The translations under genes were made by a program, and so were the position numbers. A DNA stretch of 64,000 bases from Methylococcus geothermalis (GTDB lineage: Bacteria > Pseudomonadota > Gammaproteobacteria > Methylococcales > Methylococcaceae), in assembly GCF_012769535.1 (NCBI RefSeq), contig NZ_CP046565.1, positions 2,122,501-2,186,500 of the forward strand, in the 5' to 3' direction. Position 1 is the first letter of the stretch, and every line of letters begins with the position of its first letter. Of this stretch, positions 1-64,000 are shown piece by piece. The notes below the pieces were generated by a model. The model saw only the letters and a program-made list of their open reading frames with translations. It ran no database searches and was not told the DNA's origin.

Positions 1-294
1 AGGCTGATCGAGGCCCTGCAGGAGAAGGTCCGGCACGATGCGCCCTGGATCTTCGGGCTGCATCCCAAGAGTTTCTCGCTGCATCACGCCTGGTACGGCA
101 ATCTCAAGCCCCATCTGATGGCCAACAACAAGCTCAAGTACATGAAGATCGATGCCCGACAGCGCGCGGCCCGGCGCGCCGCGTGGAACCGGCCGGTGTG
201 GTGGCCGCTGCTGGCGGGCTTCGCGCTGCTGCTCGCGGCAGTCGTCCCGGCTTACCGGCACTACCGGCAGCGGCAGAGGGCTGCCGCGCGATGA
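1..294 (+). CDS. Peptide ABC transporter substrate-binding protein, C-terminal end (partial)
   Basis: Only the last 97 codons are in the window. The frame is open from base 1 and stops at 292-294. The fragment has the usual end of family 5 extracellular solute-binding proteins (aromatic-rich, with HHAWYGNLKP and LKYMKID followed by an Arg). It then carries an unusual extra tail: a hydrophobic segment (WWPLLAGFALLLAAVVP) followed by a basic end. The tail suggests that the protein is anchored in the inner membrane by its C terminus. Its stop overlaps the ATG of the next permease gene (ATGA), so it is the first visible gene of the peptide transporter operon. The family call rests on the short C-terminal match and on the four transporter genes that follow. 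Confidence 0.8.
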   Translation, partial: RLIEALQEKVRHDAPWIFGLHPKSFSLHHAWYGNLKPHLMANNKLKYMKIDARQRAARRAAWNRPVWWPLLAGFALLLAAVVPAYRHYRQRQRAAAR

Positions 295-1268
295 CGGCCT
301 ATCTGATCCGGCGGGCGCTGTACGCGCTGCCCTTGCTGCTCGGGGTGAATGTCCTCACCTTCGTGCTGTTCTTCGTGGTCAACAGTCCCGACGACATGGC
401 CCGCATGCATCTGGGCCAGAAGCACGTGACCCAGGAGGCGATCGATCTGTGGAAGCACGAGCGGGGCTACGATCTGCCGCAGCTCTGGAACGGCGAGGCC
501 GAAGGGGTCGGTAAACTGACCGAGACCATCTTCTACCAGAAATCGGTGGGGCTGTTCCTGTTCCGCTTCGGCCGCTCCGACAGCGGGCGCGACATCGGCG
601 CGGACATCGCCCAGCGGGCTTGGCCTTCGCTGGCCTTCGCCGTACCCGCCCTGATCTTCGGGCTCCTGGTCCACATCACCCTGGCGGTCGGGCTGGTCTT
701 CTTTCGGCTGACCTACCTGGAATTCTGGGGCGTCGCGGCCTGCGTGGCGATGCTGTCGATCTCCTCGCTGTTCTACATCATCGGCGGTCAGTACCTTTTG
801 GGGAAGCTCTTGCTGCTGGTGCCGATTTCCGGCTACGACGGCGGCTGGAACGCCGTGAAATTCCTGATCCTGCCGGTGGTCATCAGCGTGGTGGCGGGCA
901 CCGGTTCCGGCGTGCGCTGGTACAGGACGCTGTTCCTGGAAGAAGTCGAGCGCGACTACGTCCGTACCGCCCGCGCCAAGGGACTCTCGGAAACCCGGGT
1001 GCTGTTCACCCATGTGCTGCGCAATGCGCTGATACCGATCCTCACCGGCGTCGTGGTCATCTTGCCTTCGCTGTTCATCGGCAGCCTCATCACCGAATCG
1101 TTCTTCGCCATTCCGGGCCTGGGCAGCTACACCATCGACGCCATCGCCCAGCAGGATTTCGCCATCGTCCGCGCCATGGTGTTCCTGGGCTCGGCGCTGT
1201 ACATCCTGGGGCTGGTGTTGACCGACATTTCCTACACCCTGGCCGATCCGCGCGTGCGCCTCAACTGA
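291..1268 (+). CDS. Peptide ABC transporter permease, DppB type
   Basis: This is a 325-residue inner-membrane permease for a dipeptide/oligopeptide importer. The start MTAYLIRRALYALPLLLGV is typical of DppB/OppB N termini. The ATG lies in an ATGA overlap with the upstream binding-protein gene, which decides the start over longer in-frame options. Several hydrophobic segments follow. The cytoplasmic EAA loop near residues 222-250 reads DYVRTARAKGLSETRVL, the part that docks on the ATPase. It is translationally coupled at both ends, since its stop overlaps the next ATG (TGATG). Together with the binding protein, the second permease and the tandem ATPase it resembles YejABEF/Dpp-type systems. 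The substrate cannot be read from the sequence. Confidence 0.93.
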   Translation: MTAYLIRRALYALPLLLGVNVLTFVLFFVVNSPDDMARMHLGQKHVTQEAIDLWKHERGYDLPQLWNGEAEGVGKLTETIFYQKSVGLFLFRFGRSDSGRDIGADIAQRAWPSLAFAVPALIFGLLVHITLAVGLVFFRLTYLEFWGVAACVAMLSISSLFYIIGGQYLLGKLLLLVPISGYDGGWNAVKFLILPVVISVVAGTGSGVRWYRTLFLEEVERDYVRTARAKGLSETRVLFTHVLRNALIPILTGVVVILPSLFIGSLITESFFAIPGLGSYTIDAIAQQDFAIVRAMVFLGSALYILGLVLTDISYTLADPRVRLN

Positions 1269-2656
1269 TGCTGACCCTGTTCTGGACCGACGCTTTATTT
1301 CTGCTGCTGCTCGCCATGTTGGGCGGGTTGATCTGGCAGACCCGCAGGCACGAACATCTGCGCCGGCCTTGGCGCAAGGTTGCCCGGAGCCGCAGCGCGA
1401 TGATCTCGGCGGTGATCCTGGTGGTATACCTGCTGATCGCAGTGCTCGATTCGATCCATTTCCTGCCGCGAGACGGGGAGGGCGGGGCTCGTTTCAAGAC
1501 CGAACCGGTCAGCGCGCTGGACTGGTGTTTGACGCCGCTGCGGACACGGGTGGAGAAGACCTATTCGGCGCCCCTTGCCGTACATGGCTATGCCAGGGAA
1601 AACCTCCGCTTGCCCGACGGCAGTACCCGCTGGGACTATCCGCGCCTCAAGTACGGCGGCGCCCAGCTGAAAGACCCGGCGCGGAGCTGGCTGGGCGACG
1701 TGCTGCGGACCGGCCTCAAGGGCGCGGCCGACGGTTTCGGCTTAGGGACCATCCTCGGCTTAGGGATAGTGGCTTTGATCGCCCGTGTGCGGGGCCTGCC
1801 GTTTTCCCTGGTCGGCGGCGAAGTGCTGTCGGGCCAGAGCGAGATTCCCTGGCGCGCCATGCTGGGCACCGTCATCGCGCTGTGCGTCGGCGGCGGTGTG
1901 CTGGCAGAACTGAGCCTGAAATACCATGTGTTCGGCACCGATAAAGTCGGCGAAGACGTGCTTTACCAAAGCCTCAAGAGCATCCGCACCGGCATTTTGA
2001 TCGGCACGCTGACCACCTTCGTGACCCTGCCGCTGTCGCTGCTGCTCGGCATACTCGCCGGCTATTTCCGAGGCTGGGTGGACGACGTGATCCAGTACGT
2101 CTACACCACCCTGAACTCGATTCCCGGCGTGCTGCTGATCGCGGCCGTGATTCTGCTAACTCAGGTCTACATGGCCAAGCACGAGGACGATTTCGCCAGC
2201 TTGGCGCTGCGCGCCGATCTGCGCCTGTTGTTCCTCTGCCTGATCCTCGGGATCACGAGCTGGACCGGGCTGTGCCGGTTACTGCGCGCCGAGACCCTGA
2301 AGCTGCGCGAGATGGAATACGTCCAGGCCGCGCGGGCGCTGGGCGTGCGGCAGGGGACGATCCTGTTGCGCCACATCCTGCCCAATGTGTTTCATATCGT
2401 GCTGATCTCGGTGGCGCTGGATTTCAGCTCGCTGGTGCTGGCCGAGGCCGTGCTGTCCTATGTCAACATCGGCGTCGACCCGACCACCGATTCCTGGGGC
2501 AATATGATCAACGGCGCCCGCCTGGAAATGGCCCGCGAGCCGCCCGTGTGGTGGTCGCTCACCGCCGCTTTCGCCTTCATGTTCGCCTTGGTGCTGGCGG
2601 CCAATCTGTTCGCCGACGCAGTGCGCGACGCCTTTGATCCACGCCGCGCCGACTGA
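1268..2656 (+). CDS. Peptide ABC transporter permease, DppC type (long form)
   Basis: This is a 462-residue second permease of the peptide importer. The C-terminal half holds the BPD_transp_1 core, with an EAA loop (EYVQAARALGVRQGTILLRH) near residues 352-371, and ends with the usual hydrophobic helix and DPR motif. It is longer than the typical 280-340 residues of DppC/YejE. The extra length is a long segment between the first transmembrane helices (about residues 70-200), partly periplasmic, with its own hydrophobic stretch. The start overlaps the stop of the DppB-type gene, so the two should be made in equal amounts. A Shine-Dalgarno sequence for the next gene, serB, sits at the end of this one. 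Confidence 0.92.
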   Translation: MLTLFWTDALFLLLLAMLGGLIWQTRRHEHLRRPWRKVARSRSAMISAVILVVYLLIAVLDSIHFLPRDGEGGARFKTEPVSALDWCLTPLRTRVEKTYSAPLAVHGYARENLRLPDGSTRWDYPRLKYGGAQLKDPARSWLGDVLRTGLKGAADGFGLGTILGLGIVALIARVRGLPFSLVGGEVLSGQSEIPWRAMLGTVIALCVGGGVLAELSLKYHVFGTDKVGEDVLYQSLKSIRTGILIGTLTTFVTLPLSLLLGILAGYFRGWVDDVIQYVYTTLNSIPGVLLIAAVILLTQVYMAKHEDDFASLALRADLRLLFLCLILGITSWTGLCRLLRAETLKLREMEYVQAARALGVRQGTILLRHILPNVFHIVLISVALDFSSLVLAEAVLSYVNIGVDPTTDSWGNMINGARLEMAREPPVWWSLTAAFAFMFALVLAANLFADAVRDAFDPRRAD

Positions 2657-2667
2657 AGGAGTCTTAG

Positions 2668-3506
2668 GTGTACCGAACCCTGATCCATAGCGCCTGCCTT
2701 GCCGATGCGCAGGCCGAGCGAATCCTGGCCGCCATTCCCGGCCGGCTCGAACCGCGGGATACCCACTGGCTGCTGCGCCATGACCGGCCGGCGGAACGCG
2801 ACGCCATCGAGGCTCTGCGCACATCGCTCCGGCTGGACATCAATCCACTGCCGCCAGGCTTCGACGGCGCTGCCGTCGGCTTGCTGGTCACCGACATGGA
2901 TTCCACCCTGATCGCCATCGAGTGCATCGACGAAATCGCCGACCGCGCCGGTCAGCGCCGGGCGGTGGCGGCGATCACCGAAGCCGCGATGAACGGTGAA
3001 CTGGATTTCGCCCAGGCCCTGCAGCGCCGGGTTGCCCTGCTGGAAGGTTTGCCGGTGTCGGTGCTGGAGGCGGTCTACGACGAGAAGGTGGCGCTGAATC
3101 CGGGCGCCGAGGCGCTGGTCGCTGCCTGCCGCCGGCGCGGCGTCCGCATCGCCCTGGTCTCGGGCGGCTTCGATTTCTTCGTCGACCGGTTGAAGGACGA
3201 GCTGGGACTGGATTTCGCCCTCGCCAACCGGCTGGAAGCCAGGGATGGCCGCTTGACCGGCCGCATCGAGGGGCCGATCTGCGGCGGGGTGGAGAAAGCC
3301 GGCTTCCTCCTCAGCTTGTGCGGCCGGCTCGGCCTCGTGCCGGAAACCTGCATCGGCCTGGGCGACGGCGCCAATGACGCCAAGCTGCTCGGCGTGGCGG
3401 GATTGGGTGTGGGATACCGCCCTAAGCCGGTCCTGCGGGCCATCGCGGACGCGGTGATCGAATACGCCGACCTGGCGGCCGTCGCCGATTTTCTGGAAGA
3501 CACGCG

Positions 3507-3510
<4 letters not shown>
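2668..3510 (+). CDS. serB: Phosphoserine phosphatase
   Basis: This cytoplasmic HAD-superfamily enzyme makes L-serine from O-phosphoserine, the last step of serine synthesis. It has 280 residues. The nucleophile motif DMDST is at 76-80 (Asp76 nucleophile, Asp78 acid/base). The motif II serine is in VSGGFDFF, and the Mg-binding GLGDGANDAKLL motif is near the C terminus. The start is GTG with AAGGAG about seven bases upstream. It sits inside the peptide transporter operon, 11 bases after the DppC-type gene, and overlaps the ATPase gene by four bases (ATGA). Serine may be needed with the serine acetyltransferase gene further along, but that link is only inferred. The placement inside a transporter operon is unusual. 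Confidence 0.95.
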
Positions 3511-5129
<1,619 letters not shown>

Positions 5130-5156
5130 CTATGCCCCTGTTCGAAGCTTGAATCC

Positions 5157-5555
5157 ATGTTGACCGGTCTTAGATCCCGGACCCGCCGACTCAAGGCGGA
5201 AACCCTCGCGCTCTACCTAGCATCGCGCCATCCGGCGACGCCCTGGTATGCGAAGCTCCTGGTCGCATTCATCGTGGCCTATGCCTTCAGCCCGATCGAT
5301 CTGATTCCGGATTTCGTTCCCGTCCTCGGCTATCTGGACGATCTGGTGCTCATCCCCTTGGGCATCCTGCTGGCCATCAGGCTGGTGCCTGCGGAGGTCC
5401 TGGCCGAATGCCGGGCCAAGGCGGCGGAGATGGCGGAGAATGGCAGGCCGGTGAGCCGTACCGCCGGATGCGTGATCGCCGGTGTCTGGGTGGCGCTCGC
5501 TGTGCTGGGGATGTTCTGGGTATCGACGCCGTTAAAAAACCGCTTGGATTTTTAG
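5157..5555 (+). CDS. DUF1232 (YkvA-type) small membrane protein
   Basis: A 132-residue protein contains the conserved DUF1232 core (AYAFSPIDLIPDFVPVLGYLDDL, cut here for length) at about residues 41-63. This core is found in many small bacterial membrane proteins of unknown function. A second hydrophobic helix lies near the C terminus (about 103-125). No good Shine-Dalgarno sequence precedes the ATG. It lies 27 bases after the transporter ATPase and may be read through from that operon. Function is unknown; the family call is secure. Confidence 0.85.
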   Translation: MLTGLRSRTRRLKAETLALYLASRHPATPWYAKLLVAFIVAYAFSPIDLIPDFVPVLGYLDDLVLIPLGILLAIRLVPAEVLAECRAKAAEMAENGRPVSRTAGCVIAGVWVALAVLGMFWVSTPLKNRLDF

Positions 5556-5941
5556 GATGATTCCGGCGGAAAACCGACCAGGTTGTTCAACCTATCCTGC
5601 GCCATTTGGGAGCAGGAGTTGGAGGGTGATCACCCTGGCCACATGAGGCAAGATCCGCAGGATGCATTTTCGGGACGGCCTGTCCTGTCCCGATAGGCGG
5701 TTTGCCCTCATTGCGGAAGGGGAGACTCACTCATTCGTCTGTTCCTGACTTTCCAGGAGTAGCGCGCGCAACCGGGCCGAGGATGGAGTGGCCGCGTCTC
5801 CGGCATCTATGACCATCCCCCGCTCAAAGTTCCCGGACTTGTGCTGTATCCTGAAAAGGGGGAAGCTTGGCCTCGCGTGCCGCGGAGCCGCTTCAAAGAC
5901 TTGTCTGGATTCCAAGCGTTAACCATACGGAGAGATTGGCA
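5556..5941 (+). other. Intergenic stretch, no gene recognised
   Basis: This stretch separates the DUF1232 gene and the cytochrome gene. A seven-base inverted repeat (TCGGGAC / GTCCCGA) occurs around 5668-5692. A GGAGAGA Shine-Dalgarno sequence lies just before the cytochrome start. Short open frames on the minus strand have no recognisable content. Confidence 0.5.
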
Positions 5942-6325
5942 GTGAGAAGGTCCTTAGATTTGGGATGCGGGGTCGTGCTGGCACTCGCAGCGGGCGCAGT
6001 CCATGCGGGCGATGTCGCAGCCGGCAAGGCGAAATATGAGAGTTGTGTCGAGTGCCACGGACGGGGGAAGGAGGACGCCGCCCCCAATGTTCCCAGCCTG
6101 GCCGGAAAAGATGCGACTTACATCAGGAAAGTGCTGAACACCTACAAGCGATGCCGCCCGGACGACTGGCTCCCTCCTTGCGGCGGTTCTGAGGAACGCA
6201 TCCAGCCGTTCGGTTGGGAGCACCGCTCCAAGGACAGCGATTCGATGCGGGAGATCGCGTCGGAACTCAGTGACACCGACATCGACAACATCGCGGCCTA
6301 CATCGCGACACTCCGGAAACCTTGA
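5942..6325 (+). CDS. Periplasmic c-type cytochrome (class I, c4/c553-like)
   Basis: A 127-residue protein starts at GTG, with GGAGAGA six bases upstream. A signal peptide (about residues 1-22, ending VHAGD) directs it to the periplasm. One haem site CVECH follows at about residues 36-40. The C-terminal end SMREIASELSDTDIDNIAAYIATL matches the distal part of class I cytochromes, where the Met is the likely sixth ligand. Between the haem site and this Met lies an insertion with an additional Cys pair (CRPDDWLPPC) that could form a disulfide. It probably carries electrons; the partner is unknown. Longer upstream starts exist but would spoil the signal peptide. Confidence 0.88.
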   Translation: MRRSLDLGCGVVLALAAGAVHAGDVAAGKAKYESCVECHGRGKEDAAPNVPSLAGKDATYIRKVLNTYKRCRPDDWLPPCGGSEERIQPFGWEHRSKDSDSMREIASELSDTDIDNIAAYIATLRKP

Positions 6326-6503
6326 AGGTATCTCGCTGCGCCGGCGCCGGCATCGTCCGGCGTTTCGCGCAGCCTATGCCGCAGCGTTGCTCATCGCGGG
6401 GTGCAACGGAGTCGCAGGTTGCGCATCCCACGGGCGGGAGCCTTATCCCCTAGGCGCCCTGAATTTTCCCCAAGCCACCTTCCCGCTCAAATCGTGGGCG
6501 TAG
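6270..6503 (+). CDS. Possible small lipoprotein (uncertain)
   Basis: A short frame overlaps the end of the cytochrome gene. After an Arg-rich stretch it has a hydrophobic segment, and LLIAGC looks like a lipobox, so a mature peptide of about 30 residues would follow. The only ATG lies inside the cytochrome gene. A GAAGGT sequence directly after the cytochrome stop would instead favour a rare CTG start at 6336. No family is recognised. It could be a chance frame. Confidence 0.22.
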   Translation: MTPTSTTSRPTSRHSGNLEGISLRRRRHRPAFRAAYAAALLIAGCNGVAGCASHGREPYPLGALNFPQATFPLKSWA

Positions 6504-6942
6504 GGGCGAAAACATGCATCAAGGGCCCTTGCGGCGCTTTGCTTTATGTCTGTATAGATATTTCCTGCTGCCCCCATCGTCCACCTTTCGCCTACCGCAG
6601 CGCCGGTCAGCTGTCCCTCTGAAACTACAGCCAGGGCGGACCATGCGCATCAAATTCCCTCCGCGTTCCCCTATCGAGTCTTCTGCCCCCTGGGCATGCC
6701 TTGACCAGCGGCCCCTCCGGAAGGTCCGCTGTCTATAGGCTCGAGCTTGATTCGTTATGTTAGAATAAACACATCGACGCGCCAGCGCTAGCAGGTTCGT
6801 CCTGTTCCAGCATCAGGAGCGTCTGACCGACCCATCGCGGGTTCCGGCGCTTCGTCGAGTTCGTCACGTGTTCGTAACACTTGTGTAATACGATGAAAGC
6901 AATCCCATTCAACACTACGCGTCACACGGCGCGGCGAGAGAT
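6504..6942 (+). other. Intergenic and promoter region before the ExbB/TonB operon
   Basis: No gene is recognised here. The last 100 bases hold the repeat described as PhoB-box-like and a weak GAGAG ribosome site for the next gene. An imperfect GC-rich inverted repeat lies around 6712-6735. Confidence 0.5.
6860..6890 (+). promoter_or_regulatory. PhoB-box-like direct repeat upstream of the ExbB/TonB operon
   Basis: Three units with exactly 11-base spacing are seen: GTCA at 6863, GTAACA at 6874 and GTAATA at 6885. In another register the same repeat reads TTCGTCA, TTCGTAA, TGTGTAA. PhoB boxes are seven-base direct repeats spaced by four bases, with GTCA or GTAA cores, so the geometry fits. The start codon of the operon is about 50 bases downstream. 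A similar two-unit copy lies upstream of the PKD/PstS-like operon at 34.96 kb. Assignment to PhoB is inference. Confidence 0.4.
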
Positions 6943-8766
6943 ATGAAGACTTCGAGGTTGATCGTATTGGCATGCCTGGTCATGGTGCCGGCCATCGCGC
7001 TGTCCTGGTGGAACGACGACTGGCGGTCCAGAAAGCAGATTTCCGTGGATGCCAGCGTCACCGGTGCGGATACCCGCGACCTGGTGGTCGACTTCCCGCT
7101 CCTGATTCGCCTGCATACGGGCAATTTCAGCTATTTTGGCGAACTGGCCGAGGGTGGGAAAGATCTCCGCTTCATGGCGGACGACAAGACGCCGCTCAAG
7201 TTCCATCTCGAGAAACTCGATCCGATCAACGAAATGGCGCTGATCTGGGTCAAGGTGCCGAGCGTGCCTGGCCAGTCGGCCAGCGAGTCGTTCTGGATGT
7301 ACTACGGCAACGAGGAAGCTCCCGATGGCAGCGATGCGAAAGGAACCTACGACGTCAGCCAGAGTTTGGTCTTCCATTTCGACGAAAAGAATCCGGTGCC
7401 CCAGGATGTTACGGCCTACGGCAACCATGCGGCCAAGTCCGCGGCCGCGCCCGAACCGGCGGGATGGATAGGGGCTGCCGCCCGGTTTGCCGGAACGGGA
7501 GGCATCCAGATCAATCCATCGCCGTCGCTGCAACTGGAACCGGCGAAAGGCTGGACCTTTTCGAGCTGGATCAAGATCGAGCCCGGCGCTTCCGAAGGCT
7601 ATGTGTTCCGTGCGGCCGAAGGCGAGTCCCACGCCATGGAATTGCTGCTGCGCGGCGGGATGCTGGTGGCGCGTTATGTCGCCGCCGGCAAGGCGGCCGA
7701 GACGACGCCGGTGGCGATCCAGGCACCGGACCGCTGGCAGCACGTAGCCTTCGTGTTGCGGCCGGACAAGCTGGAACTCTATCTCAATGGTGAGTCTGTC
7801 GCCCAGGTAGCCGCCGTTCCGTCGGCCATGAATCCGTCGATCGTGCTGGGAGGTGCTGCGGCCGGCGGGTTCCTGACCGGCCTGCTCGATGAGGTCCAGG
7901 TTTCGAATACGGCCCGCAGCGCCGAATGGATCAAGCTGTCGGCGCGCAGCCAGAGCCAGGATTTCAGCGTCGTCAGTTTCGGCCAGGACGAAGGCAAGAG
8001 CGGCGCGGGCGAGGTGAGCTCCTTCGTGGTCATCATTCAGAACGTGACCTTGGACGGCTGGGTGGTGATCGCCCTGACCGGCGTCATGTTCGTGGTTTCG
8101 GTGCTGGTGATGATCATCAAGGCCGTGGTGATCTCCAAGATCAAGAAGGACAACAAGGCATTCCTGACCCAGTACGAAGCCTTGAGCCCCGATGCCGATC
8201 CCGGTCAACTGGATCGTGAGGAAACCGAGGACGAAAAGGAATTGGCCGATTCCGAATTCCTTTCGGCCCTGGTCGGCAAGCACGACCATTACCAGAGCTC
8301 GCCGCTTTATCACATCTACCACGCCGGTATCCGCGAGGTGAAAAAACGCCTGGGTTCCTCCTCCAGGCCACTGACCCCGGAAGCCCTTCATGTCGTGCGG
8401 GTCAAGCTGGATTCCATCGTGGTCCGCGAAAGCCAGCGCCTCAACAGCAAGATGGTGCTCCTGACCATCGCCATCGCCGGCGGGCCGTTCCTCGGCCTGC
8501 TCGGCACCGTGGTGGGCGTGATGATCACCTTCGCGGTCATCGCCGCCACCGGCGACGTGAACATCAACTCCATCGCCCCCGGCATCGCGGCCGCGCTGCT
8601 GGCGACGGTGGCAGGGCTTGCGGTCGCGATTCCCTCCCTGTTCGCCTACAACTATCTGCTGACCCAGATCAAGGACATCATCGCCGACATGCGGGTGTTC
8701 TCGGACGAGTTCCTCGCCATGCTGTCCGAGCGCGTGGCCGACCGTTACAGGGAGGCATCGTCATGA
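6943..8766 (+). CDS. DUF2341/LamG-like periplasmic domain fused to a MotA/TolQ/ExbB proton channel
   Basis: A 607-residue inner-membrane protein. After a signal-like N terminus (1-20), residues about 20-120 match DUF2341 (SWWNDDWRSRK start, FWMYYGN). A concanavalin A-like LamG domain spans about 135-340 (FSSWIKI, WQHVAFVL, LDEVQVSNTAR). A transmembrane segment lies near 365-395. The ExbB/TolQ/MotA domain occupies about 450-600, with two further membrane helices (GPFLGLLGTVVGVM and IAAALLATVAGLAVAIP). The design suggests a proton-driven energiser with a large periplasmic sugar- or ligand-binding-like head. It is followed by ExbD (ATGA overlap), TonB, a porin and a coiled-coil protein in one operon. 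The partner of the head is not known. Confidence 0.9.
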   Translation: MKTSRLIVLACLVMVPAIALSWWNDDWRSRKQISVDASVTGADTRDLVVDFPLLIRLHTGNFSYFGELAEGGKDLRFMADDKTPLKFHLEKLDPINEMALIWVKVPSVPGQSASESFWMYYGNEEAPDGSDAKGTYDVSQSLVFHFDEKNPVPQDVTAYGNHAAKSAAAPEPAGWIGAAARFAGTGGIQINPSPSLQLEPAKGWTFSSWIKIEPGASEGYVFRAAEGESHAMELLLRGGMLVARYVAAGKAAETTPVAIQAPDRWQHVAFVLRPDKLELYLNGESVAQVAAVPSAMNPSIVLGGAAAGGFLTGLLDEVQVSNTARSAEWIKLSARSQSQDFSVVSFGQDEGKSGAGEVSSFVVIIQNVTLDGWVVIALTGVMFVVSVLVMIIKAVVISKIKKDNKAFLTQYEALSPDADPGQLDREETEDEKELADSEFLSALVGKHDHYQSSPLYHIYHAGIREVKKRLGSSSRPLTPEALHVVRVKLDSIVVRESQRLNSKMVLLTIAIAGGPFLGLLGTVVGVMITFAVIAATGDVNINSIAPGIAAALLATVAGLAVAIPSLFAYNYLLTQIKDIIADMRVFSDEFLAMLSERVADRYREASS

Positions 8767-9167
8767 AGGTCGAATCCGAAGAAAAGGTCTACGACGACAT
8801 CAACATCACGCCCATGCTGGACGTGGCGTATGTGCTGCTCCTGATCTTCATCATCATGACCACGGCGACGGTGCAGGGCATCACGGTGAACCTGCCCAAG
8901 GCCAGCAGCACACCCAGCCTGTCCAAGCCCAAGACCAAGGCGATTTCCATCACCCAGGACGGCACCATCTACCTGGACACCTATCCGGTGTCGCTCGAGG
9001 AACTGGAAACCCGCCTGGCCCAGTACAAGGCGGCGACGCCGGACCTGCCCGTGGTGCTCAAGGCAGACGCCTCGATCCAGTACCAGAAGGTCGTCGAAGT
9101 GCTGGATATCGTCACCCGGCTCGAAATCAGCCAGCTGGGTCTGGTGACGCAGAAACTGGTGAAGTAG
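8763..9167 (+). CDS. ExbD/TolR family biopolymer transport protein
   Basis: A 134-residue protein has the ExbD layout: a short cytoplasmic N terminus, one membrane helix at about residues 18-40 with the conserved channel Asp (TPMLDVAYVLLLIF), and a periplasmic domain with YQKVVEVLDIV. It works with the ExbB-like protein encoded just upstream to use proton flow for energising TonB. The ATG overlaps the preceding stop. The next gene, tonB-like, starts 11 bases later. Confidence 0.94.
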   Translation: MKVESEEKVYDDINITPMLDVAYVLLLIFIIMTTATVQGITVNLPKASSTPSLSKPKTKAISITQDGTIYLDTYPVSLEELETRLAQYKAATPDLPVVLKADASIQYQKVVEVLDIVTRLEISQLGLVTQKLVK

Positions 9168-9178
9168 CGGCGCGTTCC

Positions 9179-9841
9179 ATGAACATCAAGCTGATGCGCC
9201 GATATCTGCCCGTCGCCGTCGGTGTGGTTCTGATCCTGCTGGTAGCTCTCGGCGTCTATCTGGCGAGGGATCTGTTCGACAAGCCGGCGCAGACCAAGAA
9301 GCAAATCCAGCAGATCACCGTGGTTCAGCCGCCGCCTCCGCCGCCGCCCCCGCCTCCGCAGGAAAAGCCGCCCGAGCCCGAGGTCAAGGAGGAAAAGATG
9401 GAGGAGCCGGAACCCGAGCCGGAGCCGGAACCCGAGCAGGCCGAGGAGCCGCCGCCGGGTGAGGATCTCGGCGTGGATGCCGAAGGCGGCGCCGGAAGCG
9501 ACGGTTTCGGGCTGGTCGGCAAGAAAGGCGGGCATGGCCTGATCGGGGGCGGGGGCGGCAACGCCATCATCTGGTACGGCCAGCAGTTGCAGCGGACCGT
9601 CTCCGGCGAGCTGCAGAGAAAGCTCAAGGACCGGGCACGCAACAGCCGGTACCAAGCCGTGCTCCACATCTGGATCAGCCCCCAGGGCACCATCAGCCGG
9701 GTCGAGCTGGGGAAGTCGAGTGGCATCGAAGAGATCGACGAAGCGCTCAAGGCTGCGCTGGCAACGATGCACGGACAGCTCGATCCGCCCCCGGAGCGCA
9801 TGCCGCAACCGGTCAAGATCAGGGTTCAGTCCGAAGGTTAA
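9179..9841 (+). CDS. TonB family energy transducer
   Basis: A 220-residue protein has an N-terminal membrane anchor (about 12-30). A Pro-rich spacer starts with ten consecutive prolines and continues with Glu-Pro repeats (about 48-95). After a Gly-rich linker comes a C-terminal TonB fold (RYQAVLHIWISPQGTISRVEL, cut here). It should span the periplasm and pass energy from the ExbB/ExbD complex to an outer-membrane partner. No classic TonB-dependent receptor is encoded nearby. The next gene is a porin, so the energised partner is unclear. It is cotranscribed with the exbB/exbD-like genes. Confidence 0.92.
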   Translation: MNIKLMRRYLPVAVGVVLILLVALGVYLARDLFDKPAQTKKQIQQITVVQPPPPPPPPPPQEKPPEPEVKEEKMEEPEPEPEPEPEQAEEPPPGEDLGVDAEGGAGSDGFGLVGKKGGHGLIGGGGGNAIIWYGQQLQRTVSGELQRKLKDRARNSRYQAVLHIWISPQGTISRVELGKSSGIEEIDEALKAALATMHGQLDPPPERMPQPVKIRVQSEG

Positions 9842-9900
9842 CAGGCACCTATTGAAAACTACCGCACCTTGGATGCGGCGAGGCAAACAAACGGGACATT

Positions 9901-11679
9901 ATGAAAAGCGAACACAAATCCCTTGCGCTGCTCGTTTCCTGCGCGCTGGCGGGGTCGCCTGCCGCTTACGGCGGCGAGAAGAACGAGAAGGAGGAACTGC
10001 TCACGCTGCGCAACACCACGCTGAACCTGATCGAGCTGCTGGTCCAGCAAGGCATCCTGGACAAGGGCAAGGCGGACCAGATGATCCGGCAGGCCGAGCA
10101 GAAGGCGGCGGCCGAAGCCAAGGCCGAGGCGCGGCGGGAAGCCGAGCAATCGGCATCGGTAGGCGGAGGTGCGAGACCGGAAGGGAAGGACGGCGCCTCG
10201 GGCAAGGCCGAAAAGAGCAAGGGCGAGCCGGGTACCGTGCGGGTCACCTATGTACCGGACTTCGTGAAGGATGAGATTCGCGCCGAGGTGCGCAAGGAAC
10301 TCAAGGATGAGGTGGTCAAGGAGGTCAAGGCGAACGCCAAGCAGGAGAAGTGGGGCGTTCCGGCGGCCTTGCCGGACTGGGTCAACCGTTTCAAGTTGTT
10401 TGGGGACTTTATGGTTCGCTCCGAAAACCAGTTTTTCGGCAGCAGTAACCGTCCCAACACCTATTTCAATTGGCCGGCAATCAACGCGGCTGGAGGTATT
10501 ACACAACTCGGTGATCCTTACCGAAATACGACGAACGATTTCAATCTTTGGAAGCTGCGGATGCGGCTGGGTTTGGAGGCAAAAATTACCGACGAATTGC
10601 AAGCCCAGATCAGGTTGACCACGAGCAACCAGTACAGTCCTATTTCAACGAACCAGGTCATGGGACAGTATGGTACCGGATATCAAGTACAGCTCGATCG
10701 GGCATTCCTCCAGTACGACTATCTGGACGACAAAGGCCAGGATTGGGTTACATTGTGGGCCGGGCGGATGGCGAATCCGTGGTTCAGCACCGACAACACC
10801 TTCGATCCTGATCTCAATTTTGAGGGATTTTCAGGCACCTTCCGCTTTCCGTTCGGGCATGACTACAACGCGGAAGTCATCGCCTACCATGTGGTCAGCA
10901 CGGCGGGACGTCAGCAGTTCAACTGGGGTTATACGAAGCCGAACGAGGCCTATCTGACCTTGGGAGCCTTCCCCTTGGAACAGGATACATTGTTTGGTGC
11001 CAGTAAATACCTGTGGGCGGCGCAGGGCGGTATGGATTATCTGTTCAACCGCAACAACCGTTTCAAGATCGGTGTGGCCTATTACGACTATAACAATACC
11101 CAGGCAAGGCGCGATCCCCTCGGCAGCACGAAGTATGACTGGACGGCGCCCCAGTTCTTTACACAGGGCAACAGCCTGGCACGGATCAGCAATGATCTCA
11201 ATTCTTCGACCGAGCCGCGCCTGGTCGGTCTTGCTTCGAAATTCGAAATTTTCGATGTCACGGCGACTTACGACTATACGGGTTTCTATCCGCAGCACGT
11301 GATGTTGATTGGAAGCTATTCGCACAATTTCGGTTTCGATCAGCAACAAATCTACAACACGCTGGGCGAGGATTTACAGCCTCGAACCAACGCCTTCGAA
11401 GCCCGTTTCGAGGTCGGCGAACCGAACATCCAGCGCTTCGGAGACTGGAACGTCTGGCTGGCCTACAAGTACCTGGAAGCGGACTCGGTGCTGGATGCCT
11501 TCACCGATTCCAATTTCCACGCCTATGGCGGCACCAATGCGAAAGGCTGGGAATTGGCTGGCAACTATGCCATCGCCAACAACACTTGGCTCGGCCTGAA
11601 TTGGCTGTCCAGTTCGGTGATCTCCGGTCCAACCTATAACGTGAACACTTTGCTGATTGACCTGAATGCTCGTTTCTAG
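9901..11679 (+). CDS. Putative outer-membrane porin (Porin_5 type)
   Basis: A 592-residue secreted protein. A signal peptide spans about residues 1-22. An amphipathic stretch (NLIELLVQQGILDKGKADQMI, cut here) and an Ala/Lys/Glu-rich helical region fill residues 30-100. A long region with alternating polar and aromatic residues follows and ends with LIDLNARF, a typical C-terminal beta-barrel signal with terminal Phe. This layout matches the 'putative porin' family often found beside TonB/ExbBD sets. It lies 59 bases after tonB. No plug domain or clear TonB box was seen. The transported solute is unknown; the PhoB-box-like site upstream hints at phosphate or a phosphorylated compound. Confidence 0.82.
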   Translation: MKSEHKSLALLVSCALAGSPAAYGGEKNEKEELLTLRNTTLNLIELLVQQGILDKGKADQMIRQAEQKAAAEAKAEARREAEQSASVGGGARPEGKDGASGKAEKSKGEPGTVRVTYVPDFVKDEIRAEVRKELKDEVVKEVKANAKQEKWGVPAALPDWVNRFKLFGDFMVRSENQFFGSSNRPNTYFNWPAINAAGGITQLGDPYRNTTNDFNLWKLRMRLGLEAKITDELQAQIRLTTSNQYSPISTNQVMGQYGTGYQVQLDRAFLQYDYLDDKGQDWVTLWAGRMANPWFSTDNTFDPDLNFEGFSGTFRFPFGHDYNAEVIAYHVVSTAGRQQFNWGYTKPNEAYLTLGAFPLEQDTLFGASKYLWAAQGGMDYLFNRNNRFKIGVAYYDYNNTQARRDPLGSTKYDWTAPQFFTQGNSLARISNDLNSSTEPRLVGLASKFEIFDVTATYDYTGFYPQHVMLIGSYSHNFGFDQQQIYNTLGEDLQPRTNAFEARFEVGEPNIQRFGDWNVWLAYKYLEADSVLDAFTDSNFHAYGGTNAKGWELAGNYAIANNTWLGLNWLSSSVISGPTYNVNTLLIDLNARF

Positions 11680-11703
11680 TCCTGACGTGTGAGGAAAGTA
11701 GTT

Positions 11704-12477
11704 ATGCCGTCCGCCAAGGACACCGAGAAAAGAAGCAGGGATTCGATCCTGCTGCCGCTTCCCTCACGCCTGGCGCCCGCCGTAGCGCTCGGCTTGTGTT
11801 CGCTGGTCTGGAGTGCATCGGTTTTCGCCGAGAAGCCGAAGGGCGACGAGGGTGTCGTCCAGACCCTGCGCAAGGCCCAGGGCATGCTGCGGCAGCTCAG
11901 CCAGGAGAAAATCGAGCTGGAGGCCAGGAACGTCGCGCTCGAAAAGCAGCTCGCCGACCAGGCCGCCGCGCTCAAGGCGCTCGAGGCCAGGGCCGCGAAG
12001 CTTGAACCCCTGCAGGGGGAACTGAAGCAGATCACCGCCGCCCGGCAGAGCCTGGAACAGCAGCTCGGCGGGCAGACTTCGCGGCTGCGTGCGGTATCCG
12101 AGCTGCACAAGAAAGCCTTGGCCGAGCTTGAACGCTACCGGAGGGACAACCAGCTTCTGGTCGATGCGGTCAAGGAGCGGACGCGCTGGATCGAAAGTTG
12201 CGCTGCCAAGAACCGCGACCTGGTGCGGGTGAACCAGGAAGTCCTGAAGAAATTCGGCAACAGCAGCTTGCTGGACAAACTGGCGGAATCCGAGCCGTTC
12301 ACCGGCATCGCCGCGGTCGACAAGGAAAACGCGGTACAAGAGTTCCGCTACAAGATCGAAGACCTGGAAGTCACGCCCTGGAAGGAGGCGCCGCCTCAAG
12401 ATTCGGCAGCTCCTGCGAGAGGCGTATCCGATGCACCGCCGGCGAAGGAAGAAGAAGAAGACGAAGATGGGGAATAG
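11704..12477 (+). CDS. Secreted coiled-coil protein of the TonB/porin operon
   Basis: A 257-residue protein. The ATG at 11704 is chosen because GAGGAAAG lies five bases upstream; a GTG 15 bases earlier is less likely. Residues about 20-42 form a signal peptide (ending SVFAEK). Residues 50-190 are a long heptad-rich coiled coil dominated by Leu, Glu, Lys and Gln. The C terminus is an acidic tail (KEEEEDEDGE). It is the last gene of the DUF2341/ExbB-ExbD-TonB-porin unit, 24 bases after the porin stop. Coiled-coil periplasmic partners (for example DUF3450 proteins) occur in some TonB systems, but this one is not clearly a member. Role unknown. Confidence 0.75.
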   Translation: MPSAKDTEKRSRDSILLPLPSRLAPAVALGLCSLVWSASVFAEKPKGDEGVVQTLRKAQGMLRQLSQEKIELEARNVALEKQLADQAAALKALEARAAKLEPLQGELKQITAARQSLEQQLGGQTSRLRAVSELHKKALAELERYRRDNQLLVDAVKERTRWIESCAAKNRDLVRVNQEVLKKFGNSSLLDKLAESEPFTGIAAVDKENAVQEFRYKIEDLEVTPWKEAPPQDSAAPARGVSDAPPAKEEEEDEDGE

Positions 12478-13026
12478 AATCTCGTTAACGATCATTGTGG
12501 TTGGCACCACCCCTGAAAATGAAAGAGACTAAGTGGGTGGAGCGAGTAGAGGCCGTGATGGTTTTTTGGCGGTCTGACGCCGTAGCTAACGTCGTTTCTT
12601 TTACGCTAAAAAGGGTCGCAAGAGCGCGGCGGAGGCGAAGCCCATTGGTGTGATGCTCAAGTTCAAGATGCTGGTCTTGCAGCATCTGTACAATCTGGCG
12701 GCCTTGTGGCCTACCACAGCCTGCGCCTTGTAGGGCAATGGGGGCTGAATGGCGAGATTGCACCGATCCGCCATCCGGTCAAACGCCGTTGGATCAAGAC
12801 GGTGCTGCCTGTGAGTGAATGGATGCAGAAAGGCAGGAAATCATGTACCGGGTGGCGAATTTCGTGGCCTATGCCCGAAAACTCGTGCTCGACTTCAGGC
12901 GTGGTAGCGCTTGTCGATGTTTTCGTACAACTTCAAACCCGGCTGCACACCGTCCCACCTGGCTGAATATCCTCCGCCGGAATCCCTCTTGGCCGTGCAT
13001 TCCGGTCAGACGGATTCAGGGAGAAT
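12478..13026 (+). other. Gene-free junction between the TonB operon and the AT-rich efflux island
   Basis: The stretch holds the IS5-like transposase remnant at 12611-12733 and about 290 bases of anonymous sequence with short open frames that do not resemble known proteins. It marks one border of the AT-rich segment that follows. Confidence 0.55.
12611..12733 (+). mobile_element. IS5-like transposase remnant
   Basis: One frame reads KPIGVMLKFKMLVLQHLYNL around 12638-12697. This is close to the conserved N-terminal motif of IS5-family transposases (typically a Pro followed by LMFKxLVLQxLYNL). The similarity stops soon after, and a TAG occurs at 12731. The rest of the transposase and both ends are missing, so it is a relic. 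Confidence 0.6.
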
Positions 13027-14454
13027 TCATCGCCATCCTCCGCCCAGAGACTTGTAAAGGTCGATCATTGCAAACACTTGTTTTTGCTTTGTTTCGATCA
13101 ACTCCCGCTTGGCATCTAGGGCATCCCGTTGCGTCGTCAACACATCGAGATAATGCGTCCGTGCGGATTTAAAGAGTTGAATGGATATATCAATTGATTT
13201 GTTTAGGTAATCCACCTGATTAGTTTTTATCGCAAAGCTTTTCTGCATGTTTTCTATATTGGCCATCTGATTCAACACCTCAACATAGGCGCTGATTATG
13301 GTTTTTTCGTATTCGAAGGCGGCCTGGACCTGTTTGACGTTTGCAGTTTTATAAGCAGCGATGATGGCATTTTTGTTTACCAGAGGAGCGACCAACTCAC
13401 CTGCGACATAGGCCGCCAATGATTCCGGCGTATTGATGAGATATTTCATTGCAAATGCATCAAATCCAACCCCGGCCCTAATGCCGAAGGAGGGGAAGAA
13501 CTCCGCTCTGGCCACTTCGATATTCAGCCGGGCTGCAGCCAATTCCAGTTCTGCCTTTTTGATGTCGGGTCTGTTCTCGAGCAGTTGTGATGGTATACCG
13601 GTATTGAGCATCTTTGGACTGAACTCCAGGAAACCGGAGGACGTCCGCTTGACCGGCTCAGGGGTGCGACCTAATAAGTAATTGATCCGATTTTCTACAA
13701 TGGTGATCTCCTGCTTGATATCATATTTTTTACTTTGGTTTTTGGCCACTTCCGCCTCATACCGCTTGATAGCGAGAGTGTCTGCTCTTGCAAATTTTTG
13801 AAGTTCCTTGACGATCTGTAATGCATTCTGCTGGATCGCAATGTTCTGTTCGAGATTTTCCAGCTGATTATCCAAAGTAACCAGTTCATAGTAGGACTTC
13901 GCAACTTCTGCTACGAGGTTCGTTATCAGGAAATTCCTCCCTTCCATCGTAGCCATATACTCCAGCATGGCCACCTCGGTCGCGTTCCTAAGCTTTCTCC
14001 AGATGTCGATCTCCCAGGTTGATGTCAGACCAAACTGATAGTTGCCTACAAAAGTTGGAAAAGGATTCCCTGCAAGAGGAAGATTACGTTCAACCGCACC
14101 GTTGAAGGTATATTCGCCAGGCTTTTCTCCTCCTGCCGCTGCGCCGGTTCTAACAAATGGCATGTACGCGCCTCGCCGCGCCTGTATCTCATTTTCGGCG
14201 ACACTGATCCGCTGCATCATGATATTGATTTCCTTATTGTTGGCGATAGCGACCTCCAACAGATTTAACAGGTTTTGATCCTCAAAGAAATCTTTCCACT
14301 TGATATTTGACGAGTTTGCTTTTCCGGCACGTTCGAGCCCGAATTGATTCGGCAGATGGATATCTGCCGTCCGGGTTGTCATATCAGGAATGCCACAGGC
14401 TTGCAACGTCAACAGTGCCATGATGATTGAGAATCGACGTATAACCCTAGTCAT
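13027..14454 (-). CDS. Outer-membrane efflux lipoprotein (OprM/NodT/TolC family)
   Basis: A 475-residue outer-membrane channel of a tripartite pump. The signal peptide ends in the lipobox LQAC (about residues 17-20), so it is lipid-anchored like OprM. Two repeated OEP domains with long helices follow (for example NLAEN-type pattern QNLLNLLEVAIANNKEIN, LDNQLENLEQNIAIQQNALQ, AALNIEVARAEFFPSFGI-like). Its start overlaps the end of the RND pump gene by eight bases (ATGACTAG), so the two are coupled. Base composition is clearly more AT-rich than the flanking genome. It is the last gene of the MFP-RND-OMF operon. Confidence 0.93.
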   Translation of the reverse strand: MTRVIRRFSIIMALLTLQACGIPDMTTRTADIHLPNQFGLERAGKANSSNIKWKDFFEDQNLLNLLEVAIANNKEINIMMQRISVAENEIQARRGAYMPFVRTGAAAGGEKPGEYTFNGAVERNLPLAGNPFPTFVGNYQFGLTSTWEIDIWRKLRNATEVAMLEYMATMEGRNFLITNLVAEVAKSYYELVTLDNQLENLEQNIAIQQNALQIVKELQKFARADTLAIKRYEAEVAKNQSKKYDIKQEITIVENRINYLLGRTPEPVKRTSSGFLEFSPKMLNTGIPSQLLENRPDIKKAELELAAARLNIEVARAEFFPSFGIRAGVGFDAFAMKYLINTPESLAAYVAGELVAPLVNKNAIIAAYKTANVKQVQAAFEYEKTIISAYVEVLNQMANIENMQKSFAIKTNQVDYLNKSIDISIQLFKSARTHYLDVLTTQRDALDAKRELIETKQKQVFAMIDLYKSLGGGWR

Positions 14455-17400
14455 TAAGGTTATCCCTGGTATAGCGATAGGTTTCAGTTAAAGGCTCGCT
14501 GCCCTCGTTCTTGACCAGTGATTTACCATCGATGATTTTACCGAATAAGTAATAAAGTCCCGGGATGAGGACAACCCCTATCATAGTCCCGAAGAGCATC
14601 CCCCCCATCGAAGCCGTACCAATGGTGCGGTTACCCACCGCGCCCGCGCCCGTCGCCATGACCAAGGGTATCAATCCTGCTATGAAGGCGAACGAAGTCA
14701 TGAGGATGGGGCGGAAGCGCGCCTTTGCTCCTTCGATTGCGGCCTCCTTGACGGATAATCCTTGGCTATGCCGTTGAACAGCGAATTCGACGATGAGCAC
14801 GGCGTTTTTTCCTAACAAGCCAATCAACATTATCAACGCAATTTGCGAATAGACATCGTTGGCGAGTCCAAGTATCTTCAATAAAAAATAGGAGCCAAAG
14901 ATACCTGCCGGCAAGGAACATAACACTGCCATGGGTAAGAGAAAGCTTTCGTACTGGCCTGCCAGAACAAGATAGACGAATACGATGACGACGATAAACA
15001 CAATGATTGCTTCGTTACCGCGGGCGGCTTCGTCGAACGATAAACCCTCCCAGGCAATGTCATAACCACGTGGTAGTGTGGCTGCCGCAACGTTCTTGAC
15101 CGCCTCGATAGCATCGCCTGATGTATATCCAGCGGCCGGCACCGCTCGTATGACAGCAGAGTTGTAAAGGTTGTATCGGGTTATTTCATTCGGGCCTTGC
15201 GTCTTTTTCATGGTCATGAATGATGAATAAGGCACCATTTCCCCTTCATCATTTTTGACAAAATAATTCAAAATATCTGATGGATACCTCCGGTATTCCG
15301 GGAGAGCCTGTGCATAGACTTTGAAAAAGTTATTGAAACGGATAAAGCCCTGCTCATAGGTACTTCCGATCATGATATCCAAGTTTTCCATGGCCTTGGA
15401 AATAGAGACATGCTTCTGCATGGCGAGCTTATTGTCGATCACAAGCTCATACTGCGGGAAATTGGCTGCGTAGAAAGTGAAAAGGCCGGTTAACTCCTTG
15501 CGTTTTCTCAATTCCGAGAGGAAATCCTGAGTGATTTTGTCGAATTGTTGATAGTCGATATTCTCTGATTTGTCGAGCAGACGCAAGGCCAAACCTGAGG
15601 CGGCCCCATAACCGGGCACGGCAGGTGGCTCGAAGAACTCGATGATCGCTCCAAAATCTTTAGATTTTTCCTCAAGTTCTTTGATCACATCTTGTACCGA
15701 GTTCTTGCGTTCAGACCAATCTCTCAGGTTGATGATACAAGTGCCCGCATTTGAACCACGACCTTCGGTGAGAACCTCGTAGCCAGCAAGGGATGAAACG
15801 GATTGCACGCCATCTATACCCTTAGCTATTTCCTCAAGTTCCCGAGCTACTTTGTTAGTGGTTTCAATCGTCGATCCAGGCGGAGTTTGAATGATCGCGT
15901 ATATCATCCCTTGATCTTCACCTGGAATAAAACCCGCCGGCAAGGTTAAGTTGACGCCATAGATTCCGAAAGAGAAAGCAAAAAAAGCCAGAATAGTTAC
16001 GATTCGTCGAGTAACGACCATATCCAGAATCTTGACGTATCGTCCTGTCACCTTCTCGAAGTAATAATTGAACGCGTCGATGAAGATGCTGATAGGGGAT
16101 TTCCTTTTCTGCTGTCCATGCATATTTTTCAGTATCATTGCGCAAAGCACTGGAGCAAGCGACAACGCGACGAGGGCAGAAATTAGGATAGAGGACGCCA
16201 TCGTGATGCCGAATTGCCGATAAAACACCCCAACAGGGCCACTCATGAACGAAATCGGTACGAAAACCGAAATCATAATCAGCGTGATTGCAATAATGGC
16301 ACCCCCAATCTCACTCAACACCCTTTTGGATGCCTCATACGGAGAGAGATGCTCCGCTTCCATCTTGGCGTGCACGGCTTCTACCACCACGATGGCGTCG
16401 TCGACGACAATACCGATGGCGAGTACCAAGGCAAATAACGTGATCAGATTGATTGATAGTCCGAAAGCCTGCATGACAGCGAACGTACCAATCAAGGAAA
16501 CGGGAATAGAGAGGATTGGAATCAATGTGGAGCGCCAGTCTCCCAGGAAAATGAACGTAACCAGTGCAACCAGTATGAACGCTTCCATCAATGTATGAAG
16601 AACCTTGTGGATGGATGCATCTAGAAATCTGGACACGTCGTAATTTATTTCGTAATCCATACCCTCTGGAAAAGAGCTCCTCAACTCTTTCAACTTCTCC
16701 TTTACATCCTCGATCACCTTGCTCGCATTGGTACCGTAATTTTGGTTGAGCACGATCGACGCAGAAGGGAGTCCGTCCTTGTCCGAGTAGATATTGTAAA
16801 ACTCGCTATTCAGATCAACGGTCGCAATATCCTTAAGACGCAGGATTTCACCTTCAGAATTAGCACGTATAATGATTTCTTCATACTGTTCAGGCTTATT
16901 GTATCTCCCTTGATATACCAAGACATATTCCTTTGACTGCGCACTAATTCCGGTGCTCTGCCCCAACCTACCAGGGCGGCCTATAATACTCTGTTCGCCG
17001 ATTGCCTTCATTACCTCTTCGGTTGATACCTTATAGGCTCTCATCCGTTCTGGATTGAGCCATACTCGCATGGCATACTGACGGCTGCCCAATATCCTCG
17101 CCTGCGCAATCCCATTTACCCGTTGGATTTCAGGAATGACATTGACAAATGCATAATTGAATAAGAATTTTTGATCGGCGTCCTTATTCCTGCTAAAGAG
17201 ATTGATATACATGAGCATACTAGGCTGCACACGCTGCACCCACACACCTTCGAGCGTAACCAGCTGTGGAAGACGGCTCATGGTTGTATCTAGCCGTGTC
17301 TTGACGTCGATCATGGCTTGCAGAGGATCGACTCCCAGATCGAATAAAATCTGGATCGTAGCTTCCCCGGCGCTCGTCGAGGCGGAGACCATGTATTTCA

Positions 17401-17623
17401 TTCCGGGTACGCCATTGATTGCGCGCTCGATGGTGATGATGGACGACTGCACCAACACATCTGCACTGGCTCCAGGGAATGAAAGAGAAACGGTGACACG
17501 TGGAGGCGCAATATCTGGAAACTGCGATACCGGCAATGATTTGATCGACAAGAACCCCATGAAGACAATCAAAAGCGATAGCGAGATTGCCATCACTGGT
17601 CTATTAATAAAAATGCCAAACAT
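14447..17623 (-). CDS. RND efflux pump, inner-membrane transporter (HAE1/AcrB type)
   Basis: A 1058-residue proton-driven transporter. It has the AcrB layout: TM1 at the N terminus (RPVMAISLSLLIVFMG), a large periplasmic loop, TM2-6, TM7, a second loop and TM8-12. The paired Asp of the proton relay in TM4 is present (GIVVDDAIVVVE, near residue 405). PGSTIETTNKV and GPNEITRYN-type porter motifs and the C-terminal LLGKNAVLIVEFA are also seen. The sequence style is that of Bacteroidota HAE1 pumps rather than proteobacterial AcrB. AT content is high relative to neighbours. It lies 20 bases downstream of the adaptor gene. Substrate unknown; multidrug export is the usual role. Confidence 0.96.
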   Translation of the reverse strand: MFGIFINRPVMAISLSLLIVFMGFLSIKSLPVSQFPDIAPPRVTVSLSFPGASADVLVQSSIITIERAINGVPGMKYMVSASTSAGEATIQILFDLGVDPLQAMIDVKTRLDTTMSRLPQLVTLEGVWVQRVQPSMLMYINLFSRNKDADQKFLFNYAFVNVIPEIQRVNGIAQARILGSRQYAMRVWLNPERMRAYKVSTEEVMKAIGEQSIIGRPGRLGQSTGISAQSKEYVLVYQGRYNKPEQYEEIIIRANSEGEILRLKDIATVDLNSEFYNIYSDKDGLPSASIVLNQNYGTNASKVIEDVKEKLKELRSSFPEGMDYEINYDVSRFLDASIHKVLHTLMEAFILVALVTFIFLGDWRSTLIPILSIPVSLIGTFAVMQAFGLSINLITLFALVLAIGIVVDDAIVVVEAVHAKMEAEHLSPYEASKRVLSEIGGAIIAITLIMISVFVPISFMSGPVGVFYRQFGITMASSILISALVALSLAPVLCAMILKNMHGQQKRKSPISIFIDAFNYYFEKVTGRYVKILDMVVTRRIVTILAFFAFSFGIYGVNLTLPAGFIPGEDQGMIYAIIQTPPGSTIETTNKVARELEEIAKGIDGVQSVSSLAGYEVLTEGRGSNAGTCIINLRDWSERKNSVQDVIKELEEKSKDFGAIIEFFEPPAVPGYGAASGLALRLLDKSENIDYQQFDKITQDFLSELRKRKELTGLFTFYAANFPQYELVIDNKLAMQKHVSISKAMENLDIMIGSTYEQGFIRFNNFFKVYAQALPEYRRYPSDILNYFVKNDEGEMVPYSSFMTMKKTQGPNEITRYNLYNSAVIRAVPAAGYTSGDAIEAVKNVAAATLPRGYDIAWEGLSFDEAARGNEAIIVFIVVIVFVYLVLAGQYESFLLPMAVLCSLPAGIFGSYFLLKILGLANDVYSQIALIMLIGLLGKNAVLIVEFAVQRHSQGLSVKEAAIEGAKARFRPILMTSFAFIAGLIPLVMATGAGAVGNRTIGTASMGGMLFGTMIGVVLIPGLYYLFGKIIDGKSLVKNEGSEPLTETYRYTRDNLND

Positions 17624-17643
17624 ATTTGACTTAATTCGCCTGA

Positions 17644-18753
17644 TTATTCGGCATGCAGCTGCAGATTGGACTGTAGCTTCTCTTTGGGAATCATAGTGAC
17701 GTCTACATGATCGCCTGGGTGCACTTTTCGCATACCTTCGATCAATATCTTGTCGTCATCATCGACGCCTTCCTTTACGAGAAAGAAATAGGGTATCTCA
17801 GCGTCCACTTTGATGAGTCTCTGCTCAAGGTTGCCGTCTTTATCAATTATGTAGACAAACGTCTTGTCCAAGACTTCGAACGTGGCCTTTTGAGGGATGA
17901 TAAGAGCGTTTTTATAAGGTTTTCTCATGATGATGGTTCCGGTCTGTCCATGCCGAAGGAGACCGTCCGGATTTGGAAATGTTGCCCTGAATTCGATATT
18001 GCCTGCAGTATTGTCGAAATCGGCTTCGATCGTTTCAATCGTACCTTCCTGATCGAATATAGCACCATTTGCCATCTTCAGTCGTACTTTTGAGTAAGTC
18101 TGATCATCATTCTTTTTCATCTTGTACTCAAGATATTCGGATTCTGGTACGTTGAAATAAACCCATAGTTTGCTGATGTCGGAAAGCGTAGTTAATAGTG
18201 TCCCCTCATCTAAAAGACTGCCAGTTCTGACCAAGAGATGATCCATGATCCCGTCGAATGGCGCTTTTATAACCGTGAAGCTGAGATGGGTTTCCGCCAG
18301 CTTCACCTCGGCATTGGCCTTATCTAATTTTGCCTTAGCCAAAGCGAGCTCATTCTGGGAAACGATATTCTGGTCAGCCAAACCCTTCGTATTCGTGTAT
18401 TCGATATTCATTACATTGGCTTCTGCCTGTGCTCTCATAAGCTCCGCCTGATATATGTTCGGCATGATTTTGAACATTAGTTGGCCCTGATGCACCATCT
18501 GCCCTTCGTCAACATATATATTCTGCAAATACCCTTTCTCCATGGCGCGTACCTCAATATGTCTGAACGCACGAATCTGACATACATATTCCTTTCTGAT
18601 TGAAATTTCTTTGCGAAATGGAGTGGTTGCTTCGTATCTCGGATTGTCATAGTGCACGTCGCTCTCAGACTGCTGACAGCCATACATCAATATGGATATG
18701 AGATAGAGATATACATGAGCCTTGGCGATCATTTTTGAATGCGCGTTCGTCAT
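17644..18753 (-). CDS. RND efflux pump, periplasmic adaptor (membrane fusion) lipoprotein
   Basis: A 369-residue adaptor that links the pump to the outer-membrane channel. An N-terminal signal ends at YGC (about residue 25), which may be a lipobox. The barrel-sandwich halves are seen at about 63-95 (IEVRAMEKGYLQNIYVDEGQ) and near 170-195 (FTVIKAPFDGIMDHLLV). A helical hairpin between them contains VSQNELALAKAKLDKANAEVK (cut here). Similarity in style is highest to Bacteroidota adaptors. It is the first gene of the operon. The upstream region is AT-rich and carries an IS630 relic about 250 bases away. Confidence 0.93.
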   Translation of the reverse strand: MTNAHSKMIAKAHVYLYLISILMYGCQQSESDVHYDNPRYEATTPFRKEISIRKEYVCQIRAFRHIEVRAMEKGYLQNIYVDEGQMVHQGQLMFKIMPNIYQAELMRAQAEANVMNIEYTNTKGLADQNIVSQNELALAKAKLDKANAEVKLAETHLSFTVIKAPFDGIMDHLLVRTGSLLDEGTLLTTLSDISKLWVYFNVPESEYLEYKMKKNDDQTYSKVRLKMANGAIFDQEGTIETIEADFDNTAGNIEFRATFPNPDGLLRHGQTGTIIMRKPYKNALIIPQKATFEVLDKTFVYIIDKDGNLEQRLIKVDAEIPYFFLVKEGVDDDDKILIEGMRKVHPGDHVDVTMIPKEKLQSNLQLHAE

Positions 18754-18997
18754 TATTAAATCATGTTAGTCGTCCATATCGCATAGAGGGTGTGTCACGA
18801 TGGCTCGACTTTTGGAAACGATAGATAAGTATTCGACGGTCTTCGTTTTCTAGAGAAGATAACGTTGGCACGGTATCACTGCAGGTGAAACCACTAGCTT
18901 GCTGAATTCGTTGGATAGGGTTGCCTGCACTATGGTGGTATCCGGCCAGTTATCTATCATTTGCTTCACTGATCTATAAAGGCAATCATTTAGTGAG

Positions 18998-19111
18998 GCC
19001 CAACAACGCCGACTCAAGCTGTTTATCCTACCGCCGTATTCGCTCCACCTGAGCCCGGATGAACAAGTCTTGGGTCAGCTGATGCGCCAGGTAGTCATGC
19101 GCCTGGTATAG
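18998..19111 (+). mobile_element. IS630-family transposase C-terminal remnant
   Basis: One frame reads RRLKLFILPPYSLHLSPDEQ, which matches the conserved DDE-domain end of IS630 transposases (LFFLPPYSPELNPDE-type, with the catalytic Glu). The frame ends at TAG 19109-19111, and no upstream transposase body is present. It lies on the far side of the AT-rich efflux operon from the IS5-like relic. Confidence 0.68.
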
Positions 19112-19499
19112 AGTGATGACCACATGGAGCGATTACCCTCTCTACACTACGCCATATTAAAAAAACTACTGGAATTGGCGGCGTCAGTCTTCCGTCAGTT
19201 TGAATGCCAATGCATCATTGTGTGACTCTGCTTTCGAGAAACGTAGTAAGAGAATGGATGCTATGTGACCTACTTTTGTCACGAGCAAATCCTCTTGGCT
19301 GGGAGACAAAAACCGATGACAGTGAGAGTCTGCACATACTGGGCCATGGAGTTCGTGGAGACCGATGGTTGGCGGTTCGCGAATTAGATTATGCAGGTGT
19401 CGTGCCAGTAGTCATGGTCGTATTCGGATATTTCCAAGGGGTTGGCGTTACAAACCCCAACGTTTTGATTCAGCCTCTACAAATCAATGGGTTGAAGAC

Positions 19500-19850
19500 T
19501 CGCGTATAAAGGCGTAGCGAGTAGTGGCGTATAAGTCTTCTGCTGCGTGGCAGGGCTCCCGCTATCCGACAGCGGGGAATATGAACCAAATATGGCGGTT
19601 CAATAGTGGCGGTCGGTGAACCGGGAAGATTCTGGTCCGTCTAGCAGGGACGCGCCGGACAGAAGAGTGTCACCAACCTTGAGAGGGGGCGTCACCGTCG
19701 TCGAGCGAAACGGGCGTGTGCGACGGCCCCCTGCAAAGCCCCATGTCTTATCGGGGTCTTCGGCTCTATGGCGGGTGGAAATAGGAGGACTTGGCGATAG
19801 ACGTCTTGGAGACAAAAGGCGGCAGATTGTTGTGGGGATGCGGGACGGGC
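19500..19850 (+). ncRNA. Structured non-coding element, HEARO/omega-RNA-like (IscB/IsrB-associated type), orphan
   Basis: Several compensating helices are visible. CCGAC 19566-19570 pairs with GTCGG 19612-19616. CGGTTCA 19596-19602 pairs with TGAACCG 19617-19623, while TGAACC 19582-19587 offers an alternative partner for GGTTCA. TCTGGTCCG 19631-19639 pairs with CGGACAGA 19656-19663. AGGGGG 19684-19689 plus CCGTCG 19695-19700 pair with CGACGG plus CCCCCT at 19721-19732. The stretches GTAGCGAG...AAGTC, GGTGAACCGGGAAG and GAGAGGGGGCGTCACC resemble, from memory, the RNA found upstream of iscB/isrB genes. No IscB/IsrB reading frame follows. The RNA family could not be tested here. Confidence 0.42.
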
Positions 19851-20047
19851 GGGGCCTGCGAAGGTAAGCACGTTGCCAAGAGTCACTTCCCAGGGTGACT
19901 TGGATGGCCAGTCGGGCTCCACGGAAAAAGGCGACGGTTCAAACGAGCCTTGAAAACGCGCCGTGCATCCCGGACGGCGGCTTATCGTCGCCTGTCAATG
20001 AGCGGCCCGCCGGGAGCGGGAACGGCCCGCCCCGGCGTCCGGGCCAC

Positions 20048-23000
20048 TCAGGTGCAACCCGGCGAGCCGTTCTTGATGTCGGTCGTGGAGCATTCGCCGA
20101 ATCCCAGCAGTTCGACCTTGAGCGGGTTGAGGCTGCTGGAGTCCGCCACTTTCGGTTCCGATTTCTCCTCGCTGTCGGACACCGTTGACTGCATGGCAGC
20201 CTGGGTGGCCGCACCCGCGGCGGCGGCCGCGCCGGCCGGTACGACGGGAACGCTGACGTTGCCGCTGGGAACGCCGGTCGCGGTGCCGCCGACCTGAATG
20301 TTGCTGGCGCCGAGCACGGCCGTCGCCGCGATCGCCACGTTGGTGCCGCCGATGCCCGCTTCGCCGGCGTCGACCACGCCCCGCGGCGCGGCGAGGAAAA
20401 CGTCACCCGGCCGGGAGGTCGTGCTGGCGGCGGTACGGATGCCGCTGCCCGATACCACCGGCGGGAATTCGACCTGCAGGTTGCCGCGTTCGTCGAAGGT
20501 GATCCGCGGCGGCGGGGCGGCGATGGCCGACTTGGCACCGCGGCCGGCGTCGATATTGCCGTTGGACGACCAGATGGTGATGTCGCCCCCGTCCATGGCG
20601 AACACGCGCGACTGGTTGACCATGAAATTGCCGTTCACCAGGGCGTTCACGGCGCCTTGCCGCTGGGCGACGATGCCGAGATCGCTGGCGGCCTTCGATC
20701 CGGCGAAGGCGACCGCAAGGCCCGCATTCACGCCGCCGCCGGGGACGAGAAGATTGATGTCTCCGCCGTCGACCGTGTGGATCTTGCTGAAGAACAGGCT
20801 GAGATTGCCTTTGTATTTGGTGTCGCCGTCGTGTGGAAACAGTGTGTCGATGGCCGCGAAACCGCGGTCGTAGTCGGACCGGCGCCCGGTTTTGGCCGCC
20901 TGGGCGGCGGAGGCCCGAATCTCATCGAACAGGATCGCCAGCAGGAGTTCGTGCTGCTGGTCACCGGGCAAGGCTTGGTACGCCGCGGCTGCGTCGGCGT
21001 AGTTGAGCCCGTCGTTGCCGGTCCGCTTGCGCATGTAGTCAAGCAGGAGCGCTCGGTACCGGCTCGAGGTGGGATCGTATTTTTCCGCGAACTTGTCGAA
21101 GCGGGCCTGATTGCCGTTCAGGCCGGCCATGACCGAAATCGAGGCGCCATTGTCGGCCAGGGCGTTGTTTTCGGTATTGCCGATGGTGTAGATGCCTTCG
21201 GAAGCGCCCAGGTCGATGTTCCTCCCCGCGCTGACCCAGAGCTGGCCGGGGCCCGACAGCTGGATTTCACGGGTCAGGTTCACCAGGTTGCCCTGCGCGT
21301 TGCGCGGGGAGGTGAAACGGATGTCCCGGCCGGCGGTGATGCTGGACATCGCGTAGTCGGGGTGCTGCACGTGCAGGCTGACGTCGAACAGGTCGCGGCC
21401 CGCCATGACGTCCACCGCCTTGGGCAGGACGAGGAGGAGGGGATCGACCGAGGCGATGTTGCCTTTCGCGTATATCCTTGCCGCCTCCGAGTCGCCGCGA
21501 TGGACGGGAACCTGCGCGTGGATCAGGTTGGAGGCGCCGAAAGGCTGCAGCCTTTGAGAGGCGTCTTCCCAGCTCTTGGCGGGGTTGGCGATCCCCGGCA
21601 GCAAGATCGGGTCGGCGTCCGACTGCGTGACGTTGACGTTGTCGCCCACCGAGCCCGTCGTGATGTTTCCGCCCGCCAGCATGCTGAAGCCGGCCTTGGC
21701 GGCGGGATAGGTCGTGAAGCTCCGTTCCAGCACGACGTCGCCCTGCAGCGCGGCGACGTCGAGCGACGCCGGATAGACGCTGAGGGCACTCAACGAAGCG
21801 CCGGGGAAGCTGAGCTGATTCTTGGCGCTGCGAAGCTTGTTCACGGCGCTGACCATCCCCGAGATGTCGTTCTGTATGCGCACATCCCCGGAGAGCGATT
21901 CCAGCGCGATGCCGCTCCGGTCGGAATAGGTGAAGAAAAAGTTGCGGGCGCTGGCACTGTTGATCACGGTGGGGTTGATGGCCGCGCCCAGTTCGATGTC
22001 CTGTCCAGCGCTCAGGCTGAACCGGGAGTCCCCCAGCGCGAGGACCGGCCCCAGTCCGTTCGCCGATCCCTTGATCGCTCCCCTTGCGCTGATCTCGCCG
22101 ATGCCCTTGCCGGTGTAAAAGGTTCCGCCCAGGACATCGCCGCCGGCGCTGACGGTCAGGTTCCCGCCGCCGGAGACCTGCACTTCGTTGGTGTTGAATC
22201 CGGTATCGGAGGGGTCGTTCGGCTTGGAAACGGTGCCGACCTGCTTTCCGGTGGTGGCGATGACCGCCGAAAGGTCGGACACGTCCCGACCGGCCTCGAC
22301 GGTGATGTTGCCGCCGCCGAGCGCGCCGACGTTTTGCTGGAAAGTGCCTTGCTGCGCCGAGGTGCCGACCGGTCCGCCGATCGCCACGGCCCAGGCGGTC
22401 GGCGTTTCGCCCTGATGGCTGGCGCTTTCGGTCCAGTTGCCGGTTCGCACCAGCCAGCCGTCGAAGAACTGGCCGGTACGGGCGCCGACCACGTCGCGGC
22501 CGGCGCTGATGTTGATGTCTCCGCCGTCGACGGGATATTCGCCGTAGAACTGGAAGGCCACGAAGCCATTCTTGAAATTGCCGTAGCGCTGGGTGTCGGT
22601 CGGACGACCCGCCGTATAGATCGAGGAGCCGGCATTGGTCAGGATCACGTCGCGGCCGGCTTCGACGTCGATGTCGCCGGTGCCGGTCCGCACCGCGACG
22701 TCCGATCCGACGACCACGTCGGTCCCGGCCTGCAGCCGGTAGCTCCAGGACGAGCCGGTCTGCAACATGTCCTTCACCGCGACGGTGGCGCCCGGGCCGA
22801 GGATGCCCGAGACGTCGATGCCGTTCGGATCGTCGCGGAAGCCGTCGCTGAGCTTGCCGTCGATCGAGAGTTTGCCGCCGGCTTGCAAGGTGAGCACGCC
22901 CGGACGGCCGTCATAACGCCAGTCGACCAGATCCCAGCCGTTCGATCCCAGTGTCAGGTCGCCGCTGCTGCGGATTTCCAGCCCGGCCCTGAGCCCCCCC

Positions 23001-26000
23001 GGCAGCCCCAGGCGGGTTTCGATGGCGCCGGCGTTGGCCATGTAGGCGTCGGTATCGGTTTTCCACGCCGCGATGTCGGCGCTGCCGATGGTGCCGCTGT
23101 GATCGTAGATACGGACGGCTTCCACGGTGGTCTCGGCGGCGCCGGACACGGACGATCCGAGGTTCGCGGCGACGGCGACGTCCTGATCGGTGCGCAGCGC
23201 GCGGAGGTTCACGGTACCGTTGGCGGAACCGTCGGTGGCGCTGGCGTCGATGTGGGCGCCCGAGGCCACCGTGATGCCGCCTTCGCCCAGGGATTCCAGC
23301 ACGACCCGGCCGCCCTGTTCGGCGCTGCCGTGCGCTTCCAGGTCGGCGCTCGCGGCCAGGGTCAGGCCGCTGCCGGCCTCGATGTCCAGCTTGGCGTTGT
23401 CGCCTTGAGCCTTCAGGCTGCCGTCTATCCGGACGGAACCTTGGTCGGCCGCGAGTTCGACGGTGCGCGCCGCCACGGTGTCGCCCGCATTCAGGTGCAG
23501 GTCGCCGGTGCGCGTCCTCAGGCTGATGCCGTCGCTGAATCCGGCCGATGCCAGCTTGCCGGCCATCCCGCCCACGTCGCCCTTGTTCTCCAGGGCGCGG
23601 ACGTCGAGAGCGAAACGGCCGCCGCGTTCCGCGCCCTGGGCGTCGACGCTGCCTTCGAAACGGAATCCGCCCGCTGCCGCGGACACCAGCAGCTCGCCAC
23701 CCTTGCTTCCGTTGAGCGCGAGCTTGGCGCCGGATTCCAAGGCGACGTTGCCGGTCTGGCTGGAGAGTTCCACCGCGCCGCCGTCGGTTGCGACGTTGGC
23801 GTTGCCGATGTTCACTTCCCGGCCGGAAACGTCGATGCTGGAGCCGGCGGCGAGGACCACGTCGCCCTTCAGCGCATCGAGCTTGACGACGCCGGACTTG
23901 AGCGAAATCGTCCCGGCGTTGCGGATGCTGTCCGCGGTGATCGACAACTGGGCACCCAGCGCGTCGGCGGTGGCCTGAGCGGTGCCGGAAGACCGGATGC
24001 CCACCGCATGGCCGGTGGCGTCGATCCGGGTGTCCGCCCCGCGGTCGCCGGTGACGATGGGGGTGCTGAAGTCGAGGTCGGCGGATGCGGTCAGCGTGCC
24101 CGTACCCGAGCCGACGATCGCCTTGCCGGCTTCGACGGTGACGTTGGAATAGCCCTTGAGCGCGTAGGCGCCCTCGCCCAGCTCGATGGTGTCGGCGATC
24201 AGCGAGAGGGTGCCGGTGCCGTTGCCGGTCCGGCTGGTCTTCGCATCGAGCGGATTTTCCAGGCGGATGTCGCTGGCCTTGATGCTGGCGGTCTGGCCGG
24301 CGTTGTCGAATCCCAGGAGCCCGCCCGAACGCAGGACGAGATGCTGAGAGGCCAGTTCGACCGCGCCGAACAGGCTGATGTCGCTACCGCTGTTCAGGCG
24401 CAGCTCATTCGCCTGGAGGGCGTTCAGCGCCGCCTGGCTCAGCGCCAGGCCGTTCTGGAAGCTGCTGTCGGCGCCCAGGCCGATCCGGCTGGCCCCCAGC
24501 GAGACCGAGCCGCCTTGGGCCAAAAGCTTGCCGGAAAGGTCCATGTCGGCGGTGGCGTCGACGATCATGGAATTCGACGTGGCCAGAGTCGCGCCCGAGC
24601 CGATGATGATCGAGCCGGTATGCCCCGAGACCCCGCTGCGCTGGAGGTCGGCCTGGTCCGACGACGATACCCGCAGGAAGGCGGCGTCGCCGTCCAGCTT
24701 GTAGACCTTCGGCGCGCCGCTGTCCTTGGACGCGCCTTCGGCGGTGATGTCTGCGCCTTTCGCGAGGGTGATGTTGTCCTTGGCGGTGAGAATGAATTCG
24801 GCACCCTTGAGCTTGGCGTTCTGCCCCAGGGATATGTTCGAGGCATGGGTATCGACCGTGACGGTGCCGTCCTCGGTGTTGCGGACGCCGCCGATCGCGA
24901 TGCTGGCGACGCCAAGGCCGTTGAGCTTCTCCGCGACCAGCTTGATGGCGTTGCCCGTCGCCTGCCCGGCCGCGCCTTCGGAGACGATGGCGATGTTGGC
25001 GGCGTCGATGTCCAGGCGGCCGCCGCGGCCTTTCGCGCCGGCCTTGGCCGATACCTGGCCGTTGAGGCCCAACGCCGTTTCCGCCGAGATGAGCATGGAG
25101 CCCGCGTCGCGCGGAAGATAGGGCACGGCGGCTTCGTCCTTGGCCGCCTTGGCGGAGAAAAAGTCGTTGGCGCTGGAGATCGAGTATTCGGCGCGGGTCT
25201 GGGCGGCGCTTCCGGGTTCCACCGCGAAACCGCTCCAGAGCGCATCGCGTATGCCGGTGCCGGAAACGGTCCGGTAGCCGGCGACGATCGGGGCGCCGTC
25301 GGCGCGCTTGAGATCGAGGCCCGGCACGATGTTGGTGGCGTTCTTGTCGGGCGTCACCAGGTAGGCGCCGGGGAGGAGTGCGTAGTGGGCGGGCAGGAGG
25401 ACGTAGTACCCGGCCTTGAGGCCGCCGCCGCCGGAGAGGTAGACGCTGTCCCCGACTTTCAGGCCGGAGTTCGGGAATTCCAGGGGATCGTAGGGGGCCG
25501 TCGTGCCCTTGAAGGAAGGCAGGATGGCATAGGCTTCTTGATAGCCTTTGCTGGCGGGGTCGAGCAGATCATAGGAACCGCCCGGCCCCGGCACGAATTC
25601 GAATGCGGACAGGTCGCCGCCGCCCCGGGTGTCGATCACCGAGCCGTCGGCGATGTCGACCTTCGCGCCGTCGAGCACCAGTTTCTTTTCCGGCGGTGCG
25701 GTCATGACCAGGTTCTGGTCGCCCAGCGGGTAGATCCAGTCCAGTCCGCCCTGGGTGCGGCCGAAAGGAATGATCGCACCCTTGGCCGAATTGGAAGTGA
25801 CGCTGCCCGCGGCCAGTTCGAGGCGGTTGGAGGCCTGGAAGTTCAGCTCGCCGAGCGGCGCCTTCACGGTGCCGCCCTGGACGATGTTCGGGGCTTCCAG
25901 CGTCAGCTTGCCGCCGGCGGAGAGCACCGTTCCCCCGTTGGAATCGCTTTGCTTGATGGTGAGCGTGCCATCGCTCGTACCTCTCACGGCGATCCGGAAT

Positions 26001-29000
26001 TCGCTCAGGGTCGAGGGATAGAGCTGGTCCGCGGTCAGGGTGAGGTCGCCGGCCGCCAGGAACTCGCCCAGGAAGTCCCGCTGCTGCTGGGTCGTGCGCA
26101 CGCCGATCAGGCGCAGGTCGCCCGAGCTTTTCAGGTCGGCGCCGTCGAAGCCCTGAAGCGCAGTGGTGCCGACCAGGTCGATCAGTCCGGCACTGACGCG
26201 AAGGCTGCCGTTGCCGGCGGTTGGGGCGGCGTTGCCCGGCCGGGTCTGGGTCGAACCGAGCGCGACATAGGCCGAATCGAGCGACACCTTGCCGGCGGTG
26301 GCGCCGGCTGCGGGCTGGAAGGCGAGCACCGGCGCGTCGAGCACGATGCTGCGCTCGGTATGCAGGTTGAGACCTCTGGCCAATTCGATGCGGCCCGGCG
26401 TGCGCAACGTCAGCTCGCCGAATCCGCCACGTTCCACTTGGCCGACGCCCAGCACCGCTTGGCCGTAGCGGTCCGACGACACGGCCTTGCCCTGCACCGT
26501 GGGCAGTCCTTCGGGTTCGGACTGGGTCAGCGAGATCACGCTGGGGACCTTGGGGAACGGGGTCTGGCCCAGCCCGATTTCGTCCGGTTCGGCCCGGGTG
26601 TTGGGATTGAGTTCCAGCGACAGCCCGCCGCCCGCGGCGCCGGTTCCGTCACCGGCCCGTCCTTCCAGTTTCCCGTAGAGCTGGATGCCCTCGGCGGCGC
26701 GGATTTCGATGTTGCCGCCGGAGGAAGCGACCTGGCGGCGTTCCTGGGAGATGGCGCCGTTCGGTCCCCTGACCGGTACGTCCAGGCGTCCCTGCGTCCC
26801 GGAAACGTCGAGTTCCGAACCCTTATCCGCCACGACGAAGCCGCGGTCGGCATGCAGGGTAATGGTTCCGCCATCCAGCACCTTGCCGGTCACGTGGTCC
26901 GGCCGGTCGCTGTAGAGCAGCGCCGTGCCGGACACGTCCACCCGCGCGCCGGAACCGATCCAGATGCCCTGGTCCGCCTTGAAGCCGGGGTCGGTGCCGG
27001 CGGGCGGGGTGACGGTCATCGCCACGTTGCCGCCGGCGGCCTCAAGGGTCCCGTTCATGAAGATGCTGGCATCCGATTGCAGGGAAATCCTGCCGCCCGC
27101 ATCGGTATGGATCACCGCGCCGTCGCCGATCCGGACCGCCGCGTCCTTTCCGCCCTGGCCGACTTCCTGAGCCAGCAGCAGATCGAGTTCACCCGCTTCG
27201 CGCGAAAACTCCGACAGCAGCTTGACTTGCGCGAAGTCGAGGAAATTCGAGCCGCTGACGTGGCGGACGGCTTCCGGATCGAGGACCCGGTTTTTGACGC
27301 TGAGTTGGATGTTGGTGCCGTCGGTGACGGTGACCCCGCTCTTGTTGGATCCCACGGAATAATGCGCGAACCCGCCCTGGCCGAAGAAATCCGGGTTGAG
27401 GACCAGGGGGTCGGCTCCCTTGGCGATCTCGGCGTCCGCGGCGTTGCCCAGGATGACCTGGTCGGAGACGAGGCTCAGTGATCCGCCTTTGCCGCCGGCG
27501 AAGGCGTAGCCTTCGAGCGTGCCTTTCAGCTTGAGGTCAGAGCCGTCGACCGCCGCGGCTTCCAGGCTGATGCCCCCGGCGTCGCCGGCCCTGAAGCTGT
27601 TTTTGCCGGTGCGCCGCGCGCCGCCGCTGACATCGATGCGGCTGCCGGCGGCCAGATTGACGTCGCCTTCGGCCTTCACCGAGACCGTTCCGCCGTTCAC
27701 CAGCACGCGGCTGCGGTCCTGCCCGCTGTTGCCGGTGGCATCGGCCGGACGGTCGTTGATCCACTGCCCGCTGACGTCGATGGAGGCGCCGGAGGCCAGA
27801 TCGATGGCGCCGGACAGCTTGCCCTGGGTGGCACTGGTGAGCCGGGTCGAGAGATCGACTTCGCCGGCATGAGCCGTGATCGTTCCATCGACCTTGATTT
27901 CGCCGCCGGTGAGCGCGAGGCTGCCGCCGTCGGTCATGGTGAGGTTTTCGCCGGAGCGGATCACGACCTTGCCGTTGGTCTTGATGTCGGCATGCATGAT
28001 GCCGGAGTCACGCAGCTTGTCGCCGGACAGGACCAGGGCCGCCGGCTGGCCGGTTTTTCCCGGCTCCTGGGGGAACGGTTCTTCCTTGCCTACGCCGAGA
28101 CTGGCCGAAGCTCCGCCGAAAATCACGGACTGGGTGCTGTCGGGGCTGCGCGCCAGGTCGATCTTCAGGGTACCGCCCGCGGGCTGGGTTCCCGCTTCGC
28201 GCTGATGGAGACCGGCGGTCGAGGCGCCGCGCATCTCGGCTTCCAGCGCCAGCGCCGCCGCCTTGATGTCGAGCGTGCCCGCCGCTTTGCCTTCCACATA
28301 GCCCTGCTCGTAACGTCCCAGGTTCCTGGGGCCGAGGATGTCCCAGGTCTTGGTGATGTTCCAGGCTTTGAATTTCTGGGTGACCTGGCCGAAGATGCCG
28401 GCATAGGTCTGGTTCGGATCGGCGCTGCCGATGTCCACGGTCTTGCCGTCCGGTGTCAGCAACTGGGTGGTGTCCACGTAACCCGAGCGGTAGGCCACCG
28501 ATCCGCCGGAAAAGTCCAGCACCGCGCCACGCCGCAGAATGGCGTCGCCTTCCGAGACCAGGTTCAGGGTGCCGCCGCCGGTGCTGCGTTCGGCCACGGT
28601 GCGGGCGATGCGCTCCAGCTCGCCGGAGATGTCGGCGATCGGCGTGCCCTTGCGGATGTCGACCCGTATCTTCTGTCCATACAGCACGCCGTCGCGCTGC
28701 AGGGGCGAGTCGCGCAGTTCGTTGCTGCGCAGTTCGACCGTCACCACGTTGCGCTCCATCGCCACGCTCACATCCTTGATGCCCGACACGTCGATCTTCG
28801 CGCCCTTGTCCACATGGATACGGGCATCGTTCTTGACGTTGGCCAGGCCGGGGTTGGCGGGGTTTTCGGTCGCCGTCACCGTTACCTTGCCGGCGTGGGA
28901 GGTCACTTGCGCGCCATTCTCGATCCGGACCTGGTGCCCCATGATCTCGATCCAGGAGGCATCCTGCGACTGGCCGTCCACGGCGGTGGACGGATCGTTC

Positions 29001-30088
29001 ATGTCGGGATTCGCCGAGGTCTTGCTGCCGCCTTTCAACGTCACCGTGGCTTGGGTGCCGAGGCCGTCGTCCTGTTCCGAACCGCGTTTGGTGCGGTTCG
29101 CCTGAACGAGCCAAGCGTCGCCCTCGCGGCGCACGCTCGCGCCTTCCCGCGCCAGGAGGCGCACCGAGCCGTTGACGCGCACCGAGGTGGTTGCCGACAC
29201 CCGGCCTTGCTGATTCACCGCAAAGCCCATCAGCGTCACGTTGCCGCGTTCCGCCAGGGCCTTGCCGATGTTGGTGACCTCGCCCCCGGTCCCGACCTCG
29301 ACCAGCAGGCCGCGCAGATTCGAGTCGCTGCCGGCTTCCTGCAGGTAGACCTTGTCGGTGGCGGCGATGAGGAGAATCTGGCCGTCGGGCGCGGACAAAT
29401 CGCCCTTGTTCACCACCGAAGGGGCTGCGGCGATGATGCGGCCGGAAGGGGCGGTCTTGACGGAGGAGCCCTCGGCGAATTCGATGCCGATCTTGGTCCG
29501 GTTTCCGTTCTCGTCGAGGACGAAATTGCCCTGCTCGTCGACGCGGTAGACCTTGCCGTCGCCCACCAGCGCAGGGCGCCCGTCCTGATCGATGACCTTG
29601 GTGATGCCGCGCTGGAAGGTGTCGTCGGTGATGTTCAGCGTACTGACCAGCAGGGTGTTGACGTCGACTTGAGAGCCCTTGCCAAAAATGAAGCCGTTCT
29701 GGTTGAGCAGATAAACCTGCCCGTTGGCGGACAGCTTGCCGAAGATGCGGCTGGGATCGCTTTGGTAGATGCGGTTGAGCGCAATGGACGCCGCCGACGG
29801 CTGTTTGAACTGCACGGTGTTTTCCGCGCCGATGTTGAAGCTCTTCCAGTTCAGGATCGCGCGATCGCTGTGTTGGTTGATCGTCATCAGGTTGCCGGCG
29901 ATCGACTGGTCGGCGCTGCCGCTCGACACGAAGGCGCCGGCGGGAACCGGGAGGCTGCCGGCCTGGGCGGCCCCGCCCGCCAGGAAGGCGCCGGCAAGGA
30001 CGGTGCGGACGGACGATGCCAGAGGTTTCAGGCTGGTGTCGGTGGGCGGAAGGTTCTGCTTGCGGCTTGCAGGTTCGCGCGTCGTCAT
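20048..30088 (-). CDS. Giant filamentous haemagglutinin-like exoprotein (TpsA)
   Basis: A protein of about 3,346 residues, secreted by two-partner secretion. The ATG at 30088 (MTTREPASRKQ) is preferred over an upstream in-frame ATG at 30142, which lies inside the transporter gene. The long signal region ends near AQAGS. The TPS secretion domain follows at about residues 45-230 (AGAFVSSGSADQSIAGN, QPSAASIALNRIYQSDPSRI, NGQVYLLNQNGFIFG). The body is a repetitive Gly/Asp/Ala-rich beta-helix with many DVSG and GGTI motifs. The C-terminal part resembles the DUF3739 type of haemagglutinin. The end carries a Cys pair separated by 11 residues (GEC...PGCT). Likely role: adhesion or surface structure. 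It starts 13 bases after the tpsB-like gene. Confidence 0.93.
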   Translation of the reverse strand: MTTREPASRKQNLPPTDTSLKPLASSVRTVLAGAFLAGGAAQAGSLPVPAGAFVSSGSADQSIAGNLMTINQHSDRAILNWKSFNIGAENTVQFKQPSAASIALNRIYQSDPSRIFGKLSANGQVYLLNQNGFIFGKGSQVDVNTLLVSTLNITDDTFQRGITKVIDQDGRPALVGDGKVYRVDEQGNFVLDENGNRTKIGIEFAEGSSVKTAPSGRIIAAAPSVVNKGDLSAPDGQILLIAATDKVYLQEAGSDSNLRGLLVEVGTGGEVTNIGKALAERGNVTLMGFAVNQQGRVSATTSVRVNGSVRLLAREGASVRREGDAWLVQANRTKRGSEQDDGLGTQATVTLKGGSKTSANPDMNDPSTAVDGQSQDASWIEIMGHQVRIENGAQVTSHAGKVTVTATENPANPGLANVKNDARIHVDKGAKIDVSGIKDVSVAMERNVVTVELRSNELRDSPLQRDGVLYGQKIRVDIRKGTPIADISGELERIARTVAERSTGGGTLNLVSEGDAILRRGAVLDFSGGSVAYRSGYVDTTQLLTPDGKTVDIGSADPNQTYAGIFGQVTQKFKAWNITKTWDILGPRNLGRYEQGYVEGKAAGTLDIKAAALALEAEMRGASTAGLHQREAGTQPAGGTLKIDLARSPDSTQSVIFGGASASLGVGKEEPFPQEPGKTGQPAALVLSGDKLRDSGIMHADIKTNGKVVIRSGENLTMTDGGSLALTGGEIKVDGTITAHAGEVDLSTRLTSATQGKLSGAIDLASGASIDVSGQWINDRPADATGNSGQDRSRVLVNGGTVSVKAEGDVNLAAGSRIDVSGGARRTGKNSFRAGDAGGISLEAAAVDGSDLKLKGTLEGYAFAGGKGGSLSLVSDQVILGNAADAEIAKGADPLVLNPDFFGQGGFAHYSVGSNKSGVTVTDGTNIQLSVKNRVLDPEAVRHVSGSNFLDFAQVKLLSEFSREAGELDLLLAQEVGQGGKDAAVRIGDGAVIHTDAGGRISLQSDASIFMNGTLEAAGGNVAMTVTPPAGTDPGFKADQGIWIGSGARVDVSGTALLYSDRPDHVTGKVLDGGTITLHADRGFVVADKGSELDVSGTQGRLDVPVRGPNGAISQERRQVASSGGNIEIRAAEGIQLYGKLEGRAGDGTGAAGGGLSLELNPNTRAEPDEIGLGQTPFPKVPSVISLTQSEPEGLPTVQGKAVSSDRYGQAVLGVGQVERGGFGELTLRTPGRIELARGLNLHTERSIVLDAPVLAFQPAAGATAGKVSLDSAYVALGSTQTRPGNAAPTAGNGSLRVSAGLIDLVGTTALQGFDGADLKSSGDLRLIGVRTTQQQRDFLGEFLAAGDLTLTADQLYPSTLSEFRIAVRGTSDGTLTIKQSDSNGGTVLSAGGKLTLEAPNIVQGGTVKAPLGELNFQASNRLELAAGSVTSNSAKGAIIPFGRTQGGLDWIYPLGDQNLVMTAPPEKKLVLDGAKVDIADGSVIDTRGGGDLSAFEFVPGPGGSYDLLDPASKGYQEAYAILPSFKGTTAPYDPLEFPNSGLKVGDSVYLSGGGGLKAGYYVLLPAHYALLPGAYLVTPDKNATNIVPGLDLKRADGAPIVAGYRTVSGTGIRDALWSGFAVEPGSAAQTRAEYSISSANDFFSAKAAKDEAAVPYLPRDAGSMLISAETALGLNGQVSAKAGAKGRGGRLDIDAANIAIVSEGAAGQATGNAIKLVAEKLNGLGVASIAIGGVRNTEDGTVTVDTHASNISLGQNAKLKGAEFILTAKDNITLAKGADITAEGASKDSGAPKVYKLDGDAAFLRVSSSDQADLQRSGVSGHTGSIIIGSGATLATSNSMIVDATADMDLSGKLLAQGGSVSLGASRIGLGADSSFQNGLALSQAALNALQANELRLNSGSDISLFGAVELASQHLVLRSGGLLGFDNAGQTASIKASDIRLENPLDAKTSRTGNGTGTLSLIADTIELGEGAYALKGYSNVTVEAGKAIVGSGTGTLTASADLDFSTPIVTGDRGADTRIDATGHAVGIRSSGTAQATADALGAQLSITADSIRNAGTISLKSGVVKLDALKGDVVLAAGSSIDVSGREVNIGNANVATDGGAVELSSQTGNVALESGAKLALNGSKGGELLVSAAAGGFRFEGSVDAQGAERGGRFALDVRALENKGDVGGMAGKLASAGFSDGISLRTRTGDLHLNAGDTVAARTVELAADQGSVRIDGSLKAQGDNAKLDIEAGSGLTLAASADLEAHGSAEQGGRVVLESLGEGGITVASGAHIDASATDGSANGTVNLRALRTDQDVAVAANLGSSVSGAAETTVEAVRIYDHSGTIGSADIAAWKTDTDAYMANAGAIETRLGLPGGLRAGLEIRSSGDLTLGSNGWDLVDWRYDGRPGVLTLQAGGKLSIDGKLSDGFRDDPNGIDVSGILGPGATVAVKDMLQTGSSWSYRLQAGTDVVVGSDVAVRTGTGDIDVEAGRDVILTNAGSSIYTAGRPTDTQRYGNFKNGFVAFQFYGEYPVDGGDINISAGRDVVGARTGQFFDGWLVRTGNWTESASHQGETPTAWAVAIGGPVGTSAQQGTFQQNVGALGGGNITVEAGRDVSDLSAVIATTGKQVGTVSKPNDPSDTGFNTNEVQVSGGGNLTVSAGGDVLGGTFYTGKGIGEISARGAIKGSANGLGPVLALGDSRFSLSAGQDIELGAAINPTVINSASARNFFFTYSDRSGIALESLSGDVRIQNDISGMVSAVNKLRSAKNQLSFPGASLSALSVYPASLDVAALQGDVVLERSFTTYPAAKAGFSMLAGGNITTGSVGDNVNVTQSDADPILLPGIANPAKSWEDASQRLQPFGASNLIHAQVPVHRGDSEAARIYAKGNIASVDPLLLVLPKAVDVMAGRDLFDVSLHVQHPDYAMSSITAGRDIRFTSPRNAQGNLVNLTREIQLSGPGQLWVSAGRNIDLGASEGIYTIGNTENNALADNGASISVMAGLNGNQARFDKFAEKYDPTSSRYRALLLDYMRKRTGNDGLNYADAAAAYQALPGDQQHELLLAILFDEIRASAAQAAKTGRRSDYDRGFAAIDTLFPHDGDTKYKGNLSLFFSKIHTVDGGDINLLVPGGGVNAGLAVAFAGSKAASDLGIVAQRQGAVNALVNGNFMVNQSRVFAMDGGDITIWSSNGNIDAGRGAKSAIAAPPPRITFDERGNLQVEFPPVVSGSGIRTAASTTSRPGDVFLAAPRGVVDAGEAGIGGTNVAIAATAVLGASNIQVGGTATGVPSGNVSVPVVPAGAAAAAGAATQAAMQSTVSDSEEKSEPKVADSSSLNPLKVELLGFGECSTTDIKNGSPGCT

Positions 30089-30101
30089 GCTCGTTTCCCA
30101 A

Positions 30102-31754
30102 TCAGTAATCGTAAGCGATGCGGAAATCGACGCGGGTTTCACCGACCGCGACGCTTTCCGTCCTGGTGAATGGATAGGACCAGAACAGGGTGCCGTTGAG
30201 CTGTCGCCACAGCTCCATGTTGAATCCCGCCCCCGTGCTCGCCAGGCTGTAGTTCTGTGGCTGTCCGGGCAACGCGTCCTTGACCCACAGGTACGCGATG
30301 TCCCCGAAGACCAGGAATCGCAGCAGCCCCAGCCCGTCGTAAAGATGTTTGCCGAGGTCCGGGCTGTAGAACTCCAGCGAGCCGTTGACGCCGTTGTCGC
30401 CCAGCCGCTCGACCTCGTGATAGCCGCGCACGCTGAACATGCCGCCGGCCCCCATCTGCTCGTTGCTGATCAGGGGCACGTTGGTGACCTGGCCGGCCAG
30501 CCGCAGCTGCATGGACAGGTCCTCCGGCAGCATCTGCCGGTGTCTCACGTCGCCTTTCAGGTACACGTAGTTGGGGGTCGCCCCGAAGCGGCGGTCCTCG
30601 AATTCCTGGTAATCGCCCCAGAACAGGAAGTGGGTTTCCAGGTTGAGCTGGCTGAACGATCCGTCCTCGTAGCCGACGCTGGCGTCGTAGCCCGCCATGA
30701 ACGGCGAATAACTGACGGGTTTCATCAGGGTGTCGGTGTCGGACAGGATGGCCTGGCCGAAATTCTTGTAATCCCAGCCGATGGTCGCGTAATGGCCGAG
30801 GTTCTTCGCCAGGCGGGGGAGGGGCTTGATCCAGCGGAGCCCGAAGATTTCGCCATCACCCAGGACGTTGAGGGCGCCCACCGTCGAGACGCCGCTTTTG
30901 GAATTCAATCCTATGCCGTAAAAAACCATGCGGGAGTCGGAATCGAAAATGTCCATAGGCATCACGTAGGTGCCTGACCACACTTGGACGTTGTCCGTAT
31001 TCTCGGGGGAAATCTGGAACTGCAGCGAAGCGCTGTGATTCAACTGCCAGAGGTTGTCATAGCGCGCCGAGGCGATCAGACGGGTGCGGCTGGTGTCGAC
31101 GCTGTTGCGGCCGTTGAATTCGATCCCCGCGTGCAGGGGAAGCTGATCGTCCACCGCCAGTTCGACTTCGACCGTGCCGGGCGTGTTGCCGGCACGCATG
31201 ACGGGAGTCACCGTGCGGTCGGGATTCTCCGCCGAGAGCTTGCCAAGCTGCTCCTGCGCGGCGGGCATGTTGAGCGGCTGGCCTTCGGCCAGGGCCGGCA
31301 CTTTCTCCTTGATATGGCCCAGGGAGAAGTATCTCGATCCCGTCACTTTCAGCCGGTCGACTTTCCCTTCGCTGACCTTGAGTATCACCACCCCCTCGTT
31401 GACGTCCTGTTCGGGGATGTCCACCAGCGCCGCCGAATAGCCGGCGTCGTGGTAGGCCTTTTCCAGGGCGGCGCGCGCGTTTTCGACGTCGCCGATCGAC
31501 TTGCCCGGCCCGAGAAAGCCGTAGACGGTCTTTTCGACCACTCTTTGATCGAGCACGGAATTGCCTTCGACCCGGTACTCCCAGATGTCGAAGGCCGGGG
31601 CCTGATCGGCCGCCGCGTCAGGCGGGGCGCCCGTTTCGGCCGGGTTGCCGGTCGGGCCGGCATCTGCCGGCGATGCAACCAAGGCAAGACAGAAGGGGAG
31701 GCCGGCAAGGATACCGGTGCGGCTCCGCGGCATTGTTTCTCGCATGTGGTCCAT
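30102..31754 (-). CDS. Two-partner secretion transporter (TpsB, ShlB/FhaC/HecB family)
   Basis: A 550-residue outer-membrane protein. After a signal peptide (about residues 1-32, ending ADAG), POTRA domains span about 50-205 (FDIWEYRVEGNSVLDQRVVE, cut here; GVVILKVSEGKVDRLKVTGS). A 16-strand barrel follows with the ShlB signature and an AGGMFSVRGYHE motif (VRGY, the loop L6 tip). It ends with aromatic FRIAYDY. It exports the large TpsA encoded 13 bases downstream. Three in-frame ATGs lie close together at the start; the first is used here, but the second or third is possible. A good -10 box lies upstream. Confidence 0.95.
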   Translation of the reverse strand: MDHMRETMPRSRTGILAGLPFCLALVASPADAGPTGNPAETGAPPDAAADQAPAFDIWEYRVEGNSVLDQRVVEKTVYGFLGPGKSIGDVENARAALEKAYHDAGYSAALVDIPEQDVNEGVVILKVSEGKVDRLKVTGSRYFSLGHIKEKVPALAEGQPLNMPAAQEQLGKLSAENPDRTVTPVMRAGNTPGTVEVELAVDDQLPLHAGIEFNGRNSVDTSRTRLIASARYDNLWQLNHSASLQFQISPENTDNVQVWSGTYVMPMDIFDSDSRMVFYGIGLNSKSGVSTVGALNVLGDGEIFGLRWIKPLPRLAKNLGHYATIGWDYKNFGQAILSDTDTLMKPVSYSPFMAGYDASVGYEDGSFSQLNLETHFLFWGDYQEFEDRRFGATPNYVYLKGDVRHRQMLPEDLSMQLRLAGQVTNVPLISNEQMGAGGMFSVRGYHEVERLGDNGVNGSLEFYSPDLGKHLYDGLGLLRFLVFGDIAYLWVKDALPGQPQNYSLASTGAGFNMELWRQLNGTLFWSYPFTRTESVAVGETRVDFRIAYDY

Positions 31755-31780
31755 TCGATACCAGAGAGACAGACTTTGCC

Positions 31781-31810
31781 ATTATACGGCGATATATATC
31801 AATAAATATA
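31781..31810 (-). promoter_or_regulatory. Probable promoter of the tpsB-tpsA operon
   Basis: On the minus strand a perfect TATAAT lies at 31786-31781, about 26 bases before the ATG. The sequence just upstream is very AT-rich (TATATTTATTGATATATAT-type), which could act as an UP element. No good -35 hexamer is seen at standard spacing. Confidence 0.5.
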
Positions 31811-31821
31811 AATAGCGATAA

Positions 31822-31891
31822 AACCGGCGTCCCTTGCGGAACGCCGGTTCATGCTCCCGGAGCGGGAGTACGGGGCCGCGTGCGGCCCCGT
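31822..31891 (-). terminator. Tandem hairpins ending the PstS-like gene (probable terminator)
   Basis: Three hairpins follow the stop at 31907 on the minus strand. The first is a perfect ten-base stem with a two-base loop at 31891-31870 (ACGGGGCCGC / GCGGCCCCGT). The second is a six-base stem at 31868-31854 (CTCCCG / CGGGAG). The third is a nine-base stem at 31849-31822 (AACCGGCGT / ACGCCGGTT) followed by TTAT. The last one fits a Rho-independent terminator best, with a short T run. It insulates the tpsB promoter. Confidence 0.65.
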
Positions 31892-31906
31892 CACCGATCC
31901 GCTCGG

Positions 31907-33397
31907 TCAGAGCCGGTTCGGCTGGTTGTCGTCGATCACGGGCACGCGGCAGTTGTCCAGGGACACACCAGGCGCATGGGTATACGGCATAATCGGGTTA
32001 TTGATGTCGAATTTGCCGTCCGCGGGTGCCGCATTCCCGTTGGTAGTCACCGCAAGGTACCCTCCTTGGCCGAAAGGATGGACGTATTGCGCGTTGTTCT
32101 TCGCGGTGATGGTGGGATTGCCGGCATTGGATGCGATCGTCTGGATGATCTTCAGCTTGTCGCCGGTCGGGCCGTTGTAGGCGGGTTTGCGCCACTGGTA
32201 GGTGTTTTCCGCCCAGTCCATGTAATTGCCGCTGGCGGCGTTTTCCAGGGTCGGGGCGACGCCGTCGATCCTGATAAAGCGATAGTTGCGCTTCAGGTCA
32301 GCGTTCCGTTCCGTGCTCTGGACGCCGATCGCCCAGGCCTTGATACCGTTGGGATTGGCGCTGCTGTCGTTACTGCCGTCATTGAAGTCTTTGAGACAGA
32401 CGTCGACATTCCCGGCGCCAGAGTTCAGTACGACCACCGGTCCGTTCAACGGGTTGGTAGTCGCAATCGGGCTCAGGGCGCCGTCGGTGCAAGGGTTGCT
32501 CAGGAAGTTCGCGTTAAACTGAGCTTGGGTGCCCGAACCGTTGACGCGGCGGCAGAGATAGACTTTTTCGTCCGTGATGGAGCCTTGGGCATAGTCCGTC
32601 AGCGGTGCAGAAGCGCCTTGCTTATTGATGACTTTGATCCCGCTCCATTTGCCAATGTTGCCGGTGAACAGGCTGGCAACCTGATATTTGCTCAGGCTGG
32701 GCATGCAGCGCTCGGTATCCTGGCCTTCGCAGTCGGCGTCCAGCTTGCCCATATCGATCTGCGCACGCTGCAGAGCGTCACGCAGGGACTTGGTGACCGG
32801 CGTGTTGAAGACCAGCGCGCCACCCGAGACGACGTCCATACGCTGGGCGACCTTCGAAGGGATTACCGGTGCCGAACCATCCGGGGTATTTGCACCCCGG
32901 AAAAGCGCGGGGTTGACATCCGAAACACCAGCGTCGGAGACCTTCTGGACCAGGTCGCCGGGCTGTGAAATGCGGCAGCGGTAGAAGGCGTCATTACCTT
33001 CCTTCGTGCAATTGCCATTGGTGATTGACATGGCGTCGATGGCCTGCTCGTCGAGCACCGGATTCACGCCTTGGGCAGAGCCACCGGCTGAGCGCTTATG
33101 GAACAGCACCTTCGGATTGTTGACCGATAGGCCGTTGACCTTGGTGGAGTCCAGTGTGCAAAAGATCGCAGTGTGTGCGCTACCCGGATTGGCGGGGACC
33201 GAGTTGTCCAAATACTCGTCACGGGTTCCGTCGACGCACAGTTGTTCGAACAACTGCCTTACGTTGAGGTCCTGTGCCGTGGCGCCGGACATGAAAATTT
33301 CGATGTCGGGCGAAACGCTGGGCGGATGCGCCCAGCCCTGACCGCAAAACCCCAGTGTGCCTGCTGCGACCGCTGCAGTGATTTTTTTGAGTTGCAT
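31907..33397 (-). CDS. PstS-like periplasmic substrate-binding protein
   Basis: A 496-residue secreted protein with a signal peptide (about 1-23, ending GWAHPP). The motifs resemble type II periplasmic binding proteins of the phosphate class: FMSGATAQD near the mature start, QVASLFTGNIGKWSGIKV in the middle (compare the PstS hinge region) and CRRVNGSGTQAQFN (compare RSDGSGT in PstS). It is longer than PstS (about 320 residues) and richer in Cys. No phosphate ABC permease is encoded in the window. It lies 47 bases after the PKD-domain gene and probably shares its promoter, which has a PhoB-box-like repeat. The ligand is unproven. Confidence 0.65.
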   Translation of the reverse strand: MQLKKITAAVAAGTLGFCGQGWAHPPSVSPDIEIFMSGATAQDLNVRQLFEQLCVDGTRDEYLDNSVPANPGSAHTAIFCTLDSTKVNGLSVNNPKVLFHKRSAGGSAQGVNPVLDEQAIDAMSITNGNCTKEGNDAFYRCRISQPGDLVQKVSDAGVSDVNPALFRGANTPDGSAPVIPSKVAQRMDVVSGGALVFNTPVTKSLRDALQRAQIDMGKLDADCEGQDTERCMPSLSKYQVASLFTGNIGKWSGIKVINKQGASAPLTDYAQGSITDEKVYLCRRVNGSGTQAQFNANFLSNPCTDGALSPIATTNPLNGPVVVLNSGAGNVDVCLKDFNDGSNDSSANPNGIKAWAIGVQSTERNADLKRNYRFIRIDGVAPTLENAASGNYMDWAENTYQWRKPAYNGPTGDKLKIIQTIASNAGNPTITAKNNAQYVHPFGQGGYLAVTTNGNAAPADGKFDINNPIMPYTHAPGVSLDNCRVPVIDDNQPNRL

Positions 33398-33444
33398 GAG
33401 TTAACTCCTATCTGTTTGAGAGAGATGGGGTGGTTATGCCTTAT

Positions 33445-34734
33445 TTAGGGCGACACCATGACGTCGATCTGATCGCAGACGAATGCGGATTTCTTGTCCG
33501 GCTTCGCGCAAATCCGGAGTACGCCCTGTTCCGTGACGTGCTTCTTGGTGGGTTTCCACTGCGTTTGCCCTTTCTTGTTGGCAATGCTCTTCAATCGCTT
33601 GAACTTGGAGCCGCCATCCTTCGAAAAGTCGATGTTGACGAGCTTGTTGGCGGGGATACCGGTGGCGGACCAGGAGATCGTCTGCTTCTGTTTCACCGTC
33701 CAGGCAGCGGGTGCGTTGATGTGAATGGAAGGTCCGGTGGAACCCCCTTCGACCGTGACCGTGGCTTGGGCGGTGCCGGTGGCGGCGCCGTCACTCACTG
33801 TCAGTTGGAAGCCGTAGCTGCCGGCCTCGGTAGGGGTGAAGCTGGCCTTGGCCTGGCTGGCATTGCTCAGGGTGACCGAAGGACCCGAGGTCTGTTTCCA
33901 TGCGTAGGACAAGCCTTGCGGGCCGCCGTCGGGGTCGTAGCTCGCACTGCCGTCCAGCGTCACAGCGGTGTTCACCGTGACCGTCTGGGCCGGATTCGTG
34001 ACGACTGCCGTCGGCGGCGTATTACCGGTGCCCGAACAAACGGTGGAGGTGCCGGTGCCGCTGTAACTCAGGGCGCCGGCGCTCGAAAGGCTCCAGGCGC
34101 CCAGTTTGGTGACTTTCTCGCCCTTGGAGTCGCCGGTGGAGTTGGTGACGAAATAGAACTCCAGTTCCGCCCCGACCTTGCCCTCGGTGTTGCCCTTGAC
34201 GCTCTGGCCCATCGTCGGGCCCCAGGTGGCGTTGCCGTGATAGGCGAGGTCTTCCGGGCCGAAGACGCCCGATTTGTTCTCCGCCGCCTGCCCGGGCTTG
34301 TTCTCGAACGGGGCGACGTTGAGGGCACCGATATAGGCCTGGATTTTCTGGACGGTGTTGTCGATCAGGTTCCACTTGGCGCTGAAACTGTCCTTGCCCT
34401 GGCTCGAGGTGGCCAAATAGCCCCACTGAGCGATATTGCTGGCATCCTTCAACAACGGATTGACCGCCGCGACGTTGAAGACCAGATTATCTTTGCCGGC
34501 GAAGGCCGCGAAGTTGGGGTCCTGCGCCAGATTGGCGTCGAGGCAGCTCTGGCCGTTCATGAACTGGACCATATCGACGCCGAGGTCCTTGTAGTAGGAC
34601 TTCTTGCCGTCCTCGTCAAAAACCGAGATGAACAGCTCGCCCGGTTCGCCGAACTTGCCGTCGTTGATCAAGGCGTGAGCTTGTTGCCCGCCGGCTACAA
34701 GCGTGCCTAGTATTACCGCTCGCAATTTTTTCAT
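33445..34734 (-). CDS. Secreted PKD-domain protein, unknown function
   Basis: A 429-residue protein. The start MKKLRAVILGTLVAGGQQAHA (a signal peptide) at 34734 is preferred over an upstream start, because GGAGAG precedes it and the signal peptide then sits at the N terminus. Residues about 22-215 form an unrecognised domain (GELFISVFDEDGKKSYYKD, QSCLDAN). A PKD-type domain spans about 236-322 (TPPTAVVTNPAQTV, DGSASYDPDG, SYGFQLTVSDG). A C-terminal Ig-like domain spans about 330-429 (SISWSATG-like, KLVNIDFSKDGG). It is probably a cell-surface or periplasmic protein that works with the PstS-like protein encoded downstream. Confidence 0.8.
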   Translation of the reverse strand: MKKLRAVILGTLVAGGQQAHALINDGKFGEPGELFISVFDEDGKKSYYKDLGVDMVQFMNGQSCLDANLAQDPNFAAFAGKDNLVFNVAAVNPLLKDASNIAQWGYLATSSQGKDSFSAKWNLIDNTVQKIQAYIGALNVAPFENKPGQAAENKSGVFGPEDLAYHGNATWGPTMGQSVKGNTEGKVGAELEFYFVTNSTGDSKGEKVTKLGAWSLSSAGALSYSGTGTSTVCSGTGNTPPTAVVTNPAQTVTVNTAVTLDGSASYDPDGGPQGLSYAWKQTSGPSVTLSNASQAKASFTPTEAGSYGFQLTVSDGAATGTAQATVTVEGGSTGPSIHINAPAAWTVKQKQTISWSATGIPANKLVNIDFSKDGGSKFKRLKSIANKKGQTQWKPTKKHVTEQGVLRICAKPDKKSAFVCDQIDVMVSP

Positions 34735-34957
34735 GGTGTTAGCGCTCTCCGTGAATGGGAAAAAGTCGTGTTTGCCACGCAAGCTCGGCGGTCGAAAATC
34801 CAGCCGACTCGACGAGCAGCGAAGCCGAATCCCTGTGAAACGATGCAGTGACGCTCCAGATGGCCGGTTCCCCCCGCCCAAAAATCCCATCGAGACACCC
34901 GGGCTCATGCCACCGAGTGTCACGTCAGAAGATGAGAGCGCAAAAATAGCCGTGTTT

Positions 34958-34974
34958 TGTTACGGCGGTATGAC
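34958..34974 (-). promoter_or_regulatory. PhoB-box-like repeat upstream of the PKD/PstS-like operon
   Basis: On the minus strand GTCA (34974-34971) and GTAACA (34963-34958) are exactly 11 bases apart. This is the same arrangement as GTCA-N7-GTAACA at 6863-6879. It lies about 225 bases before the PKD-gene ATG. Assignment to PhoB is inference. Confidence 0.35.
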
Positions 34975-35072
34975 TTGAAAATGACAGTTGAGTTGCGGTT
35001 GTGTGACGCGAGCGGCCATGCGCCGTTCTTGGGGGCGGTCTGTCGGGAGGGGAGGTCCGTGGGAACGAGCCT

Positions 35073-35109
35073 CGGCCCGCGGTCAACGCCGATCGCAGAC
35101 CGAAGGCCG
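35073..35109 (-). terminator. Nested hairpin downstream of cfa (possible terminator)
   Basis: CGGCC (35073-35077) pairs with GGCCG (35105-35109), and inside it CGGTC (35080-35084) pairs with GACCG (35098-35102). It lies 30 bases past the cfa stop on the minus strand. No T run follows, so termination is uncertain. Confidence 0.3.
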
Positions 35110-35138
35110 GGGGAGGGATATAAGGGCTTCCTTATGGC

Positions 35139-36296
35139 TCAACGCGGAGCGTCGTAGCGCTGGGCCAGCCCCTTGGGGGAGAATACGATCTGCCATAGCT
35201 GGATGTGGCGTGCCCGGAACGCGCCGGCGAAGCTCAGCAGGTAGAAACGCCACATCCGATAGAACCGGTCGCCGTAATGGGGGCGTAAAGACGGCCAGTG
35301 CCGTTCGAAATTCTCGTACCAACTCAGCAGTGTCCGGTCGTAGTCCGGACCGAAATTCTGCCAGTCCTCCATCACCAGGCGATTTTCGGTGGCCTCTCCG
35401 ATCTGTGCGATGGATGGGAGCATGGAGTTGGGGAAAATGTAGCGCTCCACCCACGGATTGCCGTGGTTGTCGGAGGCGTTGCCGCCGATGGTGTGGAGCA
35501 GGAACAGGCCGTCGTCGGCGAGATGGTCCGCGACGACCTTCATGTAGGTCGAATAGTTCTTGCAGCCGACATGCTCGAACATGCCGAGGGAATAGGCGCG
35601 GTCGAAGCGGCCTTCGATCTCCCGGTAGTCCTTCAGCTCGATCGTGACCGGCAGCCCCTGGCAAATTTCGCGGGCATACCGCGCCTGCTCGGTCGACACC
35701 GTGACGCCATGAATCTCCACCCCGTACTTTTCCGCGGCGAACTTCGCCGCGCCGCCCCAGCCGCAGCCGATGTCCAGCACCCGCATGCCGGGCTCCAGGC
35801 CGATCTTGCGGAACACCAAGTCCAGCTTGGCTTCCTGGGCCTGATCGAGGGTCACGGCGTCCTTCCAGTAGCCGCAACTGTAGATCATGCGTCGGTCCAG
35901 CATCCGGCTGTAGAGGTCGTTGCCGATGTCGTAGTGGCGCCGACCGACATGGAAAGCCCGCGCCGTGTGCTGAAGGTTCAGCAGGCTCGCTTGCAGGGCG
36001 GCGGCGATGTCCCGCCAGGAATGGAAATGATTGGGCAGGCCGGCGCGGAGGATGCGGAAGATCAGCTCGTCGGGCCGGTCGCAGTCCCACCCGCCGTCCA
36101 TATAGGATTCACCGAGCCCCAGCGAGGCATCGGCAAAGATACGCCGGAAGAAGGCCGGGTCGTGGACCCGGATGTCCCAGGGCCGGTCTCCATCGATCCG
36201 GACGCCGGCCCGTTCCAGAAGCGATTCAAGCCGCTCGCGGCAAAAATCGTGATGGCTTCCCCGCCAGGGCAATGATTCCAAGGTATTGATCGGCAT
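35139..36296 (-). CDS. cfa: Cyclopropane-fatty-acyl-phospholipid synthase
   Basis: A 385-residue enzyme that adds a methylene group from S-adenosylmethionine across double bonds of membrane phospholipid acyl chains. The length matches E. coli Cfa (382). The N-terminal domain has LGLGESYMDGGWDC. The catalytic domain has HYDIGNDLYSRMLDRRMIYSCGYW (cut to HYDIGNDLY and YSCGYW), the SAM motif VLDIGCGWGG at about 171-180 and the end domain FYLLSFAGAFRARHIQLWQ (cut here). It stands alone between intergenic regions. Cyclopropane lipids usually protect membranes in stationary phase or under acid stress. Confidence 0.95.
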   Translation of the reverse strand: MPINTLESLPWRGSHHDFCRERLESLLERAGVRIDGDRPWDIRVHDPAFFRRIFADASLGLGESYMDGGWDCDRPDELIFRILRAGLPNHFHSWRDIAAALQASLLNLQHTARAFHVGRRHYDIGNDLYSRMLDRRMIYSCGYWKDAVTLDQAQEAKLDLVFRKIGLEPGMRVLDIGCGWGGAAKFAAEKYGVEIHGVTVSTEQARYAREICQGLPVTIELKDYREIEGRFDRAYSLGMFEHVGCKNYSTYMKVVADHLADDGLFLLHTIGGNASDNHGNPWVERYIFPNSMLPSIAQIGEATENRLVMEDWQNFGPDYDRTLLSWYENFERHWPSLRPHYGDRFYRMWRFYLLSFAGAFRARHIQLWQIVFSPKGLAQRYDAPR

Positions 36297-36395
36297 GTTC
36301 CGTCCTCCACCTTCACCATTCGGGTCCCCTATTCAACAACGGGCGACGCGAAGGAGCAATACGGGAAAGTCCTGGGCTGACGGCGGAACCCGAAC

Positions 36396-36512
36396 TTACC
36401 TTTCATGCAGGCTCTCGCTGGCATGCTGAATCGTCGGACTGAGGAAATATTCGATCACCTGGCGCTTGCCAGTCTTGATTTTCACGGACACCGACATGCC
36501 CGGAGAGAGCTG
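36396..36512 (-). pseudogene. C-terminal remnant of a type I secretion membrane fusion protein (HlyD family)
   Basis: Thirty-eight codons on the minus strand, ending in TAA at 36398-36396, read LSPGMSVSVKIKTGKRQVIE and then YFLSPTIQHASESLHER. This is the conserved C terminus of HlyD-type adaptors. Upstream of the LSPGM motif the frame diverges into unrelated sequence, so only the last tenth of a gene survives. The rest of this intergenic region (36297-36571) holds the cfa upstream region and the start of the phosphatase gene. The remnant shows that a type I secretion locus was once here or was moved here in part. Confidence 0.75.
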
Positions 36513-36571
36513 GCTTACACTATCAGGGTGCAAAGCGCAACGACGCCAAAACGAGTGGAGACCGGCTTCCG

Positions 36572-37405
36572 ATGAACTATGTCAGCTATCGTGGGCAGCA
36601 TGGGTTTTGGGCTGCGCTGATATACGCCAGCCTGTCTGCAGGTTGCGCCCAAGACCCAGCAGTCAGACAACCCGATGCCGTTGCCGAACTCCGCTCGGCG
36701 TCGGTCGTGGGTTATCTGCCGTTTCAAACCCTCCCCGACAGTCGCGCCCTGGTTCCGCCGCCTCCGGCGGATGGATCGGAGGCTTTTGCCCTTGACATGG
36801 ATTACAGCCGCAGGAGCGTGGTCTTGTGCGATTCCCCGGCATGGAGACTGGCGGTTTCTGACGCTTATCTGATGTTCCCGCATGCGGCGGGCACCTTTTC
36901 CTGCGCATTGAATGCCCCGATCACGGAAGCGGATACGCCGCACCTTTACCTCCTGCTGCGAAAAACCCTGATCGACGCCGGGCTTTCGACCTATGCAGCA
37001 AAAAACTACTACCGGCGGGGACGGCCGTTCGCGTCGAACAAGGAGCCGATTTGCACGCCGGCGGAGCAGGGCAGGCTGGAGGAGAACGGCTCGTACCCTT
37101 CGGCGCACGGTGCGATCGGCATGACTTGGGCGCTCATTCTCGCCGAGCTTTCACCGGGGCAAACCGAGGAAATCCTCGCGCGTGGCCGTGCTTTCGGGCT
37201 GAGCCGGATCGTATGCAACGTGCACTGGTACAGCGATGCGATTCAGGGACGCAACATGGCTTCCGCAACGGTCGCCAAACTGCATGCGAACCCGGCGTTT
37301 CTTGCGGATTTTAAAGCCGCCAAAGCCGAGCTCGATGCGGTACACCGCAGGGGCCTGAAACCTCAGCGTGCCTGCAAGAGCGAAGCTGCGGCTGTGGCGC
37401 TTTAG
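36572..37405 (+). CDS. Class A non-specific acid phosphatase (PAP2 superfamily, PhoN-like)
   Basis: A 277-residue secreted phosphatase. The N-terminal hydrophobic stretch ends at LSAGC (residues 21-25), a possible lipobox. All three parts of the PAP2 motif are found: K144-x6-RP (KNYYRRGRP), GSYPSAHG at about 173-180 with the active-site His, and SRIVCNVHWYSD at 211-222 with the nucleophile His. The middle motif has PSAH where most members have PSGH. It should release phosphate from organic phosphate esters in the periplasm. It has its own promoter region, where no PhoB-like repeat was found. Confidence 0.9.
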   Translation: MNYVSYRGQHGFWAALIYASLSAGCAQDPAVRQPDAVAELRSASVVGYLPFQTLPDSRALVPPPPADGSEAFALDMDYSRRSVVLCDSPAWRLAVSDAYLMFPHAAGTFSCALNAPITEADTPHLYLLLRKTLIDAGLSTYAAKNYYRRGRPFASNKEPICTPAEQGRLEENGSYPSAHGAIGMTWALILAELSPGQTEEILARGRAFGLSRIVCNVHWYSDAIQGRNMASATVAKLHANPAFLADFKAAKAELDAVHRRGLKPQRACKSEAAAVAL

Positions 37406-37851
37406 CGGTCGTTGGTTCAGTGAGTTCATTAAAGATCACGATGCTGAAGCCCGCTGCAGGCACCGCCTCCTCGGCATCCGAGCTTCATCCGGAGCAAGAT
37501 GAGTTGACAGAACGAAGTGGGTCGTTCGAACCGCCGGAATAGGCTGCAACACTGGGTTTTTCTTGTCGCGAACGATGCGCCTCCCTTCGTTCGGCGGCAT
37601 CCTACGGATTGCTTGGGTGAAAAAATACAACCAGAGCAACAAGGGGTTGTAAGGACGCAATTTCTATTGATGGGAAAACTGCGGTGACACGAGGCCTCAT
37701 GGCAATAGCCGTTTTGTTTTCTTTTCAAGTCAGGTTGAAGGAGCGTGTCGATTGTCGCGGGTGCCGTTCGACTAGTCCACGAAGCTTGCGTGAAAAAGCA
37801 TGTCCGCAAGCCTGTTTTATCCCGTCAACCCATCCATCAGAGGCAAACACC
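37406..37851 (+). other. Intergenic region, no supported gene
   Basis: A minus-strand frame at 37436-37660 and short plus-strand frames are open but have no recognisable content. A six-base inverted repeat (ACAACC / GGTTGT) lies near 37627-37650. An AGAGG Shine-Dalgarno sequence lies eight bases before the VOC gene start. Confidence 0.45.
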
Positions 37852-38274
37852 ATGCAAATCCAGCCTTACCTGTTTTTCGACGGCCGCTGCGACGAGGCGC
37901 TCGAGTTCTACCGTTCGGTACTGGGCGCCGAGGTCACCCTGCTCATGCGCTTCAAGGACAGCCCCGAGCCGCCCCAGTGCACGCCGCCGGCCGGAACCGA
38001 GGACAAGGTGATGCACGCCAGTTTCCGTATCGGCGAATCCGTCATTCTTGCGTCCGACGGCCGGTGTGGCGGACAGCCCAGCTTCCAGGGATTTTCGCTG
38101 ACGCTGACGGTGGCGGACGAAAACGAGGCCGATCGCCTGTTTGCCGCTTTGGCCGAGGGCGGCCAGGTGCAGATGCCGCTTGCGAAGACCTTTTTTTCTC
38201 CGCGCTTCGGCATGGTCATCGACCGCTTCGGCGTGTGTTGGATGGTCCTCGTCGAATGCCGCGAGCCGGCGTAG
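37852..38274 (+). CDS. VOC-family (PhnB-like glyoxalase fold) protein
   Basis: A 140-residue protein. The ATG at 37852 is chosen because AGAGG lies upstream and the fold starts there (MQIQPYLFFDGRCDEALEFY). Typical PhnB-like motifs follow: SVLGAEV, VMHASFRIGESVILASDG, PLAKTFFSPRFGMVIDRFGV (cut) and CWMVLVE. The longer frame reaching back to 37684 has no recognisable content. Such proteins occur with YCII/DGPF and SRPBCC proteins in stress-linked clusters, as here. No enzymatic activity can be assigned. Confidence 0.88.
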   Translation: MQIQPYLFFDGRCDEALEFYRSVLGAEVTLLMRFKDSPEPPQCTPPAGTEDKVMHASFRIGESVILASDGRCGGQPSFQGFSLTLTVADENEADRLFAALAEGGQVQMPLAKTFFSPRFGMVIDRFGVCWMVLVECREPA

Positions 38275-38291
38275 CCAAGAGGAGAAGACCG

Positions 38292-38732
38292 ATGCGATTC
38301 ATGATCATCGTCAAAGCCACACGGGACTCCGAAGCGGGGCTCATGCCGCCGGAAGAGCTCATCGCTGAAATGGCGAGCTAGCACGAGGAACTGCAGAAAG
38401 CCGGGATGTTGCTCGATGCCTCCGGTCTGCAGCCGAGCGCGAAAGGCTGGCGCATCCGGTACTCGGGCGACAAGCGTTCGGTGGTCGACGGTCCGTTCGC
38501 CGAAACCAAGGAACTGATCGCCGGCTACACCCTGATCCAGGCGAAATCGAGGGAAGAAGCGATGGAATGGACGCGGCGCTTTCCCAATCCAACCATTGAC
38601 GGCGCCGAATGCGAGATCGAAGTTCGCCAGTTGTTCGAGCTGGAAGACTTCGCTCCCGGCGAGGCGATCGAGCGGTTCCGGGAGCTCGACGTTTGCTTCG
38701 AAAAACAGCCGCCGGACGCCTCGGTCCTTTGA
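38292..38732 (+). pseudogene. YCII-related (DGPF-domain) protein with an in-frame TAG
   Basis: The frame starts at ATG 38292 with GGAGAAG upstream and reads MRFMIIVKATRDSEAGLMPP up to an amber codon at 38379-38381. It then continues in the same frame with HEELQKAGMLLDASGL, VDGPFAETKELIAGYTLIQA and the rest of a normal YCII/DGPF protein to 38732. The stop replaces the residue that is usually aromatic in this position, so a single TAC-to-TAG change explains it. The full length would be 146 residues. A second, intact member of the family lies at 39064. It could also be a sequencing error or a read-through case. Confidence 0.8.
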
Positions 38733-38758
38733 TTCGGATATCGACTGGAGTCGCTAGG

Positions 38759-39028
38759 GAAATTGGCGCGGGCAGCATGGAGATCACCGGATCGTCGCCG
38801 CCTTCCAGGCTGGTCTTGAAGCTGGATTTCATCCGGCCGTTCGAAGCCCAGAACGTCGTGGAATTCACGCTGGAGCCCCAGGGTGAGACTACGCAGGTGA
38901 CCTGGGCCATACACGGGCCTATGCCATTCCTCTCGAAAGTCATGACGGTATTTTTCAGTATGGACAAAATGATAGGCAAGGATTTCGAGGCAGGTCTTGC
39001 CAGCCTCAAGGCCGCAGCCGAAAACTGA
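38759..39028 (+). pseudogene. SRPBCC-family protein, C-terminal part only
   Basis: The frame reads GAGSMEITGSSPPSRLVLKL, FIRPFEAQNVVEFTLEPQGE and GKDFEAGLASLKAAAEN, which is the second half of a polyketide-cyclase-like SRPBCC protein (usual length about 170-180 residues). The first half, with the signal or membrane anchor, is absent. The homology begins 27 bases after the stop of the DGPF pseudogene. A deletion between the two genes is likely. No start codon with a ribosome site is seen. Confidence 0.72.
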
Positions 39029-39063
39029 AAGTCTCGTAGCAGCGCATGTGTTAGGAGTGTCCG

Positions 39064-39450
39064 ATGAAATACTTGTGTTTGATTTGCGCGGAAACCGTGA
39101 AGGAACAGATGTCGGAAGCCGATGCGGAAAGGCATCTGGAGGAGTACCGGGAGTTTACAGAATCCATTCGGCGGAGCGGCCATTACATCGGCTGCAACCG
39201 TCTGCTGCCTCCGGCCGCCGCGACCACGATCCGGGTGCGAAACGGCAAGATTTCGGCGACAGACGGCCCTTACGCCAAGACCAAGGAGCAGCTCGGCGGC
39301 TATTACCTCATCGAGGCCAAAGATATGAACGAGGCAGTCGAGATCGCTTCGAGGATTCCGGGAGGCTGGATCGGATGCGTCGAGATTAGGCCTGTCGCGG
39401 AGGACGTGCAGACATTGAGTGTGCTGGGATTCTCAGCGGGATTGGAGTAA
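39064..39450 (+). CDS. YCII-related (DGPF-domain) protein
   Basis: A 128-residue protein of the YCII/DGPF family, apparently complete. MKYLCLICAE starts the ferredoxin-like fold. The hallmark DGPYAKTKEQLGGYYLIEA (residues about 68-86) and the following AVEIASRIPGG motif are present. Members are often encoded beside ECF sigma factors (ECF42 group), but no sigma factor is found in this cluster. AGGAGT lies a few bases before the ATG. Biochemical role unknown. Confidence 0.88.
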   Translation: MKYLCLICAETVKEQMSEADAERHLEEYREFTESIRRSGHYIGCNRLLPPAAATTIRVRNGKISATDGPYAKTKEQLGGYYLIEAKDMNEAVEIASRIPGGWIGCVEIRPVAEDVQTLSVLGFSAGLE

Positions 39451-39456
39451 CTTCGT

Positions 39457-39564
39457 ATGCAAAGAATTACCCCGTTTTTATGGTTCGACAACCAAGCCGA
39501 AGAGGCAGTTGGCTTTTATATTTCTATTTTCGAAAAATCGAAAATACCTGAACAGGCTTGCTGA
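39457..39564 (+). pseudogene. VOC/PhnB-like protein, N-terminal fragment
   Basis: The frame [20 protein letters not shown], followed by [10 protein letters not shown], is the conserved N terminus of PhnB-like VOC proteins. It stops after 35 codons at TGA 39562-39564. The remaining 100 or so residues of the family are missing. The sequence 39565-39681 shows no continuation in other frames. A truncating deletion is likely. Confidence 0.75.
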
Positions 39565-39681
39565 AACCATGAACATCCTGGGCCATCGTCATGGACTTCG
39601 GGCATCACCGGACGCCTTTTCGCTTCGCCGGGCTCGCTGCACGGTTTTCCGGAACGATTATGGTTACTTGAGAGGACACTA

Positions 39682-40164
39682 ATGAATATCAAAATGCAAA
39701 GCGAACACGAGTGGCAGGAAAATCTCGTAGGCGAGTGGGTCTACGAGCACGAATGTTCGATGGAGCCGGGCAAACCGCCGGAGAAATTCAAGGGATCGGA
39801 AAGCATCCGTTCGCTCGGCGGCCTCTGGGTGCTGGCCGAGGGCAGCGGCGAGATGCCGGGCGGAGGCGTGGCGAACACCGTGATGACGCTGGGTTACGAC
39901 CCTAAAAAGAAGCGATATGTCGGCACTTGGGTGGGTTCCATGATGACTCACCTGTGGGTTTACGACGGATACTTGGACGCCGAAGGAAAGGTGCTGACGC
40001 TCGAAACCGAAGGTCCTGACTGTACCGAGGAAGGAAAACTCGTGAGGTACAAGGACGTCATCGAGATCAAAGGCAGCGACCATCGGGTGATGACGTCTCA
40101 CAAACTGGGGGCTGATGGAAAATGGCACCCATTCATGACTGCGAGCTATCGGAGGAAGCGGTAG
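39682..40164 (+). CDS. DUF1579 family protein
   Basis: A 160-residue cytoplasmic protein with the DUF1579 pattern: HEWQENLVGEWVYEHECSME (cut) at the start, then GLWVLAEGSGEMPGGG, TLGYDPKKKRYVGTWVGSMM (cut) and a C-terminal MTSHKLGADGKWHPFM. The start is supported by GAGAGGAC a few bases upstream. It is often found with VOC, YCII and SRPBCC proteins, as in this cluster. It ends 30 bases from the stop of the convergent acetolactate decarboxylase gene. Function unknown. Confidence 0.87.
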   Translation: MNIKMQSEHEWQENLVGEWVYEHECSMEPGKPPEKFKGSESIRSLGGLWVLAEGSGEMPGGGVANTVMTLGYDPKKKRYVGTWVGSMMTHLWVYDGYLDAEGKVLTLETEGPDCTEEGKLVRYKDVIEIKGSDHRVMTSHKLGADGKWHPFMTASYRRKR

Positions 40165-40194
40165 CGACTGCATAGTCCGCCGCAAGCAGGGTTT

Positions 40195-40977
40195 TCAGCT
40201 CTCCGCCTCGTGTATCGCTTCGTCCTGATCCTTCGCCAAGTCCGCGTCGAGAAAAGCCCCGCATTCGGGTACTTCCATGCGGAATTGGGAGGTGACGTCG
40301 ATGTCGACGGTGGCCTCGCGCATCGTGAAGTCCAGCACGTGGCCGCCGACGGTTGCCGTTTTGTCCAAGAAATGCACGTGGTAGCCAGCGACGTTGACGC
40401 CCTGGGTGTAGTCGGGGAAACGGAAGCCGACCAGGGTGCCTTCCAGGTTGTCGTATTCGAATTCGGGCTGGTGGCGGGCGACTTCGACCAGGGGTGGGTA
40501 GGGTTTGTGCTGGCGCGGCACCGTGCGGACGCGGATGTAATCGAAGCGGGCCCGCACCCGGATGGCGTAGAAAATGTTCTTGCTGGGCGCGGCCTTGTCG
40601 ACGGCGGCCTGGAACTGCTTCCAGTCGATCGGGTTGGGCCAGGCCACCTGCACGGTCGGTTCGAATAGCGTTACCACGGCGAATGGCGTCTTGGCGGCGG
40701 GTGGGACGGGATAGGCCTTGCCGTCCGATTTGATCTGGAAGAATCGGCCTTCGAGGGCGACCATCTCGCCGTCCAGTGCGTTGAAGGTGCCCAGGCCGAA
40801 GTCGCCGTGCTCGGCCAGTTCGCCGTAGGTCACTTCGCCGTCGTAGACGCCTTCCATGAGGGCGCCGATCGTGGAGGCCTGGTACACCTCGTGGTCCTCG
40901 CGGCCCAGCGGGTGGAACAGGTCGCCTTTCTGCTGGTGGTTGCGGAAGGCTTGGATGAAGATGTCGTCGATGGCCAA
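40195..40977 (-). CDS. budA: Alpha-acetolactate decarboxylase
   Basis: A 260-residue cytoplasmic enzyme that turns acetolactate into acetoin. The family motifs are clear: YQASTIGALMEGVYDGEVTY (cut at 20) and HGDFGLGTFNALDGEMV near the N terminus, a central FYAIRVRARFDYIRVRTVPRQ (cut), and the metal-binding region GYHVHFLDKTATVGGHVLDF with the His-x-His pair and a further His. The length is normal for the family (about 235-285). It lies 15 bases after acetolactate synthase and is the last gene of the six-gene operon. Confidence 0.96.
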   Translation of the reverse strand: MAIDDIFIQAFRNHQQKGDLFHPLGREDHEVYQASTIGALMEGVYDGEVTYGELAEHGDFGLGTFNALDGEMVALEGRFFQIKSDGKAYPVPPAAKTPFAVVTLFEPTVQVAWPNPIDWKQFQAAVDKAAPSKNIFYAIRVRARFDYIRVRTVPRQHKPYPPLVEVARHQPEFEYDNLEGTLVGFRFPDYTQGVNVAGYHVHFLDKTATVGGHVLDFTMREATVDIDVTSQFRMEVPECGAFLDADLAKDQDEAIHEAES

Positions 40978-40992
40978 GGCAATCTCCTTAAG

Positions 40993-42654
40993 TCAGTGCT
41001 GGGCGGATGCGTTGATCGCGTCGACCAGGTCGACGTTGTCGCTGTAGTCGATGGGGACTTCGATCAGCACCGGGGTGTCGGCGGCCAAGGCCCGGTTCAG
41101 CACCGGGACGATGTCGTTCACGGATTCGATCCGGTAGCCGGTCGCGCCGAAGGCTTCCGCCAGCTTGACGAAATCGGTGGGGCCGAATTCGGCGCCGAAG
41201 CTGCGGCCGTAGTCGCGCATCTGCAGGCTGCGGATCAGGTTGTAGCTGCCGTCTTTCCAGACGATGTGCACGATCGGCAGCCTCAAGCGCACTGCGGTTT
41301 CCAGCTCCATGCAGGTCATCAGGAAGGAGCCGTCGCCGGACACCGAAACCACTTTCTTTCCGGGCCGGGCCAGGGCTGCGCCGATAGCCCAGGGCAGGGC
41401 GACGCCCATGGTCTGGTGTCCCATGCTGAACAGCAGGTGGCGCGGGGCATAGCAGAAGAAATAGCGGGCCATCCAGATTTCGTGGGCGCCGACGTCGCAG
41501 GTCACCGTCACCTCGTCGTCCAGCGTGGCCCGAAGGTCGTGGATGAGGCGCAGGGGATGGATCGGCATGCCGGCCAGCGCCGCGCCGCGGCCTTGCTCTT
41601 CCAGCAGACGCCGCCGCGCTTCGGCGACGGCGGGTTGTTCGGCCGGAGTCTCGCCTAGGAGTTGGCCGCCGAGCGCCTCCAGGTTGGCAGTGATGTCGCC
41701 GACCAATTCGGCGGCAGGGCGGTAGGCCCGGTCGACGGTGGCGGGCAGGGCGTCCAGGTGGATCACCTGTGATTGCGGCGAGATCCAGGCGGAAGGCTCG
41801 TATTCGATCGGGTCGTAGCCGATGGTGAGCACCAGATCGGCCTGGCGCAGCACGTCGTCGCCCGGCTGATTGAGCACATAGCCGACCCGGCCGACGAAGT
41901 TTTCGACCAAGTCGCGCGAGAGGGTCCCGGCGGCTTCGAAGGTCATCGCCACCGGCAGCGGATGCCGCTCCAGGAAACGCCGGACTGCTGCCGCCGCTCC
42001 AGGCGCGCTTGCCCGCACGCCGAGCAGGATGGCGGGCGCTTTGGCATCGTTCAGCAGGTCCGCCGCGCGTTCGACGATGGCGGCCGGGGCTGCGCCCCAG
42101 ACGGCGGGTTCAGCCGGAGCCAGGGCTTCCGCCGTGACCGGCGCGGTGAGCATGTCGTTCGGCACCGAGACGTGAACGGCGCCGCCGCGCGGCGCTTGCG
42201 CGGTACGGAAGGCGTTGATTAGGATTTCCGATACGGTGTTCGGCTCCTCGACCTCGACGCTCCATTTGGTGATCGGCGCGAACAAGCTCACCGAGTCCAA
42301 GTTCATGTGGCTCTGTTTGAACTGCACGGCCCGCGGCACTTGACCGGTGATGACGACCAGCGGGTCGCGGTCTTCTGTGGCGGTCGCCACGCCGCAGACG
42401 GCGTTGATGAGGCCGGGACCCGAGGTGGTGAGCACCACGCCGGGCTGGCCGGTGATCCGGCCCCAGGCCTGGGCCATGAAGGCGGCGCCGGTTTCGTCCC
42501 GGCACACGATGAAGCGAGGACCACGTTCGGCCAGCACGTTCAGGATCGGGAGTATCGCGCCGCCGGGCACGCCGAAGACATATTCGACGCCCAGCGCTTG
42601 CAGCGAATCGACCAGCAGGTCGGCGCCGGTGCGGGGACGGCTTGTTTCATTCAT
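40993..42654 (-). CDS. budB: Acetolactate synthase, catabolic type
   Basis: A 553-residue thiamine diphosphate enzyme that joins two pyruvates to acetolactate. The N-terminal PYR domain has GVEYVFGVPGGAILPILN (the conserved Glu follows at CRDETGAAFMA). The middle domain carries GPGLINAV upstream and DLVLTIGYDPIEYEP. The C-terminal PP domain has the TPP motif SGDGSFLMTCMELETA. The pairing with acetolactate decarboxylase 15 bases downstream points to acetoin formation rather than branched-chain amino acid synthesis. No regulatory subunit is nearby. The ATG follows malic enzyme by 22 bases. Confidence 0.93.
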   Translation of the reverse strand: MNETSRPRTGADLLVDSLQALGVEYVFGVPGGAILPILNVLAERGPRFIVCRDETGAAFMAQAWGRITGQPGVVLTTSGPGLINAVCGVATATEDRDPLVVITGQVPRAVQFKQSHMNLDSVSLFAPITKWSVEVEEPNTVSEILINAFRTAQAPRGGAVHVSVPNDMLTAPVTAEALAPAEPAVWGAAPAAIVERAADLLNDAKAPAILLGVRASAPGAAAAVRRFLERHPLPVAMTFEAAGTLSRDLVENFVGRVGYVLNQPGDDVLRQADLVLTIGYDPIEYEPSAWISPQSQVIHLDALPATVDRAYRPAAELVGDITANLEALGGQLLGETPAEQPAVAEARRRLLEEQGRGAALAGMPIHPLRLIHDLRATLDDEVTVTCDVGAHEIWMARYFFCYAPRHLLFSMGHQTMGVALPWAIGAALARPGKKVVSVSGDGSFLMTCMELETAVRLRLPIVHIVWKDGSYNLIRSLQMRDYGRSFGAEFGPTDFVKLAEAFGATGYRIESVNDIVPVLNRALAADTPVLIEVPIDYSDNVDLVDAINASAQH

Positions 42655-42676
42655 GAGCGTGATCCTCTTTTGAAGT

Positions 42677-44389
42677 TCAATGTCCAGTCAGCCGCGCATA
42701 AGCCGGGGTCCACATCCGTTCGTCCACCAAACGTTCCAGATCGGCATCGCTGGAGCGCGCTGAGACGCCGGCGGCGATGGCCTCCTTTGCGACAGCCAGC
42801 GCGATGCAGCGCGATACGCTGCGGATGGCGGTCAGGGGCGGGAGCAGGGGGCCGTCCGGGTCGGTTGCCGCGGGGGAGGCGTCGGCCAGAGCTTGGGCTG
42901 CGGCCATGAACATGCCGGGGGTGACCCGGCGAGCGCCGACGGCCAGGATGCCTAGCCCCAGCCCCGGAAAAACATAGCTGTTGTTGCACTGTGGAATCGA
43001 GATCGTGCGCCCCTCCCAGGCAACGTCGGCGAACGGGCTGCCGGTGGCGACCAGGGCACGGCCTTCGGTCCAGGCCAGGATCTGGGCGGGCAGGGCTTCG
43101 CAGCGGGAAGTCGGGTTCGACAGCGGCAGGACGATAGGGTGCGGCACCCGGCCGGCCATCGTCTTGACGATGGATTCGGTGAAAGCCCCCGTTACTCCGG
43201 AGACGCCGATCAGCACGGTGGGGTGTGCGTTGTTTACTACCTCGGCCAGGCCGATGGTCCCCGCTTGATCCAACCGCCAGCCGGCCAGCCGTTCAGCTGG
43301 CTGCACGAAGGCTTGCTGGAACGGCAGCAGCCCGGAAAGTCCCTCGCGCAGCAGGCCGGCCCGGTCGATCAGATAGAAGCGCGAGCGCGCTTCGGTCTCG
43401 GACAAGCCGTCCCGGACCATTGCCGCGCACAGTTGCTCGCTGATGCCGCAGCCGGCAGAGCCCGCGCCGAACACGGCGACGACCTGGTCCCGCAGCCGAA
43501 CTCCCGTGGCCTTGATCGCGGCCAGTACCGTGCCGGTGGCGACCGCCGCCGTGCCCTGGATGTCGTCGTTGAAGGTGCAGAGCCGGTCGCGGTAGCGCTC
43601 CAGCAGCGGGCCAGCATTGGCCTGGGCGAAGTCTTCCCATTGCAGCAGCACGTTCGGATAGCGCCGCATCACCGCCTGCACGAAGCGCTCGACGAAGGCG
43701 TCGTATTCGGCGCCGCGCACCCGCGGGTGGCGCCAGCCCATGTACAGCGGGTCGTTCAGCAGGGCGGGATTGTCCGTGCCGACGTCCAGCAGCACCGGCA
43801 AGGTGCGGGCCGGGTGAATCCCGCCGCAGAGGGTATACAGCGCCAGCTTGCCGATCGGGATGCCCATGCCACCGGCGCCCTGGTCGCCCAGGCCGAGGAT
43901 GCGCTCGCCGTCCGTCACCACGATCACGTCAACGTCCCGCTGCAGGGCATTGGCCAGCAGTGCGTCGATGTCGCCGCGCTGCGGATAGGCGACGAACAGG
44001 CCGCGCGGATGCCGGTAGATGTGGCTGAACCGCTGGCAGGCTTCGCCCACGGTCGGCGTGTAGACGACGGGCATCATCTCGCCGATGTAGTCCTGCATCA
44101 GCCGGTAGAACAGCACTTCATTCTCGTCCTGCAGGGCACGCAGGTAGATGTGGCGTTCCAGGTCGGTGGCCTTGCCCTTGAATGCCTCGTAGGCCCGTTC
44201 GAGCTGGGCATCGAGGTCGTCGACATGCGGCGGCAACAACCCGAGCAGGCCCAGTTCGCGGCGCTCTTCCTCCGGAAAGGCCGTGCCCTTGTTGAACAGC
44301 GGATGGTTCAGCAGCAAAGCGCCCTTGAGCGGCACCGACCAGGTTTCCTTGCCGGTTTGTGGATCGCGGGCGATTTTGAAGTCGATCAT
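42677..44389 (-). CDS. maeA: NAD-type malic enzyme
   Basis: A 570-residue enzyme that oxidatively decarboxylates malate to pyruvate. Motifs: MMPVVYTPTVGEAC for substrate binding, DGERILGLGDQGAGGMGIPI (motif III), the metal site WEDFAQANA followed by CTFNDDIQGTAAV, and the nucleotide motif VFGAGSAG. The length is that of the large NAD-malic enzyme class (SfcA/MaeA). In this operon it can supply pyruvate directly to acetolactate synthase, 22 bases downstream. NAD rather than NADP use is inferred from the class, not proven. Confidence 0.94.
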   Translation of the reverse strand: MIDFKIARDPQTGKETWSVPLKGALLLNHPLFNKGTAFPEEERRELGLLGLLPPHVDDLDAQLERAYEAFKGKATDLERHIYLRALQDENEVLFYRLMQDYIGEMMPVVYTPTVGEACQRFSHIYRHPRGLFVAYPQRGDIDALLANALQRDVDVIVVTDGERILGLGDQGAGGMGIPIGKLALYTLCGGIHPARTLPVLLDVGTDNPALLNDPLYMGWRHPRVRGAEYDAFVERFVQAVMRRYPNVLLQWEDFAQANAGPLLERYRDRLCTFNDDIQGTAAVATGTVLAAIKATGVRLRDQVVAVFGAGSAGCGISEQLCAAMVRDGLSETEARSRFYLIDRAGLLREGLSGLLPFQQAFVQPAERLAGWRLDQAGTIGLAEVVNNAHPTVLIGVSGVTGAFTESIVKTMAGRVPHPIVLPLSNPTSRCEALPAQILAWTEGRALVATGSPFADVAWEGRTISIPQCNNSYVFPGLGLGILAVGARRVTPGMFMAAAQALADASPAATDPDGPLLPPLTAIRSVSRCIALAVAKEAIAAGVSARSSDADLERLVDERMWTPAYARLTGH

Positions 44390-44402
44390 GAGATTTGAGT
44401 CC

Positions 44403-44843
44403 TCAGCGCGGCCCGACCCGCAGGGTCGCGATGCCGATATAGATTTCCACCAGGAAAACGAGCAAGGCCAGCATCAGCGTGGCCATGGCCGCGATGAACA
44501 GCAGCGCGATCGCCGTGCCCAACTGGGCGTCGGAAATGCCGCCCACGAAGAGAATGCCGACCACCGTACAGATCAGGAGGGCGCTGATCGTGCAGAGGGT
44601 GAGGGCTGCGCCGATCATCCGGGCGCGCCGCCACAAAATTCTGAGTTCCACATGGGCGAACTGGCGCATCTTCTGGTCGAGCCTTTCGAGGTTGTCTTCC
44701 AGGTAGCGCGCCCGGTCGATGCAGCGGGAGAGGCGGACCGTCATCACCGACAGCACGGCGCCGATGCTGGTCAGCAGGAATACCGGCGCAACGGCGAGCT
44801 GGATGACGTGGGCGACGTCCTCGATGTTGATCAGGAATTGCAT
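44403..44843 (-). CDS. DUF2721 family membrane protein
   Basis: A 146-residue protein with three hydrophobic segments (about 12-32, 70-95 and 100-135). The DUF2721 pattern is seen: VIQLAVAPVFLLTSIGAVLS near the N terminus, the RLSRCIDRARYLE loop and RRARMIGAALTLCTISALLI. It is an inner-membrane protein of unknown function. It sits between dgcA-like (22 bases) and malic enzyme (13 bases) genes in the operon, so it is likely cotranscribed. Confidence 0.85.
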   Translation of the reverse strand: MQFLINIEDVAHVIQLAVAPVFLLTSIGAVLSVMTVRLSRCIDRARYLEDNLERLDQKMRQFAHVELRILWRRARMIGAALTLCTISALLICTVVGILFVGGISDAQLGTAIALLFIAAMATLMLALLVFLVEIYIGIATLRVGPR

Positions 44844-44865
44844 CGATGGTCTCCCGGCAGGCGGC

Positions 44866-45936
44866 TCAATCCAGGCGTTTCAGCCCGAGCCCAGGCTTGC
44901 CGGTCACACTCAGCCGGCCGTCCTCGAGGACGAAGCCGCCTTCGGCGATGTCGCGGGCCAAGTCGAAGCTGCCGTCCAGGTCGAGGTAGCGGGTGGCCGG
45001 GCAGGCGAGGGCGGCGTGCAGGGCGGCGGCGATGCTGATGCGGCTCTCGTCCATGCAGCCCCACATCAGCGCGATGCCCGCCGTTTCGGCGATCGCGGCG
45101 ATCCGCAGTGCCGGGGCCAGCCCTCCGCATTTCATCAGTTTGATGTTGAAGATGCCGCAAGCGGCGGGCGGCGCGGCCAGGGCGAAGGCGTCGGCGGGGC
45201 CGAGCAGGGATTCGTCGGCGGCGACCCGCCGTCGCACCGCTTCCGGCAGCGCCCGGAACCAGTCGGTCCTCTCCGCCGGGAAGGGCTGTTCGACGAACTC
45301 GATGCCGAGTTCCCGGCCGGCCCGGTCGAGCCGGAGCAGGCCGTCGACGCCGTAGCTCTGGTTGGGGTCGACCCGCATGACTGCGCGTCCGGCCAGCGTT
45401 TCGTGCAGCCGATGCAGCCGCGCGAAATCCTCCGTCTCTTCACCGGAGAGCTTGACCTTGAGCACCCGGAAGCCGAGGCCGAGGTATTCGCGGGCCTCCG
45501 TCAGCGTTTCCTCGACCGGCTTGATGCCGATGGTGACCGAGGTCGGCAGGCTGTCGTGCGCGCGTCCCAGGACGTCGGCCAGGGGCAGATCCAGCGCTTG
45601 GGCGAACAGGTCGTGCAGCGCCATGTCGAGGGCGGCGCGGGCGGCCGGCGCGGCGGGCAGCCGTTCCGTCAATTCCCGGCACAGCCGCGGCAGGGTGCGG
45701 ATGTCCCGGCCGATCAGCCAGTCGAGATCGTCCACGCTCAAGGCGGCGTGGCAGGCTTCCAGGGTTTCGCCGGTGACGTGGTGTTCAGGCGAGGCTGCGC
45801 CCAAGCCGAGCAAGCCGTCCGTAGTCCTGACTTCGACGATCAGGTTGTCGACTTCGTCGATGGAACGGAAGGCGATGCGGTAGGGCCGTGTCAGCGGGAA
45901 GTGTTCGGTCCGCACCCGGATGTCGAGGATATTCAT
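44866..45936 (-). CDS. dgcA: Enolase-superfamily epimerase/racemase (dipeptide epimerase or DgcA)
   Basis: A 356-residue member of the muconate lactonizing enzyme group. The start [20 protein letters not shown] (cut at 20) is at 45936, with its ATG overlapping the stop of the DUF1611 gene (ATGA). The barrel motifs include LKVKLSGE (catalytic Lys), MRVDPNQSYG and IEFVEQPF (metal Asp and Glu), AADESL, and FNIKLMKCGG (second Lys). Annotation pipelines usually call such proteins L-Ala-D/L-Glu epimerase. The tight pairing with a DUF1611 gene fits instead the DgcN-DgcA pair, in which DgcA racemises N-acetyl-D-glutamate. The symbol is therefore tentative. Confidence 0.78.
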   Translation of the reverse strand: MNILDIRVRTEHFPLTRPYRIAFRSIDEVDNLIVEVRTTDGLLGLGAASPEHHVTGETLEACHAALSVDDLDWLIGRDIRTLPRLCRELTERLPAAPAARAALDMALHDLFAQALDLPLADVLGRAHDSLPTSVTIGIKPVEETLTEAREYLGLGFRVLKVKLSGEETEDFARLHRLHETLAGRAVMRVDPNQSYGVDGLLRLDRAGRELGIEFVEQPFPAERTDWFRALPEAVRRRVAADESLLGPADAFALAAPPAACGIFNIKLMKCGGLAPALRIAAIAETAGIALMWGCMDESRISIAAALHAALACPATRYLDLDGSFDLARDIAEGGFVLEDGRLSVTGKPGLGLKRLD

Positions 45937-47006
45937 GCGACTTGCTTCCGGTCCAGCAACGCCCGCAGCGGCGGCAGCAGCTCGGTTACACCGTCTTCCA
46001 GCGGGCAGACGACCGGGATGTCCAGGGTCCGGGCCAGTCTGCGCTGCGCTTCCCGCAATTCTTCCGGGCTCGAATCCCGTCCGTTCAGGCTGACGCCCAG
46101 CACCGGCACACCGTAGTGTTCGATCAGCCGGATTTCGTCCTCCACGGGAGGAATCCGGAAATGCGGTCCTTCGAAGCCGTCGTAACAGCGCCGGCCGGGG
46201 GCGTGCTGCAGGATGACACCCGCCGTGGCCCCCGACAGCAGCAGTTCCGCCCCGCAGGGTCCGCTCGGATTGCGCAGGGCGGATTGGCCTTCCAGGACGA
46301 TGAGGTCGGGCCGGCATTCGCGGTAACAGCTCAGGATGGCGTGCTCCAGCTCGCCGCTGACGAAGTCGTTCGGCAGGGCATCCAGGATCAGGCCATGCCG
46401 CCCGCCCTGCATCCAGCCGGTCTGGCCGGTGTAGATCATCTCGGTCTTGACGCCTACCGCGTTCAGCGCCTGGACCACCCATCGGGAGGTGGTGCGCTTG
46501 CCCAGGGCGCAGTCGGTGCCGAGCACCGCGATCCGCGGTGCGACTACGCCGTGGATCTGGCCGGTCCAGAAATGCAGTTCGGCGACGGGCTTGGGCCGGC
46601 GCAAGTCGAGGATACTGGCGCCGTGGCGGGCCGTTTCCGCCGCGATTTCCGGATCGTCTCCGGCGAGGTCATGCAGGCCGTTGACCAGCGACAGGCCGGC
46701 CCGTGCCGCTTCGAGCAGGGCGGTGCGCAGGGTTTCGGTGAAGCGACCGCCGTGTGTCGCCATGCCGACGATGGCGAATTCGGGACGTATGCGCGCGTGG
46801 GCCAGGGCGGCGTCGATCGAGGCAAGAACGGGAATGCCCCGTGGCCGTCCGTCGAGCAGGGTGCCGGCGTCTTGGCCGGCGCAGGCGGGATCGATCACGG
46901 CGACGATGTCGAAGCGGTCCGTGCTTCGGACCAGGCCGTGGGCGACTTTGCCGTGTATGTCCCGGAAGCAGCCGTGGGCCAGAATGAGGGCGGGCGACTT
47001 GTCCAA
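45933..47006 (-). CDS. dgcN: DUF1611 protein, DgcN-like D-glutamate N-acetyltransferase
   Basis: A 357-residue protein if it starts at TTG 47006, which has GGAGG nine bases upstream; an ATG at 47090 would add 28 residues of poor quality. Motifs of DUF1611: [24 protein letters not shown], a P-loop-like [20 protein letters not shown] (cut) and [17 protein letters not shown]. The stop overlaps the start of the epimerase gene. DUF1611 proteins paired with an enolase-superfamily gene have been described as DgcN, acetylating D-glutamate for the DgcA racemase. It is the first gene of the operon that runs to budA. Function by family knowledge and context. Confidence 0.75.
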
Positions 47007-47097
47007 GCTTGTAGTCCTCCATGCGAAGCGCGGCGAGTGGTGCCCATCATATACCGGGATTCGGGAACAATCGGTGAAATGGGTTTCCATGCCCGTT

Positions 47098-47224
47098 TGT
47101 CACAAACCGTACAAATGCCTCTGGCCGTTGAGTCAGGTGTTGTGCCCACGCCAAGGGTGGCCAGGGCGCCACCGTGAATTCATTGGGTTTGTCGTGCCGC
47201 CAGCGGATGGCATATCGGTTGCTT
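47098..47224 (+). promoter_or_regulatory. NifA-type activator site and sigma-54 (-24/-12) promoter
   Basis: TGT-N10-ACA, the NifA upstream activator sequence, lies at 47098-47113. About 95 bases downstream is TGGCAT-N5-TTGCT at 47208-47223: GG 47209-47210 and GC 47221-47222 are separated by exactly ten bases, as sigma-54 holoenzyme needs. The predicted transcription start near 47234 is about 40 bases before the 55-residue ORF, which has a strong ribosome site. The spacing between the activator site and the -24/-12 element is in the usual range. The site faces the cysE-clpX2-draT genes and lies in the divergent gap to dgcN. Confidence 0.78.
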
Positions 47225-47275
47225 GGGTAGTATCCGAGAGTTGTTTCCATGCATCCCCATGCGAGGAGGTGTTCC

Positions 47276-47443
47276 ATGATCGGCTACGAATTCATCGACC
47301 AGGACTATCGCGAAACGGTCGTTCCCAGCACACCTGCAAACGAGCAGGAGACGGCAGCGACCGAGCAGGACGAATATCCCTTCTACATCATCCCGGCGCC
47401 GCCCGTGCCGGGACGGACTTCGTGGAGCGTGGTTCCGTGGTAG
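47276..47443 (+). CDS. Unknown 55-residue acidic peptide, first gene of the NifA/sigma-54 unit
   Basis: The ATG at 47276 is preceded by GAGGAGGT five bases upstream, one of the best ribosome sites in the window, which decides the start over a weaker ATG at 47249. The N-terminal part is acidic ([34 protein letters not shown]) and the C-terminal part is Pro- and Trp-containing ([16 protein letters not shown]). No signal peptide or membrane helix is seen. It is followed after 14 bases by the serine acetyltransferase gene. I do not recognise the family. A role in nitrogenase maturation or regulation is suggested only by the promoter and the neighbours. Confidence 0.7.
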
Positions 47444-47457
47444 GAAACGAGGCCGCC

Positions 47458-48183
47458 ATGCCGTCCCTCGCGGAGCTTTTGCGCGAGGATGTCGGCTGCG
47501 TGTTCGAGCGCGACCCGGCGGCGCGGAGCCGGCTGGAAGTCATGCTGACCTATCCCGGCGTCCACGCGGTACTGCTGCACCGGATCGCTCATCGGCTGTG
47601 GCGCGCGGGACACCGCCTGAGCGCCCGGCTGATGGCGGCATTCGCCCGCTGGCTGACCAACGTCGACATCCATCCCGGCGCCACCATCGGCCGGCGCTTT
47701 TTCATCGACCACGGCGCCGGCGTGGTGATCGGCGAGACCGCCGAGATCGGCGACGACGTGACGCTTTATCACGGCGTCACCCTCGGCGGCACCTCGTGGA
47801 ACAAGGTGAAACGCCATCCCACCCTGGGCAGTGGCGTGCTGGTCGGCGCCGGCGCCAAGATTCTGGGGCCCATCACGCTCGGCGACCAGGTCCGCGTCGG
47901 CGCGAATTCGGTGGTGATCAAGGACGTGCCGGCTTACTGCACGGTGGTCGGCATCCCCGGCAAGATCGTCCAGCCCAAGAGTTCGCGCCGGATCGATCCC
48001 CACGGCATCGACCTGGACCACCATTTGATCCCCGATCCGGTCGGCAAGGCGGTGCAATGCCTGCTGGACCGGATCGAAATCCTGGAAGACGAGCTGGTGA
48101 AGCGCCACATCGATTCGAACCACGCGTGCAGGCAGTGCGAAGGGGAACCGGTGTGCAGGGAACCCGCGGACATGGAATCTTGA
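47458..48183 (+). CDS. cysE: Serine O-acetyltransferase (NifP/CysE type)
   Basis: A 241-residue enzyme that makes O-acetylserine from serine and acetyl-CoA, the precursor of cysteine. Hexapeptide repeats form the left-handed helix ([20 protein letters not shown] (cut at 20), [20 protein letters not shown] (cut), [17 protein letters not shown]). The catalytic His lie in DHGAG and YHGVTLGG. The short N-terminal domain is the EpsC/NifP type. In Azotobacter a cysE copy (nifP) and a clpX copy sit in the nif cluster to supply cysteine for Fe-S clusters; the same pair is found here under a NifA/sigma-54 promoter. The C-terminal tail has a CxxC pair ([12 protein letters not shown]). Confidence 0.93.
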
Positions 48184-48208
48184 ATCATCGAGCTTTGAGG
48201 AGGACGGC

Positions 48209-49513
48209 ATGAGCAGCGATACGCCGGCAAACACCCAGCACTGCTCCTTTTGTGGTATCGAACAAAGCAGAGACACGCCGCTCATCGCCGGCATCGAGGG
48301 CCAGATCTGCGAGGCCTGCGTGCGCCTGGCCGAGCAGGTGGTGACGAACTGGGGCCGCAAGCGGTCGATGGCGGAGCTGCACGGCAACGTTCCCAAGCCG
48401 TGGGACATCAAGCGCCACCTCGACCAGTACGTGATCGGTCAGGAGCTGTCCAAGGAAATCCTTTCCGTCGCCGTCTACAACCACTACAAGCGCCTCCGCC
48501 ACGAGAGCCGCGAGATCCTGGGGCTGGCCGCGGACGACACGGACGTTCAGGTCGGCAAATCGAACATCCTGATGATCGGACCCACCGGCACCGGCAAGAC
48601 CCTCCTGGCCAGCACCCTGGCGCGCATCGTCGGCGTGCCGTTCGTGGTGGCGGATGCGACCACCCTGACTCAGGCCGGCTATGTCGGCGACGACGTCGAG
48701 AACATCCTGGTGCGCCTGCTGGAAGCCGCCGACGGCAGCGTCGAACGGGCGGAATGGGGCATCGTGTACATCGATGAAGTTGACAAGCTGGCGAAGAGCC
48801 CGGAAATGGCGATCAACACCCGCGACATTTCCGGCGAAGGCGTGCAGCAGGCCCTCTTGCGCTTCGTCGAAGGCAGCCAGGTGAAGGTGGCGGCCCGAGG
48901 CCGGCGGCGCGAAGGCAGCGGCGGCGACGAGGTCACAATCGATACCCGCAACATCCTGTTCATCGCGGGGGGTGCGTTTCCGGGCTTGGAAAAGCACGTG
49001 GAGAAACGCATCGGCCCGCCGCGCGGCGAGATCGGTTTCCACGCGCCCATGCAGGACTCGAAAAAGCCGCCCTTGGAGGAATTGCTGGCGGAAATCCAGC
49101 CCGAAGACCTGCGGCGGTTCGGGTTGATCCCGGAGTTCATCGGCCGCTTCCCCGTGATCGCTCCCTTGGAGCCGCTGGACGAGGCCGCTTTGGTCCGCAT
49201 TCTCACAGAGCCCCGAGATGCTCTGGTGCGGCAATACCAGAAATTGTTCGCCTACGAGGGCGTCGAACTGGTCTTCACCGAGGCAGCGATCCGCCGCATC
49301 GCCGCGCGCACCATCGAGCGGGACACCGGCGCGCGCGGCTTGCGCAGCATCATCGAGCACATCCTCCGCCGACCGATGTTCGAGATTCCCTCGCAGTCGG
49401 ACGTCCGCCAGTGCGTCGTCGATGCGGACACGGTGGAACGCAACGCCCCAGTGAAGCTGATCCGCGACGAGGAGGCTTCGTCGGATTCCTGCGCCGCCGC
49501 AGGGTGCGTCTGA
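48209..49513 (+). CDS. clpX2: Divergent ClpX paralogue (nif-associated ClpX2)
   Basis: A 434-residue AAA+ unfoldase. The C4 zinc-binding domain has C12, C15, C34 and C37. Walker A GPTGTGKT is at 124-131 and the pore loop GYVG is intact. Walker B is in GIVYIDEVDKLA. ISGEGVQQALL, IPEFIGRFPVIAPL and GARGLRSIIEHIL are typical ClpX. The IGF tripeptide that docks ClpP is present (GEIGFHAPM). The RKH pore loop is not conserved (GRRREGSGG in its place). It lies 25 bases after cysE. No clpP is adjacent. The pairing with a NifP-like gene and the sigma-54 promoter match the nif-cluster ClpX of Azotobacter, proposed to act in FeMo-cofactor biosynthesis protein turnover. Confidence 0.93.
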   Translation: MSSDTPANTQHCSFCGIEQSRDTPLIAGIEGQICEACVRLAEQVVTNWGRKRSMAELHGNVPKPWDIKRHLDQYVIGQELSKEILSVAVYNHYKRLRHESREILGLAADDTDVQVGKSNILMIGPTGTGKTLLASTLARIVGVPFVVADATTLTQAGYVGDDVENILVRLLEAADGSVERAEWGIVYIDEVDKLAKSPEMAINTRDISGEGVQQALLRFVEGSQVKVAARGRRREGSGGDEVTIDTRNILFIAGGAFPGLEKHVEKRIGPPRGEIGFHAPMQDSKKPPLEELLAEIQPEDLRRFGLIPEFIGRFPVIAPLEPLDEAALVRILTEPRDALVRQYQKLFAYEGVELVFTEAAIRRIAARTIERDTGARGLRSIIEHILRRPMFEIPSQSDVRQCVVDADTVERNAPVKLIRDEEASSDSCAAAGCV

Positions 49514-49560
49514 GGCGAAAGCCGCGGGAAGGCCTGTGGATTCTCACTCGCAGGTAAAGA

Positions 49561-49980
49561 GGGGCGACCCGCTTCCACAATAACTGCATTTACCTGCAGC
49601 TCGACTTGCTGTTTGAGTTCTGCCAATGGGCGATCGGCCGTTTCAAGCTACCGGCACGTCGCCATATCCGGCTCTACCGCGGCGTAGACAGCGTCGGCGA
49701 ATTCTGCACCCTCGGCGCCGGCATGGGCCGGGACATCCTGGTGCGCCTCAACAACATCGTCTCATTCGCCGGCGACCGCACCCAGGCGGGACAGTTAGGC
49801 GCCTATATCCTCGAAACCGAAGTGCCGGTCGTCAAACTGATATTCTTCAATGATCTGCTGCCGCGCCATCCCTTGCGAGGAGAAGCGGAGTATCTGGTGA
49901 TTGGCGAGACTTACCGGGTAAGGCTTACGGTATGTATAAGGAGCGGTGGCCGGTGCATTCGCACACAAGCTGGCCTATGA
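49561..49980 (+). pseudogene. draT: draT, dinitrogenase reductase ADP-ribosyltransferase, 5'-truncated
   Basis: The frame is open from a TAA at 49555 to TGA 49978-49980 and matches the C-terminal half of DraT: YLQLDLLFEFCQW, IRLYRGVDS, VRLNNIVSFAGDRTQAGQLG (cut), AYILETEVPVVKLIFFNDLL (cut) and RGEAEYLVIGETY. The R-S-E elements of this ADP-ribosyltransferase class are all kept (Arg in LYRG, Ser in NNIVSF, ExE in EAE). The N-terminal half, about 130 residues, is missing; 47 bases upstream clpX2 ends. A TTG at 49606 could start a short product, but no ribosome site is clear. No draG is in the window. Confidence 0.75.
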
Positions 49981-50019
49981 TACTCATGGAGCCTCGTCAA
50001 AGCCGGGAGCGGCCGTTCC

Positions 50020-50538
50020 ATGAATAAAACCTTCCTATCAGGGGTACTGGCTGTTTCCGCCATTCTTCCCGGCGCCGAGGTCCACGCCGCGAAAGCGGCG
50101 GCGCCCCCAACCGCTCCGGCTGCTCGGCCTGCCGAGCAGGACGAACTGGCGCTGTTCCGAGCCAGCATCCGCATGGAGAAACGCCAATTCGTCGCCGATG
50201 CGATGGATCTGGATGAGGCGCAGGGCAAGCAATTCTGGTCGATCTACCATCAGTACGAAGCCGACCTGATGAAGCTGAACGAGACCCGTTACACGTTGAT
50301 CAGCGACTACGCGGCGAATTTCGATACCATCAGTGAAGCCAAGGCCGATGCGCTGGTCAGGGCGGCCCTGGCGTTCCGTAAATCGCGCACCGCGTTGCTG
50401 GAAAAATATTACGGCAAATTGGCGAAAGCCCTTTCGAAAAGGATCGGCGCGCGCTTTCTGCAGATCGAAAACGTGCTGCAAGGGGCGGAGGACGTGGAAA
50501 TCGGCGCGTCATTGCCTTTGATGCCGAAGTCTCAATAG
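50020..50538 (+). CDS. Secreted helical protein, unknown function
   Basis: A 172-residue protein. The signal peptide spans about residues 1-23 (ending VHAAK), followed by a Pro/Ala linker (KAAAPPTAPAARPAEQ). The mature part is all-helical (FRASIRMEKRQFVADAMDLD (cut), KQFWSIYHQYEADLMKLNET (cut), LEKYYGKLAKALSKRIGARF). This pattern recalls small periplasmic helical-hairpin proteins such as the Spy/LTXXQ group, but the LTXXQ motif is not evident. It stands alone between the draT remnant and the transglycosylase gene. Confidence 0.72.
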   Translation: MNKTFLSGVLAVSAILPGAEVHAAKAAAPPTAPAARPAEQDELALFRASIRMEKRQFVADAMDLDEAQGKQFWSIYHQYEADLMKLNETRYTLISDYAANFDTISEAKADALVRAALAFRKSRTALLEKYYGKLAKALSKRIGARFLQIENVLQGAEDVEIGASLPLMPKSQ

Positions 50539-50700
50539 GGAATAACGAGCCGCCGGGAGGAGATCGCCACGGTAGTTGTAGCCCCAGGGTAACGGACTAC
50601 AATAGAGGCATTCATTCAGGCCGACGGCTTCGGACGATACCGCCTACGGTACGTGACCGAAGGGGAGGGCGTCGGCTCATGCCTAAGGGGGGACACACTC

Positions 50701-52026
50701 ATGTTCGAGCGACTCGCTCAAGGGTTCGTCTGCATCGTTCCGGTTTTACTGCTGGTCGCATGTTCTTCACGCACCATGGCTCCGAAGAAGGATACATTGG
50801 CGCAGACCGCTCCTTCCTCTGAACGGGCCAGGGCGCCGGATTTGGATTTCACTCCCAAGAACCGGCCCAGGGCGGAATACATGCCCCTTCGTTTGGGAGG
50901 CGTGTTTCCGCGTTACCCCGCGCTGGAACCGCAGGTCGCCTTCTGGCGTAGAGTCTATGCGGAGTGGAGCCGGTCCCAGGTGGCCCTGCACGATGACCGC
51001 CACATGGGTGTGGTTTACGAGGTCGTCGATCTGCCGGGGGACGCCAGGGGCGGCTTGACCCCCAGCCAGAAAGCGCTGGTACAGGAGCGGCTCGATTACT
51101 GGAAATACCGCTTGCGGCGTCTGGAGGACAAGCTGGCATCGCGGGCGCCGCTGGACGCCGCCGACCTGCAACTGGCCCGCCGGATCGGCGAGCACGTGGA
51201 CGTCCGGACGGCCATCCAGGGGGCTGCCGAGCGTCTGCGCTATCAGCGTGGCCTGCGGGAGCGGTTCAAACGCGGGCTGGAAATCAGCGGGCGCTATCAC
51301 GAGCATTTCCGGCGGATTTTCCGCGATGCCGGCCTTCCGGAAGAGCTTGCGTTTCTGCCCCACGTGGAATCTTCGTTCCAGGCCAACGCGAGGTCCTCGG
51401 CTGGAGCGATCGGAATCTGGCAATTTACCGCCGGAGCCGCCAAGACATTCATGAACGGTCAGGACAGTGTCTCCGCCCGTCTGGACCCGATCGCATCCGC
51501 ACATGGCGCGGCGCGATACCTCAGCCATGCTTACGGCAAGCTGGGGAGCTGGCCGTTGGCCGTGACCTCTTACAATCACGGTATCGGGGGGATGCAGAAG
51601 GCGAAGAACAGGTACGGGCACGACTTCGAGCGCATCGTCCAGGACTACGACCACCCGCTGTTCGGGTTCGCGTCCCGCAATTATTATGCGGAGTTTCTTG
51701 CGGCGTCGGAAATAGCCAGCGATCCGGAACGTTTCTTTCCGGAAGGCGTGGCCTACGAAAATCCGCTGGACCATGCACCCAGCCCGTTCGTCGTAGCCGG
51801 CGACCCTCCGGTGCAGCGTTTTCGGCCGGTTTCTCACGAGGCGCAGGTTGAATCGCCCAAACCGAGCCATAGCCACGACGCCAAATTCTCCAAGCCCTTG
51901 CACGGCAAGGCCGGACAGAGGCCTGTCGCCTCAAACAGCCATCCCGCTGCCCAAGCCAAGATCAAGATCAAGACCGTACCTGTGAGCAGGAGCGGAGAAA
52001 AACTCCGTATCGCGCGTTTGCGCTGA
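50701..52026 (+). CDS. Membrane-bound lytic transglycosylase, MltD-like lipoprotein
   Basis: A 441-residue enzyme that cleaves peptidoglycan glycan strands. The ATG at 50701 is preferred since it gives a clean lipoprotein signal (LLLVACSS lipobox); the frame is open 48 bases further up. A helical region covers about 60-200. The SLT domain (about 205-350) has LAFLPHVESSFQANARSSAG (cut at 20) with the catalytic Glu, then GIWQFTAGAAKTFM and VTSYNHGIGGM. No LysM repeats follow; the C terminus is a basic, Pro/His-rich tail. A TACAAT -10 box is seen at 50598-50603. Confidence 0.9.
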   Translation: MFERLAQGFVCIVPVLLLVACSSRTMAPKKDTLAQTAPSSERARAPDLDFTPKNRPRAEYMPLRLGGVFPRYPALEPQVAFWRRVYAEWSRSQVALHDDRHMGVVYEVVDLPGDARGGLTPSQKALVQERLDYWKYRLRRLEDKLASRAPLDAADLQLARRIGEHVDVRTAIQGAAERLRYQRGLRERFKRGLEISGRYHEHFRRIFRDAGLPEELAFLPHVESSFQANARSSAGAIGIWQFTAGAAKTFMNGQDSVSARLDPIASAHGAARYLSHAYGKLGSWPLAVTSYNHGIGGMQKAKNRYGHDFERIVQDYDHPLFGFASRNYYAEFLAASEIASDPERFFPEGVAYENPLDHAPSPFVVAGDPPVQRFRPVSHEAQVESPKPSHSHDAKFSKPLHGKAGQRPVASNSHPAAQAKIKIKTVPVSRSGEKLRIARLR

Positions 52027-52123
52027 GCTTGGCCGGCCGTCTTCCAGGGATGCCTGGGCGGGGATGGCAAGTCCACCCCCGATCCTTTAGGATGTTCCGA
52101 ATAAACAAGACGCGGAGTGCATC

Positions 52124-52780
52124 ATGGCATTTTGGGGCAGCTGGCCGGGTTCGGTCGGCAGCGGATTTCTCACACCGGCGGTACATGGCGCAGGCGATGC
52201 GGCCGGGGCGGGCTGGGTGGGGTTGCTGGAGAATGCGCTCGATTCGACCACGCGGTTTTTTGACGGCGGCGGAACGTTCGAGTTCTTGCCGGGCGTTTCC
52301 GCACTCGCTCCGAACATCCATCCCCTCCTGGTGCATTTTCCGATCGCCTTCCTGAACGCGTTTTTCCTGCTCGACCTGGTTGCCGTCTCGTTAAGGAGGA
52401 AGGACCTGCGCGTGGTCGCTAGCTGGATGCTTTATCTGGGGACCCTGGGCGCTGTGTCAGCGGCTGCGGCGGGACTGTTCGCGGCGAGCATCGTCCCCCA
52501 TGGCGAAGCGGTGCACCAGATCATGCAGTGGCATCAGCGGTTGGGGTTGACGGTCAGCAGTCTTGCCCTTGTTCTTTCCCTCTGGCGGCTGATCGCCCGT
52601 TACCGGTTTTCCGGGATGGCCAACGCCTTTCATCTCTTTCTGGCAGGTCTCATGGCAACCGCGATGTTCTTCGGCGCCGATCTGGGAGGGTTGATGGTGT
52701 ACCAGCACGGCGTGGGCGTAAAAAACCTCCAGTCGCAGGACGCCGCGCATCATCACGATCACGGCGCCGCCGAGCCCTAG
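52124..52780 (+). CDS. DUF2231 family membrane protein
   Basis: A 218-residue protein. The first 60 residues are Gly-rich and loosely hydrophobic. The DUF2231 domain follows with its hallmark NIHPLLVHFPIAFLNAFFLL (residues about 65-84) and four membrane helices. The C terminus is His-rich (DAAHHHDHGAAEP), which could bind metal. DUF2231 proteins are often linked to cytochromes or heavy-metal handling, but the function is not known. It ends four bases from the stop of the convergent EamA transporter gene. Confidence 0.85.
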   Translation: MAFWGSWPGSVGSGFLTPAVHGAGDAAGAGWVGLLENALDSTTRFFDGGGTFEFLPGVSALAPNIHPLLVHFPIAFLNAFFLLDLVAVSLRRKDLRVVASWMLYLGTLGAVSAAAAGLFAASIVPHGEAVHQIMQWHQRLGLTVSSLALVLSLWRLIARYRFSGMANAFHLFLAGLMATAMFFGADLGGLMVYQHGVGVKNLQSQDAAHHHDHGAAEP

Positions 52781-52784
52781 CCGC

Positions 52785-53708
52785 TCAAATCCCGCGGCTG
52801 CTCAGGAACGGCAGCAGTACCCCGCAAAGCAAGACCAGGGCGCAGCCGGCCAGCGCTGCGCCATCCGGTACCTTGGCAAACCATAGCCAGCCGAAAGCCA
52901 GATTGAACACCGGGGTGGCATAACCCACCGCGCTGACCAGGGCCGCTGGGGATTTCTGATATGCCTGTGTCATCAGAACCTGGGCGCCGCTTGCCGCCAG
53001 CCCGCAAACGAGAAGCAAGGCCCAGGCCTCGCCGCTTCGCGGCAGCGTAAATCCGGTCAGCCCGAACCAGGCCAGATGCATCGGTATGGCGACCACGCAG
53101 AAATAAAACACGACGGTGCCGGGGGGATTGCTGCGGCCGGCGCGGGCGACCATCAAATAGGCGAGGGCGCTAAGGAGGCCCGAACCCAATGCCATCAGTC
53201 TGCCCAGCTCATCGGAGATGTCTCCCCGTGGCTCCAGCAACAGATACAGCCCGGCCAGCGAACCGGCCAGGGCGGCCCAGATCCACCGGCTGTTTCCCTG
53301 GGCGAGGATTTTCGGGCCGAGCAGGGCCACGAACACTCCGCTGCTGGCGCCCAGAAACGCCGCTTCCCCCGGCCCGATCCGCTGGATCGAGATGAAAGAG
53401 AGGATCAGGGCCAGGGAGCCGAACACGCCTCGCAGCCACAGTGACATGCGCATGTCGCCGAGCAGTGAAGACGTCCGCGCCCGGGCGATCGCAGGGAGAA
53501 AAAGGACAGCCAGGTTGATGAGAATCCGGAAAAAACTCACCGTCATCGCCGGCAGCTCGGGATGACGAATCCCCAATGCATACACGGACATGCTCATGAA
53601 GGAAAACAGCAGGGAGGCCAACAGCATCGACCACAATCCAAGGCTCCTGCTCCCGCCCGACTTCGATCCCGCCATCCGCATGTTCAACGCCGGTGAAGCC
53701 TCGCGCAT
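52785..53708 (-). CDS. EamA/DMT-family transporter
   Basis: A 307-residue inner-membrane protein with ten predicted helices in two EamA repeats. Repeat 1 has SLGLWSMLLASLLFSFMSMS and GPGEAAFLGASSGVFVALLG. Repeat 2 has the second GLYLLLEPRGD region and VSAVGYATPVFNLAFGWLWF. Members export amino acids, nucleotides or other metabolites; the substrate here is unknown. Two or three possible starts lie close together at the 5' end, and no strong ribosome site decides between them. Confidence 0.88.
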   Translation of the reverse strand: MREASPALNMRMAGSKSGGSRSLGLWSMLLASLLFSFMSMSVYALGIRHPELPAMTVSFFRILINLAVLFLPAIARARTSSLLGDMRMSLWLRGVFGSLALILSFISIQRIGPGEAAFLGASSGVFVALLGPKILAQGNSRWIWAALAGSLAGLYLLLEPRGDISDELGRLMALGSGLLSALAYLMVARAGRSNPPGTVVFYFCVVAIPMHLAWFGLTGFTLPRSGEAWALLLVCGLAASGAQVLMTQAYQKSPAALVSAVGYATPVFNLAFGWLWFAKVPDGAALAGCALVLLCGVLLPFLSSRGI

Positions 53709-53828
53709 CTGCCGGTGGATTGAATCCGTCGCGAATTGACACTATATTTCTGCGGTTTTTTCAATGGCACCGGTCCCCCGGCCACATCGCGTTTTTGACG
53801 ACAGGACTCGACAAGAACAATAAACATC

Positions 53829-54239
53829 ATGATCGACAAGAGAAAACTGATCCGTTACGGGCTTCCCATCATTTTCCTGATCTCGGCCGTTTTTGCCGGC
53901 GAACTGATGCTCGAGGGGCTGATCGAATTCGCCGACCTGCTGCTCGAACTTTCCCAGCACGCCCTGATCACCTTCTATTCGAAGGTGTTCGGGCTGGATC
54001 ATCTGGAAGCCCAGCACAAGGCGGCCTGGACCAGCATGATCACTTTCATCATCGTGCTGATCCTGACCATCCGGAAACTGGCGCCGAAAGTCGCCCTGAA
54101 AATCGAGGAAGGCAAAGCCTGGTATCGAGATCGGCGCGACGCGCTCCGCGCCTGGTGGCGCAGCCTGGGCTGGCTCAAGAAAACGGCTTACCTGAGCGGC
54201 GGCTTGGCAGTGCTGGCCGGCCTCGCGATGATCCTTTGA
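53829..54239 (+). CDS. Small membrane protein, unknown function
   Basis: A 136-residue protein with three hydrophobic segments: about 11-28 (YGLPIIFLISAVFAGELM), 68-82 (SMITFIIVLILTI) and 118-136 (YLSGGLAVLAGLAMIL). A basic, Trp/Arg-rich amphipathic stretch lies between the last two (WYRDRRDALRAWWRSLG). The gene stands alone and is convergent with the nitrilase-like gene, with seven bases between the stops. No family is recognised. Confidence 0.72.
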   Translation: MIDKRKLIRYGLPIIFLISAVFAGELMLEGLIEFADLLLELSQHALITFYSKVFGLDHLEAQHKAAWTSMITFIIVLILTIRKLAPKVALKIEEGKAWYRDRRDALRAWWRSLGWLKKTAYLSGGLAVLAGLAMIL

Positions 54240-54246
54240 TTTTCCC

Positions 54247-55116
54247 CTACCCGACCAGATCGAACTGGGCCGGCCAGTCGCGGTAGTTGAAGACCTGGCC
54301 GGTTTCGCGGACGCGGGCAATGGAGCCGAGATCGATTTCGGCATAGACCCATTGCGGGCGGTTCAGCTCGCCGATCGCCAGGATGCCGTCGTCGGGATAG
54401 CCGTAATCCACCGGCGTATAGATCGCCGCCGCTCCGACGTTGACGTCCACCGCCTCGGACCAGGGTGCCGATCCCACGGTCGGCGACTGCACGACATAGC
54501 ACTGGTTTTCCAGTGCCCGCGCCTGGCAGCCGATGCGAACCCGGTGATAACCTGCCAAGGTATCGGTGCAGCTCGGCACCAGGATCAGGTTCGCGCCCAT
54601 TTCCACCTGCCTGCGGGCGATCATGGGGAATTCGCTGTCGTAGCAGATGTTGATGCCGAGCCGGCCGAATTCGGTATCGAAGGTGCGGATTTCCTTCCCC
54701 GGCGAGATCAGCCACTGTTCGTTCTCGAACCGGGTCATCTGCAGCTTGTCCTGGAACTCCGGCGTGCCGTCCGGGCGGAACAGAAAGGCGCGGTTACGGT
54801 AGCCGCCGTCCGGCTGGCGCACCGGGAAGGTACCCGCCAGGATGTAGATGCCGTGCTGTTCCGCCAGATCGGCATAGAGCATCATGAAATCCGGCAGGAC
54901 CGATTGCATTTCCGCCAGCTGGCCGGACAGGCTGCGGTAGACCGCCTCCGGGAACAGCGAGGCCAGTTCCATGCTGAAGTATTCCGGGAACACCAGCATC
55001 TGGGCGCCGTTGCCGGCGGCCTCTCCGACCCAGCGCCCGGCTTTTTCCTGGTAGGCGGACCAGTCGCCGAGAAAGCCGATGTCGTACTGGGCCGCGGCGA
55101 GAAACAGCGGCTTCAT
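54247..55116 (-). CDS. Carbon-nitrogen hydrolase (nitrilase superfamily)
   Basis: A 289-residue enzyme. The start MKPLFLAAAQYDIGFLGDWS at 55116 overlaps the stop of the GNAT gene (ATGA), and the usual nitrilase N terminus begins there. The catalytic triad is seen: Glu45 in LVFPEYFS, Lys in DKLQMTRFE and Cys in INICYDSEFPM. It hydrolyses an amide or nitrile; the substrate is not identifiable. It is the last of three coupled genes with a GNAT acetyltransferase and a SnoaL-like protein, a set that may act on one small molecule. Confidence 0.9.
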   Translation of the reverse strand: MKPLFLAAAQYDIGFLGDWSAYQEKAGRWVGEAAGNGAQMLVFPEYFSMELASLFPEAVYRSLSGQLAEMQSVLPDFMMLYADLAEQHGIYILAGTFPVRQPDGGYRNRAFLFRPDGTPEFQDKLQMTRFENEQWLISPGKEIRTFDTEFGRLGINICYDSEFPMIARRQVEMGANLILVPSCTDTLAGYHRVRIGCQARALENQCYVVQSPTVGSAPWSEAVDVNVGAAAIYTPVDYGYPDDGILAIGELNRPQWVYAEIDLGSIARVRETGQVFNYRDWPAQFDLVG

Positions 55117-55724
55117 CGGGTGGAATCCTTCAGTGGCTTGAGCCAGAACACCATGGGTTTCTCGGTCTCGTCGGCCTGATCCACGTCCTTCCAGGCATAG
55201 GTGGTGACGAGTTCGGGGTGTTTGACGTAGCCGAAACGGGTCCAAATGGCATCGAGCGGCTCGTAGTCGGCGGGCCTCAAGGGATGGTCGTCCGGCCTTT
55301 GCACGCAGCAGAAGCTGCAATAGTCGAACCGTCCCAGGCGGCGGGCATGGCCTTCGCGGCCTTCGAAAAACCGCTTGTAGATGCCGCGGCCGCGGTATTC
55401 CTTGAGGAGCACCGATTCGGCGCAGTAGAAGATCCGGGCCGGATCGTAGCCGTGCTCGAGGAAGGGGCGCTTGAATTCCGGCGTTTCGTGCTCCATCGGC
55501 AGGCCGGTGGAGGCGCCGATGGCCCGCTCGCCGTCAAGGGCCAGTACCACCACGCTCTCCGGCGATTCCACGTAGGTCTGCAGATAGCGCTCCTCGTATT
55601 CGGCGGTGCCGTCGTACAGATAGGGAAAGTCTCGGAATACTTCGATGCGCAAGCGCGCGAGGTCGGGAATGTATTTCCCGATTTCGGGTCCCGACAGGAT
55701 CTTGACGGTGATCGCCTCGCTCAT
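55113..55724 (-). CDS. GNAT-family N-acetyltransferase
   Basis: A 203-residue protein starting at ATG 55724, in line with the GNAT fold (MSEAITVKILSGPEIGKYIP). The acetyl-CoA motif A is seen as SVLLKEYRGRGIYKRFFEGR (R/QxxGxG/A form: YRGRGI). FPYLYDGTAEYEERYLQTY is typical of a subgroup encoded beside nitrilase-like enzymes. Its stop overlaps the nitrilase start, and its start lies five bases after the SnoaL-like gene, so the three are one unit. Substrate unknown. Confidence 0.86.
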   Translation of the reverse strand: MSEAITVKILSGPEIGKYIPDLARLRIEVFRDFPYLYDGTAEYEERYLQTYVESPESVVVLALDGERAIGASTGLPMEHETPEFKRPFLEHGYDPARIFYCAESVLLKEYRGRGIYKRFFEGREGHARRLGRFDYCSFCCVQRPDDHPLRPADYEPLDAIWTRFGYVKHPELVTTYAWKDVDQADETEKPMVFWLKPLKDSTR

Positions 55725-55729
55725 GGCGC

Positions 55730-56140
55730 CTAAGCCTTTTCGACCTGATGGATCCAGTCCTGGAGGTTGTAGTAGTTGGTGACGCGGGCGACCTTGCCGT
55801 CGCGGATGTCGAAGAATGCGCCGGCCGGCAGCCGGTAGGTCTGGCCTTTGGCGGGCGGCAGGCCCTCGTCGGTCACCAGGTATTCGCCGAGGACCACGAA
55901 TTCGGCAGCGGCGCGGGTACCGTCCTCGTTGGTCATGATGGCCATGTCGACCAGCCGTTCCTTGTAATTGCGGTTCATCCGGTCCATGAAGGCGCGGAAC
56001 GCGTCCTTGCCGATCTCGCGGGAGCCCTGGTTGATGTCGTGGATCACGTCGTCGGTGAGGAGGCCCAGAAAGGTCTCCATGTCGCCTGCGTTGAAGGCGG
56101 CGTAATAGTTTTCGATGAGAGCTTTGGCGTTTTGATGCAT
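55730..56140 (-). CDS. SnoaL-like/ketosteroid isomerase-fold protein
   Basis: A 136-residue NTF2-fold protein (MHQNAKALIENYYAAFNAGD (cut), LTDDVIHDINQGSREIGKDA (cut), GQTYRLPAGAFFDIRDGKVA (cut), VTNYYNLQDWI). The ATG at 56140 is used; a TTG at 56185 would add 15 residues. Such folds bind small hydrophobic molecules or act as isomerases or hydrolases. It is the first gene of the SnoaL-GNAT-nitrilase set. The role is unknown. Confidence 0.85.
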   Translation of the reverse strand: MHQNAKALIENYYAAFNAGDMETFLGLLTDDVIHDINQGSREIGKDAFRAFMDRMNRNYKERLVDMAIMTNEDGTRAAAEFVVLGEYLVTDEGLPPAKGQTYRLPAGAFFDIRDGKVARVTNYYNLQDWIHQVEKA

Positions 56141-56282
56141 GCGCTGAAATTCCGGATGCTGGGTGAGGAGTTTCCGGAGCACCAAGTGCGGCGTGTCTTC
56201 CGGAATTCAAAAGCCCGCCATTTTAATGAGGGGCCCCCAAGCCTGTCGAGACCGCGTGACAGGCTTGGGCCGGCAGATCGGA

Positions 56283-56822
56283 TCATTGCTGATAGCTCGG
56301 CACCAGATCAATGTCGATGCGGCGGTTCTGGGCTTTGCCTTCCGCGGTCGCGTTCGAAGCCACCGGCTGGTACTCGCCGTGTCCGGCGGCCGTCATGCGG
56401 CTCGGGTCAATGCCCTTGGACTGAAGATACTTGACCACTTCGCAGGCGCGCCCGGCGGACAGCTCCCAGTTGCTGGAGAAGCGGTGGGCCAGATGTTTGC
56501 CGATCGGCACGTTGTCGGTATGGCCTTCGACTTCGATGCGGTGATTGCTGGCGCTCTGCAGCGTAGGCACGATCTTGTCGATCGATGCCTTGCCTTCCTT
56601 GCTGATCTGGTATCCGCCTTCGGGGAACAGCAGCTCGTCTTCCATGGTGACGCGGAGACGATCCTGCAACTGCTGGATCTTGACCTCGTCGGCTTCCACT
56701 TCCGTGCGCAGTTGTTCATTGAGCTGTCTTTCGTAGCCGACATCGCGGTCGTAAGTGCTTTGCATCACGCATCCGCTCAGCACCCCGGCGGTGAGCACGG
56801 TGGTCGCGAATTTTCTTACCAT
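56283..56822 (-). CDS. OmpA-family peptidoglycan-binding lipoprotein
   Basis: A 179-residue lipoprotein. AGGAAGGAG lies five bases before the ATG at 56822, which settles the start over a much longer frame. The signal peptide ends at the lipobox LSGC. A short coiled coil follows (about residues 30-65). The OmpA_C domain at about 75-179 has VEGHTDNVPIG, LSAGRACEVVKYLQSKGIDP and the end QNRRIDIDL, the peptidoglycan-binding residues. It probably tethers the outer membrane to the cell wall. It lies 40 bases downstream of xseA. Confidence 0.92.
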   Translation of the reverse strand: MVRKFATTVLTAGVLSGCVMQSTYDRDVGYERQLNEQLRTEVEADEVKIQQLQDRLRVTMEDELLFPEGGYQISKEGKASIDKIVPTLQSASNHRIEVEGHTDNVPIGKHLAHRFSSNWELSAGRACEVVKYLQSKGIDPSRMTAAGHGEYQPVASNATAEGKAQNRRIDIDLVPSYQQ

Positions 56823-56862
56823 GGTTTGCTCCTTCCTGATTGGCGGTTGATTGATGAGCGCC

Positions 56863-58266
56863 TTAACGGCCTCGCCGGGATTGTCCAGGAAAAACCGGCA
56901 GGCCGCCAGGTTCGGCCTTCTCCACCCGGCTGAGAAGCGAACCCTCCGCCAAGCGGGTGTAAAGAATCTCTCCAGGCTGAATGTCTTCCCAGGAGTGGAC
57001 AACGGTGTTGTCGGCGGCCCGCAGGGCGATCGAATAGCCCCGGGCCAGGGTCGCTAGCGGGCTCACCGTGTCCAGCCGCTGGCCCAGCGTGCCGAGCCGT
57101 TCACTTCGGCGTTCCAGGAGGAGCGATGCCGAGCGCCGCAGGCGGGAATCCAGCGTACCGAGCTTCTCGGCAAGGCGTTTCACCCGCTGGTCGGGATCGT
57201 GGCGGACGAGCCGCAACGCCATGCCTTGCAGTCTCTGGCGCTGAAGATTGAAGCGCACGGCGGCGTTGCGCGCGAGCCGGTGTCGCAGCTCCGCCAGGCG
57301 CTGAGCCTGGCGTTCCAGCCGCTGTCTGGGATGGGATTGCAGCAGCCGGCGTTCGACGAAGTCCAGCCGCTGCTGGACCCGCTCCAGCCGCCCGCGGAAG
57401 CTGCGGCGGAGTTGGGATGCCAGTCGCTGCAGACGGTTCGCGAGGTCGATCCGGTCGGGTGTGACCGATTCGGCGGCCGCGGAAGGCGTGGGCGCGCGCA
57501 GGTCGGCGGCGAAATCGGCGATGGTGAAATCCACTTCGTGGCCGATCCCGGTCACCACCGGCGTCCGGCAGGCCACGATGGCCCGCGCCAGGCTTTCGTC
57601 ATTGAAGGCCCAGAGGTCCTCCAGCGAGCCGCCGCCGCGGGCCAAGAGCAGGACGTCACACCAGCCGCTGGCATCGGCCCGCTGCAACGCACGGACGAGT
57701 TCCGCCGGTGCTTCGCTGCCTTGGACCGTGGCGGGGAACACGATCACGGTAGCCGCCGGGTAGCGCCGGGCCAGCACGGTGAGGATGTCGCGGATCGCGG
57801 CGCCCGTGGGCGAGGTGATGACGCCGATGCAGGCGGGGAAGCGGGGGATGGGCTTCTTGCGGGCCGGATCGAACAGTCCTTCGGCGTCCAGGCGTTTCTT
57901 CAAGGCCTCGAACGCGCGCTGGAGCGCACCATCGCCGGCCTCCTCCAGCAGATCCACGATCAGCTGGTAGTCGCCGCGGGGTTCGTACAGTCCGACCTGG
58001 GCGCGGGCCAGGACATGATCGCCGTTCGCGGGCTTGAAGCCGAGCAGGCGTCCGGACCCGCGGAACATGGCGCAGCGGACCTGGGCCTCGGCGTCCTTCA
58101 GGGTGAAATAAAGGTGGCCCGAGGCCGGTGCGGCCACGTTGGAGACTTCGCCCTCCACCCAGACCGTGCCGAAATGGCCGGAAAGCGTGATGCGGGCTTC
58201 GCGGTTGAGGCGCGAAACGGTGTAGACGAATTCGGGCCGGGCAGCCGGAAACGAGCGGAGGTTCAC
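56863..58266 (-). CDS. xseA: Exodeoxyribonuclease VII large subunit
   Basis: A 467-residue protein. The N-terminal OB fold has VSRLNREARITLSGHFGTVW (cut) and GHLYFTLKDAEAQVRCAMFR (cut). The catalytic domain has IGVITSPTGAAIRDIL, VLLLARGGGSLEDLWAFNDE (cut) and VVTGIGHEVDFTIADFAADL (cut). A long helical segment follows. With the XseB small subunit (not in the window) it degrades single-stranded DNA. It lies seven bases after hslR in a housekeeping operon. Confidence 0.97.
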   Translation of the reverse strand: MNLRSFPAARPEFVYTVSRLNREARITLSGHFGTVWVEGEVSNVAAPASGHLYFTLKDAEAQVRCAMFRGSGRLLGFKPANGDHVLARAQVGLYEPRGDYQLIVDLLEEAGDGALQRAFEALKKRLDAEGLFDPARKKPIPRFPACIGVITSPTGAAIRDILTVLARRYPAATVIVFPATVQGSEAPAELVRALQRADASGWCDVLLLARGGGSLEDLWAFNDESLARAIVACRTPVVTGIGHEVDFTIADFAADLRAPTPSAAAESVTPDRIDLANRLQRLASQLRRSFRGRLERVQQRLDFVERRLLQSHPRQRLERQAQRLAELRHRLARNAAVRFNLQRQRLQGMALRLVRHDPDQRVKRLAEKLGTLDSRLRRSASLLLERRSERLGTLGQRLDTVSPLATLARGYSIALRAADNTVVHSWEDIQPGEILYTRLAEGSLLSRVEKAEPGGLPVFPGQSRRGR

Positions 58267-58273
58267 GCCCGCC

Positions 58274-58699
58274 TCAGTCCAGGGATTGCTTGAAGCGGTG
58301 GATCAGGCGGCGGTCCTTCTTGGAGGGCCGGTGCGCGGGTTCATCCGCGAATTGCCGCGCCTCCCGCCTGCGGGCGGCTTCGGCCTCGCGCCGTGCCTGA
58401 CTCTCCGGGGTTTCGCGATAGAGCAGCACGGCCTCCCTGGCGGGCCGGCGCTGGGTAGGGAGGGCTTCGACGACGACTTCCCAGACATCCTGTGCACGGG
58501 TGATTTCCAGCCGCGCGCCGGGGCCGATTTCCTTGCCAGGCTTGGCGCGCTGGCCGTTCAGATGGACCTTGCCACCGTTGATGGCCTCGATGGCGAGCTG
58601 CCGGGTCTTGAAGAAACGGGCGGCCCACAGCCATTTGTCCAGCCTGACCTTGTCCCCGCCTTCTTCCGTCGGGGAGGGGCGCCCGCCCGGTCCTGCCAT
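58274..58699 (-). CDS. hslR: Ribosome-associated heat shock protein Hsp15 (S4 domain)
   Basis: A 141-residue RNA-binding protein. After a short N-terminal extension the S4 domain reads VRLDKWLWAARFFKTRQLAI (cut), EAINGGKVHLNGQRAKPGKE (cut). The C-terminal tail is basic and Arg/Glu-rich (ARREAEAARRREARQ). The family rescues stalled 50S subunits with nascent chains after heat shock. The start at ATG 58699 removes a long unlikely extension. It lies four bases after the rhodanese gene. Confidence 0.93.
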   Translation of the reverse strand: MAGPGGRPSPTEEGGDKVRLDKWLWAARFFKTRQLAIEAINGGKVHLNGQRAKPGKEIGPGARLEITRAQDVWEVVVEALPTQRRPAREAVLLYRETPESQARREAEAARRREARQFADEPAHRPSKKDRRLIHRFKQSLD

Positions 58700-58703
58700 G
58701 GGG

Positions 58704-59066
58704 TCAGCTCGAAACCGGCAGACCGCCCTCGCTCCAGGCCTTGAAACCGCCCGCCATGCTGACGGTTCCGCTCCAGCCGAGCTGTTGCAGGATATCGGTG
58801 GCCAGTGCCGAACGGAGGCCGCTCTGGCAGTAGACGATGATGTCGGCATCCTTTTTTCCCTGGAATGCGGGATGGGTCTCGATGCGGAACTCCACCACGC
58901 CGCGCGGAATGTTGATCGCGCCGGGCAGGTGTCCCGCCATGTACTCTTCCGGTTCCCGGACATCCAGAATCAATGTTCGGCCGAGCACTGCCTGGACCTC
59001 GCTCGGGCCGACTTCACGAATCCGCTGCTTGGCGGCGGCAACCAGATCCATGGGGGTGAGCGCCAT
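58704..59066 (-). CDS. Rhodanese-like sulfurtransferase domain protein
   Basis: A 120-residue single-domain rhodanese. AAGGAGGAGT lies six bases upstream of ATG 59066. Motifs: LILDVREPEEYMAGHLPGAI (cut) and the active-site loop VYCQSGLRS with the catalytic Cys. It may transfer sulfane sulfur, for example to Fe-S cluster or thiolation pathways. It sits between ispH, an Fe-S enzyme gene, and hslR. Confidence 0.92.
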   Translation of the reverse strand: MALTPMDLVAAAKQRIREVGPSEVQAVLGRTLILDVREPEEYMAGHLPGAINIPRGVVEFRIETHPAFQGKKDADIIVYCQSGLRSALATDILQQLGWSGTVSMAGGFKAWSEGGLPVSS

Positions 59067-59104
59067 GGTCACTCCTCCTTCGCTGAGTATTGGAATCTGC
59101 CGGC

Positions 59105-60046
59105 TCAGGCGCTGAGCCGGCGCAGTTCCTTGGGCAGGGAAAACACGACCTTTTCCTCGATGCCCTGGGTTTCGGTGGCGGTGCGTCCGCCCCATTCCTT
59201 GAGCTGGGCGACGACCTCCCCGACCAGAATCTCGGGTGCCGAGGCGCCGGCGGTGACGCCGATGCGTTCGGCGCCGGCGACCATGTCGCGGGTCAGCTGG
59301 GCCGCGTCGTCGATCAGGAAAGCCTTGCGGCCCAGCTTCTCCGCGATTTCGCGCAGCCGGTTCGAATTGGAGCTGTTGGGCGATCCGACCACCAGGATGG
59401 TGTCGCACTGGGCCGCCAGCTTCTTCACGGCATCCTGCCGGTTCTGGGTGGCATAGCAGATGTCGTCCTTGCGCGGCCCCAGGATCTTGGGGAAGCGCGC
59501 TTTCAGCGCTTCCACCACGGCGCCGGTGTCGTCGATGGAAAGCGTGGTCTGGGTCACGTAGGCCAGATTGTCCGGATTCGCCACCTGAAGCTTTTCGACG
59601 TCCTCCGGCGACTCCACCAGATAGATGCCGCCGGCCGGGTTGTCGTACTGTCCCATGGTGCCTTCCACTTCAGGATGTCCGGCATGGCCGATGAAGACGA
59701 TCTCGCGGCCCTCGCTGGCGTGCTGGTGCACTTCGATATGGACCTTGGTGACCAGCGGGCAGGTGGCATCGAAAACCTGAAGGCCTCGCTCCCTGGCTTC
59801 TTCCTGGATCTGTTTGGAGACGCCGTGGGCGCTGAAGATGACCGTCGAATTTTCCGGCACTTCGGACAGTTCCTCGACGAACACCGCGCCGCGATCGCGG
59901 AGCCCATCCACCACATAGCGATTGTGGACGACTTCGTGGCGCACGTAGATCGGCGCCCCGAACACTTCGATGGCGCGGTCGACGATTTCGATGGCACGGT
60001 CGACGCCGGCGCAGAAGCCGCGGGGATTGGCGAGGATGATTTCCAT
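59105..60046 (-). CDS. ispH: 4-hydroxy-3-methylbut-2-enyl diphosphate reductase
   Basis: A 313-residue [4Fe-4S] enzyme, the last step of the methylerythritol phosphate pathway to isoprenoids. The three cluster cysteines are in [11 protein letters not shown] (near residue 12), [11 protein letters not shown] and [13 protein letters not shown]-preceding CDTILVV. The active-site Glu region and the [12 protein letters not shown] motif are present. Length is normal (E. coli 316). It lies 23 bases after the cobalamin adenosyltransferase gene and 38 bases before the rhodanese gene. Confidence 0.97.
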
Positions 60047-60069
60047 GGGGCTGTTACCAGGCTAATTTC

Positions 60070-60678
60070 TTACTTGCGGGGTGGGGCATTGTGGCATGGC
60101 AAGACCGCAGAATCAACGCGAGGCAGAGGCGGTTCGCGGTCCCGGCGCCAGATCGGTTCGTGATGGCCTCCCATGCGGGCCAGCATCCGGGCCACCACGA
60201 ACAGGAAGTCCGATAGCCGGTTCAGATAGGCCAGCGATGCCGGGTTGACGGACTCGGCGCGAGCCAGCGCCACCAGCCGCCGTTCCGCCCGGCGGCAGAC
60301 CGTCCGTGCGACATGGCAATAGGCTGCCGGCAGACTCCCGCCGGGCAGCACGAAGTCCTTCAGCGGCGGCAGCTGCCCGTTGAAATGGTTCAGCCAGGCT
60401 TCCAGCCATTCGGTCTGCCGGGCCTGCATCAGGGTTTGACCGGGCAGGCTCAATTCGCCGCCCAGATCGAACAGGGTTTGCTGGACCTCGGCCAGACAGG
60501 TGCGCAGTTCCTCCGAAGTCGCTTGGGTCAGCACGACACCGAGCGTGCTGTTCAACTCGTCGACCGCACCGCAGGCTTCGATGCGCAGGCTGTCCTTGTC
60601 GGTGCGGCCGCCATCGCCAAGTCCGGTGGTGCCGTCGTCGCCGGTTCGGGTGTAGATTCGGGTCAGGCGATTTCCCAT
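60070..60678 (-). CDS. Cob(I)alamin adenosyltransferase, PduO type
   Basis: A 202-residue enzyme that makes adenosylcobalamin from cob(I)alamin and ATP. The ATG at 60678 begins MGNRLTRIYTRTGDDGTTGL (cut), the ATP-binding N terminus of PduO-type enzymes. FVLPGGSLPAAYCHVARTVC (cut), RRAERRLVAL and LNRLSDFLFVVARML complete the family. The start overlaps the stop of rraA by one base (TGATG). The C-terminal tail (PLPRVDSAVLPCHNAPPRK) is variable. Confidence 0.95.
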   Translation of the reverse strand: MGNRLTRIYTRTGDDGTTGLGDGGRTDKDSLRIEACGAVDELNSTLGVVLTQATSEELRTCLAEVQQTLFDLGGELSLPGQTLMQARQTEWLEAWLNHFNGQLPPLKDFVLPGGSLPAAYCHVARTVCRRAERRLVALARAESVNPASLAYLNRLSDFLFVVARMLARMGGHHEPIWRRDREPPLPRVDSAVLPCHNAPPRK

Positions 60679-61163
60679 CAGATCAGCTTCTCCTCGGAGA
60701 CGACGATACCGTCTTCGTCGGCATAAAGGTAATGGTCGCTGCGGAAGTTCACGCTGGCGAAAGTGATCAGGCAATCCCTGTCGCCGCCACCGCGCTTGTG
60801 GCTCTTGAGCGGGTGGGTGTGGAGTGCACGGATGCCGATGGGCAGCGTACCGAGTTCCACGGAGTCCCGTACGCAACCGTACACGATGATGCCTTGCCAG
60901 CCGTTGTCGGCGGCGAGCCGCGCGAGGTTTGCGCCCAGCAGCGCGCAGCGGTGGGAGGCGCCGCCGTCAACGACCAGCACGCGGCCGTCGACCTTTTGCT
61001 CTAGCGTTTCGCGGAGCAGGACATTGTCTTCGAACACCTTGAGGGTGGTGATCGGGCCGTGGAAGCGCGGGACTGCGCCGAAGGCGCGGAAGGCCGGTTC
61101 CGCGATTTGCAGCGGGTGGCTCGGGAAAAACCGGTCACAGAGATCGGCGGTGGTGAAATCCAT
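60678..61163 (-). CDS. rraA: RraA-family protein (regulator of RNase E activity A)
   Basis: A 161-residue trimeric protein. Motifs: TTADLCDRF at the start, FGAVPRFHGPITTLKVFEDN (cut), VLVVDGGASHRCALLGANLA (cut) and GIIVYGCVRDSVELGTLPIG (cut). In E. coli the protein inhibits RNase E. Many members are 4-hydroxy-4-methyl-2-oxoglutarate aldolases, with the same DGG and RD motifs, so the function here is not settled. It lies 31 bases after trhP. Confidence 0.92.
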   Translation of the reverse strand: MDFTTADLCDRFFPSHPLQIAEPAFRAFGAVPRFHGPITTLKVFEDNVLLRETLEQKVDGRVLVVDGGASHRCALLGANLARLAADNGWQGIIVYGCVRDSVELGTLPIGIRALHTHPLKSHKRGGGDRDCLITFASVNFRSDHYLYADEDGIVVSEEKLI

Positions 61164-61194
61164 GGTACGAACTCCAGTATCGGGCAGGTCGGTA

Positions 61195-62535
61195 TCACAG
61201 GTAACGGGCCAGCAGGGCGGTATCGCCGCAGGGTTCCGGCAGAGGGATTCGCACTTCCCAGCCGCCGCCGGGCGCCTCCTGCATGGCGTTGCCCTGGGAA
61301 TCTTCCATGCCGGACAGGACGAAATCGAGGTTGCCTTCCGGCCGGATCAGTTCCAGCCGGTCGCCCACGCCGAACTTGTTCTTGACCAGCACCTCGGCCA
61401 CCCCCGCGTCGAACCCGGCGACTTCGGCGACGAACTGCTGTCGGTGGCTTTCCGAATAACCCCGCACATAGTTCTGGTAATCCTGGGTATGGTGACGCTG
61501 GTAGAACCCGTCCGTGTAGCCGCGTTGCGCCAGGTTTTCCAGCACGCCCAAGAGGTTCCAGTCGAATTTACGGCCGCCCAGCGCGTCGTCGATGGCCCGC
61601 CGGTAGACTTGGGCGGTGCGGGCCACGTAATAATAAGACTTGGTGCGTCCCTCGATCTTCAGGCTGTCGACGCCGATGTCCACCAGCCGTTGCACGTGCT
61701 CGATCGCGCGCAGATCCTTCGAATTCATGATGTAGGTGCCGTGTTCGTCCTCCATGACCGGCATCAGTTCGCCCGGCCGGTTTTCTTCCTCGAGGAAATA
61801 GACCTCGTCGGCCAGGGGGTGGCGTTCCGCGCCGCCGCAATCGGCGAAGTGGCCGTTGAGGTCGGCAAGGTTCAAGCGCAAGGCGCCCGGGACATAATCT
61901 CCTTCCGCGTTTTCCTGCGCCGGCCCCAGTTCGTATTTCCAGCGGCAGGCGTTGGTACAGGTGCCCTGATTGGGGTCGCGGTGATTGAAATACCCGGACA
62001 GCAGGCAGCGGCCGGAGTAGGCGATGCAAAGCGCGCCGTGGACGAAGACTTCGAGTTCCATGTCCGGGCAGTGCTGGCGTATTTCGGCGATCTCGTCGAG
62101 CGAGAGCTCGCGCGAGAGGATGATTCGCGAGATGCCGACCGATTGCCAGAATTTCACTGCGGCGAAGTTCATGGTGTTGGCCTGCACCGACAGATGGACC
62201 GGCATCGCCGGCCACGCCTCGCGCACCATCAGGATCAGGCCGGGGTCGGCCATGATCAGCGCATCCGGCCCCATTTCGATCACCGGCGCCATGTCCTTGA
62301 GGAAAGTCTTGATCTTCGCGTTATGGGGCAGCACGTTGGCCGCGAGATAGAATTTCTTGCCCAGCCGATGCGCCTCGGCGATTCCCAACGCCAGGTTTTT
62401 CTCCAGGAAATCGTTGTTGCGGACCCGCAGCGAATAGCGCGGCTGGCCGGCATAGACCGCGTCGGCGCCATAGGCGAAGGCGTAACGCAGGTTTTTCAGG
62501 GTGCCGGCAGGGGAGAGCAGTTCGACAGAGCGCAT
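61195..62535 (-). CDS. trhP: tRNA 5-hydroxyuridine modification protein (U32 peptidase family)
   Basis: A 446-residue U32-family protein (formerly YegQ). VELLSPAGTLKNLRYAFAYG (cut) and AVYAGQPRYSLRVRNNDF begin the barrel. The U32 signature is ELEVFVHGALCIAYSGRCLL (cut) followed by SGYFNHRDPNQGTCTNACRW, with cysteines likely to bind an Fe-S cluster. TrhP hydroxylates U34 of certain tRNAs with prephenate. It is the first gene of the operon that runs to the xseA/ompA-like genes. The start is the ATG at 62535. Confidence 0.94.
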   Translation of the reverse strand: MRSVELLSPAGTLKNLRYAFAYGADAVYAGQPRYSLRVRNNDFLEKNLALGIAEAHRLGKKFYLAANVLPHNAKIKTFLKDMAPVIEMGPDALIMADPGLILMVREAWPAMPVHLSVQANTMNFAAVKFWQSVGISRIILSRELSLDEIAEIRQHCPDMELEVFVHGALCIAYSGRCLLSGYFNHRDPNQGTCTNACRWKYELGPAQENAEGDYVPGALRLNLADLNGHFADCGGAERHPLADEVYFLEEENRPGELMPVMEDEHGTYIMNSKDLRAIEHVQRLVDIGVDSLKIEGRTKSYYYVARTAQVYRRAIDDALGGRKFDWNLLGVLENLAQRGYTDGFYQRHHTQDYQNYVRGYSESHRQQFVAEVAGFDAGVAEVLVKNKFGVGDRLELIRPEGNLDFVLSGMEDSQGNAMQEAPGGGWEVRIPLPEPCGDTALLARYL

Positions 62536-62677
62536 GGGGGAGCGGAAACATCTTAAGGAATGGCGTAGCTTTCCGCACTATACCAGAACCCGGCAGCGGC
62601 GTTGACCGGCGCCGCTTGACTCGGCCGCCGCCAAGGCCTATTCATTGCCGCCAATAGCCACGATCACGATTCGCCGC

Positions 62678-63340
62678 ATGCGCATCCTGCTGGTTGAAGA
62701 CGACGCCATGATCGGCAAGAGCGTTCAGCTCGGGCTGAAGCGGGAAGGCTACGCGGTCGACTGGGTGCGGGACGGCTTGGCCGCGGAACGGGCGCTTGCC
62801 AACGACGTGCACGAACTTCTGATCCTCGATCTCGGCATTCCGCGCAAACCGGGCCTGGACGTGCTTAAGACGCTCCGGGCGCGTCGAAACCCCATGCCGG
62901 TGCTGATCATCACCGCGCGCGACTCGGTCGCGGATCGGGTTGCCGGGCTGGATTCGGGGGCCGATGACTATCTGGTCAAACCCTTCGATCTCGAAGAGCT
63001 CTCCGCCCGGGTCCGGGCCCTGGCGCGGCGCCGCAGCGGGCGGCCGACGCCGCTGATCGAGCACGACGGACTCACGGTGAACCCGATGACCCACGAGGTG
63101 TGGCTGAACGATGTGCCGGTCCGGCTCTCGGCGCGGGAATACGCTCTTCTCACCGCGCTGCTCGAACATCCGGACATGCCCTTGTCGCGGGGCCAGCTCG
63201 AAGAGCGGATCTACGGTTGGGGCGAGGAGGTGGAAAGCAACACGATCGAGGTCTACATTCATTCGCTCCGGCGCAAGCTCGGAACCCAACGGATCGTCAA
63301 CGTGCGCGGGGTCGGCTATCTCATGCCGAGGCAGACGTGA
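62678..63340 (+). CDS. OmpR-family response regulator (QseB/PmrA-like)
   Basis: A 220-residue DNA-binding regulator. The receiver domain starts at ATG 62678 (MRILLVEDDAMIGKSV; the longer frame to 62645 is unlikely). The acidic pair is D8-D9, the phosphorylation site is D51 in LILDLGIP and K101 lies in LVKPFDLEEL. A winged-helix output domain follows (about 126-220) with LSAREYALLTALLEHP and SNTIEVYIHSLRRKLG. The stop overlaps the GTG of a sensor kinase gene, so the two form a two-component system. Subfamily call is by similarity only. Confidence 0.94.
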   Translation: MRILLVEDDAMIGKSVQLGLKREGYAVDWVRDGLAAERALANDVHELLILDLGIPRKPGLDVLKTLRARRNPMPVLIITARDSVADRVAGLDSGADDYLVKPFDLEELSARVRALARRRSGRPTPLIEHDGLTVNPMTHEVWLNDVPVRLSAREYALLTALLEHPDMPLSRGQLEERIYGWGEEVESNTIEVYIHSLRRKLGTQRIVNVRGVGYLMPRQT

Positions 63341-64000
63341 GGTCCATCCGCCGACGGCTGATTGCAGCACTGCTCGGAACCATCGCGGTCGCTACCGGCA
63401 TCGGGGCTTACGCGACTTTTTCCGCGGCCAGGTTCGAGGTGGGTGCGCTGCTGGATTACCAGTTGCGCCAGTTCGCGCTGTCGCTGGGCGACCAGGCCTA
63501 TCCACCGCCCGTACGGCAGGACCGCGACGATCTGGACCTCGTCGTCCAGGTCTGGAGCCCGGAGGGCGTTCAACTCTATTATTCCCATCCGCACCGGACG
63601 CTGCCGGGCCTCGTCGGCACCGGCTACGCCACCGTCGAAACCCGCGAGGGCGCGTGGCGGGTGTTCGCCACGCCGCTGGGCCGGCGGGTGATCCAGGTGG
63701 CGCAGCCCATGAGCGTGCGCAACAAGCTGGCGCTGGAAGCCGCATCCCGCGTGCTGATGCCGTTCGTCGTGCTGTTGCCGGTGTTGAGCCTGGCGATCTG
63801 GGTCATCGTCGGGCGAGGCCTGGCGCCGTTGCGGCGGCTGGCGCGGGCGGTGGCGGCGCGCACGCCGCAATCCCTGGAGCCTCTCTCCGAAACCCCCATC
63901 CCCGAAGAAGCCTTGCCGCTGGTCCGCTCCTTGAACGACCTGCTCGCCCGCCTGTCGGAAGCGCTGGCAGCGCAGAGGGCGTTCATCGCCGATGCGGCGC
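63337..64000 (+). CDS. Sensor histidine kinase (partial, cut by the window end)
   Basis: The frame opens at GTG 63337 (GTGA overlap with the response regulator stop) and runs to the last base. The N terminus has RRRLIAALLGTIAVATGIGA as the first membrane helix. A periplasmic sensor of about 110 residues follows (DLDLVVQVWSPEGVQLYY), then a second helix (VLMPFVVLLPVLSLAIWVIV) and a linker that leads to AFIADAA at the window edge, where the His box should follow. The signal sensed is unknown; QseC/PmrB-like kinases have this layout. Confidence 0.9.
   Translation, partial: MRSIRRRLIAALLGTIAVATGIGAYATFSAARFEVGALLDYQLRQFALSLGDQAYPPPVRQDRDDLDLVVQVWSPEGVQLYYSHPHRTLPGLVGTGYATVETREGAWRVFATPLGRRVIQVAQPMSVRNKLALEAASRVLMPFVVLLPVLSLAIWVIVGRGLAPLRRLARAVAARTPQSLEPLSETPIPEEALPLVRSLNDLLARLSEALAAQRAFIADAA

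Follow-up and report, generated by a model that had tools for sequence, protein, structure and literature searches.

The 55-residue peptide encoded at the head of a small gene unit in Methylococcus geothermalis has very probably been overlooked as a nitrogen-fixation protein, because a nif-type promoter lies ahead of its gene and its relatives stand beside nif genes in many methanotrophs of the order Methylococcales. The window, by which we mean the whole stretch of 64,000 nucleotides that was analysed, corresponds to C1:2122501-2186500 of a single-contig genome of 3.37 Mb. Direct reading of its plus strand gives an upstream activator site (UAS) and a -24/-12 element, followed by the 55-aa open reading frame (ORF), cysE, a second clpX and a remnant of draT. 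As the preliminary description had stated, the unit is remote from the structural nif genes: nifH, at 817498, is 1.35 Mb away along the contig, and nifV is found in the same genome at 836972. Throughout, nifH, nifA (in this genome), nifV, cysE, clpX and draT were assigned by family models; the labels nifL, nifF, nifW, nifU/iscU, nifS/iscS and that of a 162-aa family were given by recognition and by BLAST against our own reference set.

All features of the unit lie on the plus strand. The NifA-type UAS, TGT-N10-ACA (TGTCACAAACCGTACA), occupies positions 47098..47113, and the -24/-12 sigma-54-type element (TGGCATATCGGTTGCT), a strict match, positions 47208..47223; the gap between them is 94 bp, and their order and spacing are as originally claimed. 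The peptide gene runs from an ATG at 47276 to a stop at 47443 and is preceded by a ribosome-binding site (AGGAGGTG, 47262..47269, direct reading), with GAGGTGTTCCATG invariant in six of six congeneric genomes. This site had been called the best of the group; it is indeed the most complete, but clpX2 also has GAGGAGG. Only 14 bp past the peptide stop begins cysE (47458..48183), a serine O-acetyltransferase gene of nifP type by context, whose product matches TIGR01172 with E 1.1e-73 and 246.5 bits against a cut-off of 210.65. It is followed by clpX2 (48209..49513), which aligns to ClpX1 and contains the PF06689 zinc finger and the PF07724 AAA domain (NF003745 E 2.8e-167, 556.8 bits against a cut-off of 359). 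The other clpX of the genome adjoins clpP, in the nif region. The draT remnant, truncated at its 5' end, lies at 49606..49980 and gives a partial match to PF07357.

The UAS pattern alone carries no information: TGT-N10-ACA is found at chance level, with 4 occurrences in the window against 5.85 expected, and its genome-wide total of 175 compares with 181 for the reversed pattern. The strict -24/-12 pattern (close to TGGCAY-N5-TTGCW) is much scarcer, with 6 matches in 3.37 Mb against 1 for its reverse; the window contains a single match (0.15 expected), and 12 of 100 shuffles contain at least one. The joint module of UAS and -24/-12 element occurs once in the window, and first-order Markov windows yielded it in 1 of 150 cases at a score of 18.5 and in none of the 150 at 19.5, the full score. 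Of the six strict -24/-12 sites in the genome, two have a UAS at the right upstream distance, namely those of nifH, where two UAS lie upstream with gaps of 80 and 109 bp, and of the peptide unit; the other four have no upstream UAS within their 3-kb stretches.

Both promoter elements are kept in all five congeners. In the alignment of the six congeneric promoters, TGT, ACAAA, TGGCA, GTTGCTT and the letters of the ribosome site are invariant, and the interior of the UAS and the spacer have drifted. The element satisfies the strict GG-N10-GC pattern, and the separation of 94 bp falls within the range of about 80-150 bp for a UAS. The genome encodes NifA (TIGR01817 above cut-off, at C1:894426), and from the architecture of the promoter we infer control of the unit by NifA and RpoN. 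The NifA model also gave twelve partial matches to sigma-54 activator domains.

Homologues of the peptide are widespread in the order. It is present in 6/6 genomes of the genus, in 25/38 of the family (single-sequence search, E 0.1) and, using a profile of 29 members at E 0.01, in 147 of 311 Methylococcales genomes, representing 34 of 50 genera. The search for nifH at E 1e-80 was positive in 152 of the 311, of which 149 are above the model cut-off. In these 311 genomes, which share ancestry and are not independent observations, peptide and nifH occur together in 135, the peptide alone in 12, nifH alone in 17 and neither in 147. It had been stated at the outset that a lack of homologues in other diazotrophs would speak against the proposal; with the peptide in 135 of the 152 nifH-bearing genomes, the proposal survives.

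We looked at the discordant genomes individually. Among the stretches around nifH of the 17 nifH-only genomes, G280 is the only one with both nifV and cysE, and it has a diverged peptide (E 0.002) between them; the other 16 gave no match better than about E 0.1, most of these stretches stopping short of nifV. Two genomes with a nifHDKENX cluster of Methylococcus type, G006 and G014, gave no peptide match, and thus not every diazotroph of the order requires the peptide. Six of the 12 peptide-only genomes were examined. In three (G157, G228, G287) the peptide is flanked by nifV and cysE, in one (G277) it lies ahead of cysE in a cysE-nifW-clpX2 stretch, and in one (G017) it precedes cysE with the full module and no nifH match. 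The sixth, G057, has its match (E 0.003) on a contig of 4.9 kb that carries no nif gene, in a frame that continues beyond the motif; it is counted within the 147, but we doubt it. The match in G007 is cut by the contig end.

A profile search of 365 sampled gammaproteobacteria outside the Methylococcales (from a class sample of 369 genomes, 4 of which belong to the order) found no credible copy. Its four weak matches, at E 0.003-0.01, were rejected: those in G466 and G576, which belong to a single genus, cross a stop codon within another gene's ORF, that in G521 reads through three stops, and that in G522 lies opposite a long ORF. A scan of GTDB genome contigs with one pattern matched 34 stretches, of which 14 were confirmed, all titled Methylococcaceae or methanotroph genera. 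A plasmid match in Streptomyces (E 0.3, 58% of the query) was dismissed.

In many Methylococcales genera the common order, with local differences, is nifU-nifS-nifV-peptide-cysE-(162-aa family)-nifW-clpX2-nifF. The peptide lies between nifV and cysE in 34/34 fetched loci containing both, about 29 of them distinct; since most of the 34 were picked through a peptide match, the count shows constancy of place and not frequency. The linkage to nif genes, as would be seen for an accessory gene, is kept across genera. Outside the order, cysE is the next gene after nifV in 16 of 27 fetched gammaproteobacterial nifV loci, starting 12-97 bp on, which leaves no room for the peptide; the other 11 lack cysE within the approximately 1.5 kb inspected downstream.

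The closest described arrangement is the iscA-nif unit of Azotobacter vinelandii, which is given in a part of PMC9866876 as nifUSV-cysE1-nifWZM-clpX2, with no peptide named in that part. The Methylococcales clusters share with it the order nifV, cysE, nifW, clpX2, the presence of nifF nearby in many clusters and, as predicted here, NifA/sigma-54 control. They differ from that description by the peptide between nifV and cysE and by a protein of the 162-aa type before nifW, the latter being found in other gammaproteobacteria as well. In Methylomicrobium buryatense, according to a portion of PMC7154130, the nif genes and ClpX are up together, where the ClpX may or may not be clpX2; that portion names no small ORF alongside the nif genes.

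Other copies lie outside this setting. We define as stand-alone a peptide gene that is not downstream of nifV, which gives 18 loci: the window, L040-L052, L055, L058, L059 and L112. In 13 of the 18 a UAS/sigma-54 module precedes the peptide, its sigma-54 element starting 59-454 bp ahead of the start codon (the 454 bp of L048 being the most doubtful case); the module is absent in L049, L051, L058, L059 and L112. L049 shows a wider-spaced arrangement only. At many cluster-type loci the modules stand before nifU or nifV instead. The neighbours of the stand-alone copies differ: in the Methylocaldum-type loci L047-L050 the peptide is divergent from nifL-nifA (labels by eye), in L045 it lies directly before clpX2 and opposite a nifF-like flavodoxin gene, in L046 directly before clpX2, and in L051, L052 and L055 ahead of cysE. 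As the nif promoter recurs ahead of the peptide although its neighbours differ, it is likely that the peptide itself is needed when nitrogen is fixed. Given that the homologues are nif-linked and that most stand-alone copies keep the module, the original claim of a NifA/sigma-54-controlled unit, here a nif unit with a new peptide, is well supported at the level of sequence.

The sequence of the peptide falls into two parts. Its C-terminal motif can be summarised as FxIPxPPxPGKTxWS, and the alignment of 29 members gives a core of approximately D-[DE]-x-[YF]-P-(GS)-[FY]-[FY]-x-[IV]-P-x-P-P-[IV]-P-G-[KRQ]-T-x-W-S-[LIV]. M1, G46, W50 and S51 are invariant in these members, P43 and T48 nearly so. 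The chain terminates 2-7 residues past WS, with ends as varied as VVPW, IA, IAG, LR, LS and LAK. Among the six congeners (15 pairs), any two differ in residues 32-55 by 0-1 nonsynonymous and 2-9 synonymous changes, and the first 31 residues change faster within the genus; the last 20 or so residues are under strong purifying selection. This selection, together with the conservation across genera, rules out a chance ORF. The N-terminal arm is net acidic in 24 of the 29 members, and the fraction of disorder-promoting residues in the N-terminal part is 0.67-0.88. The peptide is therefore best described as what is probably a small, largely disordered protein, consisting of an acidic arm and a putative C-terminal docking motif.

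That it belongs to no recognised family, as first noted, holds for Pfam, NCBIfam, PHROGs and the PDB sequences, none of which gave a match. Against Pfam and NCBIfam the 29 members likewise gave none, except for one member matching Multi_ubiq at E 0.3. Mimicry of a Nif protein was sought among 1545 ORFs from seven loci and the window, and apart from the peptides no match fell below E 0.49. Among the paper titles listed by our literature search none names such a peptide, and a text search of the available papers for four sequence words was empty. What is new is a family within a known regulon; the system itself is of a familiar kind. The peptide resembles NifT, NifW and CowN in being small, nif-linked and, as proposed here, at the periphery of nitrogenase assembly; unlike them, the window peptide matches no Pfam or NCBIfam model.

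From these observations, we hypothesize, with a good deal of confidence, that the peptide is a Methylococcales-specific nif accessory behind a NifA/sigma-54 promoter, with a disordered arm, a docking tail and a role in the maturation or turnover of nitrogenase. NifA bound at TGT-N10-ACA would switch on the unit, sigma-54 RNA polymerase would read from the -24/-12 element, and the peptide would be the first gene product. On the simplest history, the peptide gene would have stood between nifV and cysE of an Azotobacter-like cluster in an ancestor of the order, and in Methylococcus, Methylocaldum and others this cluster would have broken up into pieces that kept or gained NifA/sigma-54 promoters. 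In Methylococcus, the stretch found here would have split from nifHDK, carrying its own promoter, and nifV and nifW would have stayed with nifHDK. The acidic arm would tolerate change, the FxIPxPPxPGKTxWS tail would dock onto a protein of the Nif system, and the peptide would act as an accessory and not as an enzyme. CysE/NifV and ClpX2 are candidate partners because of their position, and NifL/NifA because of the Methylocaldum arrangement. We put forward only tentatively, as somewhat less than an even prospect, the more specific proposal that an order-specific Nif protein docking on ClpX2, CysE/NifV or NifL-NifA provides a control of nitrogenase maturation that other gammaproteobacteria lack.

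The individual partners fare differently. Binding to the nif-type CysE, or to NifV, by which the peptide would tune the supply of cysteine or homocitrate for cofactor assembly, is suggested by its usual place between the two genes, by the short gap to cysE and by L052 and L055, where peptide and cysE occur without clpX2 on the stretch. We nevertheless consider it rather unlikely, as the stretches of L045, L046, L047-L050 and L056 hold the peptide but no cysE, and the 16 nifV-cysE pairs of other gammaproteobacteria do without the peptide.

Steering of Nif protein turnover by the peptide as an adaptor, anti-adaptor or tagged substrate of ClpX2 is, in our estimate, unlikely as well. The ClpX-binding tail of SspB combines a disordered chain and a short motif at its C-terminus, and the peptide may be laid out analogously; as for SspB-type adaptors, a clpX is at hand, being within the unit in the window and directly downstream in L045 and L046. 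However, unlike such adaptors the peptide has no folded substrate-binding domain, its variable chain ends are unlike a fixed ClpX degron, and clpX2 is missing from the stretches of the stand-alone copies L047-L050, L052 and L055. A role in turnover would accord with the regulation of NifB and NifEN levels by ClpX2 in Azotobacter, as worded in the title of a reference in PMC5715403.

A regulator acting on NifL or NifA, to which the divergent arrangement in L047-L050 points, seems improbable to us: elsewhere in the order the peptide is part of the cofactor-assembly cluster, and the adjacency to nifLA may reflect no more than cluster break-up. There is very little room for the ORF being a leader or attenuator that works through the act of its translation and not through its product. 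A short first gene before cysE with a strong ribosome site would fit it, but the tail is selected at the protein level, the same motif recurs at other genomic places, also with no cysE behind it, and an Rfam search of positions 46900-50100 returned no RNA family match. Finally, a promoter match by chance in a unit that is not nif-regulated would agree with the chance-level frequency of the UAS pattern, but is effectively ruled out by the rarity of the joint module, the simulated-window counts, the footprint in six congeners and the recurrence of the module at other stand-alone loci.

The inventory of nif genes in model diazotrophs was drawn up long ago, and a small ORF within a nif cluster can readily be overlooked. 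When a conserved peptide retains or acquires a nif-type promoter of its own as the cluster breaks up, it becomes a strong candidate for a functional component. Within the gammaproteobacterial sample it is found in one order of methanotrophs only, organisms that need O2 for methane oxidation while fixing N2. If the order-specific reading is true, these methane-fed, oxygen-dependent diazotrophs would have their own control over nitrogenase maturation, and the peptide offers a single-gene test for group-specific management of nitrogenase assembly.

Downstream of the peptide, cysE and clpX2, which stand as first described, the last member of the unit had been listed as draT, the gene for the enzyme that shuts nitrogenase down in response to ammonium. 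What is found is a remnant, whose match covers positions 151-255 or 135-255 of 256 in PF07357, lacks the N-terminal half and falls short of a full-length DRAT. It is the only draT in the genome. All five congeners have it at full length, in open frames of 282-284 residues, behind clpX2 in four. Since the only copy is without its first half and is full in the congeners, the DraT enzyme has probably been lost here. In a DNA alignment to the congeneric genome G004, positions 49438-49562 of the window are unmatched, against about 610 bp in G004.

The peptide also occurs in genomes in which nifH was not found. In G157, a Methylococcales genome represented by a single contig and without a nifH match, we observed the order nifV-peptide-cysE-nifW, followed by transposase- and integrase-like ORFs and then by clpX2 and nifF (locus stretches L196 and L197; genes labelled by eye), an arrangement that is perhaps a decaying nif cluster. 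A second such genome, G017, is rated 100% complete and likewise gave no match to nifH; its peptide-cysE unit (L055) is preceded by an intact UAS/sigma-54 module.

Within the unit of M. geothermalis itself, draT is truncated at its 5' end (window 49606-49980) and is the sole draT match in the genome, whereas all five congeners carry a full-length copy. Switch-off of nitrogenase by ADP-ribosylation may be absent in this strain. The other clpX of the genome, with clpP adjoining (L105, 14356-16374), lies within the nif region, where it is flanked by nifX-side genes and by nifS/nifU-like genes; these labels, too, were assigned by eye. In many cluster loci of the Methylococcales, cysE and nifW are separated by a member of the 162-residue family, which is represented here at L106, 4037-4525, and is also present in nifV loci of other gammaproteobacteria.

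One of the six strict sigma-54 matches in the genome falls inside a spacer of a CRISPR array (L062, contig C1, about 1.038-1.041 Mb). This match has exactly 16 bp in common with a second sigma-54-like site, at 1013422, and no longer match between spacer and site was found.

Divergent from the peptide unit is a DUF1611 (DgcN-like) gene (window 45933-47090, minus strand). Similarity to most congeners begins approximately 24 residues within the listed ORF; the real start is thus probably further inside, which would widen the intergenic region.
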